This document shows positions 1 through 64,000 of a stretch of DNA of 64,000 bases, piece by piece. How positions within the stretch are numbered: the stretch's first letter is position 1; each line of letters opens with the position of its first letter. The notes under the pieces were generated by a model. The model saw nothing but the letters and a program-made list of their open reading frames with translations, was not told the DNA's origin and made no database searches. The DNA is from Halosolutus halophilus (GTDB lineage Archaea; Halobacteriota; Halobacteria; Halobacteriales; Natrialbaceae). A program made the translations under genes and the position numbers. The stretch lies in the NCBI RefSeq assembly GCF_022869805.1, contig NZ_CP094974.1, positions 2,976,001 through 3,040,000 on the forward strand, given 5' to 3'.

Positions 1-21
1 CCACGGCGGTGGTCGATACCC

Positions 22-678
22 ATGAGCCAGGCACCCGATCGCCGCTGGGAGGACGTCTTCCAGCTTCCCTCGTTCTTCGATCGCCTCGCGGACGAGGGCG
101 GCATCTCCGTCGTGGATCTGATCGACGAACTGAACGCGAGCGGGCAGGTCGACGTCGACGCTGCAGGCGTCGTCTACCACGACCGGGGAATCCGGGCACC
201 GGGCTACGACGCGACGTTCGTCCACGAGCCAACCGGTTCGCGAGGCCGACCGGCGTTCAGCGTCGAGGTCGATACGATCGGCCCGCGAAACACCTGGGAA
301 AAGTTCGACGACACCCTGTCGTGGGACGTCTACCTCGTCCGAACGGACGATCTGGCGGCGATCGCGTGGCTCAGCGACGAGGAGTACAAAGTCGAGGACG
401 CGGATCGCTTCCAGTCCAAACAGGAGGCGGTCGCCGCCGGACGGTTCTCGTTCGGCGTCTTCCTCTACGACGAGGCGGCGTGGAGCCAGCGGGTCGAACG
501 ACTGCAGGCGACGAACGCGCCCGCGTTCCTCCTGCAGGAGGACGGACAGCCGGTCTTTCCGGAGTCGCAGGGGGAATTCTACGACATCGTCGACTCGACG
601 GTCACCGAGTTCCGGACGACCGGCGGAAACGCGCCCTCCTACCTCGGCGTGCTCGAACTCGAGGTTACGATCGACTGA
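22..678 (+). CDS. Conserved haloarchaeal protein of unknown function
   Basis: This is a 218-residue soluble acidic protein with no signal peptide or membrane segment. I do not recognise a named domain. The start is the ATG at 22, just inside the left edge. The frame stays open with haloarchaeal amino-acid use (rich in D and E, poor in K) to the TGA at 678. It runs toward the tenA gene, so the two genes converge. The overlapping 246-residue reading frame on the same strand is arginine-rich and is a GC-driven shadow. No function is assigned. Confidence 0.8.
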   Translation: MSQAPDRRWEDVFQLPSFFDRLADEGGISVVDLIDELNASGQVDVDAAGVVYHDRGIRAPGYDATFVHEPTGSRGRPAFSVEVDTIGPRNTWEKFDDTLSWDVYLVRTDDLAAIAWLSDEEYKVEDADRFQSKQEAVAAGRFSFGVFLYDEAAWSQRVERLQATNAPAFLLQEDGQPVFPESQGEFYDIVDSTVTEFRTTGGNAPSYLGVLELEVTID

Positions 679-721
679 TCCCTCGAGTCCACTCCGACGA
701 TCGACGGCCCGTGGCGCTCTA

Positions 722-1381
722 TCAGACGTCCCAGCCCTCCAGCGTGTAGGCCATCTCCCAGAACCGATACTCCAGCCTGGCGCTCGTGAGAAACGCCTCC
801 CGCATCGCGTCGTGCTCGCCGGGGTAGCGCTCGCCACAGCGATCGACGAACGCGCGACACCAGTCGGTCGCCTCGCGGAACTCCTCGCTCGTGTACATCT
901 CGATGAACGGGGTGTACCGGTGATCCCCGTCGGCGAGGTCGGCCATGTGCTCGGCGACGTCGAGGTAGCCCTGCATACACGGGTACAGCGCAGCCGCGAT
1001 CTCCGCGATCGAGCCCTCGTAGGCGGTCCTGAGGAGGAAGTTCGTGTACGCCACGCACGTCGGGGCTTTCTCGACGGCTTCCAGTTCCTCGGGCGTGATG
1101 CCGTACTCGGCGGCGAACTCGCGGTGGAGGTCCATCTCGTGATCGAGCACCTGGTGGGCGACCCCGAGCAGGTGGGTCATCGACTCCTCATCGTGCGCTT
1201 TCACCCCGGCGATCGCGAACAGTCGCGCGTAATCCAGCAGATACCGGTAGTCCTGTTTCAGCCAGTGCTCGAACGCCGCCTCGTCGAGCGTCCCGGCGGC
1301 GAGTTCGCGGACGAACGGATGGTTCTTCTGTGCCTCCCAGATGTCTATTCCGGCCTCGAGAAGCGTATCGCTGAACGCCAT
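722..1381 (-). CDS. tenA: TenA family protein (thiaminase II / aminopyrimidine aminohydrolase)
   Basis: The product is a 219-residue all-helical TenA/PQQC-like protein. The family hydrolyses 4-amino-5-aminomethyl-2-methylpyrimidine, salvaging the thiamine pyrimidine moiety in the cytoplasm. The core motifs are visible: FxHWLKQDYRYLLDYARLFA in the N-terminal third, the nucleophile region ALYPCMQGY with the conserved Cys, and a C-terminal LEYRFWEMAY carrying the conserved Glu. The Cys places it in the TenA_C subgroup. The start is ATG at 1381; a GTG one codon upstream is possible. An AT-rich stretch (ATATATTT) lies just upstream at about 1408-1415. No thiamine riboswitch was recognised, and the flanking genes are not thiamine genes. 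Confidence 0.9.
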   Translation of the reverse strand: MAFSDTLLEAGIDIWEAQKNHPFVRELAAGTLDEAAFEHWLKQDYRYLLDYARLFAIAGVKAHDEESMTHLLGVAHQVLDHEMDLHREFAAEYGITPEELEAVEKAPTCVAYTNFLLRTAYEGSIAEIAAALYPCMQGYLDVAEHMADLADGDHRYTPFIEMYTSEEFREATDWCRAFVDRCGERYPGEHDAMREAFLTSARLEYRFWEMAYTLEGWDV

Positions 1382-1588
1382 CACGTCACACTGACGCGCT
1401 GGGAGGAAATATATATGGGTGATACAACCGACTGATTTCCCGGAACGACGAACCTGGTGAGCGTCTTTCCGATCGGCCCCTGGAATGGGCGAGCGGCGAT
1501 CGAATTCGAATTCGTCGCGCGTTCGGAACGTGAGGGCCCGGATCGATCGGAGCGATCGCGGACGCGACGCCGTGCCAGCGACGTCCGG

Positions 1589-3250
1589 TTAGATACGCTT
1601 GCTCACGTAGGGGCCGTCCTGGTGGTAGCCGAGTTTGTTCCGGTAGTACTCCCGGGCACCGATCCCCGAGATAACGCTCAGTTTGTCGTAGCCGGCGTCG
1701 GCGGCGATCTCCTCGGCGCGGGCCATCAGTTGCTGTCCGTACCCCTGGTGCTGGTGTTGATCGGTCTCGCCCTCGTCTCCCATCGCAACCTCGCTGCCGT
1801 ACACGTGGAGTTCGCGGACGAGCGCCGCGTTCTCGAGTTCCGATCGGACCGGGTCTCCCGGGAACCGCAGTCGGCAGAAGCCGATCAGGAGGTCCCGCTC
1901 GAAGTCCTCGACGGAGATGAAGTGTTCCGTACCGCCGCAGGCCTCGTAGGTCGTGACGTCGAGGTCGACGTCCCCGGGGTCCTCGTCGTTCATCCCGACC
2001 TCGCGACAGCGGATGCACTCACACTTCCAGCCGTGCTCGTCCATGCGCTTTCGTGCGAGTTGCCGGAGGTTCGACTTCCAGACCCCCGCGTCGATGAAGT
2101 CCGCGGGAATGTCGCGCTGGACGCGCTGCAGTCGCGTGTACCGGGGAATCATCGACTTGATCTCGGCGACGAGTTCGGCGGCCTCCTCGTTTCCCAGCGG
2201 TTCGTACTCGTCTTCGTACCACCAGTCGTAAGTGGCCGTCCCGCGGACGACGAGCGTCGGGTAGATCTTCAGGTAATCCGGTTTCCACTGCTCCTGTTCG
2301 AAGAGTCGCCGGAAGTCCTCGAGACACATCTCCTTCGACATTCCGGGCTGACCGGGCATCATGTGGAAGCCCACCTTGAACGCCGAATCCCGCAGTCGTC
2401 GGTTGGCGTCGATCGATTCCTGCACGCCGTGGCCGCGGTGCATCTCGCGGTTGATCCGCTCGTAAGTGGTCTGAACGCCGACCTCGACCTTCGTGCCGCC
2501 CAGATCGAGCATCCGATCGATCTGCTCGGGATCGCACCAGTCCGGTTTGGTCTCGAAGGTCGTCCCGATGTTGCGGACGTCGGCGGTCTCGTTCTCCGCG
2601 ATGACGTCCTCGACGTACCGCCACTCGTACTCCTCGGGGTCTTCGGCGAAGCTGACGCCCTCCGCGGGTTCGGGTTCCTTGTCGACGTCGTAGTCGTTCA
2701 TCGCCTCGAGGGCGCGCTTGACGAACCACTCTTGGTAGTCGTGGCTCCGGGCGGTCATCGTCCCGCCCATCAGGATGAGTTCGACCTTGTCGACGGGGTG
2801 ACCGATTTCCCGGAGTTGTTCGAGCCGTAGCGTGACCTGCCCGTACGGATCGTAGTCGTTCTGGACGCCGCGGGCCGCGGCGGGTTCCTCGCCCGTGTAG
2901 CTCTGGGAGGAGGAGAACTCCGAGTCCGGCCCGCCGGGACAGTAGAGACACTTGCCGTGTGGACACCGCTCGGGCGAGGTCATGATCGCGACCGGCGAGA
3001 CGCCGGAGGCCGTCCGGACCGGCTTACGCTGGAGCACCGTCTGGAGTTCATCGCGGTGCTCGTCGGGCGCGTAGTCCACCAGTTCGGAGTTCTTGGGGAC
3101 TTTCGGTGCCGAGTGCTCCGAACACGCCTCGAGTTTGGCTTTCTCGACCTCGTCGCGATCGATTTCGCCCGCGAGGATCCGCTCGACGAGCGTCTCACAG
3201 ACCTGCTCGAAGGCGTCGGTTTCGGTCGGATCGGGCGTCTCGGTACTCAC
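1589..3250 (-). CDS. elp3: tRNA uridine(34) acetyltransferase, radical SAM/GNAT enzyme Elp3
   Basis: This 553-residue protein has the archaeal Elp3 layout, a radical-SAM domain followed by a GNAT acetyltransferase domain. Elp3 makes the cm5-type modification of tRNA wobble uridine using SAM and acetyl-CoA. The iron-sulfur motif CPHGKCLYC is at residues 96-104, with the C-x4-C-x2-C spacing of Elp3. The C-terminal region (about 400-553) carries the acetyl-CoA loop QHQGYGQQLM and ends in YYRNKLGYHQDGPYVSK, as in other Elp3 proteins. Its length matches the family. The start is GTG at 3250, giving V/MSTETPDP. It is transcribed divergently from the Mrp operon. The long plus-strand frame inside it is a shadow. 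Confidence 0.96.
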   Translation of the reverse strand: MSTETPDPTETDAFEQVCETLVERILAGEIDRDEVEKAKLEACSEHSAPKVPKNSELVDYAPDEHRDELQTVLQRKPVRTASGVSPVAIMTSPERCPHGKCLYCPGGPDSEFSSSQSYTGEEPAAARGVQNDYDPYGQVTLRLEQLREIGHPVDKVELILMGGTMTARSHDYQEWFVKRALEAMNDYDVDKEPEPAEGVSFAEDPEEYEWRYVEDVIAENETADVRNIGTTFETKPDWCDPEQIDRMLDLGGTKVEVGVQTTYERINREMHRGHGVQESIDANRRLRDSAFKVGFHMMPGQPGMSKEMCLEDFRRLFEQEQWKPDYLKIYPTLVVRGTATYDWWYEDEYEPLGNEEAAELVAEIKSMIPRYTRLQRVQRDIPADFIDAGVWKSNLRQLARKRMDEHGWKCECIRCREVGMNDEDPGDVDLDVTTYEACGGTEHFISVEDFERDLLIGFCRLRFPGDPVRSELENAALVRELHVYGSEVAMGDEGETDQHQHQGYGQQLMARAEEIAADAGYDKLSVISGIGAREYYRNKLGYHQDGPYVSKRI

Positions 3251-3376
3251 TGTACAACGGTCATCGCCGTTCGCGAATAAGGGTATCGGACTCCGAAACC
3301 GCAGGTCCGCCTCGCCGCTCGTCGGTCACCGTGCCGATCGGTCGGTTGGTCCCGGAGCCGCTGGCCAAAAGGTAAT

Positions 3377-3385
3377 CGTTTAAGC
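3377..3385 (+). promoter_or_regulatory. Probable TATA-box promoter of the mrp operon
   Basis: The sequence CGTTTAAGC lies about 30 bp upstream of the mrpA ATG (3415). This is the spacing expected for a leaderless haloarchaeal transcript. It sits in the divergent elp3-mrpA interval. No transcript data support it. Confidence 0.5.
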
Positions 3386-3414
3386 GTGGGGTCGCCCTAT
3401 CCCCGGCGTACTGA

Positions 3415-5805
3415 ATGTCACCCGACCAGGCGGTGGTCGTCGCCGCGGTCGCGTTGCCGTTCGTCGCTGCAGCGCTCACTCCCCTGCTTTTCAGGCTGCT
3501 CGGCGAGCGAACCGGCTACGCGGGCGCCGTCGTCGCGATAACGTCGTTCACGTTGCTCGCCTCGCAGTACACCGAGGCGACGACGAGCTCCGGGACCGTC
3601 CCTCCGCTCCCCTGGATCCCGTCGCTCGACGTCGTCCTTCGGTTCTACGTCGACGGCTGGGGGCTGCTGTTCGCCCTGCTCGCCTCCGGCATCGGCACGC
3701 TCATCTTCCTGTACTCGCCCGCGTACATGCACGGCGAGTCCCACCTCGTCAGATACTACGCCGCGTTGCTGGCGTTCATGGGATCGATCCTCGGCGTCGC
3801 GCTCGCGGCCGACCTGATCGCGATCTTCCTCTTCTGGGAACTCACCAGCCTCGCGTCGTACGTCCTGATCGGCCACTACACGGCCGACGACTCCTCGCAG
3901 TACGCCGCCCGGATGGCGATGGTCGTCACCGTCGGCGGCGGCCTCTTCCTGCTGGTCGGCTTCCTCCTGCTTTCGATCGTCGCGGTCGACGTCGTCGGCT
4001 CCGCGTCCGCGTCCGCGGTCGGCGTCTACGACCTGTCCGCGATGCTCGACAACCCCGACGCGATGCAGTCCGCCCTCCGCGATCGCGGGCTGTTCCTGCC
4101 AGTGCTGGGACTGCTCGCGATCGGTGCGGGGACGAAGTCCGCCCAGGTCCCGCTGCACTTCTGGCTGCCGAACGCGATGGCGGCCCCCACGCCCGTCTCG
4201 GCCTTTCTCCACTCCGCGACGATGGTGAAAGTCGGCGTCTACTTCGTGGGACGGATGCGGCCGATCCTCGTCGGGGAGGAGTGGCTCTTCCTGTTCGCGA
4301 CGCTCGGGTTGACGACGATGACCGTCTGCGCGATCCTGGCGGTCGCCGCGACGGACATCAAGGAACTGTTGGCGTACTCGACGGCGAGCCACCTCGGACT
4401 GATGATCGCCGGCTTCGGGTTCACGTCGATTTACGGGGCCGAAACCGGCGTCTTCCACCTGCTCAACCACGCCCTGTTCAAGGCCGCGCTCTTCCTCGTC
4501 GCCGGGATCGTCGCCCACGAGGCCGGCACCCGGCGGATCGACGCCCTCGGGGGACTCCGTCACGACCTGCCGGTCACGGCGGCCATCACGGTCGTCGTCG
4601 CCCTCAGCATGGCCGGCATCCCCCCGTTCAACGGCTTCTACTCGAAGGAACTGCTGTTCGAGGCGGCCGTGGAGGCCAGTCACTACCACGACATCGGCGC
4701 GCTCGGCTGGCTCTACCCCGCCGTGGCCGTATTCGGGAGTATCTTCACCGTCCTCTACTCGCTCCGGTTCCTGGGCCTGTTCTTCGGCGCCCGGCCCGAC
4801 GGACTCGGCGACGTTCACGAGCCCTCGATCACGATGCTCGTCCCGCCGGCCGTCCTGGCCGCGCTCGCCGCCGTCGTCAGCGTCGATCCCGAGGTCGCGG
4901 TCCGGGTCATCGTCCAGTCCGGCGTCGACGCGACCGCCACCGACCCCGAGGCGATGCACGTCGGCCTCCCCACCTCGTACTCGACTCCGGTGGGGATGAG
5001 CGCGATCGCGATCGGAGTCGGCTTCCTCGCGTACCCGTTCTACGATCGGATTCACCGCGGGATCCGATCGGTCCCGGCTGCGGCCCCGCCGGTGAGCGCG
5101 AACTGGTGGTACGACGCCGTCGTCGGCAACCTCACGGGTGCGGGGTCCTGGCTCGGGTCCCGGGTCCACAACGGCCTGCTCCGGACGTACGCGACGTGGA
5201 CGTTGGCCGCCACCTGCGCCTTCGCGCTCGCTGGCTTCGCCGCGACGGTGGCCGTCGCCCCCGGCGAACTCGTCGGTATCGACGCCACGCCGGCGATCGC
5301 ACTCGTCCTGGCGGTCGCGGTCGTGGCCGCGATCGCGGTCGTCACCGCCGACTCTCACGTCGCCGGCATCCTCACGCTCTCGATCCTGGGGTTCATGATC
5401 GCCATCTTCTACATCCTCGCCAGCGCGCCCGACCTCGCGCTGACGCAACTGGTCGTCGAGACGCTCGTCCTCTTGATCTTCCTGCTCGTGATCGAGGAGA
5501 TTCCCGAGTACTACGAGGTCGGCCTCGGCGGGGTCGCCCGGGACGCCGTTCTCTCGCTGGCCGTCGGCGCGACCGCGTTCGTCACCGTCCTTCTCACGAC
5601 CGACGCCCGCCCCGAGGGCAGTACGGACGTCGCCCGCTACTACGCCGAGAGCGCCGTTCCCGAGGGTGGCGGGACGAACATCGTCAACGTGATCCTCGTC
5701 GACTTCCGCGGCTTCGACACGCTCGGCGAACTCGTCGTCGTCACGCTGGCCGCGATCTCGATCCTGACGCTCATCGTCATGCGCTCCCGAGGTGACGACG
5801 AATGA
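3415..5805 (+). CDS. mrpA: Mrp-type Na+/H+ antiporter subunit A
   Basis: The product is a 796-residue polytopic membrane protein of the NuoL/MrpA family, the largest subunit of the multisubunit cation/proton antiporter. The N-terminal part carries the proton-path motif FLFWELTSLASYVLIG with the conserved Glu, KSAQVPLHFWLPNAM, and LLAYSTASHLGLMIAGFGF with its TM7/8 Lys-Tyr region. The C-terminal 250 residues contain the DUF4040/MbhE-like segment (FMIAIFYILASAPDLALTQL), then a periplasmic loop and a last helix, as in full-length MrpA. It is the first gene of the mrpABCDEFG operon. A TATA-like box sits 30 bp upstream. The 854-residue antisense frame is a shadow. Confidence 0.96.
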   Translation: MSPDQAVVVAAVALPFVAAALTPLLFRLLGERTGYAGAVVAITSFTLLASQYTEATTSSGTVPPLPWIPSLDVVLRFYVDGWGLLFALLASGIGTLIFLYSPAYMHGESHLVRYYAALLAFMGSILGVALAADLIAIFLFWELTSLASYVLIGHYTADDSSQYAARMAMVVTVGGGLFLLVGFLLLSIVAVDVVGSASASAVGVYDLSAMLDNPDAMQSALRDRGLFLPVLGLLAIGAGTKSAQVPLHFWLPNAMAAPTPVSAFLHSATMVKVGVYFVGRMRPILVGEEWLFLFATLGLTTMTVCAILAVAATDIKELLAYSTASHLGLMIAGFGFTSIYGAETGVFHLLNHALFKAALFLVAGIVAHEAGTRRIDALGGLRHDLPVTAAITVVVALSMAGIPPFNGFYSKELLFEAAVEASHYHDIGALGWLYPAVAVFGSIFTVLYSLRFLGLFFGARPDGLGDVHEPSITMLVPPAVLAALAAVVSVDPEVAVRVIVQSGVDATATDPEAMHVGLPTSYSTPVGMSAIAIGVGFLAYPFYDRIHRGIRSVPAAAPPVSANWWYDAVVGNLTGAGSWLGSRVHNGLLRTYATWTLAATCAFALAGFAATVAVAPGELVGIDATPAIALVLAVAVVAAIAVVTADSHVAGILTLSILGFMIAIFYILASAPDLALTQLVVETLVLLIFLLVIEEIPEYYEVGLGGVARDAVLSLAVGATAFVTVLLTTDARPEGSTDVARYYAESAVPEGGGTNIVNVILVDFRGFDTLGELVVVTLAAISILTLIVMRSRGDDE

Positions 5806-5833
5806 GGACCGACGACACCGGAGGTGCACACCG

Positions 5834-6301
5834 ATGACGACGACGGTGATCATGCGGACGACCGCCCGGGTGATCGTCCCGATCATTCTGGTCGTCGCCG
5901 TCTCGCTGTTCGTAGAGGGGCACAACCTCCCCGGCGGCGGATTCATCGGCGGCGTGCTCACGACGACGGCCTTCGCGATCATCTACCTCGCGTTCGGACT
6001 GGACTTCTTGGAGCGCGGGGTCCTCGGCCGCGACGTCGACCCCGGGAAGGAGCCCTCGCGCGATCGGGTCGTCGTGGCCTACCGGCGCGTGTTCGAGTAC
6101 GGGCTGGCGATCGCCATCGGCAGCGGACTGGTCCCGCTGCTGTTCGGCCGCCCCTTCCTGACGCAGACGTTCGTCGAACTCGAGGGCGTGCCGATCTACC
6201 ACCACGTCGAGATCGCGAGCGCGCTCGCGTTCGACTTCGGGGTCTACTGCGTGGTCGTCGGCGGCCTGCTCACGATCCTCTCGGTGGTGGGGGCGGAATG
6301 A
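5834..6301 (+). CDS. mrpB: Mrp-type Na+/H+ antiporter subunit B
   Basis: This is a 155-residue membrane protein of the MnhB family with about four transmembrane helices. It has the hallmark GHNLPGGGFIGGVLTTTAF after the first helix. I chose the ATG at 5834 because a strong Shine-Dalgarno sequence, GGAGGTG (5820-5826), stands 7 bp before it. An in-frame GTG at 5792 would overlap mrpA by 14 bp and add an arginine-rich leader of 14 residues that does not fit the family. The stop overlaps the start of mrpC. Confidence 0.93.
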   Translation: MTTTVIMRTTARVIVPIILVVAVSLFVEGHNLPGGGFIGGVLTTTAFAIIYLAFGLDFLERGVLGRDVDPGKEPSRDRVVVAYRRVFEYGLAIAIGSGLVPLLFGRPFLTQTFVELEGVPIYHHVEIASALAFDFGVYCVVVGGLLTILSVVGAE

Positions 6302-6651
6302 CCACGATCGTCCTCGCGGCCGTGATCGGCGCGCTGTTCGCGCTGGGCACGTTCCTGATCCTCCGGCGGGACCTGATCCGGGTCGTCTGGGGGCTGGCGA
6401 TCATCAGCCAGGCGGCGAACGTCTACCTGCTTGCGATGGGCGGCATCGCGGCGGGAACCGCCGATTCGGTGCCCGTGCTGGCCGGCCACGGCGAGCACGT
6501 GCCGGAGACGGCCGACCCGCTGGTGCAGGCGCTCGTCCTGACCGCGATCGTCATCGGGTTCGGCATGACCGCGTTCGCACTCGTCCTCTCCTACCGGGTC
6601 TACGAGGAACACGACACGTTAGACGTCTCCGAACTGGGTGATCGCGAATGA
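6298..6651 (+). CDS. mrpC: Mrp-type Na+/H+ antiporter subunit C
   Basis: The product is a 117-residue NuoK-like subunit with three transmembrane helices. Family motifs include RRDLIRVVWGLAIISQAANVYL in helix 2 and DPLVQALVLTAIVIGFGMTA in helix 3, the latter almost diagnostic for MnhC/MrpC. The ATG at 6298 overlaps the mrpB TGA (ATGA). The conventional frame begins here; the arginine-rich extension upstream in the same frame is spurious. A 20-bp sequence at its 3' end is repeated just before mrpD. Confidence 0.94.
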   Translation: MTTIVLAAVIGALFALGTFLILRRDLIRVVWGLAIISQAANVYLLAMGGIAAGTADSVPVLAGHGEHVPETADPLVQALVLTAIVIGFGMTAFALVLSYRVYEEHDTLDVSELGDRE

Positions 6652-6700
6652 CGACGACACTGACGACGGCGACTCGCGCAGGTGATCGCGAATGACGACG
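6637..6700. repeat. 20-bp direct repeat around the mrpC-mrpD junction
   Basis: GGTGATCGCGAATGACGACG occurs at 6637-6656, covering the mrpC stop codon, and again at 6681-6700, covering the mrpD start. The copies are exact and 44 bp apart. It looks like a small local duplication that separated mrpC from mrpD; every other junction in this operon overlaps. Confidence 0.85.
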
Positions 6701-8377
6701 GTGACGGCCCCCTCGACGATGACGACCGCGCCACTGACCGCGATGCCGATCGGAACGGAGTCCCAGCTCGTGATCGCGCCGATGCTGATCGTCCTCGTCG
6801 CGGCCGTCGGCAGCCTGTTGCTCGGCCGGCGGCCGCGAGGCCGGATCGGCGTGAGCCTCGCCGGCGGTGCGGCTTTCGCGATCGCCGTCGCGGCGATCGA
6901 CTGGTACATCGTCCTCGCGCCGGACGCGCCGGGGATCGCGACCTACCAGGTCGGCGACTGGCCGGCCCCGTTCGGCATCACGCTCGTCGTCGACGGCCTC
7001 TCGGCGTTCATGCTGACCATGGTTGCGATCCTCGGCATCGCGTCGCTGGTCTTTTCGACCCGCGTGTTGCCCGAACTCGATCGGCGAAGCTACTACTTCC
7101 CGCTGTTTCACTTCCTGGCGCTGGGGGTCACCGGCGCCTTCCTCACCGGCGACCTGTTCAACCTGTTCGTCTGGTTCGAGGTGATGTTGATGGCAAGTTA
7201 CATCTTCGTGGCCTACTACGGCGGCCCCCAGCACACCCGCGCCGCGTTCTGGTACGTCGCCCTGAACCTGCTCGCGAGCGCGATCTTCCTGCTGGGCGTC
7301 GGCGGCATCTACGCCACGACCGGCACGCTCAACATGGCCGAACTCGCCCGGCGGATCGCCGACCCGGTCGCGTACGGGATCGATCCCGGGCCGATCGTCG
7401 GCCTCCTCGCGATGTTGCTGTCGGTGTTCGCGATCAAGGCCGGACTCGTCCCCTTCCAGTTCTGGATCCCGACGGCCTACCGGTCCGCGCCGCCACAGGT
7501 CGCCGCACTGCTCGCGGGAGCGACGAAGAAGGTCGGCATCTACGCGATCATCCGCCTCTCCTTTACCGTCTTCGGCGACGCGCAGATCGCGGTGAGCCTC
7601 GAGGTACCGGGAGTCGGTGCCGTCGCCGGAGACTCCCCGCTCGCGTTCGTCGGGGCCGCCCTGTCCGTCATGGCCGCCGCCAGCATCCTCGTCGGCGGGA
7701 TCGGAGCCGTCGGCCGGGACTCCCTCGAGGGCGTCCTCGCGTACTCGAGCATCGGCCAGGTCGGGTTCATCGCGGTCCCCGTCGCGATCGCCGCGACGAC
7801 GGCGAACCCGACGCTGCGCCACGTCGGGATCGTCGCCGCGCTGGTGTACGCGCTCAATCACACGCTGGCGAAAGGGCTCCTCTTCCTCTCGGTCGGTGCG
7901 ATCCGGTCGGCCACCGGGACGAGCCGACTGGCCGACCTCGGCGGGTTGGCGGGTCGCTCGCCGCCGCTGGCGATCGCGTTCTTCGTCGGTTCGCTCGCGC
8001 TCGTCGGAATCCCGCCGCTGTCGGGCTTCTTCGGCAAGTTCCTCGTCTTCGACGTCGCGGCTCGAGCGGAGGCGGCGTCGGTACTCGTCCTCCTGCTCGT
8101 CGGTTCGCTGCTGACCATCGCGTACGTGACGCGGACGTGGAACCTGAGCTTCTGGGGTGCCCGGACGGACGCCGTCGAGGGCGCCACCGCCGACGCGGTC
8201 CAGGTCGGCGTCGTCGTCGTGCTGGCAGCGGCCATCGTCGCGGTCGGGGTCGGGTTCGAACCCGTCTACGAGTTCGCCGACGCCGCCGCGTCGGCCGCGC
8301 TGGACAGCGAGGGGTACAGAGAGGCCGTCGGGGAGTACGCGCCGACCGGCGATCAGGCCGGAGGGGGTCACGAATGA
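6692..8377 (+). CDS. mrpD: Mrp-type Na+/H+ antiporter subunit D
   Basis: This 561-residue polytopic protein belongs to the NuoM/NuoN-like MrpD family, one of the two proton-pumping subunits. Visible motifs are FNLFVWFEVMLMASYIFVAYY with the key Glu, IKAGLVPFQFWIPTAYRSAPPQVAALLAG with the conserved Lys, and LAYSSIGQVGFI. The ATG at 6692 is given as start; in-frame ATGs at 6719 and 6743 would trim a polar leader. The position follows a duplicated copy of the mrpC stop region. The stop overlaps mrpE (ATGA). The antisense 606-residue frame is a shadow. Confidence 0.95.
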   Translation: MTTVTAPSTMTTAPLTAMPIGTESQLVIAPMLIVLVAAVGSLLLGRRPRGRIGVSLAGGAAFAIAVAAIDWYIVLAPDAPGIATYQVGDWPAPFGITLVVDGLSAFMLTMVAILGIASLVFSTRVLPELDRRSYYFPLFHFLALGVTGAFLTGDLFNLFVWFEVMLMASYIFVAYYGGPQHTRAAFWYVALNLLASAIFLLGVGGIYATTGTLNMAELARRIADPVAYGIDPGPIVGLLAMLLSVFAIKAGLVPFQFWIPTAYRSAPPQVAALLAGATKKVGIYAIIRLSFTVFGDAQIAVSLEVPGVGAVAGDSPLAFVGAALSVMAAASILVGGIGAVGRDSLEGVLAYSSIGQVGFIAVPVAIAATTANPTLRHVGIVAALVYALNHTLAKGLLFLSVGAIRSATGTSRLADLGGLAGRSPPLAIAFFVGSLALVGIPPLSGFFGKFLVFDVAARAEAASVLVLLLVGSLLTIAYVTRTWNLSFWGARTDAVEGATADAVQVGVVVVLAAAIVAVGVGFEPVYEFADAAASAALDSEGYREAVGEYAPTGDQAGGGHE

Positions 8378-8979
8378 GAGTCCGAACCTGGCCCGTCGCC
8401 GGCGTCGTCTTCGCCCTGCTGTGGATCTTCGTCCGCGGCGTCGAACTCACTCCCTCGGCGGTGATCGGACAGTTCCTCCTGGGACTCGTCGTCGGGCTCC
8501 CGGTCGCGTTCGTCTTCCGGCGGCTGTACGTCAAGCGGATCGACCTCGGCCGGGGAGCGCGTGCGCTCCCGGCCGCCGCCCGCTACCTCGCGACCTTCTC
8601 GTGGGAGGTCGTTCGCGCGAACCTGGACGTCGCCTACCGGGTGCTCTCACCCGGGATGCCGATCGAACCCGAGGTGATCCTGGTTCCGCTCCGGGTCGAG
8701 ACCGATCTCGCGATCACGACCATCGCCAACAGCATCACGATCACGCCCGGAACGGTCACTCTGGACTACGACGAGGAGACGAACGCGCTGTACGTCCACG
8801 CGGTCGACGGCCGCGATCCGGAGGCGATCGCCGCGCCGATCCGGGAGTGGGAGGACTACGCCCTCGAGATGTTCGACGAGGAGGCGTCGCCGGACGACCG
8901 GCCGCCGGCGATCGTCGTCTCGGGCGGGGAAAGAGACAGCACGTCCGGGCGCGAACGTCGAGGTGTCGACGATGAGTGA
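8374..8979 (+). CDS. mrpE: Mrp-type Na+/H+ antiporter subunit E
   Basis: The 201-residue MnhE/MrpE protein begins with two transmembrane helices. A cytoplasmic domain follows, with the family signature ANSITITPGTVTLDYDEE and LYVHAVDG. Members are usually about 160 residues; the extra C-terminal 30-40 residues here are hydrophilic and charged. The ATG at 8374 overlaps the mrpD stop. The 3' end overlaps mrpF by 8 bp. The acidic tail is a common haloarchaeal extension with no assigned role. Confidence 0.94.
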   Translation: MRVRTWPVAGVVFALLWIFVRGVELTPSAVIGQFLLGLVVGLPVAFVFRRLYVKRIDLGRGARALPAAARYLATFSWEVVRANLDVAYRVLSPGMPIEPEVILVPLRVETDLAITTIANSITITPGTVTLDYDEETNALYVHAVDGRDPEAIAAPIREWEDYALEMFDEEASPDDRPPAIVVSGGERDSTSGRERRGVDDE

Positions 8980-9265
8980 GGTGATCGATCCAGCCGTGCT
9001 CGATGCGGCAGTGGGTGCAGCGTTGATACTCGTCAGCGGGTTGTGCGTGCTCTGTAGCTACCGCGTGATCCGGGGACCGACGAACCCCGACCGCGTGGTC
9101 GCGCTGGACGCGATCGCGACGAACGTCGTCGCCATCGCCGTCCTCTTCGCTATCCAGACCGATCGCGGGCTGTTCGTCACCGTGAGTCTCGTGCTCGCGA
9201 TCATCGGTTTCATCGCGACGGTCGCCGTCGCCAAGTTCGTCACCCAGGGAGAGGTGATCGAATGA
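8972..9265 (+). CDS. mrpF: Mrp-type Na+/H+ antiporter subunit F
   Basis: This is a 97-residue membrane protein with three transmembrane helices and the MnhF motif YRVIRGPTNPDRVVALD in the first loop. The start is set at the ATG (8972), preceded by GAGGTG at 8960-8965. An in-frame GTG at 8963 would add only three residues. It overlaps mrpE upstream and mrpG downstream (ATGA), so translation is probably coupled along the operon. Confidence 0.93.
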   Translation: MSEVIDPAVLDAAVGAALILVSGLCVLCSYRVIRGPTNPDRVVALDAIATNVVAIAVLFAIQTDRGLFVTVSLVLAIIGFIATVAVAKFVTQGEVIE

Positions 9266-9630
9266 TCCGGACCGGCGTCGTGATCGTCCTGATCGCGGTC
9301 GGCGCGTTCTTCCTGACGGTCGGGACGATCGGACTGCTCCGGTTGCCGAACGTCTACAACCGGATGCACGCCACGAGCAAGCCGACGACGCTCGGGACCG
9401 CCGCGATCTTCATGGCCGGCTTCGTCCACTTCGGGCCCGGCGAGGAGGGGCTGACCGCGATCATCGGGATCGCCTTCCTCTTCCTGACCGTGCCGACGGG
9501 TGCGCACATGATCGCTCGCGCCGCCGAGCGGATCGGCATTCCATTCCTCGGGAGCGTAACCTGGCCGGATGCCACGGTAGTCGCGAGAGAACGGCGAGAA
9601 CGCGCCGAGAAGGGATCGGAAGACGAGTGA
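9262..9630 (+). CDS. mrpG: Mrp-type Na+/H+ antiporter subunit G
   Basis: This 122-residue MnhG family protein has three transmembrane helices and the signature IGLLRLPNVYNRMHATSKPTTLG. A charged C-terminal tail follows. It is the last gene of the operon and starts at the ATG overlapping the mrpF stop. With it, all seven Mrp subunits are present in the usual A-G order. The complex exports Na+ in exchange for H+ and maintains pH and Na+ balance in the cell membrane. Confidence 0.94.
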   Translation: MIRTGVVIVLIAVGAFFLTVGTIGLLRLPNVYNRMHATSKPTTLGTAAIFMAGFVHFGPGEEGLTAIIGIAFLFLTVPTGAHMIARAAERIGIPFLGSVTWPDATVVARERRERAEKGSEDE

Positions 9631-9809
9631 GGCGGTTACGCGCCCCGCGTGCGGGTGACTCGCCGGCGTCGTCGATCGGTCGCGCGCCCGCGGCGACGAA
9701 CACCGGCGACGACCGTCGCACCGATCGCGCCCGCGAGCATCACGTGAGACAGGGTTAAGCAGGTGAGCGGAGTACTGCGTGTTAATGGATACCAAGGAGT
9801 GACCCAGCC

Positions 9810-10649
9810 GTGACACGCAGCCTTCTCGACGAACTCATCCGATACGACCGCGACATCCACCGGGACCAGCAGCGACGCGAACGAGAACCGTTTCCGGACA
9901 CCGAGGAGATGGTCGACGTCATCCGACACGGTGACCTGCTGCAGGCGTTGCTCGCCGACCCCCTCGATCGGCGCGAGATCGAGGAGGCGCTCGAGGTCTC
10001 ACGGGCGACGAGCCACCGGTTCGTTCGCTGGCTCGAGGAACACGGGTACGGCGAGCGCGTCGACAATCGCTACCAACTGACGGGGCTCGGGACGGTCGTC
10101 GCCGACGGCGTCTGCAAGTTCGAGGGCTACCTCCGGACCGCGCGGCGACTGGACCCGCTGTTCGAGTACATCTGCGAAGACCACGAGGAGTTCGTCATCG
10201 AACCCTTCGCCGACGCGACGGTCACCGTCGCCACCCCGTCGGACCCCTACGCACCGATCGCGCGCTTCCTGTCGCTCCTGCGCGAGAGCGACACGTTCCG
10301 CGGGTTCAATACGACGCACATGATTCCGCCAGGGCTCGAGACGTCCGACGACCTGCTCGAAGATCGGACCGTCGAACTCGTCTACGTCCCCGACACCGTC
10401 GAGACGCTTCGAGACGAGTCGGACACCGCCCTCGCGACGGCCATCGACGAGGGAAACGTCACCGTCCGCACGAGAGACGCCCTTCCGTACGGCCTCGCGT
10501 TGTTCGACGATCGGGTCGGCGTCGGCGGCTACGACGAGGAAACCGGCACGATGCGCGTGTTCGTCGACACCGACGCGAGGATCGCACGCGAATGGGCGGC
10601 CAGCGTGTTCGATTCGATCCGCGCCGACGCCCGACCGGTGTCCTCCTGA
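9810..10649 (+). CDS. Winged-helix transcriptional regulator, haloarchaeal type
   Basis: The 279-residue protein has a winged helix-turn-helix at about residues 40-90, containing REIEEALEVSRATSHRFVRWLEEHGYGER and a wing ending in YQLTGLGTVVADG. A longer C-terminal sensor-like region (about 100-279) follows, as in the TrmB-like/ArsR-like regulators common in haloarchaea. The start is GTG at 9810, preceded by AAGGAG at 9794-9799. A TATA-like GGGTTAAGC lies near 9753. It follows the mrp operon on the same strand at a distance of about 180 bp, so a separate promoter is likely. The effector is unknown. Confidence 0.85.
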   Translation: MTRSLLDELIRYDRDIHRDQQRREREPFPDTEEMVDVIRHGDLLQALLADPLDRREIEEALEVSRATSHRFVRWLEEHGYGERVDNRYQLTGLGTVVADGVCKFEGYLRTARRLDPLFEYICEDHEEFVIEPFADATVTVATPSDPYAPIARFLSLLRESDTFRGFNTTHMIPPGLETSDDLLEDRTVELVYVPDTVETLRDESDTALATAIDEGNVTVRTRDALPYGLALFDDRVGVGGYDEETGTMRVFVDTDARIAREWAASVFDSIRADARPVSS

Positions 10650-10781
10650 GACGGCTCTCGATACGTCGCGACGGCGGCCGGAGATCGGCAGTTCTGCGAG
10701 AGCGACGCGAACCGAACGACCGAACGAACCGAACGTGCCTGCCGCTGCTCGGGAGTCGCTGACAGCGGAGAAGGGCGCGTC

Positions 10782-12953
10782 TTACGCGAGCGTCTCGGCG
10801 AGTGCGTCGAGCGCAGCCTCACGGACCGCATCGCGCTCGCCCGGCAGGAACTCGACGTGACCGTCCGCACCGCCCACGACGCTGACGCCTGCGTTGGGTG
10901 CTCGCTCGGCGATCGCGTCGCCGAGATCGCGGACGTTCAGCGAGGCGGTCGTGCGGACGTGGAGTTCGTCCGACCCGACGCCGAGCGTCACGAACGGGGT
11001 GTCGGCCCGATCGCGTTCGCGGCGGTGCAGTTCGTCCAGCAGCAGGACGGTGGTCGGGAAGTCGTACCGGTGCGTGAACGCGTCCGTGTCCAGCAGCGTG
11101 ACGGTCACGCCGTCGACGGCGCGATCCGTCGCGTTCTCCTGAGCCGTCTCGAGTTCGGTCTCGAGTTTCGCGCGGAACTGTTCGGAGACGTGGGCGGCGA
11201 GCCCATCGTTTCGAGGCGACGAGGCGTCGCTGTCCTCGAACAGCAGGTCGATGACGAGTTCCCGCTTGTCCTTGTAGGACTGGTAGTAGGCCTCGAGCGC
11301 GACGGCTTCACGACGGTTCGAGATGGCCGTCTCGTCGTAGCCGGCGTCGGCCGCGAGGTCGACGTAGTCCGCGGGTGCGTTCTCCCAGTAGCTGACTGCG
11401 GGGAGGTGCTGGAGGTCAGCCCGCACGCCGTCGTTGACGTGGGCGGCGACGTTGGCCGCGAGCGCCGTCGAGGTGACGTCCGACACGTCGGCACCAGCGA
11501 GCGAGGGAGCGACGGCGACGGTGACGGCGTCGCCGATCTCCTCGTCGGCACGGCTGTCGTCGACCACCAGCGCCTCGGCGTCGTACATCGAGAGGAGGTC
11601 GTAGCCGTCGACGGACTCGACGGTCGACCCGGCGTCGACGAGCACGACGAGCGGGAGTTGCTCGCCGTGGCGATCGCGGGCCTCGAGCATCGACGTGACG
11701 TCGTCGGTCGCGGCGTCCATGTCGTAGACGCGGCCGTCGAGAGGCCGGCGCTCGAAGTAGTGGTACTCCGCGTCCTCGCGGGTGTGTTTCTCGCGGATCA
11801 GCGGCAGGACGGCGCGTTCGATGGCCGCCCCGGCGACGTAGCCGTCGGCGGTCGCGCCGTGGCGGACGACGATCGGCCGGGCCTCCATGACGGCCCGTCG
11901 GATCGCCGTCGCGGCGTCGACGATGCCGTCCTCGACGGCCGTGACGGCGTCGTTGTCGGCCAGCAGGCCGACGTCGGCCGGCCGAGCCTCGCTCTCGATC
12001 GCGTTCTCGAGTCGGTCGCGAACGGCCTGGCGGTCCTCGTCCTGGAGAATATTCAGGGATTCGGTCTCGATCTGCAACTCTCCGTGGTGGCGTTCGACTT
12101 CGCCCTCGAGGGCGACGACGTCGTCGATCTCGACGTCGGGGTACGCGCGAACGCCGGCCTCCTCGAACGCCGCACACTCGACGGTCGCGGTCTCGTCGCG
12201 GAGTTCGAAGACGGTCGGGCCGCTGGTCTGGCGGACGCCGGTGATCTCGCCCTCGAGGCGAACGACGCTGCCGACCTGCGAGTCGATCGCGTCGATCGTC
12301 GTCCGGTTGAGCGCGGGTTCGGCGTCGGCCGCGTCGTCGGTCGCCGGCGTCGACGCGGCGGCGCTTTCGGTCGCGACGGACCCGCTACCGCTGGCGACGG
12401 TTTCGCTCGCGTCCGGGGCGGGACTCTCCGTATCGGTCGGCCCGCCGTCGTCGGCGGTCGCCTGGAGGTCGCCGGCCTCGACGTCGTCCGCGTCGACGTC
12501 GGAGACGGCTGCCTCGGACCGATCGCCGCCGTCCGCCGTCTCCTGGGAGTGGTCGTCGTCCTCGGTCTCGAACGCTTCGGGACGGACCTCGTCGGTACCC
12601 GTGTCGATCAGCTTCCCGCGGAACTCGCGTTCGCGTTGCCGGATCGACCAGCCGAGGTCCACGTTACCGTTGTCCCGGACCTCGAGCACCTGGACGAAGA
12701 CGTCGTCCCCGGGCTCCCAGTCGAGACTCTCGAGTCGTTTGTCTAGTTCGCTTCTGTGCAACAGGCCAGTGACGTGGTCTCCGATGTCGACGAAGACCCC
12801 GAAGTCGGCGTAACCATCGACAGTGCCCCGGTAGTAGCGACCGGGGGTTAGCTGCGAGGGAGAATTGCCGTGGAATTCGAAGACGGCATCCTCTTCGTGG
12901 CTCTCGCAGATCTCGCCGTCGACGGGTGTGCCGCAGATGATACAGTTACCCAT
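10782..12953 (-). CDS. Zinc-ribbon/S1/OB-fold protein with degenerate RecJ-like DHH domain
   Basis: This 723-residue protein has four parts. First is an N-terminal zinc ribbon (CIICGTP... GEIC, residues 4-16). Second is an S1 RNA-binding domain (about 35-110, RYYRGTVDGYADFGVFVDIG). Third, after a long acidic linker, is an OB-fold of the RecJ/aspartyl-tRNA-synthetase anticodon type (about 215-300). Last is a DHH/DHHA1-like region (about 340-723). In active RecJ-like enzymes the metal motifs are D-x-D-x-D, DHH and GGH. Here the first is reduced to HGATADGY, the DHH site reads VVDDSRADEE, and the last reads GGADGHVEF. Phosphoesterase activity is therefore doubtful and a nucleic-acid-binding role more likely. 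The start is the ATG at 12953. Confidence 0.85.
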   Translation of the reverse strand: MGNCIICGTPVDGEICESHEEDAVFEFHGNSPSQLTPGRYYRGTVDGYADFGVFVDIGDHVTGLLHRSELDKRLESLDWEPGDDVFVQVLEVRDNGNVDLGWSIRQREREFRGKLIDTGTDEVRPEAFETEDDDHSQETADGGDRSEAAVSDVDADDVEAGDLQATADDGGPTDTESPAPDASETVASGSGSVATESAAASTPATDDAADAEPALNRTTIDAIDSQVGSVVRLEGEITGVRQTSGPTVFELRDETATVECAAFEEAGVRAYPDVEIDDVVALEGEVERHHGELQIETESLNILQDEDRQAVRDRLENAIESEARPADVGLLADNDAVTAVEDGIVDAATAIRRAVMEARPIVVRHGATADGYVAGAAIERAVLPLIREKHTREDAEYHYFERRPLDGRVYDMDAATDDVTSMLEARDRHGEQLPLVVLVDAGSTVESVDGYDLLSMYDAEALVVDDSRADEEIGDAVTVAVAPSLAGADVSDVTSTALAANVAAHVNDGVRADLQHLPAVSYWENAPADYVDLAADAGYDETAISNRREAVALEAYYQSYKDKRELVIDLLFEDSDASSPRNDGLAAHVSEQFRAKLETELETAQENATDRAVDGVTVTLLDTDAFTHRYDFPTTVLLLDELHRRERDRADTPFVTLGVGSDELHVRTTASLNVRDLGDAIAERAPNAGVSVVGGADGHVEFLPGERDAVREAALDALAETLA

Positions 12954-13046
12954 CTACCCGGACCAAGCAGTTTCGCCCTAAAACGGTTGTCGGAATGCGT
13001 TCGGGACGAACACACCGATCGATCGCGGAAACACGTGACAGAATAG

Positions 13047-13310
13047 TCACTCGAATACCGGGGATTCGTCCTCGAGCGTCTCGATGTCGTCGGCGATTTT
13101 GCGGACGTCCTCGGGGAACAGCGATACCTGAATTTCGTTGCCGTCCTCGTCCTCGAAGACGAGTTTGACGCGCTTGTCGCCGAACGCCCGTGCCTCGGCG
13201 GACTCGACGTCGAACAGTTTGACCGTCGCCGACTTGTTCTTCGGGCCGACGTTCTTGATCGATCCGTCGTTCAGCTCTACCATGAACTCCTCGAGGGTCA
13301 GTGCGAGCAT
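13047..13310 (-). CDS. Small conserved haloarchaeal protein
   Basis: The product is an 87-residue acidic soluble protein starting MLALTLEEFMVELNDG and ending ESPVFE. I choose the ATG at 13310 and reject the long upstream extension to 13799, which is low-quality sequence running across a promoter region. No named domain is recognised. It is monocistronic, between the DHH-type protein and the UPF0173 gene. Confidence 0.75.
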   Translation of the reverse strand: MLALTLEEFMVELNDGSIKNVGPKNKSATVKLFDVESAEARAFGDKRVKLVFEDEDGNEIQVSLFPEDVRKIADDIETLEDESPVFE

Positions 13311-13682
13311 GGTCGTCGTAGGAACGCCGTACAAAAAACGGTACGGCATCGTCGGCGGGAGTGCCGACCGGCGAGGGACCGGCTCCCTCTGTCGCCGTAC
13401 TCGTCGAGCATCGAGGAGGGTCGTTTCCGGTGGTGAACTCGCCCGACTCACTACGCTCGACGCGTCGTTAGCACGATCGCGCGGTGCGCGACCGGACCGC
13501 ATGCGTGGTGTGTCAGTTCGCGTGCGGCCTGTTATCATTGCGAGACCTATCGTATAAATATTGGTGATCGTACACAACCGTACGCGGGGTGCCAGGCGAT
13601 CGATTCCGCAGCGGCTGACGGCGGTAGCAGCGCCAACGGGCGGCGTATTCACCGTCTGCGGCACGCCCTCGCGCTCGCCCAG

Positions 13683-13690
13683 TTTTAAGT
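13683..13690 (+). promoter_or_regulatory. Probable TATA-box promoter of the UPF0173 gene
   Basis: TTTTAAGT lies about 30 bp before the ATG at 13717, as expected for a leaderless haloarchaeal promoter. The rest of the 13,311-13,716 interval holds no convincing gene; both strands contain only arginine- or serine-rich shadow frames. Confidence 0.5.
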
Positions 13691-13716
13691 TTGCTTCGAC
13701 CCAAGGTTCGAATGCT

Positions 13717-14442
13717 ATGCAAGTCACCTGGCACGGCCACTCGACGTGGCACGTCACCGTTGGCGACACCGAGTTGCTGATCGATCCGTTCTTCGACAAT
13801 CCGAAGACCGGACTGGAGCCGTCGGACGTCGAGACACCGGACTACGTGTTGCTGACACACGGCCACGCCGATCACATCGCCCACGCCGGCGAGTTCTCAG
13901 ACGCGACGCTGGTGGCGACGCCCGAACTCGCCTCCTACTGCGAGGCGGAGTTCGGCTTCGAGGACGCCGTCGGCGGGATGGGAATGAACCTCGGCGGGAC
14001 CGTCGAGTGTGGCGACGCGTTCGTCACTATGCACCGTGCCGACCACACCAACGGCATCATGACCGAGTACGACGCGAGTGCCGGCATGCCTGCCGGCTTC
14101 GTCGTCTCGGACACGAAGCCCACGCAGGCGGCCGACGCGGAGTCGACGACGTTCTACCACGCCGGCGACACCAGCCTCATGCCCGAGATGCGTGACGTCA
14201 TCGCGCCGTTCCTCGAACCCGACGCGGCGGCCGTCCCGATCGGCGACCACTTCACGATGGGGCCCTGGCAGGCCGCGATCGCCGTCGACTGGCTCGACGT
14301 CGACTACGCGTTCCCGATGCACTACGACACGTTCCCGCCGATCGAACAGGATCCCGCGGACTTCGATCGCGAGGTCACCGCGGCCGGCAGCGATGCCGAG
14401 GTCGTCGCACTCGAGGGCGACGAATCGTTCGATCTCGGCTGA
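13717..14442 (+). CDS. UPF0173 family metal-dependent hydrolase (metallo-beta-lactamase fold)
   Basis: The 241-residue protein opens with [13 protein letters not shown], and the zinc motif HGHADH lies at residues 48-53. A further conserved [21 protein letters not shown] and IGDHFTMGP follow. This is the exact motif order of the UPF0173/YtkL family of MBL-fold hydrolases. The substrate is unknown. The reading frame stays open upstream to 13561, but the start at 13717 matches the family and has a TATA box at the right distance. It is probably monocistronic. Confidence 0.92.
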
Positions 14443-14604
14443 ATCGGTTCGGCCGAATCGATCGCGACGGTGTCCGTTCCGGGGTCGGATCGGCCACGAC
14501 GCCCGGGCGACGTGTCGATCGACGCGTTTTCGCTGTCACTCGTCCGAACCGTCCCGGCGTCGAGAACAACGTTTACAGCGCCGGCTGTAGTCATCTCGAC
14601 TGCC

Positions 14605-15000
14605 ATGGCGAAACAGGTCACCACCGTCTCCGAAGAGGGGTTCAGCATGACGAACGAAATCCGTGACTTCGAGTCGACGATCGACGCGACCGGTGAGGAC
14701 GCACCGGACACGCTCGAATCGCTGCTGGCCGCCTACGCGTCCTGTTACGTGCCCGCGCTGCGAGTGGGCGGCGAACAGCGCGGCGTCGGCGACCTCGGTC
14801 GCGTAGCGATCGAGTCGACGGGCGAACTCAACGACGACGACAAACTCGAGTCGATCTCGTTCGACATCAGGGTCGAGGCCGAGGTCGACGACGAGACGGC
14901 CGAGAAGATCCTCGATCGGGCCTTCGAACTCTGCAAGGTCCACGACGCACTGAAGGAGAGCCTGCACGCGGAGACGACGATCGAAGGCGACGCGTTCTAG
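14605..15000 (+). CDS. OsmC family protein
   Basis: This 131-residue OsmC/Ohr-fold protein carries the two conserved cysteines, in YASCYVPAL (mid-protein) and ELCKVHDAL (C-terminal third). These are the redox-active pair that reduces organic hydroperoxides in characterised members. The ATG at 14605 fits the family length; the frame upstream to 14470 is not protein-like. The spacing of the cysteines fits the general OsmC group rather than proving peroxidase activity. Confidence 0.9.
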   Translation: MAKQVTTVSEEGFSMTNEIRDFESTIDATGEDAPDTLESLLAAYASCYVPALRVGGEQRGVGDLGRVAIESTGELNDDDKLESISFDIRVEAEVDDETAEKILDRAFELCKVHDALKESLHAETTIEGDAF

Positions 15001-15190
15001 CGCCCTCGCGACGAGGGTCTCGTACTCGGGTGCAAAGTTCAATAGACTGTTATGTAGTCGCCGCTCGTTCTCCCAGTGTCGACCAATCGCAGTGGTACCC
15101 CCGATATTCGGGGGGTACGGGAGCGGTCTGAGATGTCAACCAATGTGAACTAGCCACAACCACCATATTCATCGACGCCCACGACAGGGT

Positions 15191-16255
15191 ATGCGCCGCG
15201 GACTGGTGGTCCTGCTAGTCGCCGCACTGGTCGCCTCCGCTGGTTACGCCATCGGGTTCGGCGCGAGCGACGAGCACCCCGACGAGAGGGGCGAACCCGA
15301 CGGCAATCTCGAGATTCACCACATCGACGTCGGACAGGGAGACGCGACGCTGGTCGTCACGCCACGCGGAGAGACGATCCTGATCGATTCGGGCGACTGG
15401 CGGGACGCGGGCGACCCCGTCATCGACTATCTCGACGCGCAGGACGTCGATCGGATCGACCACCTGATCGCGACCCACGGCCACGCCGATCACATCGGCG
15501 GTCACGCAGCCGTCATCGAACACTTCGAGGAGCACGGCGATGGCGTCGGGGCGGTCTACGACTCCGGGGTCGTCCACACGAGCCAGACCTACGACGAGTA
15601 CCTCGACGCGGTCGCGGCGTACAACGTGACCCTGTTCGAAATCGGCGAAGGCTACAACCTCTCGCTCGAGAGCGACACCGTCGAGGCGTCGGTGTTGAAT
15701 CCACCGGCGGGCGCGTCCGACCGGGCGGACGACCTCGACGACAGCAGTCTCGTCCTCACGATCGAATTCGGGGAATTCACCTACCTGACGACCGGTGATG
15801 CGGGACAGCGCGCGGAACGACGGCTCGCCGAACAGCGGGGAGCCGACGTCGAAGCCGACGCCTACCAGGTCGGGCACCACGGCTCCTCGAGTGCGTCGAC
15901 GGAGCCGTTCCTCGATGCCGTCGGGCCCGAGATCGCGATCGTGTCCAGCGCCGCCGAGTCCCGGTACGGCCACCCCCACGACGAGGTGCTCGAGTCACTC
16001 GCCGATCGGGACGTCCGAACCTACTGGACCGGTGTTCACGGCGACGTCGTGCTCGAAACCGACGGCGAGACCGTTTCGGTGACGAGCGAGCGAAACGCGT
16101 CGACGGATCCGAAAGATTACGTCGAGACGAAACACGCCCCCCGGAACGGGCCCGAGGGGAACGACTCTTCGTCGACCGAGACCGAATCGATCGACCAGCC
16201 GACGGCCCGCCGGCCGTCGATCGATCGGCCCACGACTGCGCTGACAGTACCATGA
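15191..16255 (+). CDS. Secreted ComEC/Rec2-like metallo-beta-lactamase hydrolase
   Basis: The 354-residue protein has an N-terminal hydrophobic segment (residues 4-24, RRGLVVLLVAALVASAGYA) that is a signal peptide or membrane anchor. An MBL domain similar to the C-terminal nuclease-like domain of ComEC follows. The motifs are HHIDVGQGDATLV, the zinc site [19 protein letters not shown] and QVGHHGSSSAS. The C-terminal 50 residues are a polar low-complexity tail. It probably acts outside the cell on a phosphoester substrate, possibly DNA, but that is inferred from the family. The TGA overlaps the start of a DUF3006 gene, its usual partner. Confidence 0.9.
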   Translation: MRRGLVVLLVAALVASAGYAIGFGASDEHPDERGEPDGNLEIHHIDVGQGDATLVVTPRGETILIDSGDWRDAGDPVIDYLDAQDVDRIDHLIATHGHADHIGGHAAVIEHFEEHGDGVGAVYDSGVVHTSQTYDEYLDAVAAYNVTLFEIGEGYNLSLESDTVEASVLNPPAGASDRADDLDDSSLVLTIEFGEFTYLTTGDAGQRAERRLAEQRGADVEADAYQVGHHGSSSASTEPFLDAVGPEIAIVSSAAESRYGHPHDEVLESLADRDVRTYWTGVHGDVVLETDGETVSVTSERNASTDPKDYVETKHAPRNGPEGNDSSSTETESIDQPTARRPSIDRPTTALTVP

Positions 16256-16530
16256 GCGAACGCTACACTGCAACCCTCGACCGGATCGTCGACGAGACCA
16301 CGGCCGTGCTCCTGTTCGAGGACGAGGGCACGGTCGTCGACGAACGCGCCGTCGACGTCGAGCGACTCCCGCCGGACGGACGGCACGACGGTGCCGTCTT
16401 CGACGTCGAACTCGTGGACGGTTCGCTCCGAGACGTGGCCTACCGTCCCGACGAGGAACGCGACCGCCGGGAGCGAATCCGGGAACGGTTCGATCGGCTC
16501 TCCGAACGCCCGTCCGACGACGACTCCTGA
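16252..16530 (+). CDS. DUF3006 domain-containing protein
   Basis: This is a 92-residue acidic protein with the DUF3006 pattern: YTATLDRIVDETTAVLLFED at the start, a short beta-rich core, and a charged helix with RRERIRERFDRL at the end. The ATG overlaps the stop of the ComEC-like hydrolase (ATGA), so the two are co-translated. DUF3006 proteins commonly accompany secreted MBL hydrolases; the joint function is unknown. Confidence 0.88.
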   Translation: MSERYTATLDRIVDETTAVLLFEDEGTVVDERAVDVERLPPDGRHDGAVFDVELVDGSLRDVAYRPDEERDRRERIRERFDRLSERPSDDDS

Positions 16531-16903
16531 CCGACCCGTCGGTCAATCCCGAATGAACGCCAGTCAGACGGCTGGCCACCGGCGGACAGCGGGACGATAA
16601 AGTGGAGCGGAAGGGAAGCCGACCTCCAGTGGGTGGGGTACCTGCGATGACACGGCAACGGGGTCGTCCCGATCGCGCAGTGGCGCCGACCCCGCTGCAC
16701 GTCGACGATTTCACACTGCCGGGATTATCGATGACGCCAACACACATTGGTAGTCCGGACCGTCAGTACCGGCGAGCCAGTCGATCCACGTCGACTCGAG
16801 TGCCCTCGCTCTCGTCGATTCGAGTGGCACCGATTGCAGCGCTCACGGCCCCGTAACGGCGGAACCCAGTGGGTTCAAGACGATACCCGAGACAGCACCA
16901 CTT
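16531..16903. other. Intergenic region, no gene seen
   Basis: About 370 bp separate the DUF3006 gene from the carbonic anhydrase gene. All frames give arginine- or serine-rich shadow peptides. No repeat or RNA gene was recognised. A promoter for the downstream gene should lie near its 3' end. Confidence 0.5.
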
Positions 16904-17404
16904 ATGTTACGATCCTTCGACGGGATGGAACCGCAGGTCGCCGATTCCGCGTACGTCGACGAGGCCGCGGTCGTCATCGGCGACGTCGTGATCGAAGCCG
17001 ACGCCAGCGTCTGGCCGAACACCACGCTCCGGGGCGATCACGGGACGATCGTCGTCGGCGAAGGGGCGAACGTACAGGACAACGCCGTGATGCACGAGGG
17101 GGCCGAACTGGAGCCCTACGCCACGGTCGGGCACAGCGCGATCGTCCACGACGCGACCGTCGCCGAGCGTGCGCTGGTCGGGATGAACGCCGTCGTGCTC
17201 GACGGCGCTCACGTGGGCGAGAAAGCGGTCGTCGCCGCCGGGAGCGTCGTCACGGAGGGGACCGAGATCCACCCGTCGACGCTCGTCGCAGGCACGCCGG
17301 CCGAACCGAAGGCCGAGGTCGACGATCCGCGGCTCGAGACGACGGCCGAGCGATACGTGGCGCTGTCGACCCGGCACGAAGAGACGTCGGAGCGACTGGA
17401 CTGA
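16904..17404 (+). CDS. Gamma-class carbonic anhydrase family protein
   Basis: The 166-residue protein is a left-handed beta-helix with hexapeptide repeats. The family signatures are present: WPNTTLRGDHGTI, GEGANVQDNAVMHEG, and GHSAIVHDATV with the paired histidines of the zinc site, then LVGMNAVVLDGA and TLVAGTPAEPK near the C-terminus. Homologues reversibly hydrate CO2 or have unknown activity. The ATG at 16904 starts close to the first repeat. It is monocistronic with a short gap to the next gene. Confidence 0.93.
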   Translation: MLRSFDGMEPQVADSAYVDEAAVVIGDVVIEADASVWPNTTLRGDHGTIVVGEGANVQDNAVMHEGAELEPYATVGHSAIVHDATVAERALVGMNAVVLDGAHVGEKAVVAAGSVVTEGTEIHPSTLVAGTPAEPKAEVDDPRLETTAERYVALSTRHEETSERLD

Positions 17405-17483
17405 CGCTCGATCGGCCAACAGTGGCCCGCCAGCCCCGTCGACGAGGGAAACGCTGATACCTGCACCGCACCAATCGACGGCC

Positions 17484-17960
17484 ATGAGCGACACGCAGTG
17501 GACCGACCGGATCGTCGGTGCACGGATGACCGTCGATCAGGAGTTCACCTCGCGGATCCAGGGCTCACAGTTTTCGAGCCAGCAGTGGAGCCTGATCATG
17601 ACCGCGACCGAGTTCGAGATCGAACACCCGGACGATCCCGATCGGGCACGGATCGTCGCCAACACGGAGAAGGTCGAACAGGTCATCCCCGAACTCGACA
17701 ACATCCAGTCGGGAATGGGCGTGATGGGCGGCCAGCCCGGCGGTGCCGGATCGCGCTCGCGCTCGTCCGGTGGGGTCCTCGACTCGATCAAAGGGGCGCT
17801 CGGACTCGGTGGCGGTGACGACGGTGGGTCACACGAGGACCAGCGTCGGGCCGCCGAACAACTCACCCAGGAGTACGCCGACGAACTGCAGTCACACCTC
17901 GAGGCCAACGGGCGGTGGGAATCGGTCCGACGCACCGCAACCGACGGCGGAAAACAGTAG
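17484..17960 (+). CDS. DUF5799 family haloarchaeal protein
   Basis: The 158-residue protein has an N-terminal globular half containing FTSRIQGSQFSSQQWSLIMTA. A glycine/serine-rich linker (about residues 72-118, GGQPGGAGSRSRSSGG then GLGGGDDGG) and a C-terminal helix follow. I recognise it as the haloarchaeal DUF5799 family; no function is known. The ATG at 17484 has no good alternative. It lies 80 bp after the carbonic anhydrase gene. Confidence 0.8.
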   Translation: MSDTQWTDRIVGARMTVDQEFTSRIQGSQFSSQQWSLIMTATEFEIEHPDDPDRARIVANTEKVEQVIPELDNIQSGMGVMGGQPGGAGSRSRSSGGVLDSIKGALGLGGGDDGGSHEDQRRAAEQLTQEYADELQSHLEANGRWESVRRTATDGGKQ

Positions 17961-17992
17961 CGCTCCGAAAACCGTCGACGGCCGATCCCGGC

Positions 17993-18136
17993 TCAATCGC
18001 CGGCGTGGAACATCGTGTACTCGCTGGCCTCGTAGATGTTGATGAGTTCGGTCACGAGTTCGTCGTAGGACTCGTCATCGACGCGCAGTGCGTCCAACCG
18101 TTCGATCGTCTCTTCCTCGAGTTCGACGGAAGGCAT
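17993..18136 (-). CDS. Small DUF7557-like protein (antitoxin-like)
   Basis: A 47-residue protein reads MPSVELEEETIERLDALRV at its start and ends EYTMFHAGD. The beginning has the beta-strand-plus-helix look of ribbon-helix-helix proteins (SVELEEETIERLD), found in small haloarchaeal proteins often labelled antitoxin-like. I use the ATG at 18136; the longer frame to 18250 covers the promoter region and has no haloarchaeal character. No partner toxin gene is next to it. Confidence 0.75.
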   Translation of the reverse strand: MPSVELEEETIERLDALRVDDESYDELVTELINIYEASEYTMFHAGD

Positions 18137-18269
18137 GTGCGGTCGTTCGACGCCAAGGCGCAAAAACACACCGGGGATCGTCCCGCGGGTCGACCACCCG
18201 GCGGGACCGTCCCGGCGACGGCGGCCCCAAGCCACAGCACCTTTAGGCACGCTTCACTACCGTAGTGGT

Positions 18270-18560
18270 ATGACGAACGAAGTAGACACGACGACGATCT
18301 CGATCAGTTCCGACGACGGCTCGACCGACGACGTGACGGTCCCGAGTGGACTCGTCGACCTCGTCGCAGAGGGCGACCAGAGTACCGCCGAGACGATCGG
18401 TGACGTGACGCTGCTGTCGTTCGCCAGCCGCGCTCACCACCTCGTCCACCACGGCGAGGAGACAGACCCGGAACTCGAGGCCCAGGAGGAGCGCGTGATG
18501 GATCTGTTCGAGGAACGGTTCGGCGTCACCTTCGGCGAAGCGACCGGCCACCAGCACTGA
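18270..18560 (+). CDS. DUF7545-like small conserved haloarchaeal protein
   Basis: This 96-residue acidic protein contains FASRAHHLVHHGEETDPELEA and a C-terminal MDLFEERFGVTFGEATGHQH. The many histidines in the middle and at the end could bind a metal, but this is only suggestive. The start at ATG 18270 follows a TATA-like CCTTTAGG near 18239. The gene is divergent from the DUF7557-like gene. Confidence 0.75.
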   Translation: MTNEVDTTTISISSDDGSTDDVTVPSGLVDLVAEGDQSTAETIGDVTLLSFASRAHHLVHHGEETDPELEAQEERVMDLFEERFGVTFGEATGHQH

Positions 18561-18648
18561 GCGGGCGAGACGAGATCGAACGGCAACCACGCGCAACACT
18601 CGTTTTCGATCGATCGACGATTCGAGACCGGTAGCCGGAATGGGACGG

Positions 18649-21600
18649 TTACGTCGCCCCGACGCCGGAAACTCCGTCGAAGGGGTCGCCGAACGGATCA
18701 TCATCCGGTCCCTCATCCGGAGATTCGTCCGGACCTCCGCCGGGAGGTTCGTCGGGCGGCCCGTCACCCGCACCCGGTCCGTCGGCCCCGTCGCTGGGAC
18801 CGGTCTCCCCATTAGACTCATCGTTCGGTCCGGGCGGTGCGTCTTCTCCCGGTTCGTCGGCCGGCCCTGTTTCTCCAGTCCCGGCGTCTGACGGCGCTAT
18901 CTCTCCTGCAGTTGCGCTCTCGGCCCTGAGCACGTCCTCGTAATCGTACCCGGTCATGTCGATCTCCCAGACGAGTCGTTCGCCGTCGGACGCGGGCGTC
19001 CACTCGACGGTGAACGTGTTCTCTCCGGGCTGGAGTTCCTCGATCGGTTCCTGGACCGTCGTCCCCTCGACGAACTCGCTGTCGACGATCAGGGGCGCGT
19101 CGTTCGGGTTCTCGTAGCCGAAGGTCACGTCGATCCCGTCGTCGGTCGGCGTCGTCTCCACGACGGCGATCGCGGGCAGTTCCGGCCGGACCTCGAGGAT
19201 GCACTGCTCGGCGTCCGGGTTCGGGTAATCGATCTCGTCGGGGGTCGCGTCCGGCGAGGCGAAGCCGGTGATCGCGGCACCGAAGTCGCCCGACGGAACC
19301 TCGACGGTCGCCCCGTCTTCCGTCTCGGCGACGGCGAACTCCTCGCCGGTCTCGTAGGTGAGCGTCCCGTCGAACGGGGCCGACACGTCCTCGCCGACGG
19401 TAATCGCGTACTCGCCGACCGAATTGCCGTCCGCGCCCGACTCGTAGAAGCCAGTTGTGACGATAATCTCGTCGCCCTCCTCGAACGTCCCGGTCACCTC
19501 GGCGTTCGAACAGTCGAGGTACTCGACGGCGAACTCCTCGGCGACGGTGTACTCGATCGTCTCGGTCGCGAGGGGGTCCGCCTCGGGATCGACGGCGGGC
19601 ACGACAGCGACCTCGAGCGTCGCGTCGTCTTCGAGCGGCGGGTCGAGATCGACCGTCTCGCTCTCGATCGTTTCGTCCGGATCGAACGGACCTGCTTCGC
19701 CGATCTGCTGGCCGTCCTCGTCGACGACGGTAAGCGCGTACTCGACCGAGGCGTTCGCCGCTTCGACCGTCAGGTTCGTGCCGTCGCCCTCCTGATCCGC
19801 GACCGATAGCGTCGCTTCGGATTCGACTTCCTCGACCGTGTACTCGATCGTCTCGTTTGCCAGTTCCTCGTCGGCTTCGTCGACGACTTCGACGTCGAGC
19901 GTCGCGTCGTCTTCGAGCGGTGGGTCGAGATCGACCGTCTCGTTCTCGATCGGCTCCCCGGGAACGAACGGGTCCGTTTCGCCGATGCGCTGGTCGTCTT
20001 CGTCGGTCACCGTGAGGGCGTACTCGACCGAGGCGTTCGCCGCTTCGACCGTCAGGTTCGTGCCGTCGCCCGTCTGATTCTCGACCGTCAGCGACGCCTC
20101 CGGCGCTTCGTCGTCTCCGTCGGCCTCGTCCGCGATCGCGTACTCGATCGTCTCGTTCGCCAGTTCCTCGTCGTCCGGCCCGACGAGCGCGACGTCGACG
20201 GTCGTGTTCTCCTCGATCGGCGGATCGAGATCGAGAGACTCGTTCTCGATCGTCTCGTTCGGCTCGAACGTCTCGCTCTCGACGGTCTCGCCGTCGTACT
20301 CCGCGGCGATCGCGTACTCGACGGACGCGTTCGCCTCCTCGATCGTTAGCGTCTCGCCGTCGCCCGTCTGGTCGGCGACCGACAGCGTCCCTTCGGGTTC
20401 GGCCGCTTCGGCTTCCTCCTCTTCGTCAGCGCCGTCCCCGACCTCGACGATCGCCGTGTCGAGGACGGGCGATCCGCCCGAAGTCACGTACGGCTGATCC
20501 TCCTCGCCGTCGGTTTCGGCGTAGTCGAACGTCCGGTCGTCGTCCGTATCGTGGTGGACGGCGGCGACCAGCGGCTGGTCGTCCGCGATCGGTTCGTCGA
20601 GTTGGATCTCGACGTCCTCTTGCGTGCCGGCCTCGAGGTGCTCCGAGACGCCGAGGACGGCGTCGGGTTCGAGACCGACGTCGGCGCCGGCGTAGACCGC
20701 CACGAAGCCGCCCTCCGAGAGATCGACCTCGTCGACGACGACGCGCTCGCCGTCGCTCTCGCCGTCCTCGAAGGCGATCGACGCCGCACCTTCGAGTTCG
20801 TCGATCTCCTCGAGTTCCTGTTCCGTCTCGGTCTGCGCGAACTGTCGGAGTTCGGTCTCGTCGTCGACCCCCTCGTCGACGGCGAAGGCGGCCGTGTCGG
20901 ACGCCGTCTCCTGGCTCAGGATCTGTAGCTGCGTGACGCTGATCCGCTGGAACTGGACCGCACGGGCCGTCTCCTGGCAGGCGCTGCGGGCCGCGATCTG
21001 GATCTGCTCGATCGTCGCCTCCTGGTGCTGGACGAGCACGCCGCCGGCGGTCCCCTCGGCGAGTTTCTGCACCTGGACCACGTCGACGATCTGTTTCTGG
21101 ATCACCGCCCCTTCGCCGGCACCGCGTGCCGCGGCCTGGATCTGCTCGACCTCGACGATCTGGCGCTGAACCGCCGACTCGATCGACCCCTTCGCGGCCC
21201 CGAGCGCGGCGAACTGGATCTGCGTGATCGAAACCTCCTGTTGCTGGACGAGGACACCTTGAGAGGCCCCGTCGGCCGCCACCTGGATCTGCTCGACCGT
21301 CGCCTCCTGGCTCTGGGTGATCGACCCCTTCGCCGCGCCGAAGGACGCCTCCTGGATCTGCGTGATGGAGATCCGCTGGACCTGCCGGACGGTGACCCGC
21401 TGAACCTGTTTCAGCGGCCCGCTCCCGGCGCCGCGTGCCGCCGCCTGGGTCTGCTCGACCGAGACTTCCTGTTTCTGGACGATCGCGCCGGCCGCCGCGC
21501 CCGCGGCCGCCTTCTGGACCTGTTTGATCGTCACCCGCTGGCGCTGTTCGACGTCGACGTCTTGCTCCTGTTCGAGTGCCGCCCTCGTACTCCCGTCGAG

Positions 21601-22488
21601 CGCACCCGCGGACGCGCCGGCAGCAGCGTTCTGGACGTGCTCCAGGGAGACCCGCTGCCGTTGCTCGACCGTAATCTTCTGGTACTGCTCGAGCACGCCG
21701 TAGGCCGCCCCCTGGGCCGCCTCCTGAATCTTCGGCTGTTCCCGAACGTCTTTGTCGCCGGCCTCGCTCGCGGCCCCGGCGGCGGCACCGCGGGTCGCCA
21801 CCTGAATCTGCTCGACGGTCACGCGCTGTTTCTGGGCGATCGCACCGTGTGTCGCCCCCCACGTCGCGCTCTGCATCTGGCTCGCTTCGACCGTCTGGTA
21901 CTGGGCCAGCGCGCCGTCGGTGGCCCCGCCGACCGCCGACTGGACCTGCTCGACCTCGACGCGCTGTTGCTGGATCAGCGTGCCGTGGACTGCCCCTTTC
22001 GTCGCCTCCTGAACCTGCTCGACGGAGGCCTCCTGGTGCCGGGCGACCGACTCGCGCGCCCCCTCGATCGCGGCGGCCTCCTGCTCCTGGGTCACCTCGA
22101 CGCCCTGGGACTGGACGAGGTCGATCCCCTCCTGGACGCCGGTTTCGACGGCGTCTTCCTGTGCTTGCGAGAGCGACGCGGTCGCACTCCCGCCGTCGCT
22201 CGCCGACGCCGTCGTCGGTTCCATCGAGACCAGTCGCGGGTTCGTCGCCCCGGTCGCCGCCTCGCGATCAAGCGCGGTGGCCGCCGTACCGTCATCGGAC
22301 CCACTGACTGCCGACCCGCGATCGAACTGTGGTTCGCCGTCGGCGGCCGAAACGACTCCGCCCGTGTCGGCTCCCACGTCACCGACGTTCCCGGTCCCAC
22401 CACCGAGGAGCGGCAGGGCAGCCATGCTCGTCGCCATTCCGACGGCGACGAGGACCACCACTGCCGCCGTCGCGGACGATCGTGTCAT
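18649..22488 (-). CDS. Giant secreted protein with glutamine-rich repeats, DUF7282-like domain and acidic repeats
   Basis: The product is 1,279 residues if started at the ATG 22488 (MTRSSATAAVVVLVAVGM), giving a clear Sec-type signal peptide. The upstream extension to 22569 lacks this logic. Four regions follow. Region 1 is about 15-16 repeats of roughly 22 residues on the plan QxQxVTVEQIQxAARGAAAG (DNA 20.89-22.12 kb). Region 2 is a DUF7282-like beta domain (about 20.42-20.79 kb, FVAVYAGADVGLEPDAVLGV). Region 3 is three acidic repeats of about 85 residues (19.54-20.39 kb). Region 4 is a beta-rich domain and a Pro/Gly/Asp tail. No C-terminal anchor is visible. It is probably an extracellular structural or adhesive protein; function unknown. 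Confidence 0.88.
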   Translation of the reverse strand: MTRSSATAAVVVLVAVGMATSMAALPLLGGGTGNVGDVGADTGGVVSAADGEPQFDRGSAVSGSDDGTAATALDREAATGATNPRLVSMEPTTASASDGGSATASLSQAQEDAVETGVQEGIDLVQSQGVEVTQEQEAAAIEGARESVARHQEASVEQVQEATKGAVHGTLIQQQRVEVEQVQSAVGGATDGALAQYQTVEASQMQSATWGATHGAIAQKQRVTVEQIQVATRGAAAGAASEAGDKDVREQPKIQEAAQGAAYGVLEQYQKITVEQRQRVSLEHVQNAAAGASAGALDGSTRAALEQEQDVDVEQRQRVTIKQVQKAAAGAAAGAIVQKQEVSVEQTQAAARGAGSGPLKQVQRVTVRQVQRISITQIQEASFGAAKGSITQSQEATVEQIQVAADGASQGVLVQQQEVSITQIQFAALGAAKGSIESAVQRQIVEVEQIQAAARGAGEGAVIQKQIVDVVQVQKLAEGTAGGVLVQHQEATIEQIQIAARSACQETARAVQFQRISVTQLQILSQETASDTAAFAVDEGVDDETELRQFAQTETEQELEEIDELEGAASIAFEDGESDGERVVVDEVDLSEGGFVAVYAGADVGLEPDAVLGVSEHLEAGTQEDVEIQLDEPIADDQPLVAAVHHDTDDDRTFDYAETDGEEDQPYVTSGGSPVLDTAIVEVGDGADEEEEAEAAEPEGTLSVADQTGDGETLTIEEANASVEYAIAAEYDGETVESETFEPNETIENESLDLDPPIEENTTVDVALVGPDDEELANETIEYAIADEADGDDEAPEASLTVENQTGDGTNLTVEAANASVEYALTVTDEDDQRIGETDPFVPGEPIENETVDLDPPLEDDATLDVEVVDEADEELANETIEYTVEEVESEATLSVADQEGDGTNLTVEAANASVEYALTVVDEDGQQIGEAGPFDPDETIESETVDLDPPLEDDATLEVAVVPAVDPEADPLATETIEYTVAEEFAVEYLDCSNAEVTGTFEEGDEIIVTTGFYESGADGNSVGEYAITVGEDVSAPFDGTLTYETGEEFAVAETEDGATVEVPSGDFGAAITGFASPDATPDEIDYPNPDAEQCILEVRPELPAIAVVETTPTDDGIDVTFGYENPNDAPLIVDSEFVEGTTVQEPIEELQPGENTFTVEWTPASDGERLVWEIDMTGYDYEDVLRAESATAGEIAPSDAGTGETGPADEPGEDAPPGPNDESNGETGPSDGADGPGAGDGPPDEPPGGGPDESPDEGPDDDPFGDPFDGVSGVGAT
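19540..20390 (-). repeat. Three tandem ~85-residue acidic repeats within the giant secreted protein
   Basis: Each unit runs from an L(S/T)V-(A/E)-(D/N)-Q-x-GDG motif through EAANASVEYALTV and a stretch like ESETVDLDPPLEDDATL to ANETIEYTV. The two 3'-proximal units are nearly identical at the DNA level (for example around 19,610-19,760 and 19,880-20,080), which points to recent duplication. Acidic, Asn-X-Thr/Ser-rich units of this kind suit glycosylated extracellular beta-domains. Confidence 0.85.
20890..22120 (-). repeat. Array of ~15-16 glutamine-rich 22-residue repeats
   Basis: Units follow Q-x-Q-x-V-x-V-x-Q-I-Q-x-A-(A/S)-x-G-A-x-x-G-(A/V/S)-(L/I), for instance YQTVEASQMQSATWGATHGA and QQEVSITQIQFAALGAAKGS. 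Each unit alternates a probable beta-strand (VTVEQIQ) with a small-residue glycine/alanine segment. Some units carry a second copy of the strand only (VEQRQRVTIKQVQ). The DNA copies have diverged, so the array is old and kept by selection. Confidence 0.88.
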
Positions 22489-22912
22489 ACACCCTTCCCC
22501 CGTTTCGAACCCGTCCCTTCGCCCCGGGCCGCAGTCCCGGTCCGCGATCGAAACGTCGATCCTGTCCACCGATCTCCCCCACGTCGTACTGCCGTGCTAC
22601 TCGAACCCATAGCTCCCTCACGAGGGATCGAACGAGCGCATAAGGTCGCCGTCCGTTTCGGTTGCATCGCGGACACAATCGGACGTTACTGGGCGAAACG
22701 AATTCTTCCAACCGAGAAAGTCCCGTCCGAAGAAGGGGAAGCCGCGTTGCGCGACGCTACCGGACAGTCGCCGGAACCGACAGGTAGCCCGCTGTTTCGA
22801 ACAGATCGCGCGACGTGTACGAACCAGTTCGAACGCGTGAGAGCGATGCCTGTGATCGAAACGGGTGTCGTAAACCGAAGTATTGATCCGGGTATACGAT
22901 CGATCCGGCGGT
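22489..22912. other. Divergent promoter region between the giant secreted protein gene and bioY
   Basis: About 420 bp carry no convincing gene; frames here are arginine- and serine-rich. Promoters for both flanking genes must lie here. No riboswitch or obvious biotin operator was recognised. Confidence 0.5.
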
Positions 22913-23488
22913 ATGGAAACGGAACAGTCCGACGTCGATCTCGTGGGAGGCGAAACCGTCAGAGCCGTCGCTCGAGCCGCGTTACTTGCGGCGTTGATGG
23001 GCGCGGCCGCGTTCGTCTCGATCCCGATTTCGGCAGTCCCGGGGACGTTACAGACCTTGATCGTGTTTCTGGCCGCGCTCTATCTCGGCCCGTACTGGGG
23101 CGGGGCCTCGATGGTCCTCTACCTGGCGGTGGGAGCGATGGGTGCACCCGTCTTCTCCGGGTTCAGCGCCGGCCTCGGCGTGCTCGTCGGGCCAACTGCG
23201 GGGTTCCTCTGGACGTTCCCGCTCGGCGCCGTTATCGCTGGGTTCGTCATCCACCGCGGCGGCGACCTCCGCGACCCCGCGTCCGTCCCCCTGCCCGTCG
23301 TCGTCGCGGGGCTGGCGATCGCGACCGCGGTGATCTACGTCGCCGGCTTCGGCTGGTACGCCTGGGTCACCGACACGGCACTCGCCGAGGCGTTCGCGGT
23401 CGTCGCGGCGCCGCTGATCCCCGGCGATCTGCTCAAGATGGCCGCGGCGATCGCCATCATCCGAACCGGCCGCATCGACATCGGATGA
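22913..23488 (+). CDS. bioY: Biotin transporter BioY (ECF S-component)
   Basis: The 191-residue protein has six transmembrane helices and BioY signatures: AAFVSIPISAVPGTLQTLIVFLAAL, YWGGASMVLYLAVGAMGAPVFSG and GPTAGFLWTFPLGAVIAGF. BioY binds biotin and is driven by an ECF module. The ATG at 22913 is preferred over an upstream start at 22883. The genes for the ATPase and the T-component follow directly on the same strand, giving a bioYMN-type operon. Confidence 0.94.
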   Translation: METEQSDVDLVGGETVRAVARAALLAALMGAAAFVSIPISAVPGTLQTLIVFLAALYLGPYWGGASMVLYLAVGAMGAPVFSGFSAGLGVLVGPTAGFLWTFPLGAVIAGFVIHRGGDLRDPASVPLPVVVAGLAIATAVIYVAGFGWYAWVTDTALAEAFAVVAAPLIPGDLLKMAAAIAIIRTGRIDIG

Positions 23489-23513
23489 TCGTCCGGCCAC
23501 GCACCGAAGACGG

Positions 23514-24233
23514 ATGATCGAGTTTGACGCCGTCTCGTTCGGGTTCGAGGACGTGCCGGTCCTCGAGGACGTCTCCCTGACGATCGACGACGGCGAGTTC
23601 GTCGTGCTCGCGGGCGCGAACGGGAGCGGGAAGACCACCCTGTGCCGACACTGTAACGGCCTCCTCGAACCCGATTCGGGAACGGTCCGCGTCGACGGCA
23701 CGCCCGTCCAGGACGACCTGGTGGGCGCTCGCTCGACCGTCGGGATGGTCTTCCAGCACCCGCGGGACCAGTTCGTGGCGGCGACCGTCGGCTCCGACGT
23801 CGCCTTCGGCCCCGAGAACCTCGGCCTCCCGCGTGCAGAGATCGATAGACGGGTCGAAACCGCTCTCGACGCGGTCAATATGGGTGGCCGCGAGACCGAT
23901 CGGATCGACGCCCTCTCGGGCGGCGAGCAGTCCCGCGTGGCCATCGCGGGCGCGCTCGCGATGGACCCGTCCCACCTCGTCCTCGACGAACCGTTCACCG
24001 GGCTCGACGACCCCGCACGCCGATCCGTCCTCGATCGGCTCGCGTCGCTCTCGAACGACGGGACGGGGGTCGTCCTCGCGACCCACGACCTCCGCGACGT
24101 GGTCTCGCTGGCCGATCGCGTGATCGCCATGCGGGACGGCCGCGTCGTCGTGGACGGGACGCCCCCCGGAGCGCTCGACGAACTCGCCGACCTCCCGGTG
24201 CGGGTGCCACGCTCCCGGCGACACCACGAGTAG
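23514..24233 (+). CDS. ecfA: Energy-coupling factor ATPase of the biotin transporter
   Basis: The 239-residue ABC ATPase has Walker A GANGSGKTT at residues 34-42, Q-loop VFQHPRDQF, signature LSGGEQSRV, Walker B LVLDEPF and the switch ATHD. The FQHPRDQF form is typical of ECF-type (CbiO/BioM) ATPases. It lies between bioY and the T-component, 25 bp after the former and 2 bp before the latter, so it powers biotin uptake. Confidence 0.94.
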   Translation: MIEFDAVSFGFEDVPVLEDVSLTIDDGEFVVLAGANGSGKTTLCRHCNGLLEPDSGTVRVDGTPVQDDLVGARSTVGMVFQHPRDQFVAATVGSDVAFGPENLGLPRAEIDRRVETALDAVNMGGRETDRIDALSGGEQSRVAIAGALAMDPSHLVLDEPFTGLDDPARRSVLDRLASLSNDGTGVVLATHDLRDVVSLADRVIAMRDGRVVVDGTPPGALDELADLPVRVPRSRRHHE

Positions 24234-24235
24234 CG

Positions 24236-24940
24236 ATGCTTACGTACGACCCCGACGAAACGATCGCCCACCGGCTCGATCCCCGCTCCAAGCTCGCGGT
24301 TCAGATGGGATTCGCCGCGACGGCGCTGGCCCACACGAGTCCGCGCGCCCTTCTCGTTCTCTCCGTCGTGGCCGCGCTCCTCCTCGCGGCCGCGCGGGTC
24401 CCGCTGTGGCGGACGCTCGTCGCCTACCGCTTCGCGCTGGTGATTCTCGCGCTCGCCCCCATCGTCGCGGCGATGTCCCTCGGCGCGCCCTGGGTCGACG
24501 TCGACGCCGGGTTCGCGTCCGCTCGCGCGAGCTATCGCGTCCTGCTCGTCCTGCTCGTCAGCGCCGCCTACGTCCGATCGACGCCGGTTCGACACTCTCG
24601 CGCCGCGATCCAGCGCACGATCCCCGGCAAACCGGGTCAGCTACTCGGGATCGGCGTCGCGCTCGTCTTCCGATTCCTCCCGGTGCTCCGGGCCGACCTC
24701 CGGACGATTCAGGACGCCATGGCCGCCCGCCTCGGCACCGAACGGAGCGCCGTCGAGCGCGCCAGCACGATCGGCGTCCTCGGCCTCGAACGCGCGTTCG
24801 ACCGCGCCGATCGACTCTCCCTGGCGCTCCAGGCGCGCTGTTTCGCGTGGAACCCGACGCTCCCGGCGCTGTCGTTCGGCCGCCTCGATTACCCCGCGAT
24901 CGCGATCGGCGTCGTCCTCGCGCTCTCGGCGTTCCTGTAG
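24236..24940 (+). CDS. ecfT: Energy-coupling factor transmembrane protein (T-component)
   Basis: This 234-residue EcfT/BioN/CbiQ family protein starts LTYDPDETIAHRLDPRSKL, the conserved cytosolic lead-in, and has about five membrane helices. Near the end of the coupling region are two short Ala-Arg-Gly-like motifs, AAIQRTIPG and AMAARLGTERS, corresponding to the EcfT coupling helices. It is the last gene of the bioY-ecfA-ecfT operon. Confidence 0.93.
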   Translation: MLTYDPDETIAHRLDPRSKLAVQMGFAATALAHTSPRALLVLSVVAALLLAAARVPLWRTLVAYRFALVILALAPIVAAMSLGAPWVDVDAGFASARASYRVLLVLLVSAAYVRSTPVRHSRAAIQRTIPGKPGQLLGIGVALVFRFLPVLRADLRTIQDAMAARLGTERSAVERASTIGVLGLERAFDRADRLSLALQARCFAWNPTLPALSFGRLDYPAIAIGVVLALSAFL

Positions 24941-25090
24941 CGGTTCGACGGCGTTCGCCCGATCCCGATCGCATCGATCGTGGGTGCGATCGAGACGTCG
25001 CAATCGCCGTCGCCGTGCGAACGCGGCTCTCTCGGTGCTACGAAGCGGAAGTCGCTACGTTGAACTGTGAGCCGGCAGATGTGAGACGCG

Positions 25091-25699
25091 ATGACCGACG
25101 AGCTAGACTCCTTGCTCGAATGGTTCGAGTTGAAGGACGAACTCCGCACGGGGTGGGTTCTGCGGAATATCGAGTCGCCGGAGTCAGTTGCGGCACACTC
25201 CTGGGGAACGACGTCGCTCTGTCTGCTTTACGCCGAACGAGCTCACGTCGATCGCCAGAAGGCGGTTACGATGTCGCTCGTTCACGATCTCGGCGAGGCA
25301 CGGACGGGAGACGTCCCAACCCGTGCGGAAGACGGGAAACAGAACATCACCGCATCGGAGAAGGAAGCCGCCGAACGGAGCGCAGTCACCGCCCTCCTCG
25401 AGCCCTTCGACGACGGCGAGCTACTGGCGCTGTGGGAGGAATACGAGGCCCGTAACACCCCGACTTCGAAGTTCGTCAAGGACATGGATCTGATCGACAA
25501 CTGTCTGCAAGCGCTCAAGTACGAGCGCCAGAACCGGTACGATGACACTGAAGCGAACGACCAGTTCTCCGAATTCGACAATCTGGACGAGTTCTTTGCC
25601 ACTGCGGCCCCGCGCTTCCAGACGGCGGTAGGTGAGGACCTGTTCGAACGGATCAAATCGGAGTACGAACGGGAGATCGGACGCTCTTGTCAGCTTTGA
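25091..25699 (+). CDS. HD-domain phosphohydrolase (HDDC2/YfbR-like 5'-nucleotidase family)
   Basis: The 202-residue protein has the metal-binding HD pattern of the HDDC2 family: SVAAHSWGT (His36), SLVHDLGEARTGDV (His65-Asp66) and a later Asp in FVKDMDLIDNCLQALKYE. Family members hydrolyse deoxynucleoside monophosphates. The start is the ATG at 25091. It is the last clearly core-like gene before the decayed accessory region. Confidence 0.9.
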   Translation: MTDELDSLLEWFELKDELRTGWVLRNIESPESVAAHSWGTTSLCLLYAERAHVDRQKAVTMSLVHDLGEARTGDVPTRAEDGKQNITASEKEAAERSAVTALLEPFDDGELLALWEEYEARNTPTSKFVKDMDLIDNCLQALKYERQNRYDDTEANDQFSEFDNLDEFFATAAPRFQTAVGEDLFERIKSEYEREIGRSCQL

Positions 25700-25812
25700 C
25701 CGGTTTTCCTCACCGCTCTCCACGGATCACTCCGTTGGCGATCGCGAACGCGGTGCCGAGGACCAGCAGGCGGATCACAACGAACGCGAGCCAGGTGGGC
25801 GCTTGTGGATCA

Positions 25813-26546
25813 TCATCGACCACTCCGGGGGAGGTCCCTCACGTCACCGTAGCAGCCAATCGTGACCGTAATCGTCCGGGCGCGGCCGCGCGTGACACCG
25901 ATCTCGTGGGCCACATCGCCGAGCGTTTCGTTCTCTTCGACAGCAGCCTCGACGTCGGCGGCGGTTACTCCATCGGGGAGCGTGATCTCACTCTCGTCGT
26001 GGTCGGATTCGTCGACACTGTCAACGGGGACGTCTTCGGCGTCGATCGCGTCCTGGACGTCGTCGCCGGTGCCCGCCGGCGCGTCGTCCGTGGCCTCCTC
26101 CTCGAGGGCGTTCGTTTCGGGTGCCTCTGACTCGGATTCGGTGGTGGATGGATCATCCTCGGTGGAGGTGCCACTCCCGTTTTCGTCGACGGGCTCGAAG
26201 CGTTCGAGATCTCCTCGCTTCTGCCCGCCAGGGTAACGCCGGAGTTCGAGTTCGACCTGCTCGTCCCCATCGACAGCAGCGACCGAGAAGGTCGAGCCGT
26301 AACCGCCCTCGACGACGACTTCTCGCGTTGCCCAGCTTTCGTCGGTCGGGACGACCCACTCGACGCGATCGACGCGCTGGACGTCCCCTTATTCTGGAGT
26401 CCGATCAGCTGATTCGCGAGTTCGTCTGGGATCGCATCGGACCGCCAGCGCTCGTCAGGCGCGGGGAGTTCTTGGAGCAGTTGGGCGTTCCGCCGGATGA
26501 ACCGGAGCTGATCCTGCGGAACTTGGGAGGGAGTTCTGTGGCTCAC
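25813..26546 (-). pseudogene. Frameshifted plasmid/virus-type gene with C-terminal HTH-like segment
   Basis: The gene starts at GTG 26546, overlapping the stop of the gene upstream (GTGA), with SD-like GAGGTG. It reads QDQLRFIRRNAQLLQELPAP... and then loses frame at the G-run 26385-26388. In the next frame a clean acidic protein continues (VEWVVPTDESWATREVVVEG, then an E/D/T-rich linker). It ends with a helix-turn-helix-like segment (VTAADVEAAVEENETLGDVA) at the TGA 25813. One missing base in GGGG explains the break. Family unknown. Confidence 0.7.
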
Positions 26547-27537
26547 GCTGTCTCACCTCGTGAGTGCTGTCGCGTCTCAGCACGCTTCCTGACTCGCTGC
26601 CGTTTCCATTCCAGTTCGTCGACGATCTCGGCCGGGGCGCCGCGACGTTGGGCCTCAACGATCGAGTCGGTCAGTGCACGTGCCCGATCGGTCGCGTCGT
26701 ACCCTCCGTCGGTCGCGACTGCGCGTTCGAGATCGACGTCGTGCATTTCCTTGCGCGCGTGGCGCTCCATCTCGTCGGAGACGTCGACGAGGTCCTTGTT
26801 CTCGAACGACCAGGCGCAGTCCTCGCACGTCGCACGGTGGATCGGCTGCCCGCCGTCCGTGGTCGCGACCGGCGCCGAGTCATCGTGATCGTCGTCTGGC
26901 CAGTCGTCGAAGGCAGCCTCGGGTCCGACCAGGACGGTCATCGCGCTCTCGGTCTGTGCGCGGATTCCACGGAGGTAGCGTTCACCTGCCTTCCGGGTGG
27001 GCTCGGCGAGGTCCTCGTCGTCCTGGACGTCCTCGAGGAGCGACCTGGTCAACTGGTCGATCTCCTCGAGGCGACTCTTGATCGAGGAGTGATTCTCGAT
27101 CGAGGCACGGTCCTGAACGCGTCCGCCATCAGTCACCAGGTCGACGTCGTCGTTCTCCCAGCGGATCGTCGTGTTCGACGTGAGTGCGAGCAACTCGAGT
27201 GCGCCGTCGGTCGCGACGACGTGCTCGGGTCCGCGATCGCGTGCTGCTGCGGCCGCCGATTCTTTCGCGTTGAACGGTCCGTCGACGACCGCCGATCGTG
27301 TCTCGTCGACTACGTAGTACTCGTCTTCCTGGTCAGTACCACCGTCTGTGCGGACTGGCCGACAGTCGTGGTTCGCGAGATCGGTGATCGTGTCGAACGG
27401 TCGCTTACAGAGGTTCGATCGCCGCCCTCGCTGTGGGTCAACTCTAACGTAGCTGTTCTGGGGGCCTCCGGTGGTACGTCGCCCTCGAGATCGGTCCGGA
27501 GGTCGATGTCGATTCGTTGGCGGTCAGTCGCCGACAT
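26543..27537 (-). pseudogene. Frameshifted plasmid/virus-type zinc-finger gene
   Basis: The N-terminal piece starts at ATG 27537 (MSATDRQRIDIDLRTDLEGD) and stays open to about 27310. The rest lies in another frame (about 27410 down to 26543) and is good protein: CKRPFDTITDLANHDC, then YYVVDETRSAVVDG, and near the C-terminus a second zinc-binding pattern (CEDCAWSF ... MERHARKEMH). The two pieces are joined by a shift equivalent to one missing base near 27,400-27,420. A TATA-like box (27565-27573) supports the 27537 start. This is probably a provirus or plasmid remnant. Confidence 0.65.
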
Positions 27538-27564
27538 AACAGTCGCTTGTTGGACTGGAAATTG

Positions 27565-27573
27565 CTTAAAAAC
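27565..27573 (-). promoter_or_regulatory. Probable TATA box for the 25.8-27.5 kb operon
   Basis: On the minus strand TTTTTAAGC lies about 30 bp upstream of the ATG at 27537. The next 220 bp (to 27797) are AT-rich and hold no convincing gene. Confidence 0.45.
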
Positions 27574-27797
27574 CCCTTGGATTTCCGAATCCTCATGTCG
27601 AAAGTTATGATGATATGATACAAATGACTAGTAGAGGAGGTCTCGAATCTCTTTATAATAAACTGGAGTTAGCTAAGAATACGCACGTATAATAACCAGA
27701 TACATAGGATCGATCTACCAAATTTTAAATGGTGTGGGTTCCCAGATTTCAGATGGTGGGCTACTTTCTCACACGCCCCACCCCCCTTCCAACGTCT

Positions 27798-27950
27798 ATG
27801 AACGGTGATCAGTCGACGGTCGGGCAGTGCCCAGAGTGCGGCAGTTCGATCTCGAGCGGATGGAAGTTGATTGAGTACGAACGCGATGACGGACCACTCG
27901 GAATTTTCGCTGAATGCCCGTCGTGTAACGAAGTCGTCGCTCCAGAGTAA
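27798..27950 (+). CDS. Small zinc-ribbon protein (DUF7837-like)
   Basis: A 50-residue protein has two CxxC knuckles, QCPECGSS and ECPSCNEV, separated by about 25 residues, ending VVAPE. This matches small haloarchaeal putative zinc-binding proteins (DUF7837-like). I use the ATG at 27798; the longer frame from 27729 has a hydrophobic lead that does not fit. Binding partner unknown. Confidence 0.7.
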   Translation: MNGDQSTVGQCPECGSSISSGWKLIEYERDDGPLGIFAECPSCNEVVAPE

Positions 27951-28090
27951 CACCGGAGATCCAACTGTCCTGATCGGTAGTTCTGTTGAAATCCACGATA
28001 GGTATCAGGTACGGAACCCCCGCTGCTCAGTGCAGGTGAAGTAGGTAACAGAGCGATGACCTATTTATCCGGGAAACAGGAGAAAGTACA

Positions 28091-28118
28091 TGCTGAATAC
28101 AGAGGATGAGTTCAGCAC
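28091..28118 (+). repeat. Hairpin-repeat family, right half (copy 1)
   Basis: TGCTGAATACAGAGGATGAG, followed by TTCAGCAC, is the right-hand core of the repeat family. The ends TGCTGAA/TTCAGCA can pair. Similarity to other copies continues for about 60 bp downstream (CCGAAGTCGATGAACTC...CTCAGTAGA). Confidence 0.8.
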
Positions 28119-28220
28119 GGCGACCCTATTTATTTCACGCCGAAGTCGATGAACTCCCTGCTCAGTAGACCCGCGTATTTATCGAAATCTTTGTAATAGA
28201 TATTGTTAGTGAATTTACTC

Positions 28221-28424
28221 ATGGACAGAACAGATTGGTTCCTTGCGCTCATCACTTTTTTATTGGCTGTAATCGCCCTTGAAACCGTCACAGTTGACAC
28301 AAACCAAGTTTTTCGAGATATCGGTGGTAGCGTCTCTCTATTGATAGTCTTCCTCTTACCACTCTATCTTCTTGTCCATGTCGTAAGAAACCATCATGAA
28401 GTACCAGACTGGTCGGTCTGGTAA
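28221..28424 (+). CDS. Small two-helix membrane protein
   Basis: A 67-residue protein starts MDRTDWFLALITFLLAVIAL (helix 1). It has a second helix SVSLLIVFLLPLYLLVHVV and a charged end RNHHEVPDWSVW. I prefer the ATG at 28221 to the TTG at 28203. It lies in AT-rich DNA between two hairpin repeats. No homology is recognised. Confidence 0.5.
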   Translation: MDRTDWFLALITFLLAVIALETVTVDTNQVFRDIGGSVSLLIVFLLPLYLLVHVVRNHHEVPDWSVW

Positions 28425-28433
28425 TTGAATCCT

Positions 28434-28556
28434 CTATACTGAGCGTTCGACCCTTCATGCAGATCGCGCTCTACCGAGTCCCACATTCGTGCCCTGTATT
28501 CAGCACGACCGGATCTAACTACCAAACCATTGCCAAGATTGTCGTGCTGAATACAG
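28434..28556. repeat. Hairpin-repeat family, complete core (copy 2)
   Basis: A perfect 13-bp inverted repeat is present: CTGTATTCAGCAC at 28494-28506 and GTGCTGAATACAG at 28544-28556, 37 bp apart. The 60 bp before it (ACTGAGCGTTCGACCC... ACATTCGTGCC) match the left end of the copies at 35.5-36.8 kb. Confidence 0.85.
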
Positions 28557-28792
28557 AGCGCGTATCGGTTACTGGCTGGCCTCCTGATGTGGCTAAGCAA
28601 GTCGGTAAGTACCGTGGACGAGTTTATCGGTTCTTTCAGTATCCCTTCCATGCCAGACGTCCTTGTAGAGCAGGTCGAGGTCCCCAATTTCTCGCACCTT
28701 ACCACCGTGTGATACCGTTGATGGCACTACTGGGATCATCGTGGATACGTTGGCAACCTGCGAGCGATCGATAGATGCCCGGGAAACAGCAT

Positions 28793-28808
28793 TTAACTAA
28801 AGAGTTAA
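28793..28808. promoter_or_regulatory. Palindromic candidate operator upstream of arsR-like gene
   Basis: TTAACT-AAAG-AGTTAA is a perfect 6-bp inverted repeat centred about 35 bp before the ATG of the ArsR family gene at 28836. It overlaps where the TATA box should be. Autoregulation by the ArsR protein is a reasonable inference. Confidence 0.4.
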
Positions 28809-28835
28809 GTATTTGCCCCACATCCATTCAACCGG

Positions 28836-29174
28836 ATGGTTGAACAACCGCCGGACGACCTCGATCTCGACACGGTCTTCCAGGCACTGGCACATCCGAT
28901 CCGTCGGGACATCCTCGAACAGGTGGCCGACGGACCGGAGAGCGTCAGCAACCTGGCCGAACCACACGACGTCTCCCTCGCCGCCGTCTCGAAGCACCTC
29001 CACGTACTGGAAGACGCCGGCCTGATCGACATCGAGAAGGACGGTCGCGTTCGCCGATGCCACCTGAATGCCGCGCCCCTGAGCGCCGCTTTTGGATGGC
29101 TTACCCGGTACCGCGTCTTCTGGGAGGACCGGTTCGACGCGCTGGCCATCCACCTGGAGGAAACAGAAGAATGA
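28836..29174 (+). CDS. ArsR family winged-helix transcriptional regulator
   Basis: The 112-residue protein has the ArsR fold. It contains LDTVFQALAHPIRRDILEQV, then the recognition region VSLAAVSKHLHVLEDAGLID and the wing KDGRVRRCHLN. There are no clear metal-binding cysteines, which fits the HTH_5 subgroup linked to AHSA1/SRPBCC genes rather than metal sensors. It is first in a three-gene operon (ATGA overlap with the next gene) and probably represses it. Confidence 0.93.
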   Translation: MVEQPPDDLDLDTVFQALAHPIRRDILEQVADGPESVSNLAEPHDVSLAAVSKHLHVLEDAGLIDIEKDGRVRRCHLNAAPLSAAFGWLTRYRVFWEDRFDALAIHLEETEE

Positions 29175-29611
29175 CCGAAAGCAACACCGACGCGGAGAGC
29201 AAGGACAACCAACTGACCATCCGGCGGACGTTCGACGCCCCGCGCGACCGCGTCTACCAAGCGTTCACGAATCCCGACGAGCTGGAGCAGTGGTTCGTGC
29301 CAGAAGGTATGGAGGCGGCGGTCCACGCCATTGAGCCCGAACCTGGCGGCGACTTCGCCGTGAGCTGGACTACCGATGAGAATCGCATCGATAACGAGGG
29401 GACCTTCGTCGAGGTGGTCGAAAACGAGCGTCTCGTCACAGTCGAGGAGATCGAGGTGGGTGAACTGCGTCTCAGCTACGAGTTTCGGGACGTCGACGAC
29501 GGCACGGAAGTCGTGGTCACGCAGGACTTCCCCGGTCCGGTGCCCGACGGCGCCTCCGAGGGCTGGGCGGGCATCCTCGACAATCTTAAAGCCGTGCTCA
29601 CCGAGCCATGA
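29171..29611 (+). CDS. SRPBCC (AHSA1-like) domain protein
   Basis: This 146-residue AHSA1/Bet v1-fold protein has the family marks IRRTFDAPRDRVYQAFTNPD, ELEQWFVPEGM, GGDFAVSW and a C-terminal GWAGILDNLKAVL. Such proteins bind hydrophobic ligands or act as stress-related START-like domains. The ATG at 29171 overlaps the arsR stop; the longer frame upstream is a shadow of arsR. It overlaps a second AHSA1 gene downstream. Confidence 0.92.
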   Translation: MTESNTDAESKDNQLTIRRTFDAPRDRVYQAFTNPDELEQWFVPEGMEAAVHAIEPEPGGDFAVSWTTDENRIDNEGTFVEVVENERLVTVEEIEVGELRLSYEFRDVDDGTEVVVTQDFPGPVPDGASEGWAGILDNLKAVLTEP

Positions 29612-30081
29612 CCGACACCGAGACGACCGAGGGACGGAGCATCACTGTGAGCCGCATCATCGAGGCGCCGCCCAAGCGGGTCTACGAAGCCTTCCTCGAC
29701 CCGGACCAGCTCGCCCAGTGGCTCCCGCCGACCGGCTTCTCCGCCGAGGTCCACCACCTCGAGCCCGAGGTGGGCGGAACGTACCGCATGACGTTCACGG
29801 GCGAGACCGAGGCGCTCGCCAAGTACGGCTTGACCTTCGGCGGCACCTACCTGGAGCTAGTTCCTGGTGAACGCATCGTCTATACCGACGAATTCGAGAC
29901 CGACGAGCCTGAGATGACCGGAGAGATGACGGTGACGGTTACCTTCGAGGTGGTCCCCGAGGGGACCGAGGTCACCGTCCGTCATGAGGGATTCCCCGAG
30001 GCCACTTCCCCGAGCGACGCCAACGAGGGGTGGACCGACTCGCTGTCGAACCTCGCGGAACTGGTGGAAGGGACATCGTGA
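29608..30081 (+). CDS. SRPBCC (AHSA1-like) domain protein
   Basis: This 157-residue paralogue of the preceding gene has VSRIIEAPPKRVYEAFLDPD, QLAQWLPPTGFSAEV, GGTYRMTFTG and GWTDSLSNLAELVE. The ATG overlaps the preceding stop (ATGA). The arsR-AHSA1-AHSA1 order suggests one inducible unit; the ligand cannot be inferred. Confidence 0.92.
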   Translation: MTDTETTEGRSITVSRIIEAPPKRVYEAFLDPDQLAQWLPPTGFSAEVHHLEPEVGGTYRMTFTGETEALAKYGLTFGGTYLELVPGERIVYTDEFETDEPEMTGEMTVTVTFEVVPEGTEVTVRHEGFPEATSPSDANEGWTDSLSNLAELVEGTS

Positions 30082-30673
30082 CGGTCGAACCGAGGCGACG
30101 ACGGTCGCGCTGTGCCGACGCCACGATATCGACGGCGTCCTGCGTTTCGCCGGCGACGTCGACGGAATCGCACCCCGGATCGACTCGACCGGGATTGCAG
30201 AGAGCAACGACTGAGAACGACATGGGGCGGCGTCGCCTCGTGGCATCGCTGGGAAACTGAGTGACAGCCAGCGAGAGAATCCCCCTCCGGAGTATAACGT
30301 TTAATGTTTTAAAAGTATGTTCGCATATCTCGTGCGACATTTGCGCCGTGTATTCAGCAGATCCTCATTGAACTATCGGACTGCTGCTATAAGGGGCGTG
30401 CTGAATACAGAGTGTCCATCGGTCATTCCAGTGGATTAAGGACGATGAATCGTTTCGGGGCTATATTTTCGATGTTAGAGGCTGCAATTGCAATTGGGTT
30501 GGGGAATTTCCAAAGGCATTCAATAGCACCTGTGTCGATCTCCTCGCGGAGGAGGGTATTGGAACTGTGGCGGGACGCGAGCAATCGACGCCCGTTCTGA
30601 GAGTGACTACCCTCAGTACCTCACGAAGCGTCCACATCCAACCGTGTCTGAGGTTTGAGTTCTGCGTCGGATC
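30082..30673. other. Non-coding stretch with a hairpin-repeat copy
   Basis: About 590 bp without a convincing gene. At 30348-30412 it contains a hairpin-repeat core: GTGTATTCAGCAG, 37 bp, then GTGCTGAATACAGAG. The short frames beyond it (30412-30600) look like chance. Confidence 0.6.
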
Positions 30674-31690
30674 TTAGCGTTGTGATTCGCGGAGGATCAG
30701 CGGCTCGATGGCAAGTGTCCGTTTTGCTATGGTGAGGATGCGAAGGACGTACGAGACGAACAGCATGAATGGAACGAGCGTCACCGCAAACGCACCGCCC
30801 ACGACGAGGATGATGTGATCGAGACCGAGTGTGCTTCCTGGGAACGTCCCCACATCGACGATTCCGACCATGATACCCGCAACGGCCAATGCCGGGACTG
30901 CAGCATAGAGAATCATCTGAGACAAGTCGATGAGTGCCCACTGGAAGTACAGCGTCTTGATGTGTTCGCGCGCCGGACCAAACAGAGACAGCGCTGTTTT
31001 GAGGTCGTCAAGCAAGCCGTGTTCTTCCTCATTGAGGCTCTCTTCGTATTCGTTCGCGAGACGTTCAACTTGGAAGATTTTCCAGCTATAATTGAAATTC
31101 AGTGCGGCGAATAACACATCGAACGAGCCGAACTGCGCACCTTCAAGTTGGTCACGTACCGTGTCAGCGTTCCCGGTGACGCTTTCAGCGAATTCCTCGA
31201 CCTCTTCTCGGAGGTTCTCGTTATCATTCTTGTCAATAGACTCTCGAAGAGCCGTCGTCCGTTGTGCCGTGATTCCGATGATCTGGCGGAGGAATTCGGA
31301 TGGGTCGGCAGGACTCGGAGACCCGATTAATTCTTCAGTAAAGTCCCGGACATCCATTGAACTGGACATACGCTCGCGTTGATCGCCGAGCGGGCCGTTC
31401 TCTTGGGTGAGGACGAGCTGACCGATCGTGACGACGAGTGTCGTCCCAGTCACGATGACCGTGATCATCGTCGAGAACATCGTGTCGATCATGTCGCCGG
31501 ACTCGATTTGCCGTGAAAATGGTGGATTGAGGACAGCGACGGCGATGACGAATGCGACGAACACGGCACTGATCAGGACGCTGGAGACGAGAAGGCGGTT
31601 CGCGCGCAGCAGCAACCAGAGTTTAATCCGACTCTCGCCTGAGCGCTCACGCATCGTGTTGGCCGTACTGATGTCGGTCTCGTCAGTCAT
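30674..31690 (-). CDS. Four-helix membrane protein of unknown function
   Basis: The 338-residue protein has two N-terminal membrane helices (about residues 33-55, VSSVLISAVFVAFVIAVAV, and 70-92, FSTMITVIVTGTTLVVTIGQ). A long acidic cytoplasmic helical region follows, then two C-terminal helices (ILYAAVPALAVAGIMVGIV, IILVVGGAFAVTLVPFMLF). This topology resembles DUF2254-like membrane proteins, but I do not assign it. The start ATG (31690) overlaps the stop of the DUF4177-like gene, so the two form an operon. Confidence 0.8.
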   Translation of the reverse strand: MTDETDISTANTMRERSGESRIKLWLLLRANRLLVSSVLISAVFVAFVIAVAVLNPPFSRQIESGDMIDTMFSTMITVIVTGTTLVVTIGQLVLTQENGPLGDQRERMSSSMDVRDFTEELIGSPSPADPSEFLRQIIGITAQRTTALRESIDKNDNENLREEVEEFAESVTGNADTVRDQLEGAQFGSFDVLFAALNFNYSWKIFQVERLANEYEESLNEEEHGLLDDLKTALSLFGPAREHIKTLYFQWALIDLSQMILYAAVPALAVAGIMVGIVDVGTFPGSTLGLDHIILVVGGAFAVTLVPFMLFVSYVLRILTIAKRTLAIEPLILRESQR

Positions 31691-31893
31691 ACTGGCTCAC
31701 TCGATTGGGCAGGTCGCTTGAAAACGAGGTACTTGGTGCCGCCTCCCTCGTAGTCGATCGTCTCCACAAACTCCCAGCCCTCTGCACCGAGTTGATTCAA
31801 CTCTGCATTCGGATCCTCTGCTTCTTTTTGGGTCTCATCACGCGGTGGGCGAAGCGTCTCGTACTCCCAGCGATTTGCTTCTGATTCGGACAT
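31687..31893 (-). CDS. DUF4177-like small protein
   Basis: A 68-residue protein contains WEYETLRPPRDE, then LNQLGAEGWEFVETIDYEGG and YLVFKRP. This is the pattern of DUF4177 (short beta-alpha-beta proteins with a GAEGWE turn). The start is the ATG at 31893; a GTG one codon earlier is possible. The stop overlaps the start of the 338-residue membrane protein gene. Confidence 0.82.
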   Translation of the reverse strand: MSESEANRWEYETLRPPRDETQKEAEDPNAELNQLGAEGWEFVETIDYEGGGTKYLVFKRPAQSSEPV

Positions 31894-31957
31894 CACTCCT
31901 AGTAGGTACTGTAGCCCTCTATACCCCGCTCCACCACCGAAATGGATGGAATATTTC

Positions 31958-32028
31958 GGCCTTGTCGAAACCCTCGATTGGTGATCGGTTTAAGCGGTCG
32001 TGCTGAATACAGAGAACGTAGTCAGCAT
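31958..32028. repeat. Hairpin-repeat family (copy 4)
   Basis: TGCTGAATACAGAGAACGTA, followed by GTCAGCAT, lies at 32001-32028. Just before it, 31958-31990 is the reverse complement of the sequence found after the copy at 36.77 kb (CGATTGAGGGTTTCAACAAGG). A second conserved block therefore belongs to the repeat. Confidence 0.75.
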
Positions 32029-32132
32029 GGGGCGATTCCGCTCAGGATACGGTGGCGGGATGCCGCTCACTTCACTTGCGTTTCGCCGGGTCTGCAATAC
32101 ATTCGAGGTGTTGGAAACCCAACGGCCACCAA

Positions 32133-32666
32133 ATGCAGTCCATCATTGAGGCTCTCGAACCCAATGTTCCCTACCGCGTGAGAACGCGGCTCGGTCCCTT
32201 GATTACCCGACTTGGGCGAACTCTCGGACAGCCCGAGTACCGCCTTCGTGATACCGAATATGTTGGCACCGTCCAGCAGCCGCTGGACGAGTTCACAAAG
32301 ACACTCCAGAGACACGGGTTCGAGTGGGACCCGCTAGCGTGGTATCACCAGCCGTCAGTTGGGTCGGACCCAAATGGTAGCTGGGCGTATCGACGGGCCT
32401 TGCTGGCCGACAGACAGATCCACGTCATCCTCATCGCCCACTCGCCAGAGTATATCGACGTTTTCGCCCACGAGGAGTACAACTGGCTGCGACACCCGCT
32501 CAAACACCTCCGGCAGGTCGGCATCAAACGGAAAGCCGGTCGTAACAAAATGCGACAATGGATCGAGAGTCACGGCATAGAAGTCGATGTCAACTCACGT
32601 CGACGGCGACGGGTCACAGACGCGGTAAAAGACCTCCGCAAGTACCTTGAGTCCCTCATCCAGTAG
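32133..32666 (+). CDS. Conserved haloarchaeal protein of unknown function
   Basis: The 177-residue protein starts MQSIIEALEPNVPYRVRTRL and contains WDPLAWYHQPSVGSDPNGSW and VILIAHSPEYIDVFAHEEYN. The end is strongly basic (SRRRRRVTDAVKDLRKYL), unusual for a haloarchaeon and suggestive of nucleic-acid contact. I set the start at ATG 32133; the upstream frame crosses repeat sequence. No family name is recognised. Confidence 0.65.
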   Translation: MQSIIEALEPNVPYRVRTRLGPLITRLGRTLGQPEYRLRDTEYVGTVQQPLDEFTKTLQRHGFEWDPLAWYHQPSVGSDPNGSWAYRRALLADRQIHVILIAHSPEYIDVFAHEEYNWLRHPLKHLRQVGIKRKAGRNKMRQWIESHGIEVDVNSRRRRRVTDAVKDLRKYLESLIQ

Positions 32667-32872
32667 CGTGGATTCAATCCATCTATTCGAAGAGGAGTGG
32701 CGAGCTACGCCGCACTCGGCGTTTTTTGGAATTAGCCCTCGGTGACTTGGTGTTCGTAGTCGCCGGTTTGTCGATGAGAGATATGCTTGCGGAGTTATCG
32801 GACGGACTGCGTCAATCTATGTTGGTGAAGGGCCCATGCGGACTTTTCAGTCGCCCCGTCCAAGGACACGGT

Positions 32873-33394
32873 ATGGACGACACTCAAATCGACGATGTGG
32901 ACCGGAGCATCCTGCACCAACTCCAACTCAACGCTCGCCAGACCGATACGGAGATCGCCGAGAAGGTGGATGTGACCTCCACGACGGTCCGAAATCGCCT
33001 CGACAAACTCGAAGACGGAGGCGTGATCCGGGGCTATCATCCCGAGATCAACTACGAGGAAGCGGGCTACCCCCTCCACGCCATGTTCGTCTGCACGGTC
33101 AATCCGAATGAGTTGGAATCGCTAGCCGAACAGATCCTCGACATTCGCGGTGTGGTGACCACCCGGGATTTGCTTGGGGGCGAACGGAATATCCACGTCG
33201 AGGTCGTCGCCGGCGCGGTCAGGGAGATCGAAGAGATCCGCAACGAACTGGCGGAGTTGGGCATGACGATCAACAGCTCCGAGATTATCTCTGAGACGCA
33301 GGTCCAGTCATGGGACCACTTCTATCCACGGACGGGCCCCGACGCGCGCCAAGACGACGACACCGACGATGGGTCGGTCACCGATCAAGGATAG
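32873..33394 (+). CDS. Lrp/AsnC family transcriptional regulator
   Basis: The 173-residue protein begins with an AsnC-type helix-turn-helix (DDVDRSILHQLQLNARQTDT, then VTSTTVRNRLDKLEDGGVIR). A regulator-of-amino-acid-metabolism-like C-terminal domain follows (YPLHAMFVCTV, VVTTRDLLGGERNIHVEVV), with a short acidic tail. The ATG at 32873 matches the family start. No operon partner is adjacent. Confidence 0.9.
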   Translation: MDDTQIDDVDRSILHQLQLNARQTDTEIAEKVDVTSTTVRNRLDKLEDGGVIRGYHPEINYEEAGYPLHAMFVCTVNPNELESLAEQILDIRGVVTTRDLLGGERNIHVEVVAGAVREIEEIRNELAELGMTINSSEIISETQVQSWDHFYPRTGPDARQDDDTDDGSVTDQG

Positions 33395-33657
33395 TCGGGA
33401 GATCGCTTGAAAATTTCAAACCTAGTCACGTCTATAGGCCCCTGCTCCACATTTGGATTTTAATATATTCACCGATAGCCGATTTAGGTTGGATTTCCCA
33501 AATGTGATAATTATATGGGTAAAAGGGCTTATTCGTTAGCACGTCCTCGCCCCGGTATGTCCGAATCAATTGAGGCGGTAACAATACTTTCAATACATAG
33601 TCAGTTCCCGTTCGGCGGTTACCCCTCTCAACCAGTCGGACTTGACAGGACCACCTA

Positions 33658-34475
33658 ATGACAGCTGAGCAACGTAAAGTCGAGACGGTGAGTCTGTTGC
33701 AGGACCTCGGGCTGAAGGAGTACGAGGCACGGAGTTTCCTGGCATTGACCCAACTCTCGACGGGGACCGCGAAGGAAATCAGCGATATCTCGGAGGTTCC
33801 GCGAACCCGGGTGTACGACGCGGTCCGAGTGCTGGAGTCGAGGGGGCTGGTCGAAGTGCAGCACGGTACCCCTCAGCAGTTTCGCGCGGTCAGCATCGAG
33901 GAGGCATCCACGACCTTGCGGCAGCAGTTCGGCACACGGATCGACACCCTTGAGTCACACCTCGAAGCGCTCGATCTCCAGCCGGAGGTCGACGACAGCG
34001 ACCGAATGCAGGAGGTATGGACGCTGTCCGGCCACGACGGCATCGAGGCCCGGACACACACGCTGCTGGAGGACGCCGAATCGGAGATCGTGCTGCTGAT
34101 CGTCGAGGAGGAACTTCTGACGGAGGCGTTGTACGAGCGGCTCCGCGACGCGGTCGACCGCGGCGTCGACGTGATCATCGGTGGCGAAACGGATGCAATC
34201 ATCACCAAGCTCGGTACCGAGATGCCATCCGTGAAGGTGTTCGAAACCGAACTGGACTGGCTCCTGGGCCGGGGAGCGACGACGAGATTGCCATCAGCCG
34301 CCTGCTGTTGGTCGACCGCACGACGTTGCTGGTCAGTTCCTTCTACCCGCACGCCGACCACGACGATTCAGGCGAGCAGGCAATCTTCGCCACCGGCCTG
34401 GAGAACGGTATCGTCGTCCTCCTTCGCCGGATAATCTCCTCGGGTCTGCTCCCCGTGGCGACCCCGGCGAGGTAG
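33658..34475 (+). pseudogene. TrmB-like transcriptional regulator, frameshifted
   Basis: The first 203 codons are a normal TrmB family regulator: LLQDLGLKEYEARSFLALTQ, the winged helix VPRTRVYDAVRVLESRGLVE, and a PLD-like sensor domain up to ELDWLLG. The frame is lost at the GC/G-rich stretch 34264-34274. The family C-terminus (DDEIAISRLLLVDRTTLLVS ... IVVLLRRIISSGLLP) continues in the next frame to 34475. One missing base would explain it. It is either a pseudogene or a homopolymer error. Confidence 0.8.
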
Positions 34476-34760
34476 CCAGTCAGCGGTTCCCGGGCCAGAC
34501 TGCACGAACAGCGTGATGACTACAGGCTCTCTAGTCAGCACGGCCTCAGCGAACCGTCAGCGATTGAGAATTCCAACAGAGCCGCTTTGATTGCATTCAA
34601 TGGGGGCGTCACAAAAATACTCGCAGGCAATTTATTTCAACCTGATTTGATTGAACCATCCGGTAAGTGGATGTGCGTACTGTTCGATGTTCTCCAGTAC
34701 TAACACTCAGATTACGCCGCTACCATCACTGCTTATGGAGCGAGGAGGTGTCTCTCCCTT
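34476..34760. other. Intergenic region with a degenerate repeat
   Basis: No gene is seen. At 34534-34595, TCAGCACGGCCTC... CGATTGAGAATTCCAACAGAG resembles the block after the hairpin core at 36,768-36,815. A short frame from 34707 on the minus strand is a shadow of the next gene. Confidence 0.45.
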
Positions 34761-35477
34761 ATGACCGATTCGGGTAGCGACGAGTTCGACCCAACAGCAC
34801 CAGATCACCGGGAGATCGGCCGCAAAATGGTTGACGACAGTACGGGACTCGGTTCGGTGATGGCCCACGCCTATCGCGGAGAGATAGACCGAGTGGGGAC
34901 GTGGCGGCAGCGCCTCGACGAGACGACGAAGTGGGCGGTGACGCTGATGGCAGCAATCTTGACGTGGGCGTTTTCGAGTACCGATAACCCACACTATATC
35001 TTGCTGATCGGGATCGTTGTCGTCACCATCTTTCTGGGCATCGAAGCACGGCGGTACCGGGACTACGATGTCTTTCGCTCTCGTGCTCGAGTCATCCAAG
35101 AGAACCTGTTCGCAAACGCCCTCGATCCGTCCCAAGGCACTGAAAGTCACGACTGGCGAGCAGAACTGAGCAGGGACTATCGCAGGCCGACGCTGAAAGT
35201 CTCGTTCCACGAAGCACTCGCAAACCGGCTCCGGCGTGTGTACCTTGCTCTGCTCAGTGTTCTATTGGTCGCGTGGGTCTCCAGGATTACAGCGTTCGCG
35301 CCGCGCCAAGACTGGCTGACAACCGCTGGAATCGCCCGTATCCCCGGGATTGCTGTGGTTGCCATTGTGGGTGTGTTCTACGTCGTACTGCTGGGCGTCA
35401 CCTTCTGGCCCCACGAGCGCCATGCCAAGGGAGAATTCCGTGAAGGGGACCCGGACGACTGGAAAGAGAACCAATAA
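34761..35477 (+). CDS. DUF2270 domain-containing membrane protein
   Basis: The 238-residue protein has the DUF2270 plan. An acidic start is followed by MAHAYRGEIDRVGTWRQRLD, then paired helices (WAVTLMAAILTWAFSSTDNP, ILLIGIVVVTIFLGIEARRY), the motif RDYDVFRSRARVIQENLFA, and two more helices near the C-terminus. The arginine-rich RVGTWRQRLD and EARRYR are family hallmarks. Function unknown. The ATG at 34761 is the first good start. Confidence 0.88.
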   Translation: MTDSGSDEFDPTAPDHREIGRKMVDDSTGLGSVMAHAYRGEIDRVGTWRQRLDETTKWAVTLMAAILTWAFSSTDNPHYILLIGIVVVTIFLGIEARRYRDYDVFRSRARVIQENLFANALDPSQGTESHDWRAELSRDYRRPTLKVSFHEALANRLRRVYLALLSVLLVAWVSRITAFAPRQDWLTTAGIARIPGIAVVAIVGVFYVVLLGVTFWPHERHAKGEFREGDPDDWKENQ

Positions 35478-35480
35478 ATC

Positions 35481-35675
35481 CGTTCTCTGTACTGAGCGAT
35501 TGGGCAACCCTCTGAATGGGCGTCGATCTGTGCTGCATTCGCGCCCTGTATTCAGCAGAAACTGAACGATCTACCGATCTTCTGTCACGAACGGCATGCT
35601 GAATACAGAGGATGAGTTTAGCACGACAGGTTCGTTTGTTTCATTCCGATATCAATGAAACAGCTGTTCAGTAGA
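35481..35675. repeat. Hairpin-repeat family, full-length copy
   Basis: This is the most complete copy, about 190 bp. The left block is TTCTCTGTACTGAGCGA, then GCATTCGCGCC. The core inverted repeat is CTGTATTCAGCA (35546-35557) and TGCTGAATACAG (35597-35608). The right block AGGATGAGTTTAGCACGAC continues to CAGCTGTTCAGTAGA. It begins right after the DUF2270 stop codon. Confidence 0.88.
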
Positions 35676-35679
35676 CGAT

Positions 35680-35820
35680 CTGTACTGAGCGATCACCACC
35701 TTCGCAAATCGAACTGGATCTCGTGCGACATTCGCGCCCTGTATCTTGCAGAGACTCAACGAGTTACCGAACTGTTGTCAGAGGCGGCTTGCAACATTCA
35801 GAGGCTAAATGCAGCACGAG
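35680..35820. repeat. Hairpin-repeat family, tandem degenerate copy
   Basis: It starts ATCTGTACTGAGCGATCACC, directly after the preceding copy. It keeps the left block (TTCGCAAATCGAACTGGATC ... GACATTCGCGCCCTGTAT) but has lost most of the right core (GCTTGCAACATTCAGAGG). Two copies therefore lie in tandem. Confidence 0.8.
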
Positions 35821-35938
35821 GATTGTTCGGGTCAAGCACTTAGAAGAAAACGGGCGGCGAGTAACACTGCGAATTGACCCTGGAATAATCGATTGTCCCG
35901 CCGGAGAAGAGTGGTACGGAGAACGACGACGCCGACGG

Positions 35939-36241
35939 TTACCCCCCAATAATAAACTCAAGATCAACGAAGGGTGCAGCGACCAGAATTAGTAATACGA
36001 GAATCCCCGCGAAGCGGAGTACGCCCGCCGCCTGTCGCCGGCTCTCGGGGAGGGACTCGGCGATACCGGACAGCGCAGTTCCGACGACGATAAATAGTAA
36101 CCACCGGGTTGCGCCAGCGTCGCCGACGCTCCAGGCATACACGAACATGCACAAGAAGGTGAGCGACACGCCGAATTGAAAGAGTGCGAGGGGGCGACCT
36201 TGTGGCTCGTTGAACAGCACTTCGGTGATATAGGAGAGCAT
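35939..36241 (-). CDS. Three-helix small membrane protein
   Basis: The 100-residue protein has three predicted helices: ALFQFGVSLTFLCMFVYAWS, WLLFIVVGTALSGIA, and VLRFAGILVLLILVAAPFVD. The start is the ATG at 36241. No named family is recognised. It lies between two hairpin-repeat clusters, in the opposite orientation to its neighbours. Confidence 0.65.
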   Translation of the reverse strand: MLSYITEVLFNEPQGRPLALFQFGVSLTFLCMFVYAWSVGDAGATRWLLFIVVGTALSGIAESLPESRRQAAGVLRFAGILVLLILVAAPFVDLEFIIGG

Positions 36242-36339
36242 AAGCGACGTTCCTGCTCAAGATACAAAATGATGTCTCGACGCACTCCTGGTAGAACGTC
36301 TGTCTCCCGGGCTTCGCGACTCGTCCGCCGGAGACTGGA

Positions 36340-36500
36340 CATGACACCATGCGAGATTCGCGCCCTGTATTCAGCAGAGACTGAACGTTCTACTCAGATT
36401 CTGTCAGAATATGCCTGCTGAATATAGAGGATGAGTTCAGCACGACGGCATCGTTTGTTTCATCCCGAAGTCAATGAATCAGCTGATCAGTAGATATGCA
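36340..36500. repeat. Hairpin-repeat family, full-length copy
   Basis: The core inverted repeat is CTGTATTCAGCA (36365-36376) and TGCTGAATATAG (36416-36427). The right block is AGGATGAGTTCAGCACGACG, continuing to CAGCTGATCAGTAGA near 36,493. About 85% of its right half matches the copy at 35.6 kb by eye. Confidence 0.85.
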
Positions 36501-36548
36501 AGTCTAACGGCTACAAAAACCTACAACTACGCTCGAATAGTGTTATCC

Positions 36549-36665
36549 ATGGGTAATTTCACAACGGGGCTTGGCCCGAATATGGCGGTCGTTACGTCAT
36601 TGGTCCTCCTGTTCGCACTCTACTTCGCTAAACAACTTTTCGAGTGGGTCAGGAAACATCACTAA
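36549..36665 (+). CDS. Possible 38-residue single-helix membrane peptide
   Basis: The frame reads MGNFTTGLGPNMAVVTSLVL followed by LFALYFAKQLFEWVRKHH. It has one strong helix and a basic end, which is positive-inside consistent. It sits between two hairpin repeats. It is short, with no family evidence, so it could be chance. Confidence 0.3.
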   Translation: MGNFTTGLGPNMAVVTSLVLLFALYFAKQLFEWVRKHH

Positions 36666-36699
36666 TGAAACGCCCGTCTCCACAGAGCGATTCGTAGTT

Positions 36700-36815
36700 C
36701 CTCTGCACTGAGCGATCACCACCTTCGCAAATCGAGCCATATCTCGTGCGACATTCGCGCGCTGTATTCAGCACGGTCGCTACGATCTATCATCGATTGA
36801 GGGTTTCAACAAGGC
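36700..36815. repeat. Hairpin-repeat family, left-half copy
   Basis: The block CTCTGCACTGAGCGATCACC and TTCGCAAATCGAGCCATATC is followed by GACATTCGCGCGCTGTATTC and AGCACGG (core left arm 36762-36774). It then enters the other conserved block CGATTGAGGGTTTCAACAAGG. The right arm is missing. Confidence 0.8.
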
Positions 36816-36930
36816 CGTTCCGTTATGTTCGGCCTGGCGTTGGAGTTTCGTCGCTTCAGTATCCCCGCCCACGGAAACCAGCCCCGCCGTGTCCTCGTGC
36901 CCCTGACGGCGCCGCTTCTCGCGTGTCCCG

Positions 36931-38508
36931 TCAGCCGTCGCCGCGCGCGGCCTCGAACGCCGCGATTGCGCGATCGCGGTACTCGCCGAGTTCGACGATG
37001 GGAGCGGGGTAGTCGGGCGCAATGGCGGCGCGTGTCTCGTCATCCAGCGTGGGCCACTCGTGGATGGCGTCGGTCGGTGCGTCCCGGAGTTCGGGGACGT
37101 GTTCCCTGACGTACTCGCCGTCCGGGTCGTACTTCTCGGCCTGGGTCGTGGGGTCGAGGAGGCGGAAATACGGCTGGGCGTTCGCTCCCGTCGAGGCAGC
37201 CCACTGCCAGCCGCCGGCGGCGTGGGCGGTGTCGTGGTCCGCAAGCTTTCGACGGTACCAGTCGTACCCCTCGCGCCAGTCTATCAGCAGGTCCTTCGTG
37301 AGGAACGAGGCGGTCACCATCCGGACGCGATTGTGAACCCACGCGTCGGCGCGCAACTGCCGCATCCCGGCGTCGACGAGCGGATATCCCGTCTCGCCGT
37401 CCTTCCACGCCCGGAGCCCCTCAGGATCGTCGCGCCACTGGATTTCGTTCGGGTACTCGCGGTAGTTCTCGGTAACTACGTCGGGACGCGCGTCGAGGAT
37501 GTGCGCGTAGAACTCCCGCCAGGCGAGCCGTCGCCGGAACACTTCGACCGACTCCCGGGCGTCCCCGTCGCTGGCGGCGGCCGCCGCGTCCTCAGTGGCT
37601 TCCCAGACCGTCCGGACGCCGACTGTCCCGAACTTCAGGTGCGGCGAGAGGCGCGAGGTCGACTCTCGGGCGGGGTATTCGCGGTCGTCCCCGTAGCGGT
37701 AGATCGTGTCCTCGCGGAAGTCGGCGAGTAGGTCGTGGGCGGCGTCGGTGCCCGCTGGCTGCACGTCGGCTTCGGGATCGTCGAAGCCCAGGTCGGCGAG
37801 TGACGGGAGCGGGCCGGCGACACCGGAGGCCTCGCCGAGCCACTCCTCGTCGAGGCTGTCGCGGGGGTCGACAACGTCACCGCGAACCGGCGCGGCGACG
37901 GGGGCCGCCTTCTCCTGGGTGCGCCACTCCTGCCAGAAATTCGAGAAGACGGAGTGGTGGCTCCCGTCGTTCGTCGTGATGGTCTCTGGTTCGTGGAGGA
38001 GAGTGCCGCCGAACCGCTCGATGTCGACGCTGACGCCGGCGTCGGCGAGCGCCGCCGCGACCGCACGGTCGCGTTCGCCCGCCAGGCCGGAGTAGTCGCG
38101 GTTCCAGGTAACCGCATCGGCGTCGCAGGCCGCGGCGAGCTCGGGAAGCACCGCCCTTGGGTCGCCGCGAGCGAGGAGGAGTTCGCCGCCGCGCTCGCGG
38201 TACTGCTCGCGCAATGAATCGAGCGCATCGAGCAGGAACGCCACCACGGGCGGCGCGCCGTAAGTGAGTATCGCGGGATCGTGGACGAACACCGGGAGTA
38301 GGCGGCCGTCGCCCTCCAGTGCCGGGTTGTCGGTCACACGCAGGTCGCGGCGGTGCCAGTGGAGTCGCACACCGGAGTCTTGGCGGGCGCTGGCGCCGCC
38401 CATCGCGAGCATTCCGGCGAGACCCGCCCCGCGAAGTGCGTTTCGACGGGTTGCTCGCATCGGTTCGGATTCTGGTTCCGCAGTCGTGTGGGGTGGCTCG
38501 TTGCTCAT
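36931..38508 (-). CDS. phr: Cryptochrome/photolyase family protein with Tat-like N-terminal extension
   Basis: From the first strong ATG (38508) the product is 525 residues; the photolyase itself starts at VRLHWHRRDLRVTDNPAL. It has all class I photolyase marks: RLSPHLKFGTVG, LAWREFYAHIL, YREYPNEIQWRD, GYPLVDAGMRQL, WVHNRVRMVTASFLTKDLL and GGWQWAASTGANAQPYFR. It should bind FAD and repair cyclobutane pyrimidine dimers in light. Oddly, 46 residues precede the domain and contain RATRRNALRGAGLAGMLAMG then GASA, which reads like a twin-arginine signal peptide. GTG 38370 is an alternative start without it. Confidence 0.92.
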   Translation of the reverse strand: MSNEPPHTTAEPESEPMRATRRNALRGAGLAGMLAMGGASARQDSGVRLHWHRRDLRVTDNPALEGDGRLLPVFVHDPAILTYGAPPVVAFLLDALDSLREQYRERGGELLLARGDPRAVLPELAAACDADAVTWNRDYSGLAGERDRAVAAALADAGVSVDIERFGGTLLHEPETITTNDGSHHSVFSNFWQEWRTQEKAAPVAAPVRGDVVDPRDSLDEEWLGEASGVAGPLPSLADLGFDDPEADVQPAGTDAAHDLLADFREDTIYRYGDDREYPARESTSRLSPHLKFGTVGVRTVWEATEDAAAAASDGDARESVEVFRRRLAWREFYAHILDARPDVVTENYREYPNEIQWRDDPEGLRAWKDGETGYPLVDAGMRQLRADAWVHNRVRMVTASFLTKDLLIDWREGYDWYRRKLADHDTAHAAGGWQWAASTGANAQPYFRLLDPTTQAEKYDPDGEYVREHVPELRDAPTDAIHEWPTLDDETRAAIAPDYPAPIVELGEYRDRAIAAFEAARGDG

Positions 38509-38679
38509 GGCTCGTGCCTCTCTGAAGTAGCCCATAGCAGCAATCGGGACTGACTCACACGCTCCCACTCCAGCAGTCCATATAATACGGCGACGATACT
38601 TGAGAAGGATTTCACGAAATGAGGATAGTGGTGGATGGATGACTGTATCTGATTCCCAATATACTACCGAAATCTGTCA

Positions 38680-38930
38680 TGAGCGATCACCGTCTTCGCA
38701 GATCGAGCCAAATGTCGTGCATCATTCGCGCCCCCTATTCAGCAAAACCTGATCGAGCTACCGAACTGCTGTCAAGAGGGGCGTGCTGAATACAGAGGAT
38801 GTGTTCAGCACCACCATCAGGACAAAACGCCGAACGAGTCGACGAATATGGAACTGTTGAGGTCGTCGTATCGGTCGTTCAGCCGTAGTGCCTGACCGAG
38901 ATTCATCGGATAGGCTCGCCTCAGGCCCCT
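38680..38930. repeat. Hairpin-repeat family, long copy
   Basis: The left block is GAGCGATCACCGTCTTCGCA. A degenerate left arm CCTATTCAGCA lies near 38,734. The right core TGCTGAATACAGAGGATGTG then TTCAGCA is at 38784-38811. A further tail (GACGAATATGGAACTGTTGA then GGTCGTCGTATCGGTCGTTC) is shared with 41,160-41,250. No gene is seen in 38,569-38,929. Confidence 0.8.
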
Positions 38931-40666
38931 CATTCGGACGATTGCTCCGCGCTCCAGCGGTCGATAACGTCATCGACCGATTCCTCGGGTTTCACACCGT
39001 CAATGTTCGCCGCGAACCCCATCGTTTCGAACAGCTGTACGACCTCGGGCTCGGCTTCCGCAAAACGGAGGTCAATTCCACGTGATCCGAGTTTCTGTTG
39101 GAGTTCCTCCAACATTTGCGCGGCTCCGAAGTCGACCGTTGACGATGATGTGAGGTCGAAGACGACCAATTCGACATCGGAGTCGCGTTTTGCGAGCCGT
39201 TCGAGGAGATCGGTCCGAACTGTATCAGCGTTCGCGTAGAACAGTTCGGCTTCGACGCGGTAGACGAACACATCCGTGATGGTCGTCGCCGCCGGGTATA
39301 GATCGAGAGCGACGAAATGGTCCGTCCCGGCGATCTGACCGAGTTCGTGTGTCGTGGGACTACTGACCCGAGAAATCGTGACCAGCAACGAGAGGACGAC
39401 GCCGATGAAGACGCCCCAGAGCATCCCGACCGTGAGTACTCCGAGCAAGGCCGACATCGCGATGGCAAACTCACTCTTGCTCACGTGGTACAGTTGGCGG
39501 AGTGTGCTCGCGTCGAAAAGGGACGTGACGGCGACGATAACGATCGCTGCGAGAATCGTTTCTGGGAGATTCGCGAATACGCCGGTGAGAAGCAGCAGGA
39601 CGACGACGAGAACGAGAGCGACCACGGCGTTCGTGAGTTGCGTTTTGCCGCCGACAGCGTCGTTGAGCGCCGACCGAGACATACTTCCCCCGACGACGAA
39701 TCCGCCACCAAAGCCAGCGGCGAGGTTGGCGACGCCGTCGGCCAACAGTTCCTGATTCGCATCGGTTCGGTAGTCGTGTCGTCTGGCAAACGTCTCGACT
39801 GCGCCGATGCCTTCGACGTACGAGAGAAGGAACAACGAAGCGGCGACGGGGACGAGGGCGCCCAGCGTCGCGATACTGGGAATCGACGGAACCGTCAGCG
39901 AGGGGAGACCGCTCGGAATCGACCCGACGACGTCGACACCGCGGGCCTGCAGGTTCGTCACCGACATGAGCACGATCGAGAGGACGACGACGACGAGCGC
40001 GGTGGGGGCACGCGGCGCGTACCGTTCTCCAAGGAGGAGCAACACGATGCCAGCAACACCGACGGCTAGTGTCTCAGGGTTCGTCTCAGCGAGATGAGTC
40101 CCGGCGAACCAGATCCGCCCAAAGAACGTTTCCCCGAAGAAGCCGCCCGACGTGCTGCTCTCGATGCCGAACAGTTTGCTGATCTGGGTGGACATAATGT
40201 ACAGCGCCGCTCCGGCGGAAAACCCCGTGAGAACCGATCCCGAGATGAAGTGGACGAGAAAGCCCACCCGAAACGCCCACGCAATAACTGCGAAGACGCC
40301 GACGAGGATCGTCGTCACAATGACGAGTGACCCATACGAGGCGGTGTTTCCGCTAGCGACTGTCCCGACACCACTGGCGAGCAGAATCGCCAGCGCCGAG
40401 GTCGGTCCCACGATGACTTGCCGGGAGGTGCCGAGAAACAGGTAGGCGATAACAGCCATCAACCCGGCGTACAAGCCGGTCTCCGGCGGCATGTTCGCTA
40501 ACGATGCGTACGCCAACCCTTCGGGAATGACCGACGCCGCGACGGTGATTCCCGCGACGACGTCCAGACGGAGCCACGACGTGTTATACTGTGGAAGCCA
40601 CTCGAGCACCGGGAGAGTCGACGAAAATCGTCGGCTGATTCGTTCTCGTAGGCGTTTTGTCGACAC
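38930..40666 (-). CDS. SulP family inorganic anion transporter with STAS domain
   Basis: The 578-residue protein has the SulP fold. RLDVVAGITVAASVIPEGLA and YASLANMPPETGLYAGLM form the TM1 signature, GPTSALAILLASGV lies in TM3, and GGGFVVGGSMSRSALNDAVGGKTQL in the middle. About 10-12 membrane helices are present. The C-terminal STAS domain (about 445-560) includes ELVVFDLTSSSTVDFGAAQM with the SSTVD phosphorylation-like loop. SulP proteins carry sulfate, bicarbonate or other anions; the substrate is not predictable here. The start is the ATG 40666. Confidence 0.93.
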   Translation of the reverse strand: MSTKRLRERISRRFSSTLPVLEWLPQYNTSWLRLDVVAGITVAASVIPEGLAYASLANMPPETGLYAGLMAVIAYLFLGTSRQVIVGPTSALAILLASGVGTVASGNTASYGSLVIVTTILVGVFAVIAWAFRVGFLVHFISGSVLTGFSAGAALYIMSTQISKLFGIESSTSGGFFGETFFGRIWFAGTHLAETNPETLAVGVAGIVLLLLGERYAPRAPTALVVVVLSIVLMSVTNLQARGVDVVGSIPSGLPSLTVPSIPSIATLGALVPVAASLFLLSYVEGIGAVETFARRHDYRTDANQELLADGVANLAAGFGGGFVVGGSMSRSALNDAVGGKTQLTNAVVALVLVVVLLLLTGVFANLPETILAAIVIVAVTSLFDASTLRQLYHVSKSEFAIAMSALLGVLTVGMLWGVFIGVVLSLLVTISRVSSPTTHELGQIAGTDHFVALDLYPAATTITDVFVYRVEAELFYANADTVRTDLLERLAKRDSDVELVVFDLTSSSTVDFGAAQMLEELQQKLGSRGIDLRFAEAEPEVVQLFETMGFAANIDGVKPEESVDDVIDRWSAEQSSE

Positions 40667-40809
40667 CGAAACTCACCTCCTGATCAGAGAGATTATCGCC
40701 GTTGGTGGGTAACCCAATTCAGGACGCCGTTCCGAGATGCTCGCTGGTTTTTCTGAAGAATGCATTGTTTATCAGTACGAATCGATCGTCGTCATTCTTC
40801 CAACTGGCC

Positions 40810-40923
40810 CTAGTCTATGCACAGCATCGACTGGTGCCAGTCGTCGATGTCTAGTCCGGAGACGATGACTGAATCGCCGAGTTGAAGATCGCTGGGAGAC
40901 GAACACGGTACGACGTCACTCAT
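40810..40923 (-). CDS. Possible 37-residue small protein
   Basis: The frame reads MSDVVPCSSPSDLQLGDSVI followed by VSGLDIDDWHQSMLCID, ending in TAG. The composition is plausible for a haloarchaeal protein (acidic, two Cys). No family evidence; it may be a remnant. The surrounding 40,667-41,245 interval holds no other gene. Confidence 0.3.
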   Translation of the reverse strand: MSDVVPCSSPSDLQLGDSVIVSGLDIDDWHQSMLCID

Positions 40924-41079
40924 GCTTCTCTGAGCGGTCTCGGCAGCATTGGATCATACTCACATGTTTTCGACTTTAGCGTTCCACATAATACGGGTGC
41001 GATACTTGTCTACAATTTATTGATCGAATGATAGTAACCACGGTGCGACAAACGCTAATTCTTTAATATATCGCACGAT

Positions 41080-41250
41080 CGTGCTGGACGTATCCTCTGT
41101 CTGATCACTCCAGAGTCTCCAAAAATGAAATCGCTCTGGTCCCAGGTGAGAGAACGAAACTCGACGACGAATCTGGACCTGCCGAGGTCGTCGTATTGGC
41201 CGTTCGGATGCGTCAACGAGATCGCTGTTCGGTAGGTATGCAGGTTTGCT
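41080..41250. repeat. Degenerate inverted hairpin-repeat copy with conserved tail
   Basis: GTGCTGGACGTATCCTCTGT (from about 41,081) is the reverse complement of ACAGAGGATACGTCCAGCAC, matching the family right core. The following ACGAATCTGGACCTGCCGAG and GTCGTCGTATTGGCCGTTCG match the tail at 38.84-38.93 kb. Confidence 0.6.
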
Positions 41251-41632
41251 GGCTGAACGGCAAGAGAGTTGGAAGCCGGGTCGCTTGATCAGTTTTATAG
41301 AGGCAGTCAACGAAGAATTGGAGCCTCAATTCCGACCTGCAGAGGATCCAGCCTATCAATTGTTCGTCTACTCTTACTTCTGGGCGCAGTTATCCTCCGG
41401 AGTAGATCGGCCAAATGAGTACGTGAAGTCAACGTTAGAAAGTGCAATTCAGCATTGGGAACGAAACCAATCAGAAACCTTCGCTGGCGAAATCAATGTC
41501 GATGTTTCTGTCGAGAGATGTGATTACGACCCGGACGAAGCCATTTCGAACATTGTCAACGAAGAAGCAACTAAGAACGAACTAGACACGTTCTTGTTCA
41601 CTGCTGATCAAGGCGAACTTCTTGAATTGTGA
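41246..41632 (+). CDS. Hypothetical protein, possibly 5'-truncated
   Basis: This 128-residue acidic frame contains LISFIEAVNEELEPQFRPAE, YQLFVYSYFWAQLSSGVDRP and ISNIVNEEATKNELDTFLFT. The only nearby start is TTG 41246, and the frame is open upstream into repeat sequence, so the true 5' end may have been lost. No family is recognised. Confidence 0.45.
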   Translation: MLAERQESWKPGRLISFIEAVNEELEPQFRPAEDPAYQLFVYSYFWAQLSSGVDRPNEYVKSTLESAIQHWERNQSETFAGEINVDVSVERCDYDPDEAISNIVNEEATKNELDTFLFTADQGELLEL

Positions 41633-41733
41633 AGTGCCGTGGAGGACAATCCGCCTGCGTTCAGTCATCCTGACTCTGACAAGGTATTACGATGCACACC
41701 AGAAATGGTTGATCAGCAAATCCACTCACGATT

Positions 41734-41903
41734 TTATAAGTAGCCGTTATTCACCTGAGAGGTGTGGCTATCAGTCTCCTCTGGATTCTCAAGTTGGAGA
41801 ACGGCTTCGGCCGGATCTAGACCGTGCCGGTCGGCGAGTTCTACGGCCGTCCGCCACGCCCCGCCGGTGCTCTTTGGCTTGATAGGTTTCAGGCGTCGTG
41901 CTG
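41734..41903 (-). pseudogene. C-terminal gene remnant next to a hairpin repeat
   Basis: On the minus strand a haloarchaeal-like peptide runs KPKSTGGAWRTAVELADRHG, then LDPAEAVLQLENPEETDSHT, to a TAA at 41734. The frame begins inside the hairpin repeat (GTGCTGAATACAG, 41898-41910) with no start. It looks like the tail of a gene whose front was removed. The rest of 41,633-42,145 holds no convincing gene. Confidence 0.4.
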
Positions 41904-42145
41904 AATACAGGACGCATATCGGTCAGTGAACTCATATTGCGAGGAGTCAGTTCGATGTATCGAGTGGCGCAGAAACGGGTTGGGAGGGACTCGGAATCGA
42001 AGAACCTCAGTCCGCAGAGACGACCGAAGGGAGCCGAGCGGCCCGTCTGTGCTCCACCTGCCGCCGTACATCGGCACTTTCGTCGAGGCCATCGGTACGT
42101 TCTTGTTCGCTGGATGATTACTTCCGGACAGAAATTCCTGAAACC

Positions 42146-42352
42146 ATGATAGATGAATTATTTGAAGAAGTTTTCACCCTAGTGCTCCGAGTCGTCCCCG
42201 ACGTCGTATGGGGGTTCTTGTTTATCTTAGGAGGAGTTGCAACGACGGCAATCGGTGTAGGGATCTTCAGCGAGTCGGCACGGAGTGGCGGAATACTCAT
42301 CGCCGTTGGTGTGCTGCTGGTGGTCAGTGTACTGGTTATGTGGTACCGATAG
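42146..42352 (+). CDS. Small two-helix membrane protein
   Basis: The 68-residue protein starts MIDELFEEVFTLVLRVVPDV. It has helices WGFLFILGGVATTAIGVGIF and GILIAVGVLLVVSVLVMWYR and ends at the second helix. The acidic start, central SESARSG loop and length resemble small haloarchaeal membrane proteins. No named family. Confidence 0.6.
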   Translation: MIDELFEEVFTLVLRVVPDVVWGFLFILGGVATTAIGVGIFSESARSGGILIAVGVLLVVSVLVMWYR

Positions 42353-42498
42353 CCGATCTCGTGTCGAGGGGTCCGACCGTCCTACGGCACGGCAGATTCA
42401 CTTTCACATCAAAACCTCTCGTCAGATGTGAGCGACCAACTCAAATGTTTGATCTAACGGTTCGCCCAGCGTCTCGTGAATGGAGACAGTTCTGTAGC

Positions 42499-42579
42499 AG
42501 AATACAGCCTCTGTATCCAGCACGCCACCCTTGACAGCGACTCGGTAGCTCGATCAGGTTTTGCTGAATACGAGGCGCA
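42499..42579. repeat. Hairpin-repeat family, copy interrupted by a MITE
   Basis: Left arm CTGTATCCAGCACG is at 42511-42524. Right arm TGCTGAATA (42562-42570) runs into CGAGGCGCA and then the 242-bp element. The missing right part (TAGTCAGCGCG) resumes after the element at 42831. Removing the element and one CGAGGCGCA restores a normal repeat core. Confidence 0.8.
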
Positions 42580-42821
42580 GGCCTTGTTTAGACGCTAGTG
42601 AGAGCGGTGCTGTGGCTCAATTCTGATCTTCCAGACGAGACCTCGTCGAGAGTTTTGCCCCTCGACCGAGGTGATGGTGTTGCTCCAATCTCGATAAAAC
42701 GGCTGCAGAACCGAAATTGTAGAGTCCAGTTCCACGATGGCGATTCCATTTCCAACACCTATATATCTACTTTCGGTCTGTGGACCTCGTTACCCTCGAA
42801 TTTTCGCGTCTAAACACGGCC
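42580..42821. mobile_element. 242-bp MITE with inverted ends and 9-bp target duplication
   Basis: The ends are GGCCTTGTTTAGACGC (42580-42595) and GCGTCTAAACACGGCC (42806-42821), inverted copies with one mismatch. The sequence CGAGGCGCA flanks both sides (42571-42579 and 42822-42830), a perfect 9-bp target site duplication. No open frame inside looks coding. It is a non-autonomous element whose transposase is not in this window. Confidence 0.88.
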
Positions 42822-43012
42822 CGAGGCGCATAGTCAGCGCGCTTGGACTGCAGTCGGAGAGCAGTGGAATGTAATCAGTACATTCCGAGCAGTGTTTACT
42901 CCAGATTAGATTTGTTTTGTATATGAAACACAACAGTTCGATCGCGAACAGTAGCGCTCGGATTAGACAATCGGAATGATATTGTGTTTCCTGTAGGAAC
43001 ATAACCGCACGG

Positions 43013-43507
43013 ATGGTCCCCCGTCGAACGATCGCGCTCCTCCTCGGATTGGCGCTCGTAAGTGGCTATGTCCTGTATGGTACCGTCTCTGGGCCCTCCC
43101 AACCCACACTAACCGTCGAAAATAACGACACGACAGCGTATCAGGTGTCAGCTTACACTGTCGAGAGCAGAGAGCAAGCGATGTACGTGAATTTCGAGGT
43201 CACAACCAGAGATGACGAACACAGGCTCAAGACACTCTCACAGTTAGTCTGGTCGGACAGAGATCGAAACGTGACGCTAGCTGACGATGGTATCCCCACG
43301 CAACGAATCACCGTAGTTCCCGGCGAGAAGGTGACGACCCCGATTGATGGGTGGACGCGAGGGAACGTGACGGTATATCTCGTCGAGAAGTTCGACGATA
43401 ATGAGACGCACGTCTCAACTAGAATCCAGACGTGTCCCAGAGGAGGCCAGGAGCACAGTTTGACCTTCGAGGACGGTGGAACCAGCGGTAGTTCAACGTG
43501 TACCTGA
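43013..43507 (+). CDS. Exported or membrane-anchored protein of unknown function
   Basis: The 164-residue protein has one N-terminal helix (TIALLLGLALVSGYVLYGTV, residues 6-25). A beta-rich outer domain with several N-x-T sites follows (TVENNDTTAYQVSAYTVESR, GNVTVYLVEKFDDNETHVST). It is likely anchored with the body outside the cell. The start ATG 43013 directly precedes VPRRT, a positive-inside lead. No family is recognised. Confidence 0.65.
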   Translation: MVPRRTIALLLGLALVSGYVLYGTVSGPSQPTLTVENNDTTAYQVSAYTVESREQAMYVNFEVTTRDDEHRLKTLSQLVWSDRDRNVTLADDGIPTQRITVVPGEKVTTPIDGWTRGNVTVYLVEKFDDNETHVSTRIQTCPRGGQEHSLTFEDGGTSGSSTCT

Positions 43508-43595
43508 GTGATGCGCTGGTAGCGGTCCACAACAGGGAGAGCACCCACGAACGCAGTTGCCGACTCTCGTCCGAGCATGTATCTCTCGCTTCGAT

Positions 43596-44411
43596 TCAGT
43601 CGACCGGGGTCGACACTGTGCCATGAGAGTCGGCCGAAAGAACGGTCACAATCGCGACGGCGTGGATTGGCGCCACAACTGCAGTACTCAGAAACCCGCC
43701 GGCTACCGGCACAGTCGCGAGGCCCCAGTAGGCGAGACCAATGACAATGATGAGGCCGGCGATGGTCATGCCCTGACCGCGTGATCGACGATAGCTCTGC
43801 CTGAGTGCCGTCACAAAGCCACTCCCGGTGACCAGCAACGCGGGAAACAGGAACAGACGGGTCAAGACGAACAGGGCCATCGCCAACAGCACCAGTCCGA
43901 GCAGGAAGTTATTGATATCGACGGAGGAACCGCCCAGCAGCTGCGGGATCGAGACGATTGCAGCCAGTACGATAAGATACCTGCTCAACGCACGGAGACG
44001 AGAGTATGTATCGAGTGCCTGTGCGATCGTCACCCAACCGGCGATCCCAACCGCGAGTAGAACGAAGACTTCGAGCCCGACAGCCCAGAGGAGATACTGT
44101 CTTTTGAGGTCGACCAACGCACCAACGTGTCGGACCGTTCGTGCAGTACCCTGGGGAAGCACTGAATATTGGATACTAACCGATTGACTGAGTGCGTCCG
44201 ATGATGTCATCGGAATCGGATCGTGTTGGCGAAGCCAGTCGCCGAGTGCAACTAGCACACCAACGACGGCGAATGGGACAGCGAGCACGGGATCGCGACG
44301 AATGCGTCCAAGTGCAGACTTGAGCACACCCAAGGTGGATAGTCGAGTCGTCTGGAATGGGTGTCCGACCGAAGACACCGATTCGCTTCCGTCCCCATCT
44401 TGTCCGGACAT
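43596..44411 (-). CDS. Six-helix membrane protein of unknown function
   Basis: The 271-residue protein has about six predicted helices, for example VLAVPFAVVGVLVALGDWL, LLWAVGLEVFVLLAVGIAGW and NNFLLGLVLLAMALFVLTRL, and a polar acidic N-terminus. The architecture resembles haloarchaeal proteins with a six-helix core. The start overlaps the stop of the PQQ-propeller gene by one base (TAATG), so the two are co-transcribed. Confidence 0.75.
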   Translation of the reverse strand: MSGQDGDGSESVSSVGHPFQTTRLSTLGVLKSALGRIRRDPVLAVPFAVVGVLVALGDWLRQHDPIPMTSSDALSQSVSIQYSVLPQGTARTVRHVGALVDLKRQYLLWAVGLEVFVLLAVGIAGWVTIAQALDTYSRLRALSRYLIVLAAIVSIPQLLGGSSVDINNFLLGLVLLAMALFVLTRLFLFPALLVTGSGFVTALRQSYRRSRGQGMTIAGLIIVIGLAYWGLATVPVAGGFLSTAVVAPIHAVAIVTVLSADSHGTVSTPVD

Positions 44412-45625
44412 TATGCCTCCTCCAGTGCGAGAATTCGGTCACGATTCGCCAGATACAGGATGCCATCCCCGACGATCGGTGGCGAGAGGGGTACTTCCGA
44501 AGGCTGATACTCGAACTGCTTCTCACCCGTGGCGACGTCGAACGCCTCCAGTGCCCAGAGTGAGTCCACAGCGTAGACACGATCATCAGCGACGACCGGC
44601 GTCGTTTTTCCGTCGAAGGGTGTTGTCCACCGTGTCTCGCCGGTTGCCAGCGAGAGCGCATGCAGTGACTCTCGCTCATCGGCAACGAAGATCGTGCCGT
44701 TAGCTACTGCTGGCGTGCTGTCGGTCGCATTCCCGTCGAGGTTGCGTTCCCATAGGAGTGAGCCATCGGACCGGGCACGCAACTGGACTGACTCGCGCGT
44801 CGGAATGACGACGCCCTCGTCTGTCGCCACTGGCGGCAGAACCGTCATTTCCTGGAGTTCACGGTGCCAGTGTTGCTCACCAGTATCAGCACGATACGCA
44901 GTGGCCTGTTGCGGCCACGCGGTAACGAACACGATGCCGCCGTCCACCGCGGGTCTGTTGTACGTGCCACTGGCGGCTTCGTCTTTGTGATGAGTTCGCC
45001 GCCACAGCACCTCTCCATTATTCGGATTCAGTGCTACGACCGAGTTCGTCCCAGGTACCGCCGTGTATATCGTCCCGTTTGCAGTGACCGGGGTTGTTGA
45101 CTCGGCCGGCCCGAACAAACCGGATGCAGGTGATTGTGGCCCTGTCCATCGCTCGCTACCTACTCTCACCTCTGCTAGAGGAAGTTCTCGTCCACCATTC
45201 GCGTCGAGCCCGTAAATGCCAGATGGTCCGGTCATACCGAATGTCTTGGTCTGATAGATTGATGCTGGCGCGATCGCTGGACTCGAGTGATACGGCCCCT
45301 AGAAGCTGAATCGTCGCTGGCCAGTCTCGGTATCAAGTGCGAGCAGTCCATTGCCACCGACATACAGCGTTTCCCCCCAGCGGATCGGTTGCGTGCTCCC
45401 TTGGAACCAATCTGGTGTCTGGTGTATCCACCCGACTGACACGTTGTCTTTTGGACCCGATACTTTAGGGTTGTACCCGGTTCCGGAAGGGTCGTACCGG
45501 TCCATCGGCCAGTCATAGGGTGATTGGCTGTCTGTGTGTTCCTGCGTATCGAGGGACGCAAGGCCAGCTGAACCGGTGATTCCCAGGACGGCTAGTCCAA
45601 GAAACCGACGTCGTGAGGAGGGCAT
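44411..45625 (-). pseudogene. Tat-exported PQQ-like beta-propeller protein with in-frame amber codon
   Basis: The N-terminal part (45625-45302) has a twin-arginine signal (SSRRRFLGLAVLGITGSAGL) and the first blade (GGNGLLALDTETGQRRFSF). It stops at a TAG (45301-45299). The same frame continues without change (GPYHSSPAIAPASIYQTKTF) into more propeller blades (VVALNPNNGEVLWRR, YRADTGEQHWHREL, LSLATGETRWTT, FDVATGEKQFEYQ) to 44411. A TTG-to-TAG change would account for it. Without the stop, the product is about 404 residues. Confidence 0.88.
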
Positions 45626-45652
45626 CTATTCGCTGGTTTCTCACAAGCGAAA

Positions 45653-46141
45653 TTATTGCTGTCGGTCTTCCCGGTTGTCGTGTTTGACTGCGAGTTCGGC
45701 GATTCGAACGCCAGGTCCCCACAGTGAGGACGGATTCAGGTCGTGGGCGAAGTCCGCGACGAGCTCGTCGACGTCCTTGCCGATGTAGTTCCGGACGCGG
45801 TCGTGGAAGCGCTGGTCCGGTGCGTCGAAGCTCTCGAGATCGATACCATCGACGATCGTCTCGGCGAGGCCGAAGTAGGCCTGGACGTGGCCATCGATCA
45901 GGACGTCCCACTCCGCAGCCTGCTCGTCGTATCGGACCTGGTCGTCTTCCTGCCGTCCGAGTAGCCTGTTGATCGCTTCCTGCTTCGGGTCCTCGCCTGC
46001 GGTTCGTTCGATGACGTCGCCGTGGTCGCGGATGATCGTCGCGGGGCCCGATGCCTCGACGAGGAACGATCGCGGGAGTGGTGTCACCTTCTCGCCCTCG
46101 AGCGCCCCTGCGACGTCGGCGCTACTGGCCTCGATCGCCAT
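45653..46141 (-). CDS. Plasmid/virus-type protein of unknown function
   Basis: This 162-residue acidic protein contains PLPRSFLVEASGPATIIRDH and VLIDGHVQAYFGLAETIVDG. It starts at ATG 46141 (a GTG one codon earlier is possible), overlapping the stop of the 159-residue gene. Its place in a tight three-gene operon opposite a small winged-helix repressor resembles haloarchaeal provirus or plasmid early regions. No domain is recognised. Confidence 0.65.
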   Translation of the reverse strand: MAIEASSADVAGALEGEKVTPLPRSFLVEASGPATIIRDHGDVIERTAGEDPKQEAINRLLGRQEDDQVRYDEQAAEWDVLIDGHVQAYFGLAETIVDGIDLESFDAPDQRFHDRVRNYIGKDVDELVADFAHDLNPSSLWGPGVRIAELAVKHDNREDRQQ

Positions 46142-46620
46142 CACTCCTCACCTCCGACGTCGTGGATAGCTGCGACACGTTCGAGTCGGCTCCGGGGGAA
46201 CGCGTAGCGCTTCAGCGTCTCGATCGACCTGGTCGTCCGATCGGAGTAGACGACTTCGTAGACGTCGTCGGTCGGATCGAACTCGGGGTTGACGTCTGCG
46301 ACGGTCTTGTCCGTGCCCTCGAGGCGGTACTCGTCGGCGGTGTGTGGCGTCGTTTCGACGACGACCATCGTCTTCTCGTCGTCGTCCTCGGTGACGTCTT
46401 GGACGTGATCGCCGACGTGCAGCGGCTCGAGATCGTCGCCCGCGCCGTCGGCCATGGGCAGCTGGGTCTCGGTGGGCTCGGCGTGGCTATCCTCGCCGCC
46501 GTCGGTCAGGACGCCCTCGGGACCGGCGACTGCCTCTGCTTCGTCGATCGACGGTTCGGGGCCCCGGTACTGCTGATAGGCTTCCTCCCAGTCCGGTTTC
46601 GGGCGCGTGTTGACCTGCAT
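46141..46620 (-). CDS. Plasmid/virus-type protein of unknown function
   Basis: The 159-residue acidic protein starts MQVNTRPKPDWEEAYQQYRG. It has a C-terminal small beta-barrel-like segment (LEPLHVGDHVQDVTEDDDEK, VYEVVYSDRTTRSIETLKRY). The barrel suggests a KOW- or Tudor-like fold, but that is tentative. It is the middle gene of the operon, 1 bp after the short upstream gene. Confidence 0.65.
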   Translation of the reverse strand: MQVNTRPKPDWEEAYQQYRGPEPSIDEAEAVAGPEGVLTDGGEDSHAEPTETQLPMADGAGDDLEPLHVGDHVQDVTEDDDEKTMVVVETTPHTADEYRLEGTDKTVADVNPEFDPTDDVYEVVYSDRTTRSIETLKRYAFPRSRLERVAAIHDVGGEE

Positions 46621-46621
46621 T

Positions 46622-46819
46622 TCAGATCCTCTCCGTTTCGACGGCGCGCTCGAGCGTGTCGCGGACTGCGTGACACGCCGCGTTGTGGACGTCCCAGTCC
46701 GGGAGCGCGTCGGCCGTCGATGTCGTCTGGGCTGCGATCCTACTTAGGTCGATCTGGGTAGTTTCCGTTTCCGCCGATTCTTCCGAAACCGATTCGTGGG
46801 TCTGCGTGTGTACACTCAT
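46622..46819 (-). CDS. Short protein, first gene of plasmid/virus-type operon
   Basis: The 65-residue acidic, Thr/Ser/Glu-rich protein ends WDVHNAACHAVRDTLERAVE. I use the ATG at 46819 and reject the upstream frame to 46858. It heads the three-gene operon, divergent from the winged-helix gene at 47005. No family is recognised. Confidence 0.55.
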   Translation of the reverse strand: MSVHTQTHESVSEESAETETTQIDLSRIAAQTTSTADALPDWDVHNAACHAVRDTLERAVETERI

Positions 46820-46897
46820 ACGCTGGTTCCTCCAGCACGGTCGAGGGTGTTGGCGCACCTGCGGCCAGTTTCTGCGGCCGAACTCCCGTGCTCAGTT

Positions 46898-46976
46898 ACT
46901 ACTCTATTTGCCAGTCACTTGGACTTAATGGGTCGTAAAGATAGATCGTACTACTATCAACAAAGGTAAATAGTAG
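46898..46976. promoter_or_regulatory. Candidate operator region for the divergent winged-helix repressor
   Basis: The inverted repeat CTACTAT (46951-46957) / ATAGTAG (46970-46976) lies just before the repressor gene. A related TACTACTCTATTTG lies at about 46898 on the side of the minus-strand operon. Placement in the divergent interval suits a regulator controlling both units. Confidence 0.4.
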
Positions 46977-47004
46977 CGTGAGAGACTAAACATGGGGGCC
47001 ATGA

Positions 47005-47250
47005 ATGGATCAACAAGAAATGGGGCTGCGAATCGACGAGAAGACAGAAGATGTCCTTGAGGTGCTGTCGCAACATGGTTACGCAACGACTGGAATGCTT
47101 GTCGACGAAACAGGGTATTCCAGGCCGACAGTCACGAAGCGACTCGATCGACTCCACGCTGCCGAGAAGATCGAGTATGTTCACGAGCCAACAGCGCTCT
47201 GGCGGCTTGTCGAAAATCCACGCGAGAGTGGTGATGACAGTGACGACTAA
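47005..47250 (+). CDS. Small winged-helix DNA-binding protein
   Basis: The 81-residue protein is little more than one winged helix: EKTEDVLEVLSQHGYATTGM, LVDETGYSRPTVTKRLDRLH and the wing VHEPTALWRLV. An acidic tail DDSDD follows. This resembles small MarR/HTH repressors beside haloarchaeal plasmid and virus operons. ATG 47005 is chosen; an out-of-frame ATG at 47001 overlaps. Confidence 0.8.
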   Translation: MDQQEMGLRIDEKTEDVLEVLSQHGYATTGMLVDETGYSRPTVTKRLDRLHAAEKIEYVHEPTALWRLVENPRESGDDSDD

Positions 47251-47963
47251 AACTGGATACTGAAAGAAGACGTCAAGTAGTGCCGGCCCTCGAATAGGAG
47301 TCACATTCGACGCTGTCTGATTATGATTGTAATAGTCCGCGACCTATGTTGACTCGTCAAATCGTCACGTGTTGGCGTCGACGGCTTGATGCCAGGGATA
47401 TCGTTGTTTCGAGCCAGAGTCGTGAACACGGGTTGATTTTCATAGGATTGTTGAAGTGGTTTATGCGTGTGTGCTTATAAAGAGAGTATTAGGGGACGGC
47501 GTGATCGGCACAGTCGGCGGAATGATCGCACTCATGAGCGGCGAAATATGAACACGTGACGATTGGATTTGTGTTCATATCTGGGAGATCGGTTTCGTCA
47601 GCGTGCAACCGGGTGGGTCATCGTTCAATTACCCTCGCGTACAGAAGGCAGGCCCAACGGTCATTCCCGCTTAACGCTCCTCAAGGAATGTTCCAACACT
47701 ATGAGGATTCGAAACTGCGAGTTCATAGTTCCGGGCGGGGCTGACATTCCGAGTTTTGCATCTTGAACCGTGATTGACCAACCGCGCGGGACGACTCAAC
47801 AGCGCAGCACTATTTTCTGGATGCGACCGGATTTGACCTCGGACCGACTCACGATTACCACGTCTCATGCTGCGTGATGAGTCGGCTGACCGTAGTCATC
47901 CGACACATGTCATAGACTGGCCGAATCAGAAAGCATATTATGTGTATGTAATTACTATTTTCA
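47251..47963. other. AT-rich intergenic region, no gene seen
   Basis: About 710 bp show only short, low-quality frames. A 26-residue hydrophobic frame near 47,475-47,550 (ending GTVGGMIALMSGEI) was not accepted. No repeat core was found. Confidence 0.5.
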
Positions 47964-48536
47964 GTGACATTCCCGATATGGAGGCTTACTCGGACTTCAT
48001 TTGGTCGCTGGGTGTTTGATGCGCTCGCGAATGCTGGGGTGATGTTCTCACGACTCGAACAGTTCGAACACCCGCTCAACGGCCCACTCCCAGACCCATC
48101 CGTTCCCGACGAAATCTCACTTCGCGTTGATGCTCCAGAAACGTTTACTCTGACAGGTCGAATGGACCGTCCGGAACTGTCCGATCAAGATCAAATCGTC
48201 GCAGCGGTCGCGGACGATCGTGTCGTCGGCGTCCAACCCGTCACGATAGACCGCCCGTTCTATGTCGACCCGCTCGAGCGAACGATCGACTTCGACGGTG
48301 CATACTTCTGGGGACTCTACGTCGCCCCCGAGTGGCGGCGGCGGGGCGTCGCGACGGCACTCGTCGCTCGAGCGCTCTCATTCGTCGCGGATCAGACGTC
48401 TCAAATACACGTCCAGACGCTCGTTGGTATCGATAACGCTCCATCAAAGGATGTTCTGATGAGTCTGGGATTCGAACGGAAGCGCGTCCGATCATACTAT
48501 CGGTTGTTCAGGTTTCAACGCAGAGGGCAGGTGTAA
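47964..48536 (+). CDS. GNAT family N-acetyltransferase
   Basis: The 190-residue protein's C-terminal two thirds form a GNAT domain. FDGAYFWGLYVAPEWRRRGV and ATALVARALSFV hold the acetyl-CoA loop (R-R-R-G-V-A), and NAPSKDVLMSLGFERKRVRS the C-terminal strand. The first 50 residues are unusual. The start is GTG 47964. One base separates its stop from the CDP-alcohol phosphatidyltransferase gene, so they are co-transcribed. The substrate is unknown. Confidence 0.85.
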   Translation: MTFPIWRLTRTSFGRWVFDALANAGVMFSRLEQFEHPLNGPLPDPSVPDEISLRVDAPETFTLTGRMDRPELSDQDQIVAAVADDRVVGVQPVTIDRPFYVDPLERTIDFDGAYFWGLYVAPEWRRRGVATALVARALSFVADQTSQIHVQTLVGIDNAPSKDVLMSLGFERKRVRSYYRLFRFQRRGQV

Positions 48537-48537
48537 G

Positions 48538-49119
48538 ATGCTCCGTCGACTTGCTCCCGCAGACTACGCCACGCTCATCGGGCTGGGACTGGGGTGGACG
48601 GCAGTCAGCCTATTTCTGCAGGGGCGTCCTGATGCGGCCACGTTGACGCTACTTCTCGCATTTCTGTGTGACAAGGCCGACGGTTGTCTGGCACGACTTG
48701 GCTATGGTTCGCCGCTCGGACACCAACTCGATGCGTTGGCGGACGTAGTGATCTACCTCGTTCCAACTGCGATCGTGTTATCCGATCTTCTTGCTGGACC
48801 GCCTGTGCTCGAGAGTCTCGCCGGGACAGTCGTCGTCGGGTTCGGCATCTTGCGGTTGGCCCGCTACTCCGTCGACGGCGCAGTCACCGCTGACGAACCC
48901 CCATACTATCAGGGCATTACGGCCTTTCATGTCGCCGCCTGGGCGCTCGTCGTCCGGCTAGCCGTCGCACTAATAGCCATCCCATCGCTAATCGGAGCAG
49001 TTTCGATTGTCATCATCACACCGCTGATGATTGCTCCCTTTCGTATCTACGCCACTAGGAATCAGTTCATTGGTGCAGTCATCATCGGATCCATCATTAC
49101 TACCGGGGCGCTTGTGTAA
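48538..49119 (+). CDS. CDP-alcohol phosphatidyltransferase family protein
   Basis: The 193-residue membrane protein has about six helices and the complete catalytic motif D-x2-DG-x2-AR-x8-G-x3-D-x3-D, seen as DKADGCLARLGYGSPLGHQL followed by DALAD (residues 45-69). The family transfers a CDP-activated alcohol headgroup to a lipid or small alcohol. Coupled to the GNAT gene upstream, it may make a modified lipid headgroup; that is inference. Confidence 0.92.
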   Translation: MLRRLAPADYATLIGLGLGWTAVSLFLQGRPDAATLTLLLAFLCDKADGCLARLGYGSPLGHQLDALADVVIYLVPTAIVLSDLLAGPPVLESLAGTVVVGFGILRLARYSVDGAVTADEPPYYQGITAFHVAAWALVVRLAVALIAIPSLIGAVSIVIITPLMIAPFRIYATRNQFIGAVIIGSIITTGALV

Positions 49120-49292
49120 CCATCTCCAGAACAGAGACCATTTCTTGAGAGCTTGTACGAATTGTTCAGTACGGGGGAGGCAGTTTCCGAAGCCGCACTC
49201 TATCTGTCTGTGTACTGTTAAAGCGGCCTCGCAAAGTGAGAGGTCATTCCGATTACCAGAAAACATTTAGCGGTTATGTATATTCAGTGCTT

Positions 49293-49882
49293 ATGTTCCT
49301 ACCCCCGGCTATGGATCGGTACAAGGAGAACGCAGTTCCGCTGACCCTATTCCTCATTACGGCGGTCGCTATCCTCATGTTCCCCCAATCGCTCTGGGGA
49401 ATTTGGGGGCAATTGCCGTGGTCCCCTTCGTGATTGTGATTGCTTTTATGACCGTGTTTCCGTATGCATGTGTCATCTCGGTGGGGACACTTCCACTTCT
49501 GTACGCCAATATTGCGAGTTTTGCAGCGCCTGATGCGGACGCCGATGCCTTCCATCCGTTCTCGTGGGATGCAACCCTACGACACGTGGTGGCTGGATTT
49601 TCATATGTGGTAGGGGCGGCCATAGTTAGCGCCATCGGAATTGGCATTCAGATAACGATAGAGGATCAGACGATACTGGAGGCCTTCCGGCCGTCGTTCT
49701 TGGTCGGAAGTGTGATCGTCGCGGTGGCTTTCGTCGGCGCCCAGTTGTGGCGATACGACAGGTCCCTGCGCACGCTCCCGCTCCGCACGGTCCTCGGGAC
49801 GCTGGTGCTCGGAGATCTGCTGGCTCTATCCATAGTCGCTGCCTTCTGGGTGTTCAACGATCCGCCGTCCTACTACGTCTAA
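49293..49882 (+). pseudogene. Multi-helix membrane protein gene, frameshifted near its start
   Basis: The front (ATG 49311 or 49293: MDRYKENAVPLTLFLITAVA) stays open to 49433 in one frame. The natural continuation (LGAIAVVPFVIVIAFMTVFP ... VFNDPPSYYV) is in the next frame from about 49400 to 49882. Reading across with one extra G in the G-run 49396-49399 gives a smooth membrane protein of about 190 residues with five helices. It is either a decayed gene or a homopolymer miscall. Confidence 0.75.
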
Positions 49883-50628
49883 GCATACTTGATAGACACT
49901 CTAGCGTTCAGTTCGCATCTGTAGTTAACACCTGTTTCGAGGAGAATCGGCCGCAGTATAGATTTCAATAGAGCAGATTTTTCTCGCTCCCCTTTGTCAA
50001 TCACTATTCTTGATTCTTTCACGAGTTGCCGAGATCATAATCAACGCGTTTCCATAGAGTTTATTTTTAACACGAATGGCAAGCGTAAGTGACATTCACA
50101 ACTCCTAACTGTGTGTGTTCGCACCTTCAATTTCAGGGTGACAAACCAGTCCACCGATCGGTTCCCTACCGACGCGCCAGCTGTCGTAGCGTCATCGCTA
50201 CTCGTGATGGACCCAGTCCAGTTCGTCGCGATGGTCAGCGAGCCACTCCTCGAGATCGCCGCCGTCACCCTTCTTGACCACTGGTGAAGGATCGTCAGAG
50301 ACAGCGCGTTTCGCCAACGTTACGTGGCGATCTGTAAAACGCGAGAGACGAGAGGGCACACTACTCGGGTCTGACCCAGAGGTCAGTTAGTTCACCGGAG
50401 TGAGTCGTTCTCTACAGCGTCTAAACAAGGCCCCCGTTTCCGGTATGATAGCCGCAGTTGGTTATCTGCTCGGAGAAGGACTGAGAAGGGGAACCGGGGC
50501 GCGTAGAGCGGGCCGTCCTTCGCAAGTTCACACACGCTATTTAACAGCTGATTCGCTGAAGGTGGGGCTGAAATCAATTCAGTGGAAACGATTTTATGAC
50601 ATACTCAGTCATAGAGCGCCGAGATCTC
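49883..50628. other. Non-coding stretch with a gene remnant and a MITE end
   Basis: About 750 bp carry no intact gene. On the minus strand a remnant ends VVKKGDGGDLEEWLADHRDE then LDWVHHE at a TAG (50198-50200). It is open back to about 50,385 without a good start. At 50417-50432, GCGTCTAAACAAGGCC is a lone copy of the MITE end found at 42.58 kb. Confidence 0.5.
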
Positions 50629-51957
50629 CTACGCAGTATCGTACTCGATGAACCGAACGTCGACCCTCACGTCGTCTCCCGTTTCGTCGGTGATTCGTTC
50701 GTCCAGTTCCGAGACAAGTTCCGGATGTTCGTCATCAACCGGCTGCTCGACCGTGATTACGATACGTTCGGGTTGCTCGAGTAGGGTCCCTTCTTCGATT
50801 CGTATTGCGGGCTCGAACGGGATGCCTTCCTCGAGAAACAGTTCGACTTCGATGAGGAAGACGTCCTGATACGCCGGCGAGTCGAGGACGGCCTCCGCTT
50901 CCGTCGTGACGTCGTTCTCAAGCGAGACGCGTTCGTACGACGCCCACGTGACGCCGATCAGGGATGTCGACAGTACTAGGATGGCGAGCGTAAGCACGAC
51001 GAGGCGACGACGGACTAACTGACGTGCGATCCCTGTCTCACTCTGAATTTGGGGACGGTACCCCATCGCCCAGAGGGTGAGGAGACCCGTGATATTGACA
51101 CCCAGCAGGTTGACGAAGACGAGTATGAGCGAGCCGACTGCGGCGTTTGGTATCCACCACGCGATAGCGATGCCGGCGGCTGCGGCGGGCGGGATCAGTG
51201 CAGCGGTGATCATCACGCCAACCAGTGCGACGGAGATTCCCGTCGAGAGGCTCAATACGCCGGCAATTCCCGCGCCGAAGGCGACGACCAGCGAGAAGAG
51301 GTTAGGAAGGACCCGTTCGCTGACTTCGTCGATTTCGAGGACCTCGATCCCGGGCGGGACGAGAAACAGCGACTTCGAGAGCCATGCGAACGCCGCGGAA
51401 CCGACGATCGCTACACTGACGCCGAGCACTTGATACATAACCCCGGTCCAGAGCAGGTCCCGTTCGTTGAGAACGGTCCCGACGCTGGCTGCGAGCGTCG
51501 GTCCGATCAAGGGTGCGATGACCATCGACCCGACCACGACGGCGGCCGAATCGAGTAACAGCCCGGCCGTCGCGACGACCGCACTCACCAGCGTCAGCGT
51601 CACGTATATCGGAATCGTCGGTATGAGTCCTTCCGATTCGGCGTACAGTTCGTAGCGAGCGAGGCGCTGATCGGACAGTACCTCTCCCGTGTACCGATCT
51701 TTGAGAGCTCCGAACTTCCGGGAGATGACCATGTCTGCCGTAACGATCACCGTGTGATCGTCCTCGCCGAGTCCGGCCCTCTCTAACTCGTCTACGACGA
51801 CTTCGACGGCGCTTTTCGGGAGGGTGAACGAAACGAGGGATTCGTACTCGCTACTGTCGTCGGTCGGAACGACCGTGTAGTCAATCCGTTCCGAGTCAAG
51901 TACCTCTAGGACCGGTTCGCGCGTCTCCGGTCGGAGCGAAATCTCGACGTGGCGCAT
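50629..51957 (-). CDS. TIGR00341/DUF389 family membrane protein
   Basis: The 442-residue protein starts MRHVEISLRPETREPVLEVL. An N-terminal cytoplasmic domain is followed by SGEV-like VLSDQRLARYELYAESEGLI, and then about six helices with the family hallmark DSAAVVVGSMVIAPLIGPTL and ALVGVMITAALIPPAAAAGI. The C-terminal soluble region ends RFIEYDTA. Function unknown. ATG 51957 is preferred to the upstream ATG at 52035. It stands alone on the minus strand. Confidence 0.9.
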   Translation of the reverse strand: MRHVEISLRPETREPVLEVLDSERIDYTVVPTDDSSEYESLVSFTLPKSAVEVVVDELERAGLGEDDHTVIVTADMVISRKFGALKDRYTGEVLSDQRLARYELYAESEGLIPTIPIYVTLTLVSAVVATAGLLLDSAAVVVGSMVIAPLIGPTLAASVGTVLNERDLLWTGVMYQVLGVSVAIVGSAAFAWLSKSLFLVPPGIEVLEIDEVSERVLPNLFSLVVAFGAGIAGVLSLSTGISVALVGVMITAALIPPAAAAGIAIAWWIPNAAVGSLILVFVNLLGVNITGLLTLWAMGYRPQIQSETGIARQLVRRRLVVLTLAILVLSTSLIGVTWASYERVSLENDVTTEAEAVLDSPAYQDVFLIEVELFLEEGIPFEPAIRIEEGTLLEQPERIVITVEQPVDDEHPELVSELDERITDETGDDVRVDVRFIEYDTA

Positions 51958-52272
51958 GAGATACGGACCACTAGAGACAGACATCAAACATTGGGCGCGT
52001 CTCGGCAACTCGGAACCGAAGACGGTCATAGGCAACCGAGGCCTTCCGCTTCAACTTCATCGATTTAGCGAACTATTCCGCCGTCTACCGATTCAACACG
52101 GCCATTGGTCTTCCAAATCCCGTGCATTAAGAAGACCAGTCTCCTGTTACAAAATGCGGTAGATAGTGACTGACTGCGTACCGTATCTCGAACTTCGTTC
52201 AGAACATCATCTGCAATTGATAGGAGCGCCGGTGGTCAGTCCGCACTTTAATTGAGCGGCTGATTCGCGGCG
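51958..52272. other. Intergenic region, no gene seen
   Basis: About 315 bp between the TIGR00341 gene and the small gene at 52273 hold no convincing frame. The stretch 52,130-52,300 is AT-rich. Confidence 0.45.
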
Positions 52273-52647
52273 TCATTGGCGACATAAATAGGCTGTTGTT
52301 CCGCGTCTAAACGAGGCCCGCGACACTGTTCCACCCCGATCGATCCGGTAGAGATCGAGCCGGCCATCGAGCAGATCCGCCATAGCGTCGTCGTACACCA
52401 GCGCCTCGCGACCGCGATTCCGGATCGCGATGAGGTCGGCATCGACGAACCCGCGGGCGAGCCGATCGACCATCGCCTCGACGTCGCCACCGCGGAGTTC
52501 CAGGAGGCGCTTGCCGAGCTCGTATCTGACGATCCGGCGGTTCCGTTCCTGGTCGTGCATACTGGAAATGCGTGGACGAGGACTCTTAGCGCTGGCCGGG
52601 TCGGTTCCGTTTTTTCCAGAAGTATCAATAGAGGCATTGGTAGTCAT
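52273..52647 (-). CDS. Small conserved protein, 3' end replaced by a MITE end
   Basis: The 124-residue protein reads MHDQERNRRIVRYELGKRLL then GFVDADLIAIRNRGREALVY and DDAMADLLDGRLDLYRIDRG. The last 20 residues come from a MITE-like end (GCGTCTAAACGAGGCC, 52303-52318), so the natural C-terminus is gone. Family unknown. Broken relatives lie at 57.2-57.46 and 61.65-61.85 kb. The start ATG 52647 is preceded by a TATA-like ATTTATAGT on the minus strand. Confidence 0.6.
   Translation of the reverse strand: MTTNASIDTSGKNGTDPASAKSPRPRISSMHDQERNRRIVRYELGKRLLELRGGDVEAMVDRLARGFVDADLIAIRNRGREALVYDDAMADLLDGRLDLYRIDRGGTVSRASFRRGTTAYLCRQ
52303..52318. repeat. Solitary MITE-type end
   Basis: GCGTCTAAACGAGGCC matches the right end of the 42.58-42.82 kb MITE with one substitution. 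No partner end is visible nearby, so it is a remnant or one end of a deleted element. Confidence 0.65.
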
Positions 52648-52680
52648 TAGAATTAATTACTATAAATCCTTCATCGAAGT

Positions 52681-52739
52681 GGCGAGGGAGTGGAGATCCG
52701 TTGTTACCCGGTCAGACACTCCACTACACACCTCTCGCC
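52681..52739. repeat. Inverted repeat upstream of the small gene, shared with 61.9 kb
   Basis: GGCGAGGG (52681-52688) and CTCTCGCC (52732-52739) flank a spacer. At 61887-61946 the same arrangement occurs (GGCGAGAG ... CTCTCGCC) with similar flanking sequence. Both sit about 40 bp before the start of a member of the same gene family. Confidence 0.6.
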
Positions 52740-52902
52740 CCGATTCTACTGAGACAATTCTATTGAAACTCGTTCATCAGATGTGATTTTCGATCAGAAG
52801 TGCTGAATACAACGCTCGTATCCGTTATATCAGATACATCTGAGAAAGTCTATCTCTCATCACACCAACTGGATTGCAGTTCCACAAGAAGCGACCAGTA
52901 GA

Positions 52903-54450
52903 TCACCTGTAAAGACCGAATCGCTGTAAAACCGTACTCAGCAGCACTGCGACTGGGATAATCTCTAATCGACCAACCCACATGTTAATAATCAACATCG
53001 CTTTTCCGGTAGCAGGCAAATCCGGTCCAGTAATACCAGAATCGAGGCCGACGTTACTCTGAGCGCTCATCACGTCGAAAATAACATACTCCAGGGGATA
53101 AGCTGGTGAGAGTACCCGGAGGAGGACAGCTACCCCAACGATAAGGAAGGCAACCCACAGAACGAATACGACCGTTGCTTCGGTGTACTCCCGTTGAACT
53201 TGTTCTTCGCTGAGATTCCGCTTCCCGATCTGGAGTCGCCGAATCGCGCTATCTGGCTGGAGAACGTTTCCGATTTGCCACGCCGTCCCTTTGACGAGCG
53301 TAATAACCCGGATCAGTTTGAGTCCACTGACCGTTGAGCCGGCTGCTGCGCCGGTAAGCATTCCCAGACAGAGCAGCAGCGTCGTCCCGGCTGTCCAGAC
53401 CTGTTCCGTCCCATTTCCAATCGTCGTCGTCCCGAAGCCAGTGTTCGATGTTGCGGAGACAAACTGGAATAATGCGGCACGGAACGTTTCCTCAAACGTC
53501 TCGTACTGGCCATTGAGAAGCAAAAATCCGGTCAATACGAGCGATCCAATACTGAACCAGAGGAACACCCAGCGAGTCTGAATATCTTTGTAAAGATTCT
53601 CTATTTGCCCCTTGAATAGCAGGTAGTGGACTGGGAACGCGATACTTCCTGCAACCATGACTGGGACAACTGCGTACTCGATGAGAGGGCTATCGTAGTA
53701 TCCGATCGAATCCGCATGCACAGAGAACCCGCCGGTTGCGATGCCAGTCATTCCGTGGTTGATCGCGCCCCAGAGCGGCATCCCGACTGCGAGGAACAGG
53801 CCGATTGATCCGAGCGTCAATCCGAGATAGATCTTCCAGATCTCTTTGACTGTGTTGACAATGCTCGGGTGAATCTTCTCAGAACGGGCTTCGCTCTCGT
53901 AGAGTGTGAGCGAGCCGCTACCAGGACGAGCAAGGATAGCGACGGTCAGCACGATTACTCCGACGCCACCGATCCACTCAGTGAACGACCGCCACCATTG
54001 GAGTGACCGAGGCAACTCCTCCTCAACTGCGGCGACCGTCAATCCTGTCCCGGTGAACCCGCTCATGCTCTCGAAGATCGCGTCGAGGGGATGGAGAAAT
54101 ATCATCGTCGTATCGTCCATCGGCGGCGTGTTTGCCCACGCCGGGAACGGATCGAGCGAGATCGTCCACGCGATAAACAGAAATGGCAGGCCACCCAGGA
54201 CGCCGACCATCGCCCACGCACTAGCCGCAGTAACCATTGCCTCGGGCTTTCCAGACTCCGCTGCGTCCCGATATCGTCGCGCTAGTAGGACACCGATGCT
54301 CGCCATTACGACAGCAGCGATAGCAAACGCTGGAACCGCGAAGAATTCACGGTTGACGACGGCGACCAGTATTGACACGACAGACATGAGCGAGACGACC
54401 TGAAGAATTCGGCCGACGTCCCGCCCGACGGCCCGGTGTTGGATCCTCAT
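52903..54450 (-). CDS. trkH: Potassium uptake protein TrkH (ion channel subunit)
   Basis: The 515-residue channel-fold protein has about ten helices and four pore loops with selectivity-filter-like glycines: SGFTGTGLTV, HGMTGIATGGFSVHADSI, SATSNTGFGTTTIGNG and SAQSNVGLDSGITGP. These loop signatures identify TrkH/KtrB. It needs TrkA for regulation, and trkA lies just upstream, overlapping by one base (TAATG). Its own acidic pattern is mild, as usual in membrane proteins. It imports K+ for osmotic balance. Confidence 0.94.
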   Translation of the reverse strand: MRIQHRAVGRDVGRILQVVSLMSVVSILVAVVNREFFAVPAFAIAAVVMASIGVLLARRYRDAAESGKPEAMVTAASAWAMVGVLGGLPFLFIAWTISLDPFPAWANTPPMDDTTMIFLHPLDAIFESMSGFTGTGLTVAAVEEELPRSLQWWRSFTEWIGGVGVIVLTVAILARPGSGSLTLYESEARSEKIHPSIVNTVKEIWKIYLGLTLGSIGLFLAVGMPLWGAINHGMTGIATGGFSVHADSIGYYDSPLIEYAVVPVMVAGSIAFPVHYLLFKGQIENLYKDIQTRWVFLWFSIGSLVLTGFLLLNGQYETFEETFRAALFQFVSATSNTGFGTTTIGNGTEQVWTAGTTLLLCLGMLTGAAAGSTVSGLKLIRVITLVKGTAWQIGNVLQPDSAIRRLQIGKRNLSEEQVQREYTEATVVFVLWVAFLIVGVAVLLRVLSPAYPLEYVIFDVMSAQSNVGLDSGITGPDLPATGKAMLIINMWVGRLEIIPVAVLLSTVLQRFGLYR

Positions 54451-55118
54451 TATTGTGATCCGGTAAACGCTGCAACGGCATCGTCCAACGAGGTGTCATC
54501 TGTGAAGACCGTTACCTGATCACCCGCCTGTATGGTCGTATCTCCTCTTGGAGCGCGGATATTTCCGTTGCGCTCAAGTGCGACGACGAGACATCCCTCA
54601 GGAAGTCTTCCGGATTCCAACGCTGTGCTAAGGAGTTGACCACTCATCGGCGCATCTTCGGTGACGGTAAGTTCTACCAGTTCGGTGGTATCGTCGAGTT
54701 CGATGAAGTCACTGACGTTCGGGTATCGGACGGCGTGATAGAGGTAATCCGCGATCAGTCGCTGCGGATTCTCGATTAGGGTGACGCCGATCTTCTCGAA
54801 GACGGGGAGGTTTTCGGGATCGTGGACCACGCTCACGAGGTTCGGGACGTCGTGTTCCTGTGCGAGCAACATGACCATGATATTGGTCGCATCGATGTCC
54901 GTCGTGGAGATGACGGCATCTGCACGATCGATTTCCGCCTCAACGAGCGTATCGTGGTTTGTCGCGTCGTCGTGCAGGACGAGACAATCGTACTCCGCCG
55001 AAGCGACGTTCGCTCGTTCTTCATCTTGCTCGATGACGACGACGTCGTTCCCATCATTCACTGCACGCTCGATCAGGTTCGAACCAATGTTGCCTGCGCC
55101 AACGATAATCAAATACAT
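54450..55118 (-). CDS. trkA: TrkA family potassium uptake regulator (RCK_N and RCK_C)
   Basis: The 222-residue protein has an N-terminal Rossmann RCK_N domain (YLIIVGAGNIGSNLIERAVN with the GxGxxG NAD+ site, then VVVIEQDEERAN). The C-terminal TrkA-C/RCK_C domain starts near residue 140 (DTTELVELTVTEDAPMSGQL). It binds NAD(H) or ATP and controls TrkH. It is translationally coupled to trkH and follows a short unknown gene with no gap. Confidence 0.94.
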   Translation of the reverse strand: MYLIIVGAGNIGSNLIERAVNDGNDVVVIEQDEERANVASAEYDCLVLHDDATNHDTLVEAEIDRADAVISTTDIDATNIMVMLLAQEHDVPNLVSVVHDPENLPVFEKIGVTLIENPQRLIADYLYHAVRYPNVSDFIELDDTTELVELTVTEDAPMSGQLLSTALESGRLPEGCLVVALERNGNIRAPRGDTTIQAGDQVTVFTDDTSLDDAVAAFTGSQ

Positions 55119-55316
55119 CTATTTTCCCTCCGTTCGATCTTTTGAGAAGATGACGGAATGCCGGCTTTCGGTTATCAACCGGTGCGAGGAGATCTCGGAG
55201 AGTAATTGCTGTAACTTCGTCTTCGGTCGCGACGAGAAGCCGATTGCTGACACGTCGAGATTCGCGACGTGGGGATCGGGGAGTTGCTCTGGTGCTGGTG
55301 CCCCATCTGTGCTCAT
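55119..55316 (-). CDS. Short protein at the head of the trkA-trkH operon
   Basis: A 65-residue protein starts MSTDGAPAPEQLPDPHVANL, then DVSAIGFSSRPKTKLQQLLS, ending SKDRTEGK. The TAG stop abuts the trkA ATG directly, so it is in the same operon. I choose ATG 55316; the longer frame upstream is AT-rich and doubtful. Family unknown; it may be a Trk-associated regulator, on position only. Confidence 0.55.
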   Translation of the reverse strand: MSTDGAPAPEQLPDPHVANLDVSAIGFSSRPKTKLQQLLSEISSHRLITESRHSVIFSKDRTEGK

Positions 55317-55510
55317 ACCGAAGATCCAGTTCTGGATAGGCAAAATACCTTGCGAATATTCACTGATTCGTTTGAATTCGGGCCGATATATTTTGTAATC
55401 GTTTGTGACATCGAGACGCCGTAAATCGTATGAAATCGCTGGTTTCCCATCAGACAGACTAGGGGAGTCGGGTGAAATAGAGACGCTTTTCAATCGTAAA
55501 ACAAAGGCAA

Positions 55511-55519
55511 CTTAAAAGT
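55511..55519 (+). promoter_or_regulatory. Probable TATA box of the Lrp-TrkA_C gene
   Basis: CTTAAAAGT lies about 30 bp before ATG 55550, the usual leaderless spacing. The same interval must hold the promoter of the trk operon in the opposite direction. Confidence 0.5.
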
Positions 55520-55549
55520 CGATAGGGGGACTAATTGCTGGGTATAAAT

Positions 55550-56293
55550 ATGAGCCAGCGTATCGATGAGATTGATGAACAAATATTGTATTATCTCACG
55601 CAAGAGGCGCGGCATACGTCTGCACCGGATATCGCTGAGAAAGTAGATGTCTCTGCTCCGACGGTCCGTAATCGGATCCGTCGACTCGAAGAAGAAGGTG
55701 TTATCGTAGGGTACCACGCGCATGTGAATTATGAACGCGCCAACGGATTGCTGACGAACCTGTTCCTGTGCAGTACGTCAGCAACTGACCGGCAGGAGAT
55801 GGCTCAGCGTGTGCTCGAAATTCCAGGTATTATTAACGTTAGAGAGGTCATGACGGGCAAAGGGGATCTTGGAATTAAGGCGGTTGGCACGGATACCGAC
55901 GATCTTACACGCATCGCGCAAGATATCACCACGCTCGGAATCGAAATCGACGATGAGGCCCTAATCCACCGAGAATACTTTCGTCCATACGCTCAGTTCG
56001 GACCCAGAGAAAGAGAACCGATCTCACCAGTGACCGGTGTTGCAGGCCTCGCTGGGGGCGCGAACGTGATCGAAGTTGTTGTCAACGACGGAGCACCGAT
56101 TGCAGGTAGGACCCTCCAGGAAGCTAATGAAAGTGGTCTAATACCCTCGGACGTGCTGGTCGTAAGAATCGACCGAGAAGATCGGGCTATCACACCGACT
56201 GGAGAGACGGTGATCAAGCAGGGTGACTTCGTTACGATCCACTCGCGGTCGGGAATTTCCGAGGGTACACTAGAAGTATTTACTGGTAGTTAG
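55550..56293 (+). CDS. Lrp/AsnC regulator fused to a TrkA-C (RCK_C) domain
   Basis: The 247-residue protein has an AsnC helix-turn-helix (RIDEIDEQILYYLTQEARHT, VSAPTVRNRIRRLEEEGVIV), a RAM-like middle domain (TNLFLCSTSATDRQEMAQRV) and a C-terminal RCK_C domain (EVVVNDGAPIAGRTLQEANE ... TVIKQGDFVTIHSR). It is divergent from trkA-trkH. RCK_C binds small ligands (c-di-AMP in some families), so it may control K+ transport in response to them. A paralogue is at 60834. Confidence 0.92.
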   Translation: MSQRIDEIDEQILYYLTQEARHTSAPDIAEKVDVSAPTVRNRIRRLEEEGVIVGYHAHVNYERANGLLTNLFLCSTSATDRQEMAQRVLEIPGIINVREVMTGKGDLGIKAVGTDTDDLTRIAQDITTLGIEIDDEALIHREYFRPYAQFGPREREPISPVTGVAGLAGGANVIEVVVNDGAPIAGRTLQEANESGLIPSDVLVVRIDREDRAITPTGETVIKQGDFVTIHSRSGISEGTLEVFTGS

Positions 56294-56443
56294 AGCCACT
56301 GGAGACCGTGTATTCGATCACTCCCGACTAGTAGTTGAGTTATTCCAATGGTAGTCACGAACGCGATCGGGTATCGCTTCTGTGGGAGACGCCGGATGTT
56401 TGAGCCGAGAGAGATAGCCCCTGGGGTAACGCTTTCTCTCTAA

Positions 56444-56590
56444 TTACAGGCTGTAGCACGCAATTTCAGTCGAGCCACAACTAGGGCACTCATCCTCGTC
56501 TGGTGGGAGTTTCACTCCACAGTTCCGGCACTCGTATAGGCGACTCCCGTCACCGCCAAGCGCCTTGCAGATCGAGGTGAGTGCCCCCAT
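56444..56590 (-). CDS. Small zinc-ribbon protein
   Basis: A 48-residue protein starts MGALTSICKALGGDGSRLYE. It carries two CxxC knuckles, ECRNCGVK and ECPSCGST, 13 residues apart, and ends STEIACYSL. This is a common type of haloarchaeal rubredoxin-like small protein. ATG at 56590, TAA at 56444. Confidence 0.75.
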   Translation of the reverse strand: MGALTSICKALGGDGSRLYECRNCGVKLPPDEDECPSCGSTEIACYSL

Positions 56591-56977
56591 TTCCTCTTCT
56601 TCTGTCCACTAATCAGCCAATCCTTATCATCCCTTGCTTGAATATCAGCCATGTAAAAGCCGATAGTAAGACAAATACGGTCGCTCGACTACCCAGTCTT
56701 CACTAACCACAGTTGTTCTACGACGTCTTCGGGAAACCTCACGTTGTAGATACGCTGATGACGACCGTGCTGTCTTTCCGGCACGAGATAATTGTTCGTA
56801 CCGAAACAACCGTATTTCATCTCGTCGTTATAACCTGGGATCCCCAGGCTACGGACAAAATCTGCACAAGACGTTTCGAACAATCACGCTAGGAACTGGG
56901 ATGTCGGCCAAAGCATGAGAATAGGTGCTTCGATCGGTAACCGATTGGAGGAGTTGGACAACCGAGTACTCTTACCA
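56591..56977. other. AT-rich interval with one doubtful frame
   Basis: The only frame of note is 56689-56883 on the minus strand (64 codons, ...GCFGTNNYLVPERQHGRHQR). It ends VRFPEDVVEQLWLVKTG and looks partly coding, but lacks context and a firm start. It may be a remnant. No repeat core was seen. Confidence 0.4.
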
Positions 56978-57220
56978 CTATCGGTTCCAAGGACGATTCT
57001 GACGACGTTTTGATCGGCCCTTGGACTCCGACAAAATCCGTTCAATAGCCCAAAACGCCCAGAGAAATACGATCGCTATGAGGACGACCATCTCTAACCG
57101 GACGATCGTGCCGTACCAAATGGTAAGGATGATTGCCATGATGGTCACTGCGGCAGCGATGATGCTAAACACGTCGTAGAACGAGCGTGGGTGACGAACG
57201 CTCGGCAACCGAACGTTCAT
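56978..57220 (-). CDS. Small two-helix membrane protein
   Basis: The 80-residue protein has helices VFSIIAAAVTIMAIILTIWY and VVLIAIVFLWAFWAIERILS and a basic tail (KGRSKRRQNRPWNR). The start is the ATG 57220. It overlaps the 3' end of the broken gene at 57165-57455. No family is recognised. Confidence 0.6.
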   Translation of the reverse strand: MNVRLPSVRHPRSFYDVFSIIAAAVTIMAIILTIWYGTIVRLEMVVLIAIVFLWAFWAIERILSESKGRSKRRQNRPWNR

Positions 57221-57455
57221 GCATCGTTCTATGTGCGGTTTGTATATAGACCCTCGCTCTGAAAGACGAGACTGCTTTTGAGGACCAAGATTGGATATTC
57301 ATGATCTTCTGCCGATTGACGTGGTAGATGTCCAGACAACCATCGAATAGATCCGCCATGGCGTCGTCGTACACTAGCGCCTTGCGACCGCGATCGCGGA
57401 TCGCGACCAGGTCGCCATCAAAGAACTCACGAATAAATGCGGCGGACTATCGCCT
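57165..57455 (-). pseudogene. C-terminal half of the split small gene
   Basis: The frame reads REFFDGDLVAIRDRGRKALV then YDDAMADLFDGCLDIYHVNR, strongly like residues 70-105 of the intact gene at 52273. Upstream it meets an in-frame TAG and then sequence unrelated to the family. The missing N-terminal half lies at 61647-61852 in the same orientation, 4.2 kb away. Confidence 0.7.
57417..57455. repeat. 39-bp direct repeat, left copy
   Basis: ATCAAAGAACTCACGAATAA, then ATGCGGCGGACTATCGCCT, recurs at 61647-61685 with two mismatches. It lies in the gene-family body and bounds the 4.2-kb segment carrying the uspA, APC and Lrp genes. Confidence 0.8.
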
Positions 57456-57513
57456 TACCTTCGTCAGGGAACTCTGTGCAGTGCTTAAGTACGGCTAGTA
57501 CGAAATCTCACCT

Positions 57514-57870
57514 ATGAATGACGCTCCGAATAAACCAACTCCTCCAGAAGGGGTGCCTGACCAACTCGTCTCGGACTTGAATCAGCTTACTGCCGAGGAA
57601 TTCCGCAAGACGATCATTCACGCACAGGAACTCCTCAACTTCCAAAATGAGGAACCGTTTCCAATCGAGCCGAAGCCTGGGGATGACATCCTCAAGGTCA
57701 CCGAGCGCGATGGATATACCGAAGTCGTGAAACAGATTTTCTGTGGCGAGGACTGCGGTGACTGTCCGCACGGCCCGTATCTCTACCACGTCGAGCAGGA
57801 ACCACACCCCGACGGCACAGAAACGTCGTACTGGAGATTTATCGGGGAAGTCCAACTCGACGACGAGTGA
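57514..57870 (+). CDS. DUF6788-like protein with cysteine cluster
   Basis: The 118-residue protein has an acidic, proline-rich N-terminus, then TAEEFRKTIIHAQELLNF. A C-terminal segment has CGEDCGDCPHGPYLYHVEQE and YWRFIGEVQLDDE. The C-x3-C-x2-C-PHGPY-x-Y pattern resembles DUF6788 proteins, which use it to bind a metal. The start is the ATG at 57514. The nearest neighbour on the same strand is uspA, 80 bp downstream. Confidence 0.6.
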   Translation: MNDAPNKPTPPEGVPDQLVSDLNQLTAEEFRKTIIHAQELLNFQNEEPFPIEPKPGDDILKVTERDGYTEVVKQIFCGEDCGDCPHGPYLYHVEQEPHPDGTETSYWRFIGEVQLDDE

Positions 57871-57949
57871 CGCAGGGATGCTCGATCAAACGTGGTCGTT
57901 CGACTGTACCACCTAACTGTTATAGTGTAAGATTTCATCCGGTTCTCGT

Positions 57950-58390
57950 ATGGGCAACCCACACGGCCCCTCGCAAACTGATCTTCTCGCTCACGTTCTC
58001 GTTCCGGTCGCAAACGAGGATGATGCCGAGAAGACGGCGATGGCGCTCGAACCGTACGACCCCGATCACGTGACGGCGCTCCACGTCGTCGAAAAGGGGG
58101 AGGGAGTGCCGGACAAAACGCCCGTCGAGCAATCCGAGGAGCTGGCCGCGGAATCGTACGCCGCCGTCCGCAGGGTGTTTCCCGACGCTGACGATCACAC
58201 GGCCTACGCTCGGGATATCGTGGGTGCGATCTTTGAGGCTGCCGACGAGGTAGACGCGAGCGCCATCGCGTATCGCTCCCGCGGTGGAAACCGGATCATG
58301 CAGTTTCTGTCGGGTGATCTCTCGATCAAGCTCGTTACGGGGGCCGACCGCCCCGTCATCGCACTGCCGCGGACGGATACGGACGAGTGA
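57950..58390 (+). CDS. Universal stress protein (UspA family)
   Basis: This 146-residue UspA domain contains LAHVLVPVANEDDAEKTAMA, then VTALHVVEKGEGVPDK, VGAIFEAADEVDASAIAYRS and the ATP-binding-site-like RSRGGNRIMQFLSGDLSIKL. The G-x2-G-x9-G-(S/T) motif is altered (the loop has RGGNRIMQFLSGD), so nucleotide binding may be weak. It converges on the APC-UspA gene. Confidence 0.88.
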   Translation: MGNPHGPSQTDLLAHVLVPVANEDDAEKTAMALEPYDPDHVTALHVVEKGEGVPDKTPVEQSEELAAESYAAVRRVFPDADDHTAYARDIVGAIFEAADEVDASAIAYRSRGGNRIMQFLSGDLSIKLVTGADRPVIALPRTDTDE

Positions 58391-58418
58391 ACCGACCGAT
58401 CGAACGCGCCGGGTCGTC

Positions 58419-60695
58419 TCAGCGGCGGCCAAAGAGCCGATCGCGGAGCGAACGCGATGTTGGCCGTTCGGTCAATAGCACCGGTGTATCGAGATCCTCG
58501 ATGACGTCGAACACGAGTGAGCCCCGAACGATACGCGACAGGAGTCCGCGCTCCGTCGCGCCGATGATGACGAGACCATGATCAGCACTGACGCGTTCGA
58601 TCGCGGTCTCGACGTCTCCCGTCTCGATATGTACGGCGGCATCCGCCAACTGATGGCCGTCGGCCCACCCGCGCAGGAAGTCCCGTCCCTCTTTTTCTTC
58701 CCCCTCATCGACGACGTGTAACAACGACACCTCCGCGTCGATCGTTTCGTGAAGCGCGAGGGCGACCTCTGCAGAGAGATCGGACGACGCCCCGCCAGCC
58801 GTCGGGACGACGACGTCAGTCGGATCAAATTCCGTCGCGTCCAGGACGAGGAAGTCACACGGCAAGTCGTGCGTCAGTTCGTCGAGCGTACTCTCTGCGC
58901 GGCCGCCCGTAAACCGCGTGCCGCCATAGCCCATCACGACCGTGTCGGCGTCGTTCGATTGTGCTGCATCATAGACTTCTTCGAGACCACGATGGGACAG
59001 GATCGTCTTCGTCTCGATCGGGACGTCGAACGCCGCCGCGTCCTCTTTGGCAGTTTTAAGAAGCGATTCCGAGACCGTGTCGATCCGATCGCCGTTCTCG
59101 GCAGCAGCAGCCAGCGCCGTTTGGTCGGGCACAGTAACGATATGTGTGGCGAGTACTCGACCACCCTCGTGTTCAGCGAGCGCGCTGGCGAGCGTGATAA
59201 GCGCACTCTCAGTTCGGGGGTTGGCCAGTGCGACCATGATCGTCGGGCCATCCGTGCCACTCGGTGCGACCGCATCGGCAGCCTCGACGATCCGATCTGG
59301 CATCTCTTCCTCACGACTCCGGATGTAGTTCGAGAGGACACCCTGTTGTGGTGTTTTGTCGCGGGCGTAGAGGAAGTACCAGAGAACGGCTGCGATAACG
59401 AACGCGCCGGACAGTGCGATCTCCAGCCTATCCATGAACGCGATGAGTCCGAGCGAGAAGATCGCGCCGAGGATCGGCGTGATGGGATAGAACGGAACCC
59501 GGAAATCGGGATCGTACTCCGGGATGTCCGCTTCCCGGAACACGATGAGTCCGACGTTCATCAGCGCGTAGACGATGAGGTGGAGGACACTCGCCGCTTT
59601 CGCGAGGACCTCGATATCTCTCCCCAGAAACGTGATGAATGCGATGATGAGCGCCCCGGTGACGAGAATCGATCGATAGGGCGTCGCGAAGTTCGGGTGA
59701 ATTTCGTTGAGCCAGTTGGTGACGATCTTGTCGCGGCCCATCGCGAAGTTGATGCGCGCCGAGGCGAGGATCGAGGCGTTCGCCGACGACGCCGTCGCCA
59801 ACAGCGCGCCGACGGTCATCAGCACTGCGGCGGCAGCAGCGACACCCCCGACCGGACCGAGCGAGGTCGGAAACGCGACCTCGGCGGCCTGTGCGACCGG
59901 CGCATCCTGACTGAGGTCGGGCCACGAGATGACTCCGAGCATGGTCGTCACGAGGATCGCGTAGATGACGGTCACGATCCCGACGCTCCCGATGATAGCG
60001 ATGGGGAGATTCCGCCCTGGATTCTTCAACTCCTCAGCGACGGTTGCGATCTTCGCGTAGCCGAGAAACGAAACGAACACGAGTGCAGTCGCCGGCAGAA
60101 TCGCACCCGTCCCGAACGGCGCAAGGCCGCCCTCGTCGGCGAGCGTCGCGTAGTCGAACGATGAGAAGCCGGCGAGTGCGAACGCGGTGAGGATCGCGAG
60201 CAACGTGAACACGATGATCGTCTGGACACCGCCGGTCTCCTTCGCCCCAATGTAGTTGACGGCGACGAACAGACCGCCGGCAAGGAGCGCCCCGAGTTGG
60301 ATCGGGCTGAGGAACGCAACCTCCGGTAACGGGACGAAGACAGCGAGATACTGGCCGAATCCGATGCAATAGAACGCGGAGGCGAAGGCGAGACCCATCC
60401 AGTCGCCCATGCCAGCGATCGATCCGAACATCGGCCCGAGCGACTTGTTGATGTAGTAATAGCCGCCACCGGCTTTCGGCATCGCGGTACCGAGTTCGGA
60501 GACGGACAGCGCGTTCACCATCGCGATCAGGCCGCCGACGACGAACGACACGACGACGATCGGCCCTGCTGCGTTGGCGGCGACGCCGGGCAAGACGAAA
60601 ATCCCGGCACCGATCATCGTCCCGATTCCGATCGTCATCGCGGAGATGAGGCCGAGGTCCTTTGCGAGTTCCTCGTTACTCTCGCCGTGGCTCAT
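58419..60695 (-). CDS. APC-family permease fused to two UspA domains
   Basis: From the ATG at 60695 the product is 758 residues. The first 430 form an APC transporter (LGLISAMTIGIGTMIGAGIF, GWIG-like VNALSVSELGTAMPKAGGGY, TASSANASILASARINFAMG). The last 300 hold two UspA domains (about residues 470-600, GPTIMVALANPRTESALITL, and 615-750, ASSDLSAEVALALHETIDAE ... VIIGATERGLLSRIVRGSL). Such fusions are common in haloarchaea and link amino-acid or polyamine transport to stress. GTG at 60713 is a possible earlier start. Confidence 0.93.
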   Translation of the reverse strand: MSHGESNEELAKDLGLISAMTIGIGTMIGAGIFVLPGVAANAAGPIVVVSFVVGGLIAMVNALSVSELGTAMPKAGGGYYYINKSLGPMFGSIAGMGDWMGLAFASAFYCIGFGQYLAVFVPLPEVAFLSPIQLGALLAGGLFVAVNYIGAKETGGVQTIIVFTLLAILTAFALAGFSSFDYATLADEGGLAPFGTGAILPATALVFVSFLGYAKIATVAEELKNPGRNLPIAIIGSVGIVTVIYAILVTTMLGVISWPDLSQDAPVAQAAEVAFPTSLGPVGGVAAAAAVLMTVGALLATASSANASILASARINFAMGRDKIVTNWLNEIHPNFATPYRSILVTGALIIAFITFLGRDIEVLAKAASVLHLIVYALMNVGLIVFREADIPEYDPDFRVPFYPITPILGAIFSLGLIAFMDRLEIALSGAFVIAAVLWYFLYARDKTPQQGVLSNYIRSREEEMPDRIVEAADAVAPSGTDGPTIMVALANPRTESALITLASALAEHEGGRVLATHIVTVPDQTALAAAAENGDRIDTVSESLLKTAKEDAAAFDVPIETKTILSHRGLEEVYDAAQSNDADTVVMGYGGTRFTGGRAESTLDELTHDLPCDFLVLDATEFDPTDVVVPTAGGASSDLSAEVALALHETIDAEVSLLHVVDEGEEKEGRDFLRGWADGHQLADAAVHIETGDVETAIERVSADHGLVIIGATERGLLSRIVRGSLVFDVIEDLDTPVLLTERPTSRSLRDRLFGRR

Positions 60696-60833
60696 ACCCG
60701 GGAAATCGAACACCCCACATATAAGAACTCCGGTAGAATTGCTCGATCAGTAATATTGGGGGTAGATAATTACGTATCAAGTAATTTCACTCCGGAACAT
60801 CGATATAAAGTACCACGCTACTAGACGAGTACC

Positions 60834-61586
60834 ATGGACTATCGGCTCGACGAGATCGATCGGCGCATCATTTACGAGTTGATGCGAGATGCCCGAAATA
60901 CGTCCGCACCGACTATCGCCGAACAGGTCAACGTCTCTGCGGGAACGATACGAAATCGAATCAACCAGCTCGAAGAGCACGACATCATCCGGAATTATAC
61001 CGCTGAGATCGACTTCGAACGAGCAGATGGGCACTTGACGAACCTCTACGTCTGCAACGCACCGGTCTCCGAACGCAAGGCGCTCGCACAGGAGGCGAGT
61101 GCTGTTCCCGGTGTCATCAACGTCCGTCAGTTGATGACCGGCCGCCGAAACCTGCACATCATGGCCGTTGGAGAAGACACGGAACATCTCAGACGGATCA
61201 CGCGAGCGCTCTCACGGCTGGGTATCGAGATCGAGGATGAGACACTCGTGGAATCTGAGACTCATAGTCCCTATACCTCGTTTGGGCCTGACGAGGAGAT
61301 TTCGACCAATAAAGCGACAGACTTCATTAGTCTCGCTGGTGATGCGAACGTCGTCGATGTGACCGTACAGGCCGATGCCCCTATCGTCGATCACACACTC
61401 GAAGAAGCGGTTCAAAACGATGTCCTCGACGACGACTCGCTGGTCATCGCTATCGAACGGGGAGACCGCGTATTGACTCCCCACGGAACGACCGTTATCC
61501 AACCGGACGACATCGTAACGGTGCTGTCCCGTAGCGGTGACACTGACCACGTACTCGATGCGTTCATCGCTGAAGAAGCAGTTTAA
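60834..61586 (+). CDS. Lrp/AsnC regulator fused to a TrkA-C (RCK_C) domain
   Basis: The 250-residue paralogue of the protein at 55550 has HTH YRLDEIDRRIIYELMRDARN and VSAGTIRNRINQLEEHDIIR, then FERADGHLTNLYVCNAPVSE. The RCK_C end is VDVTVQADAPIVDHTLEEAV ... VIQPDDIVTVLSRSG. It diverges from the APC-UspA gene and is the likely regulator of it. A TATA-like box should lie in the 120-bp interval before it. Confidence 0.92.
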   Translation: MDYRLDEIDRRIIYELMRDARNTSAPTIAEQVNVSAGTIRNRINQLEEHDIIRNYTAEIDFERADGHLTNLYVCNAPVSERKALAQEASAVPGVINVRQLMTGRRNLHIMAVGEDTEHLRRITRALSRLGIEIEDETLVESETHSPYTSFGPDEEISTNKATDFISLAGDANVVDVTVQADAPIVDHTLEEAVQNDVLDDDSLVIAIERGDRVLTPHGTTVIQPDDIVTVLSRSGDTDHVLDAFIAEEAV

Positions 61587-61646
61587 GAGTAGTACCGTTC
61601 CTCGTAGAGGGAACCCAGCATTTGCTACGTTAGGCGAATGCGTTCT

Positions 61647-61685
61647 ATCAAAGAACTCACGAACGAATGCGGCGGACTATCGCCT
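61647..61685. repeat. 39-bp direct repeat, right copy
   Basis: Matches 57417-57455 with two mismatches (GAACGAATGC here, GAATAAATGC there). The sequence to its right continues the N-terminal half of the split gene; the sequence to its left belongs to the inserted segment. Confidence 0.8.
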
Positions 61686-61852
61686 CGATGTCTCGCTGCG
61701 GAGTTAGAGGAGGCACTTGCTGAGATCGTATCTGACGGTCTGACGGTTCCGTACTTGCTTGCGCATATTTGACAGGATCTTGGTGAGGACTCTTCACGCT
61801 AGCCGCATTGATTCTATTCCCTAAAATGTCAATAGAATGCTTTGTAAAGCAG
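61647..61852 (-). pseudogene. N-terminal half of the split small gene, decayed
   Basis: On the minus strand, RNRQTVRYDLSKCLL and the following EAIVRRI-like codons resemble the N-terminal half of the intact gene at 52273, and the 5' flank (TTAATTCTA...) is also conserved. The start codon position has CTG where the intact copy has ATG, and stops interrupt the frame. The rest of 61,587-62,187 has no intact gene. Confidence 0.6.
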
Positions 61853-62187
61853 TAGAATTAACTACCATGAGTGATTTCACTGAAGTGGCGAGAGGGTGTA
61901 GATCTTTGATTGTCCGGACCGATCCCCCCATTGCACCACTCTCGCCCTGTTTCTACCGAGGCTTTTTATCGGAAGCCACGCCCAACGACGGCGATATTCT
62001 CTGATCGACAGGAGGGACTCCTGATTGCGATCGTACTTGCGGAGTTCAACTACGAAACCGAGGATGTCGCTCCTGAACTCGCAAATCATGCCTGGCAGTT
62101 GGTCAGCTATACATGTAATAACCGCTGTGCTCACCTGAATATACATAATGGACACCCAGATGACGTTTCACTACATACACATCCTAC

Positions 62188-62487
62188 GTGACAGTAGTCG
62201 ATAATCCCAAAACCAACAAGAGCGTGAGTATGCAGGTCATCGAGGCACTGGCTATTACAGAGGCAGTCTCCCCGATGGAACTGGAACCTCCACTCTATGA
62301 GATCGTTGAACCCAGTGCTCTCAATCGAATCTTCAGACCCGAGTCGCCGGACGATCTCCGAGTCACGTTTGACTATACCGACCACACTGTCGAGATTCAA
62401 GGTGACGGACGGATTGCAGTCGATGGAACTGAGTACGTCCCAACCAGCGAAGACGAGTTCGACCACGGCGACAGGAGCACGCGATGA
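62188..62487 (+). CDS. HalOD1 output-domain protein
   Basis: This 99-residue HalOD1 domain contains VIEALAITEAVSPMELEPPL, YEIVEPSALNRIFRPE and the end VTFDYTDHTVEIQGDGRIAV. The family is a haloarchaeal output or adapter domain of unknown role. The start is GTG 62188; an ATG at 62230 would remove a polar lead. The stop overlaps the next gene (ATGA). Confidence 0.88.
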   Translation: MTVVDNPKTNKSVSMQVIEALAITEAVSPMELEPPLYEIVEPSALNRIFRPESPDDLRVTFDYTDHTVEIQGDGRIAVDGTEYVPTSEDEFDHGDRSTR

Positions 62488-62639
62488 CACGAGTGAACCC
62501 ACCGCCAGCCGAGCTCGGAGAGATCGAAGAAACGTACGAAGAGATCGAGCTCGACTCGCTCACGTTCGCGCTGATCAGCCATCCGGAAGACGGCTACGAA
62601 TGGATCATGTCGGATTATACGCTCCCGATTGAGCAATAG
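62484..62639 (+). CDS. Short protein coupled to the HalOD1 gene
   Basis: A 51-residue acidic protein reads MTRVNPPPAELGEIEETYEE then LTFALISHPEDGYEWIMSDY and ends TLPIEQ. The ATG overlaps the HalOD1 stop. Small acidic partners like this commonly follow HalOD1 genes. Family name not recognised. Confidence 0.65.
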   Translation: MTRVNPPPAELGEIEETYEEIELDSLTFALISHPEDGYEWIMSDYTLPIEQ

Positions 62640-62705
62640 GGGTAGATACTCATATTATTTCGTCATTTGCGATCTGTGTTGTTCCAAATATCAATGATAG
62701 AAGCG

Positions 62706-64000
62706 TTAGCTTCCGGTGGTCCCCGTATTCTCAAACAATTGTTCGAAAAGTCGTTGCTGGCCGAGTCTGAGGTGGCGGTTGACTGTTGGCTGGCTAACGC
62801 TTAGCATCTTAGCGATATCCTCGCCAGTGCTCTCCCGGGGCCACTCGAAGAAACCCGAGAAATACGCGGTCCGGAGTACCTCCAGCTGGCGGTCTGTCAA
62901 CGACTCTATCAGGGATTCTACTTGTTGCCGCTCGGCGCGGGGCCCCCGATGAACATCATGTCGGCCAACGAGTTCGACCGACGGGTATCGTTCTCGTAAC
63001 ATCTCGACGAACTCGCGGACATCGATCGTCATCGGGACGTCAACGACAACCTCCAGCCCTGCCTCGGTCGCGGTGATTGAGCGCAGGCGACCACCGTGGC
63101 GCACAAGACGAGAGGCGATCACCTCCCCCTCGACAGCGACTCCGAAGAGAGGGCGTCCGTTGGATTCGCCCACTAACCAGTGGTTAGTGACGATCAAGAG
63201 GTCATCAAGTACCTCCGCAGCGATAGCTGGATCCACATCAGCTGTGAAAAACAACCGCGTCTCGCCGTCGGTGATGGTAGCAAGTCCTTCATATTCGACG
63301 TGAGCACCCATCCCCTGGGCGACTTTCGCGAGAAAAGCGTCCGGACTGTCGAATTGGAGCGTGAGCTCGATGAAGTTATCAGCGTACAGTGCCTGCCGGG
63401 TCTCTATAGCGTTGATGGAATTTGCGATGTTTTCGCCAAGTTCTGCGAACACTGTCTGCTCTAGATCGCCAAACACATTCGGTTCGTCTGCATATACGGT
63501 GAGTACCCCGTAGAAGTACTCGTCGAAAGACAACGGTACGCTGACAACAGAGTGAAAGCTGTGAGCGAGCGCGCGCTTACGCCACGGTTCGGTTTTCAAC
63601 TCGTTGATAACGTTGGTCACGACAGTTGGTGCTTCCTCACGGGCGGTGGAGACGGCCGGTTCCATCCCTGTGTCGTGCTCGTCGAGTGTTACTGCATCGA
63701 GATATTTTTCACCAGTGCCAGCCCACGCCCGAGACATCAGTTCTGTTCCACTGACGTCGTAAGTGCCGATCCAAGCAAAGGCGATATCTTCCGCCTCAAC
63801 CAACCGCTCACAGACGTCCGTCTCGATCTTTTCTCGGCTATCCCTTCCGATAAGCGACTGGTCGATGCGTCGAATGATATTATTGATCTGCCTCTGCCGT
63901 CTGAGTCGGCGATTCTGATCCTCGAGCTCTGAGTCGCGTTTCCGGAGGTTTAGCTCGCTCTCAAGGCGATCAAACGCGGCCACTGTCGTCGCGACGAGCG
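62706..64000 (-). CDS. GAF/Bat/HTH_10 transcriptional regulator, partial
   Basis: The 3' part of a bacterio-opsin-activator-type regulator: a coiled coil (RDSELEDQNRRLRRQRQINN), a GAF domain (about 60-200), a Bat-like domain (ELTLQFDSPDAFLAKVAQGM), and HTH_10 (LTDRQLEVLRTAYFSGFFEW, SVSQPTVNRHLRLGQQRLFE). The frame is open through the right edge (LVATTVAAFDRLESEL), so the protein has more upstream, often a receiver or PAS domain. The GTG at 63983 is not a credible start. Confidence 0.92.
   Translation of the reverse strand, partial: LVATTVAAFDRLESELNLRKRDSELEDQNRRLRRQRQINNIIRRIDQSLIGRDSREKIETDVCERLVEAEDIAFAWIGTYDVSGTELMSRAWAGTGEKYLDAVTLDEHDTGMEPAVSTAREEAPTVVTNVINELKTEPWRKRALAHSFHSVVSVPLSFDEYFYGVLTVYADEPNVFGDLEQTVFAELGENIANSINAIETRQALYADNFIELTLQFDSPDAFLAKVAQGMGAHVEYEGLATITDGETRLFFTADVDPAIAAEVLDDLLIVTNHWLVGESNGRPLFGVAVEGEVIASRLVRHGGRLRSITATEAGLEVVVDVPMTIDVREFVEMLRERYPSVELVGRHDVHRGPRAERQQVESLIESLTDRQLEVLRTAYFSGFFEWPRESTGEDIAKMLSVSQPTVNRHLRLGQQRLFEQLFENTGTTGS

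Follow-up and report, generated by a model that had tools for sequence, protein, structure and literature searches.

The consensus of the curlin repeat is a 22-residue unit, Ser-X5-Gln-X4-Asn-X5-Gln. The curli protein CsgA and the repeat array described here have in common tandem units of similar length, fixed Gln residues and, as predicted for the array protein, export. The protein also carries a full DUF7282 domain (PF23951), a family itself of unknown function, and the repeats are not part of this domain. Our literature search found no paper on DUF7282 or on such repeats. Among haloarchaea, the biofilm matrix of Haloferax volcanii stains with both Congo red and thioflavin T, and no protein is proven to be the cause (PMC4180959). 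The present analysis concerns a gene of Halosolutus halophilus located in a window (the whole stretch of DNA analyzed) of 64,000 nucleotides. An earlier note on this window had proposed an apparently secreted protein with about 15-16 Gln-bearing repeats of 22 residues, akin to curli and perhaps folded as a beta-solenoid.

The coding sequence (18649..22488, minus strand, as are all features of the protein given below) starts with ATG and encodes 1279 amino acids; orthologous frames are open over the entire array in about 50 same-family genomes and in 46 named loci. The N-terminal hydrophobic segment detected by hydropathy (residues 4-30, 22399..22479) would be a Sec-type signal or an uncleaved membrane anchor. 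The motif VTSVVALPLLGGG found there recurs at the same place in many orthologues, and a hydrophobic stretch at the N-terminus was detected in 94 of 100 homologous frames. This segment is followed by (i) a variable acidic linker, defined by its composition and not alike between orthologues (residues 31-100, 22189..22398), (ii) an N-terminal capping helix, EDAVETGVQEGIDLVQSQGVEV, delimited by alignment conservation and helical in the AlphaFold2 model (residues 101-130, 22099..22188), and (iii) the array itself, located by scan and alignment (residues 131-540, 20869..22098). The DUF7282 domain lies C-terminal to the array (residues 569-681, 20446..20784; Pfam E = 1e-37, with 129 bits compared to a cut-off of 27) and is kept in 45 of the 46 named orthologues, which bears out the DUF7282-like domain mentioned in the earlier note. 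The same holds for its acidic, glycan-prone repeats: about three beta-sandwich-like acidic repeats of about 90-95 residues each, with 12 N-x-S/T sequons, occupy residues 690-985 (19534..20421), include a weak DUF7282-like stretch at 19840-20097 and have related segments in 43 of the 46 named orthologues. A two-cysteine domain and an Ig-like domain (residues 986-1190, 18919..19533) come next, with related segments in 38 and 42 of the 46 orthologues, respectively. The protein ends with a tail rich in Gly, Pro and Asp (residues 1191-1279, 18652..18918), defined by composition and hydropathy, in which no hydrophobic anchor was found by hydropathy. A C-terminal hydrophobic segment exceeds the threshold in four of the 100 homologous frames, most of which thus have no C-terminal anchor.

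Other frames and relatives show how the array is combined with various domains. The host genome encodes DUF7282 in two other frames and the array only in the 18649-22488 frame. A CARDB domain is found in the C-terminal part of three of the five orthologues that were scanned, a right-handed beta-helix takes the place of CARDB in one more distant relative, and Thr/Pro-rich linkers are fused to the array in some relatives. Since such partners are usual in exported proteins, they favour export. The array and its capping helix (20869-22188, minus strand) are near-neutral, with a net charge of -0.04 per residue compared to -0.23 to -0.32 for the later domains; such a low charge is odd for an exported haloarchaeal domain.

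A position-specific scan identified 16 units, starting at residues 131, 155, 178, 201, 224, 250, 281, 320, 343, 374, 397, 420, 446, 469, 492 and 517, so that the array is real and its previous count was right. Thirteen of these units score 32-47 bits, compared to 25 for the best of 200 shuffles of the same residues. It should be emphasized that the scan matrix was derived from units of the same protein and that the 13 high-scoring units include its source units; the independent proof is therefore the conservation in orthologues. The period is 23 residues, not the 22 previously given, with 1, 2, 3, 8 or 16 extra residues between some units. The +3 and +2 insertions, about one helical turn, are placed after position 16. 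The consensus, established from 415 distinct regular units (318 from the Natrialbaceae-type named family and 97 from others), reads as follows: Ser/Thr/Asp/Asn (or Glu) at position 0, Val/Ile/Ala at 1, Gln at 3, Ile/Val/Leu at 4, Gln at 5, Ala at 7-8, Gly at 10, Ala at 11-12, Gly at 14, Ala at 15, Leu/Ile/Val at 16, Gln at 18 and 20, and Val/Ala at 22. It thus combines two Q-x-Q pairs and a GxxxG motif, without any conserved Asn. Over these 415 units, Gly10 and Gly14 are about 97-100% fixed and the four Gln (3, 5, 18 and 20) 93-98%, in agreement with the fixed Gln reported before. Position 0 is Ser, Thr, Asp or Asn in 83% of the units and Lys or Arg in 1%. Within positions 1-17, the most variable sites are 6, 9, 13 and 17, then 2, and the hydrophobic residues of the unit are at 1, 4, 8, 11 and 15. 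Every unit follows one consensus, two unit types in alternation were not seen, and the two halves of the array have similar units.

Collinear orthologues, 54-97% identical, are present in most genera of Natrialbaceae. Of 36 same-family relatives, 28 carry an orthologue (E down to 1e-231), and 45 of the 46 named loci bear Natrialbaceae-type names (Natrinema, Natrialba, Natronorubrum, Haloterrigena, Halopiger and others). About a dozen same-family genomes are devoid of the protein altogether (G004, G008, G011, G013, G031, G034 and others). The profile search of archaeal genomes suggested in the earlier note revealed relatives in 88 of 293 genomes of the order, including four other families; among 295 genomes sampled from the phylum, relatives were found inside the order and none outside. 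In other families of Halobacteriales, the arrays are looser and comprise 4-23 units. The same unit shows 74% identity across species compared to 45% between different units of one protein. Each unit thus keeps its own identity across orthologues, indicating that the array is old and fixed. Its old age is also indicated by Tandem Repeats Finder, which did not detect, in the DNA of the array, any repeat with the period of the unit. As homologues keep the length of the unit and the positions of its Gln, this part of the earlier idea survives.

One other lineage harbors a sister repeat family with the motif NQNVNINVILNAALGAAQGAVQGAV (L114, L152, L153, L154, L155 and L156). These Asn-rich arrays have about 10-18 copies of units of 21, 25 or 26 residues, the additional 4-5 residues being placed after the second Gly, a position that would also fit a helical unit. 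Some distant short paralogues, including some of this sister family, have a twin-arginine signal. One protein of 227 residues (L147) is nearly all repeats behind a twin-arginine-like signal and would be a convenient small construct for structural studies.

The genes adjacent to the array gene encode a biotin ECF transporter and DUF proteins. A divergent bioY-ecfA-ecfT group (22883-24940, plus strand), encoding BioY, an ECF ATPase and a CbiQ-type permease, lies beside it; 44 of the 46 named loci share this gene order, which other families lack. The downstream neighbours DUF5799 and DUF7545 (17187-18560, plus strand) are kept in 41 and 43 of the 46 loci. As a gene order seen inside the family only is expected from common descent, a link of the array protein to biotin uptake was rejected. 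A viral link was rejected as well, since the array was not found in phage records and viral contigs; among plasmids, the only match was partial, to a Halobaculum plasmid sequence annotated as hypothetical.

The repeat had no match in Pfam, NCBIfam, PHROG or the PDB, and searching the PDB by sequence gave nothing for the full protein or for the alignment. No profile of HEAT, TPR, ARM or Sel1 in Pfam or NCBIfam matched it. A mammalian KH-domain protein from the PDB (E = 0.013 with an Asn-rich sister array) was rejected as a composition match. The kind of repeat is thus absent from the family libraries searched, in line with the earlier note, which had suggested a type not described in haloarchaea.

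Structure was predicted by AlphaFold2 on residues 101-540 with an alignment of 47 sequences (model 1). The first half (model residues 4-199) is all helical, with a pLDDT mostly of 75-95 and above 90 in several consensus units; in each unit, a helix of 16 residues is followed by a link of 7, without strands. The second half of this full-array model has a pLDDT near 20-30 and is not usable. Modelled alone, the second half gave an all-beta best model with a pLDDT of 47 and four sister models at 24-30, so that the predictions of the two array halves conflict. DSSP assigned no strands to the extended segment of the first-half model, and a true beta-alpha unit is therefore not supported by it. Foldseek searches with the first model returned no match below E 0.001; the best, weak matches were the designed helical-hairpin repeats DHR79 and DHR8 (E 0.08-0.3). 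Covariation pooled over units gave a helical signal with p = 0.0002 before controls. After subtraction of between-unit values (a control for variable sites), one of two measures reached about p 0.02, and the helical signal was gone when unit identity was fixed. As the variable sites are themselves helically spaced and the signal fades under controls, covariation is not strong evidence. Hydropathy periodicity in single halves was significant for neither helix nor strand.

We propose, with a probability of about 0.5, that this is a modular exported cell-surface protein of haloarchaea whose 16-unit array forms one elongated solenoid rod. The N-terminal hydrophobic segment would export or tether the protein; together with the partner domains, it points to a surface location. 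The array would fold into a single rod with the DUF7282 domain and the Ig-like acidic, probably glycosylated domains at its far end. Within each unit, residues 1-13/16 would form one helix with its N-cap at position 0, whose composition resembles that of helix N-caps and favours a helix. More generally, the N-cap residues, the variable stripe 2-6-9-13-17, the hydrophobic spacing and the +2/+3 insertions favour a helix over 1-16 and an extended segment over 17-22, and the helix of the first array half is predicted with the support of its model. Helices would pack on their neighbours via the invariant Gly10 and Gly14 and the Ala positions, the Gly face permitting close contact, and residues 17-22 (xQxQxV) would be an extended return stretch. 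With such a return, successive helices would probably be parallel and the Gln18 and Gln20 side chains stacked. If the unit is indeed helical, about 16 residues of helix would span 24 angstrom and the 7 residues of the return about 23 angstrom; this match likewise suggests parallel helices in register, so that both parallel packing and Gln stacking along the rod are deduced from geometry. In the envelope or matrix, the rod might be used as a stalk, as a scaffold or for adhesion; proteins of such an architecture usually act as stalks or adhesins.

The confident helices of the first half and the N-cap composition at position 0 also argue against the beta-solenoid of the earlier note, in which each unit would be a long strand (GALVQxQxVTVEQIQxA) followed by a Gly/Ala turn, with in-register Gln ladders forming an amyloid-like fibre that works like curli without kinship. 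The strict alternation L16-Q18-Q20-V22-V1-Q3-Q5 and the preference of insertions for +8 and +16, which preserve it, speak for such strands, although Ile/Val/Leu4 would face away from V22, V1, Q3 and Q5. The best model of the second half is all-beta as well, but its pLDDT is 47 and its four sister models are at 24-30. Since the exported domains of this organism are acidic, a near-neutral array rich in Gln, Ala and Gly (-0.04 compared to about -0.3 for most of the later domains) is a hint that its surfaces are buried or self-associate, and the Congo red- and thioflavin T-positive matrix of H. volcanii (PMC4180959) would suit a fibre, but the curlin repeat was not found. We consider this fold unlikely, albeit deserving attention; the evidence on it is split and leans toward helix, the first half being helical at high confidence and the beta prediction for the second half being of low confidence.

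Helices could instead pack antiparallel, as in HEAT- or TPR-like repeats, two units making one hairpin of a binding platform. A 16-residue helix with a 7-residue loop and the weak Foldseek similarity to DHR79 and DHR8 (E 0.08-0.3) are compatible with this arrangement. However, it appears improbable given that no Pfam helical-repeat family matches, that every unit has the same consensus instead of two alternating types, and that, in an uncontrolled signal, same-position pairs of adjacent units, 9-9′ and less so 6-6′ and 13-13′, couple more than mirrored pairs such as 6-13′. The low AlphaFold2 confidence across the second half would also fit a low-complexity Gln/Ala/Gly linker without fixed fold, acting as a flexible spacer; the near-absolute conservation of Gly and Gln, the unit order fixed across genera and the several consensus units with a pLDDT above 90 make this very improbable. 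Taken together, solenoids containing helices have a somewhat better than even chance, and the rod of the array is probably helical rather than curli-like.

This old repeat is strictly conserved and occurs widely within one archaeal order, yet is without model in the searched libraries; solving its structure might add a fold to the classes of solenoids. We tentatively suggest that the 23-residue Q-x-Q/GxxxG unit may represent an undescribed solenoid fold with Gln stacked along the rod, used by haloarchaea for surface fibres or stalks, with a fixed number of units in Natrialbaceae and, elsewhere, a variable number and an Asn-rich sister version. Fibres of the array, if they exist, would be candidates for the amyloid-stained matter in biofilms of haloarchaea (PMC4180959). 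Natrinema gari JCM 14663 has an orthologue, and the related strain N. gari J7-2 is reported to be editable (PMC10433800); the question therefore looks testable.

Compared to known systems, the array is not a member of the curli family, judging from its sequence. Its unit has 23 residues instead of 22, Gln at 3, 5, 18 and 20 in Q-x-Q pairs, a GxxxG motif and no conserved Asn, and it is mainly predicted helical. The curlin repeat PF07012 was found neither in the protein, nor in the array of a distant relative (E up to 10), nor in a genome-wide search whose Escherichia coli control was positive, so that the kinship to curli previously put forward is not retained. Like leucine-rich repeats and other alpha-beta solenoids, the array would be made of short units, each combining a helix with an extended segment and probably stacked in parallel; it differs from them by Gln, Gly and Ala instead of the Leu pattern, by the lack of a Pfam LRR match and by a model without strands. 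With HEAT-, TPR- and TALE-type solenoids and designed helical repeats, it shares a predicted helical tandem repeat and its best, insignificant Foldseek matches, but each of its units would have a single helix where theirs have two, and there was no significant structural or sequence match to them. Overall, secreted modular proteins with long solenoid-type repeats are familiar, whereas this unit is not.
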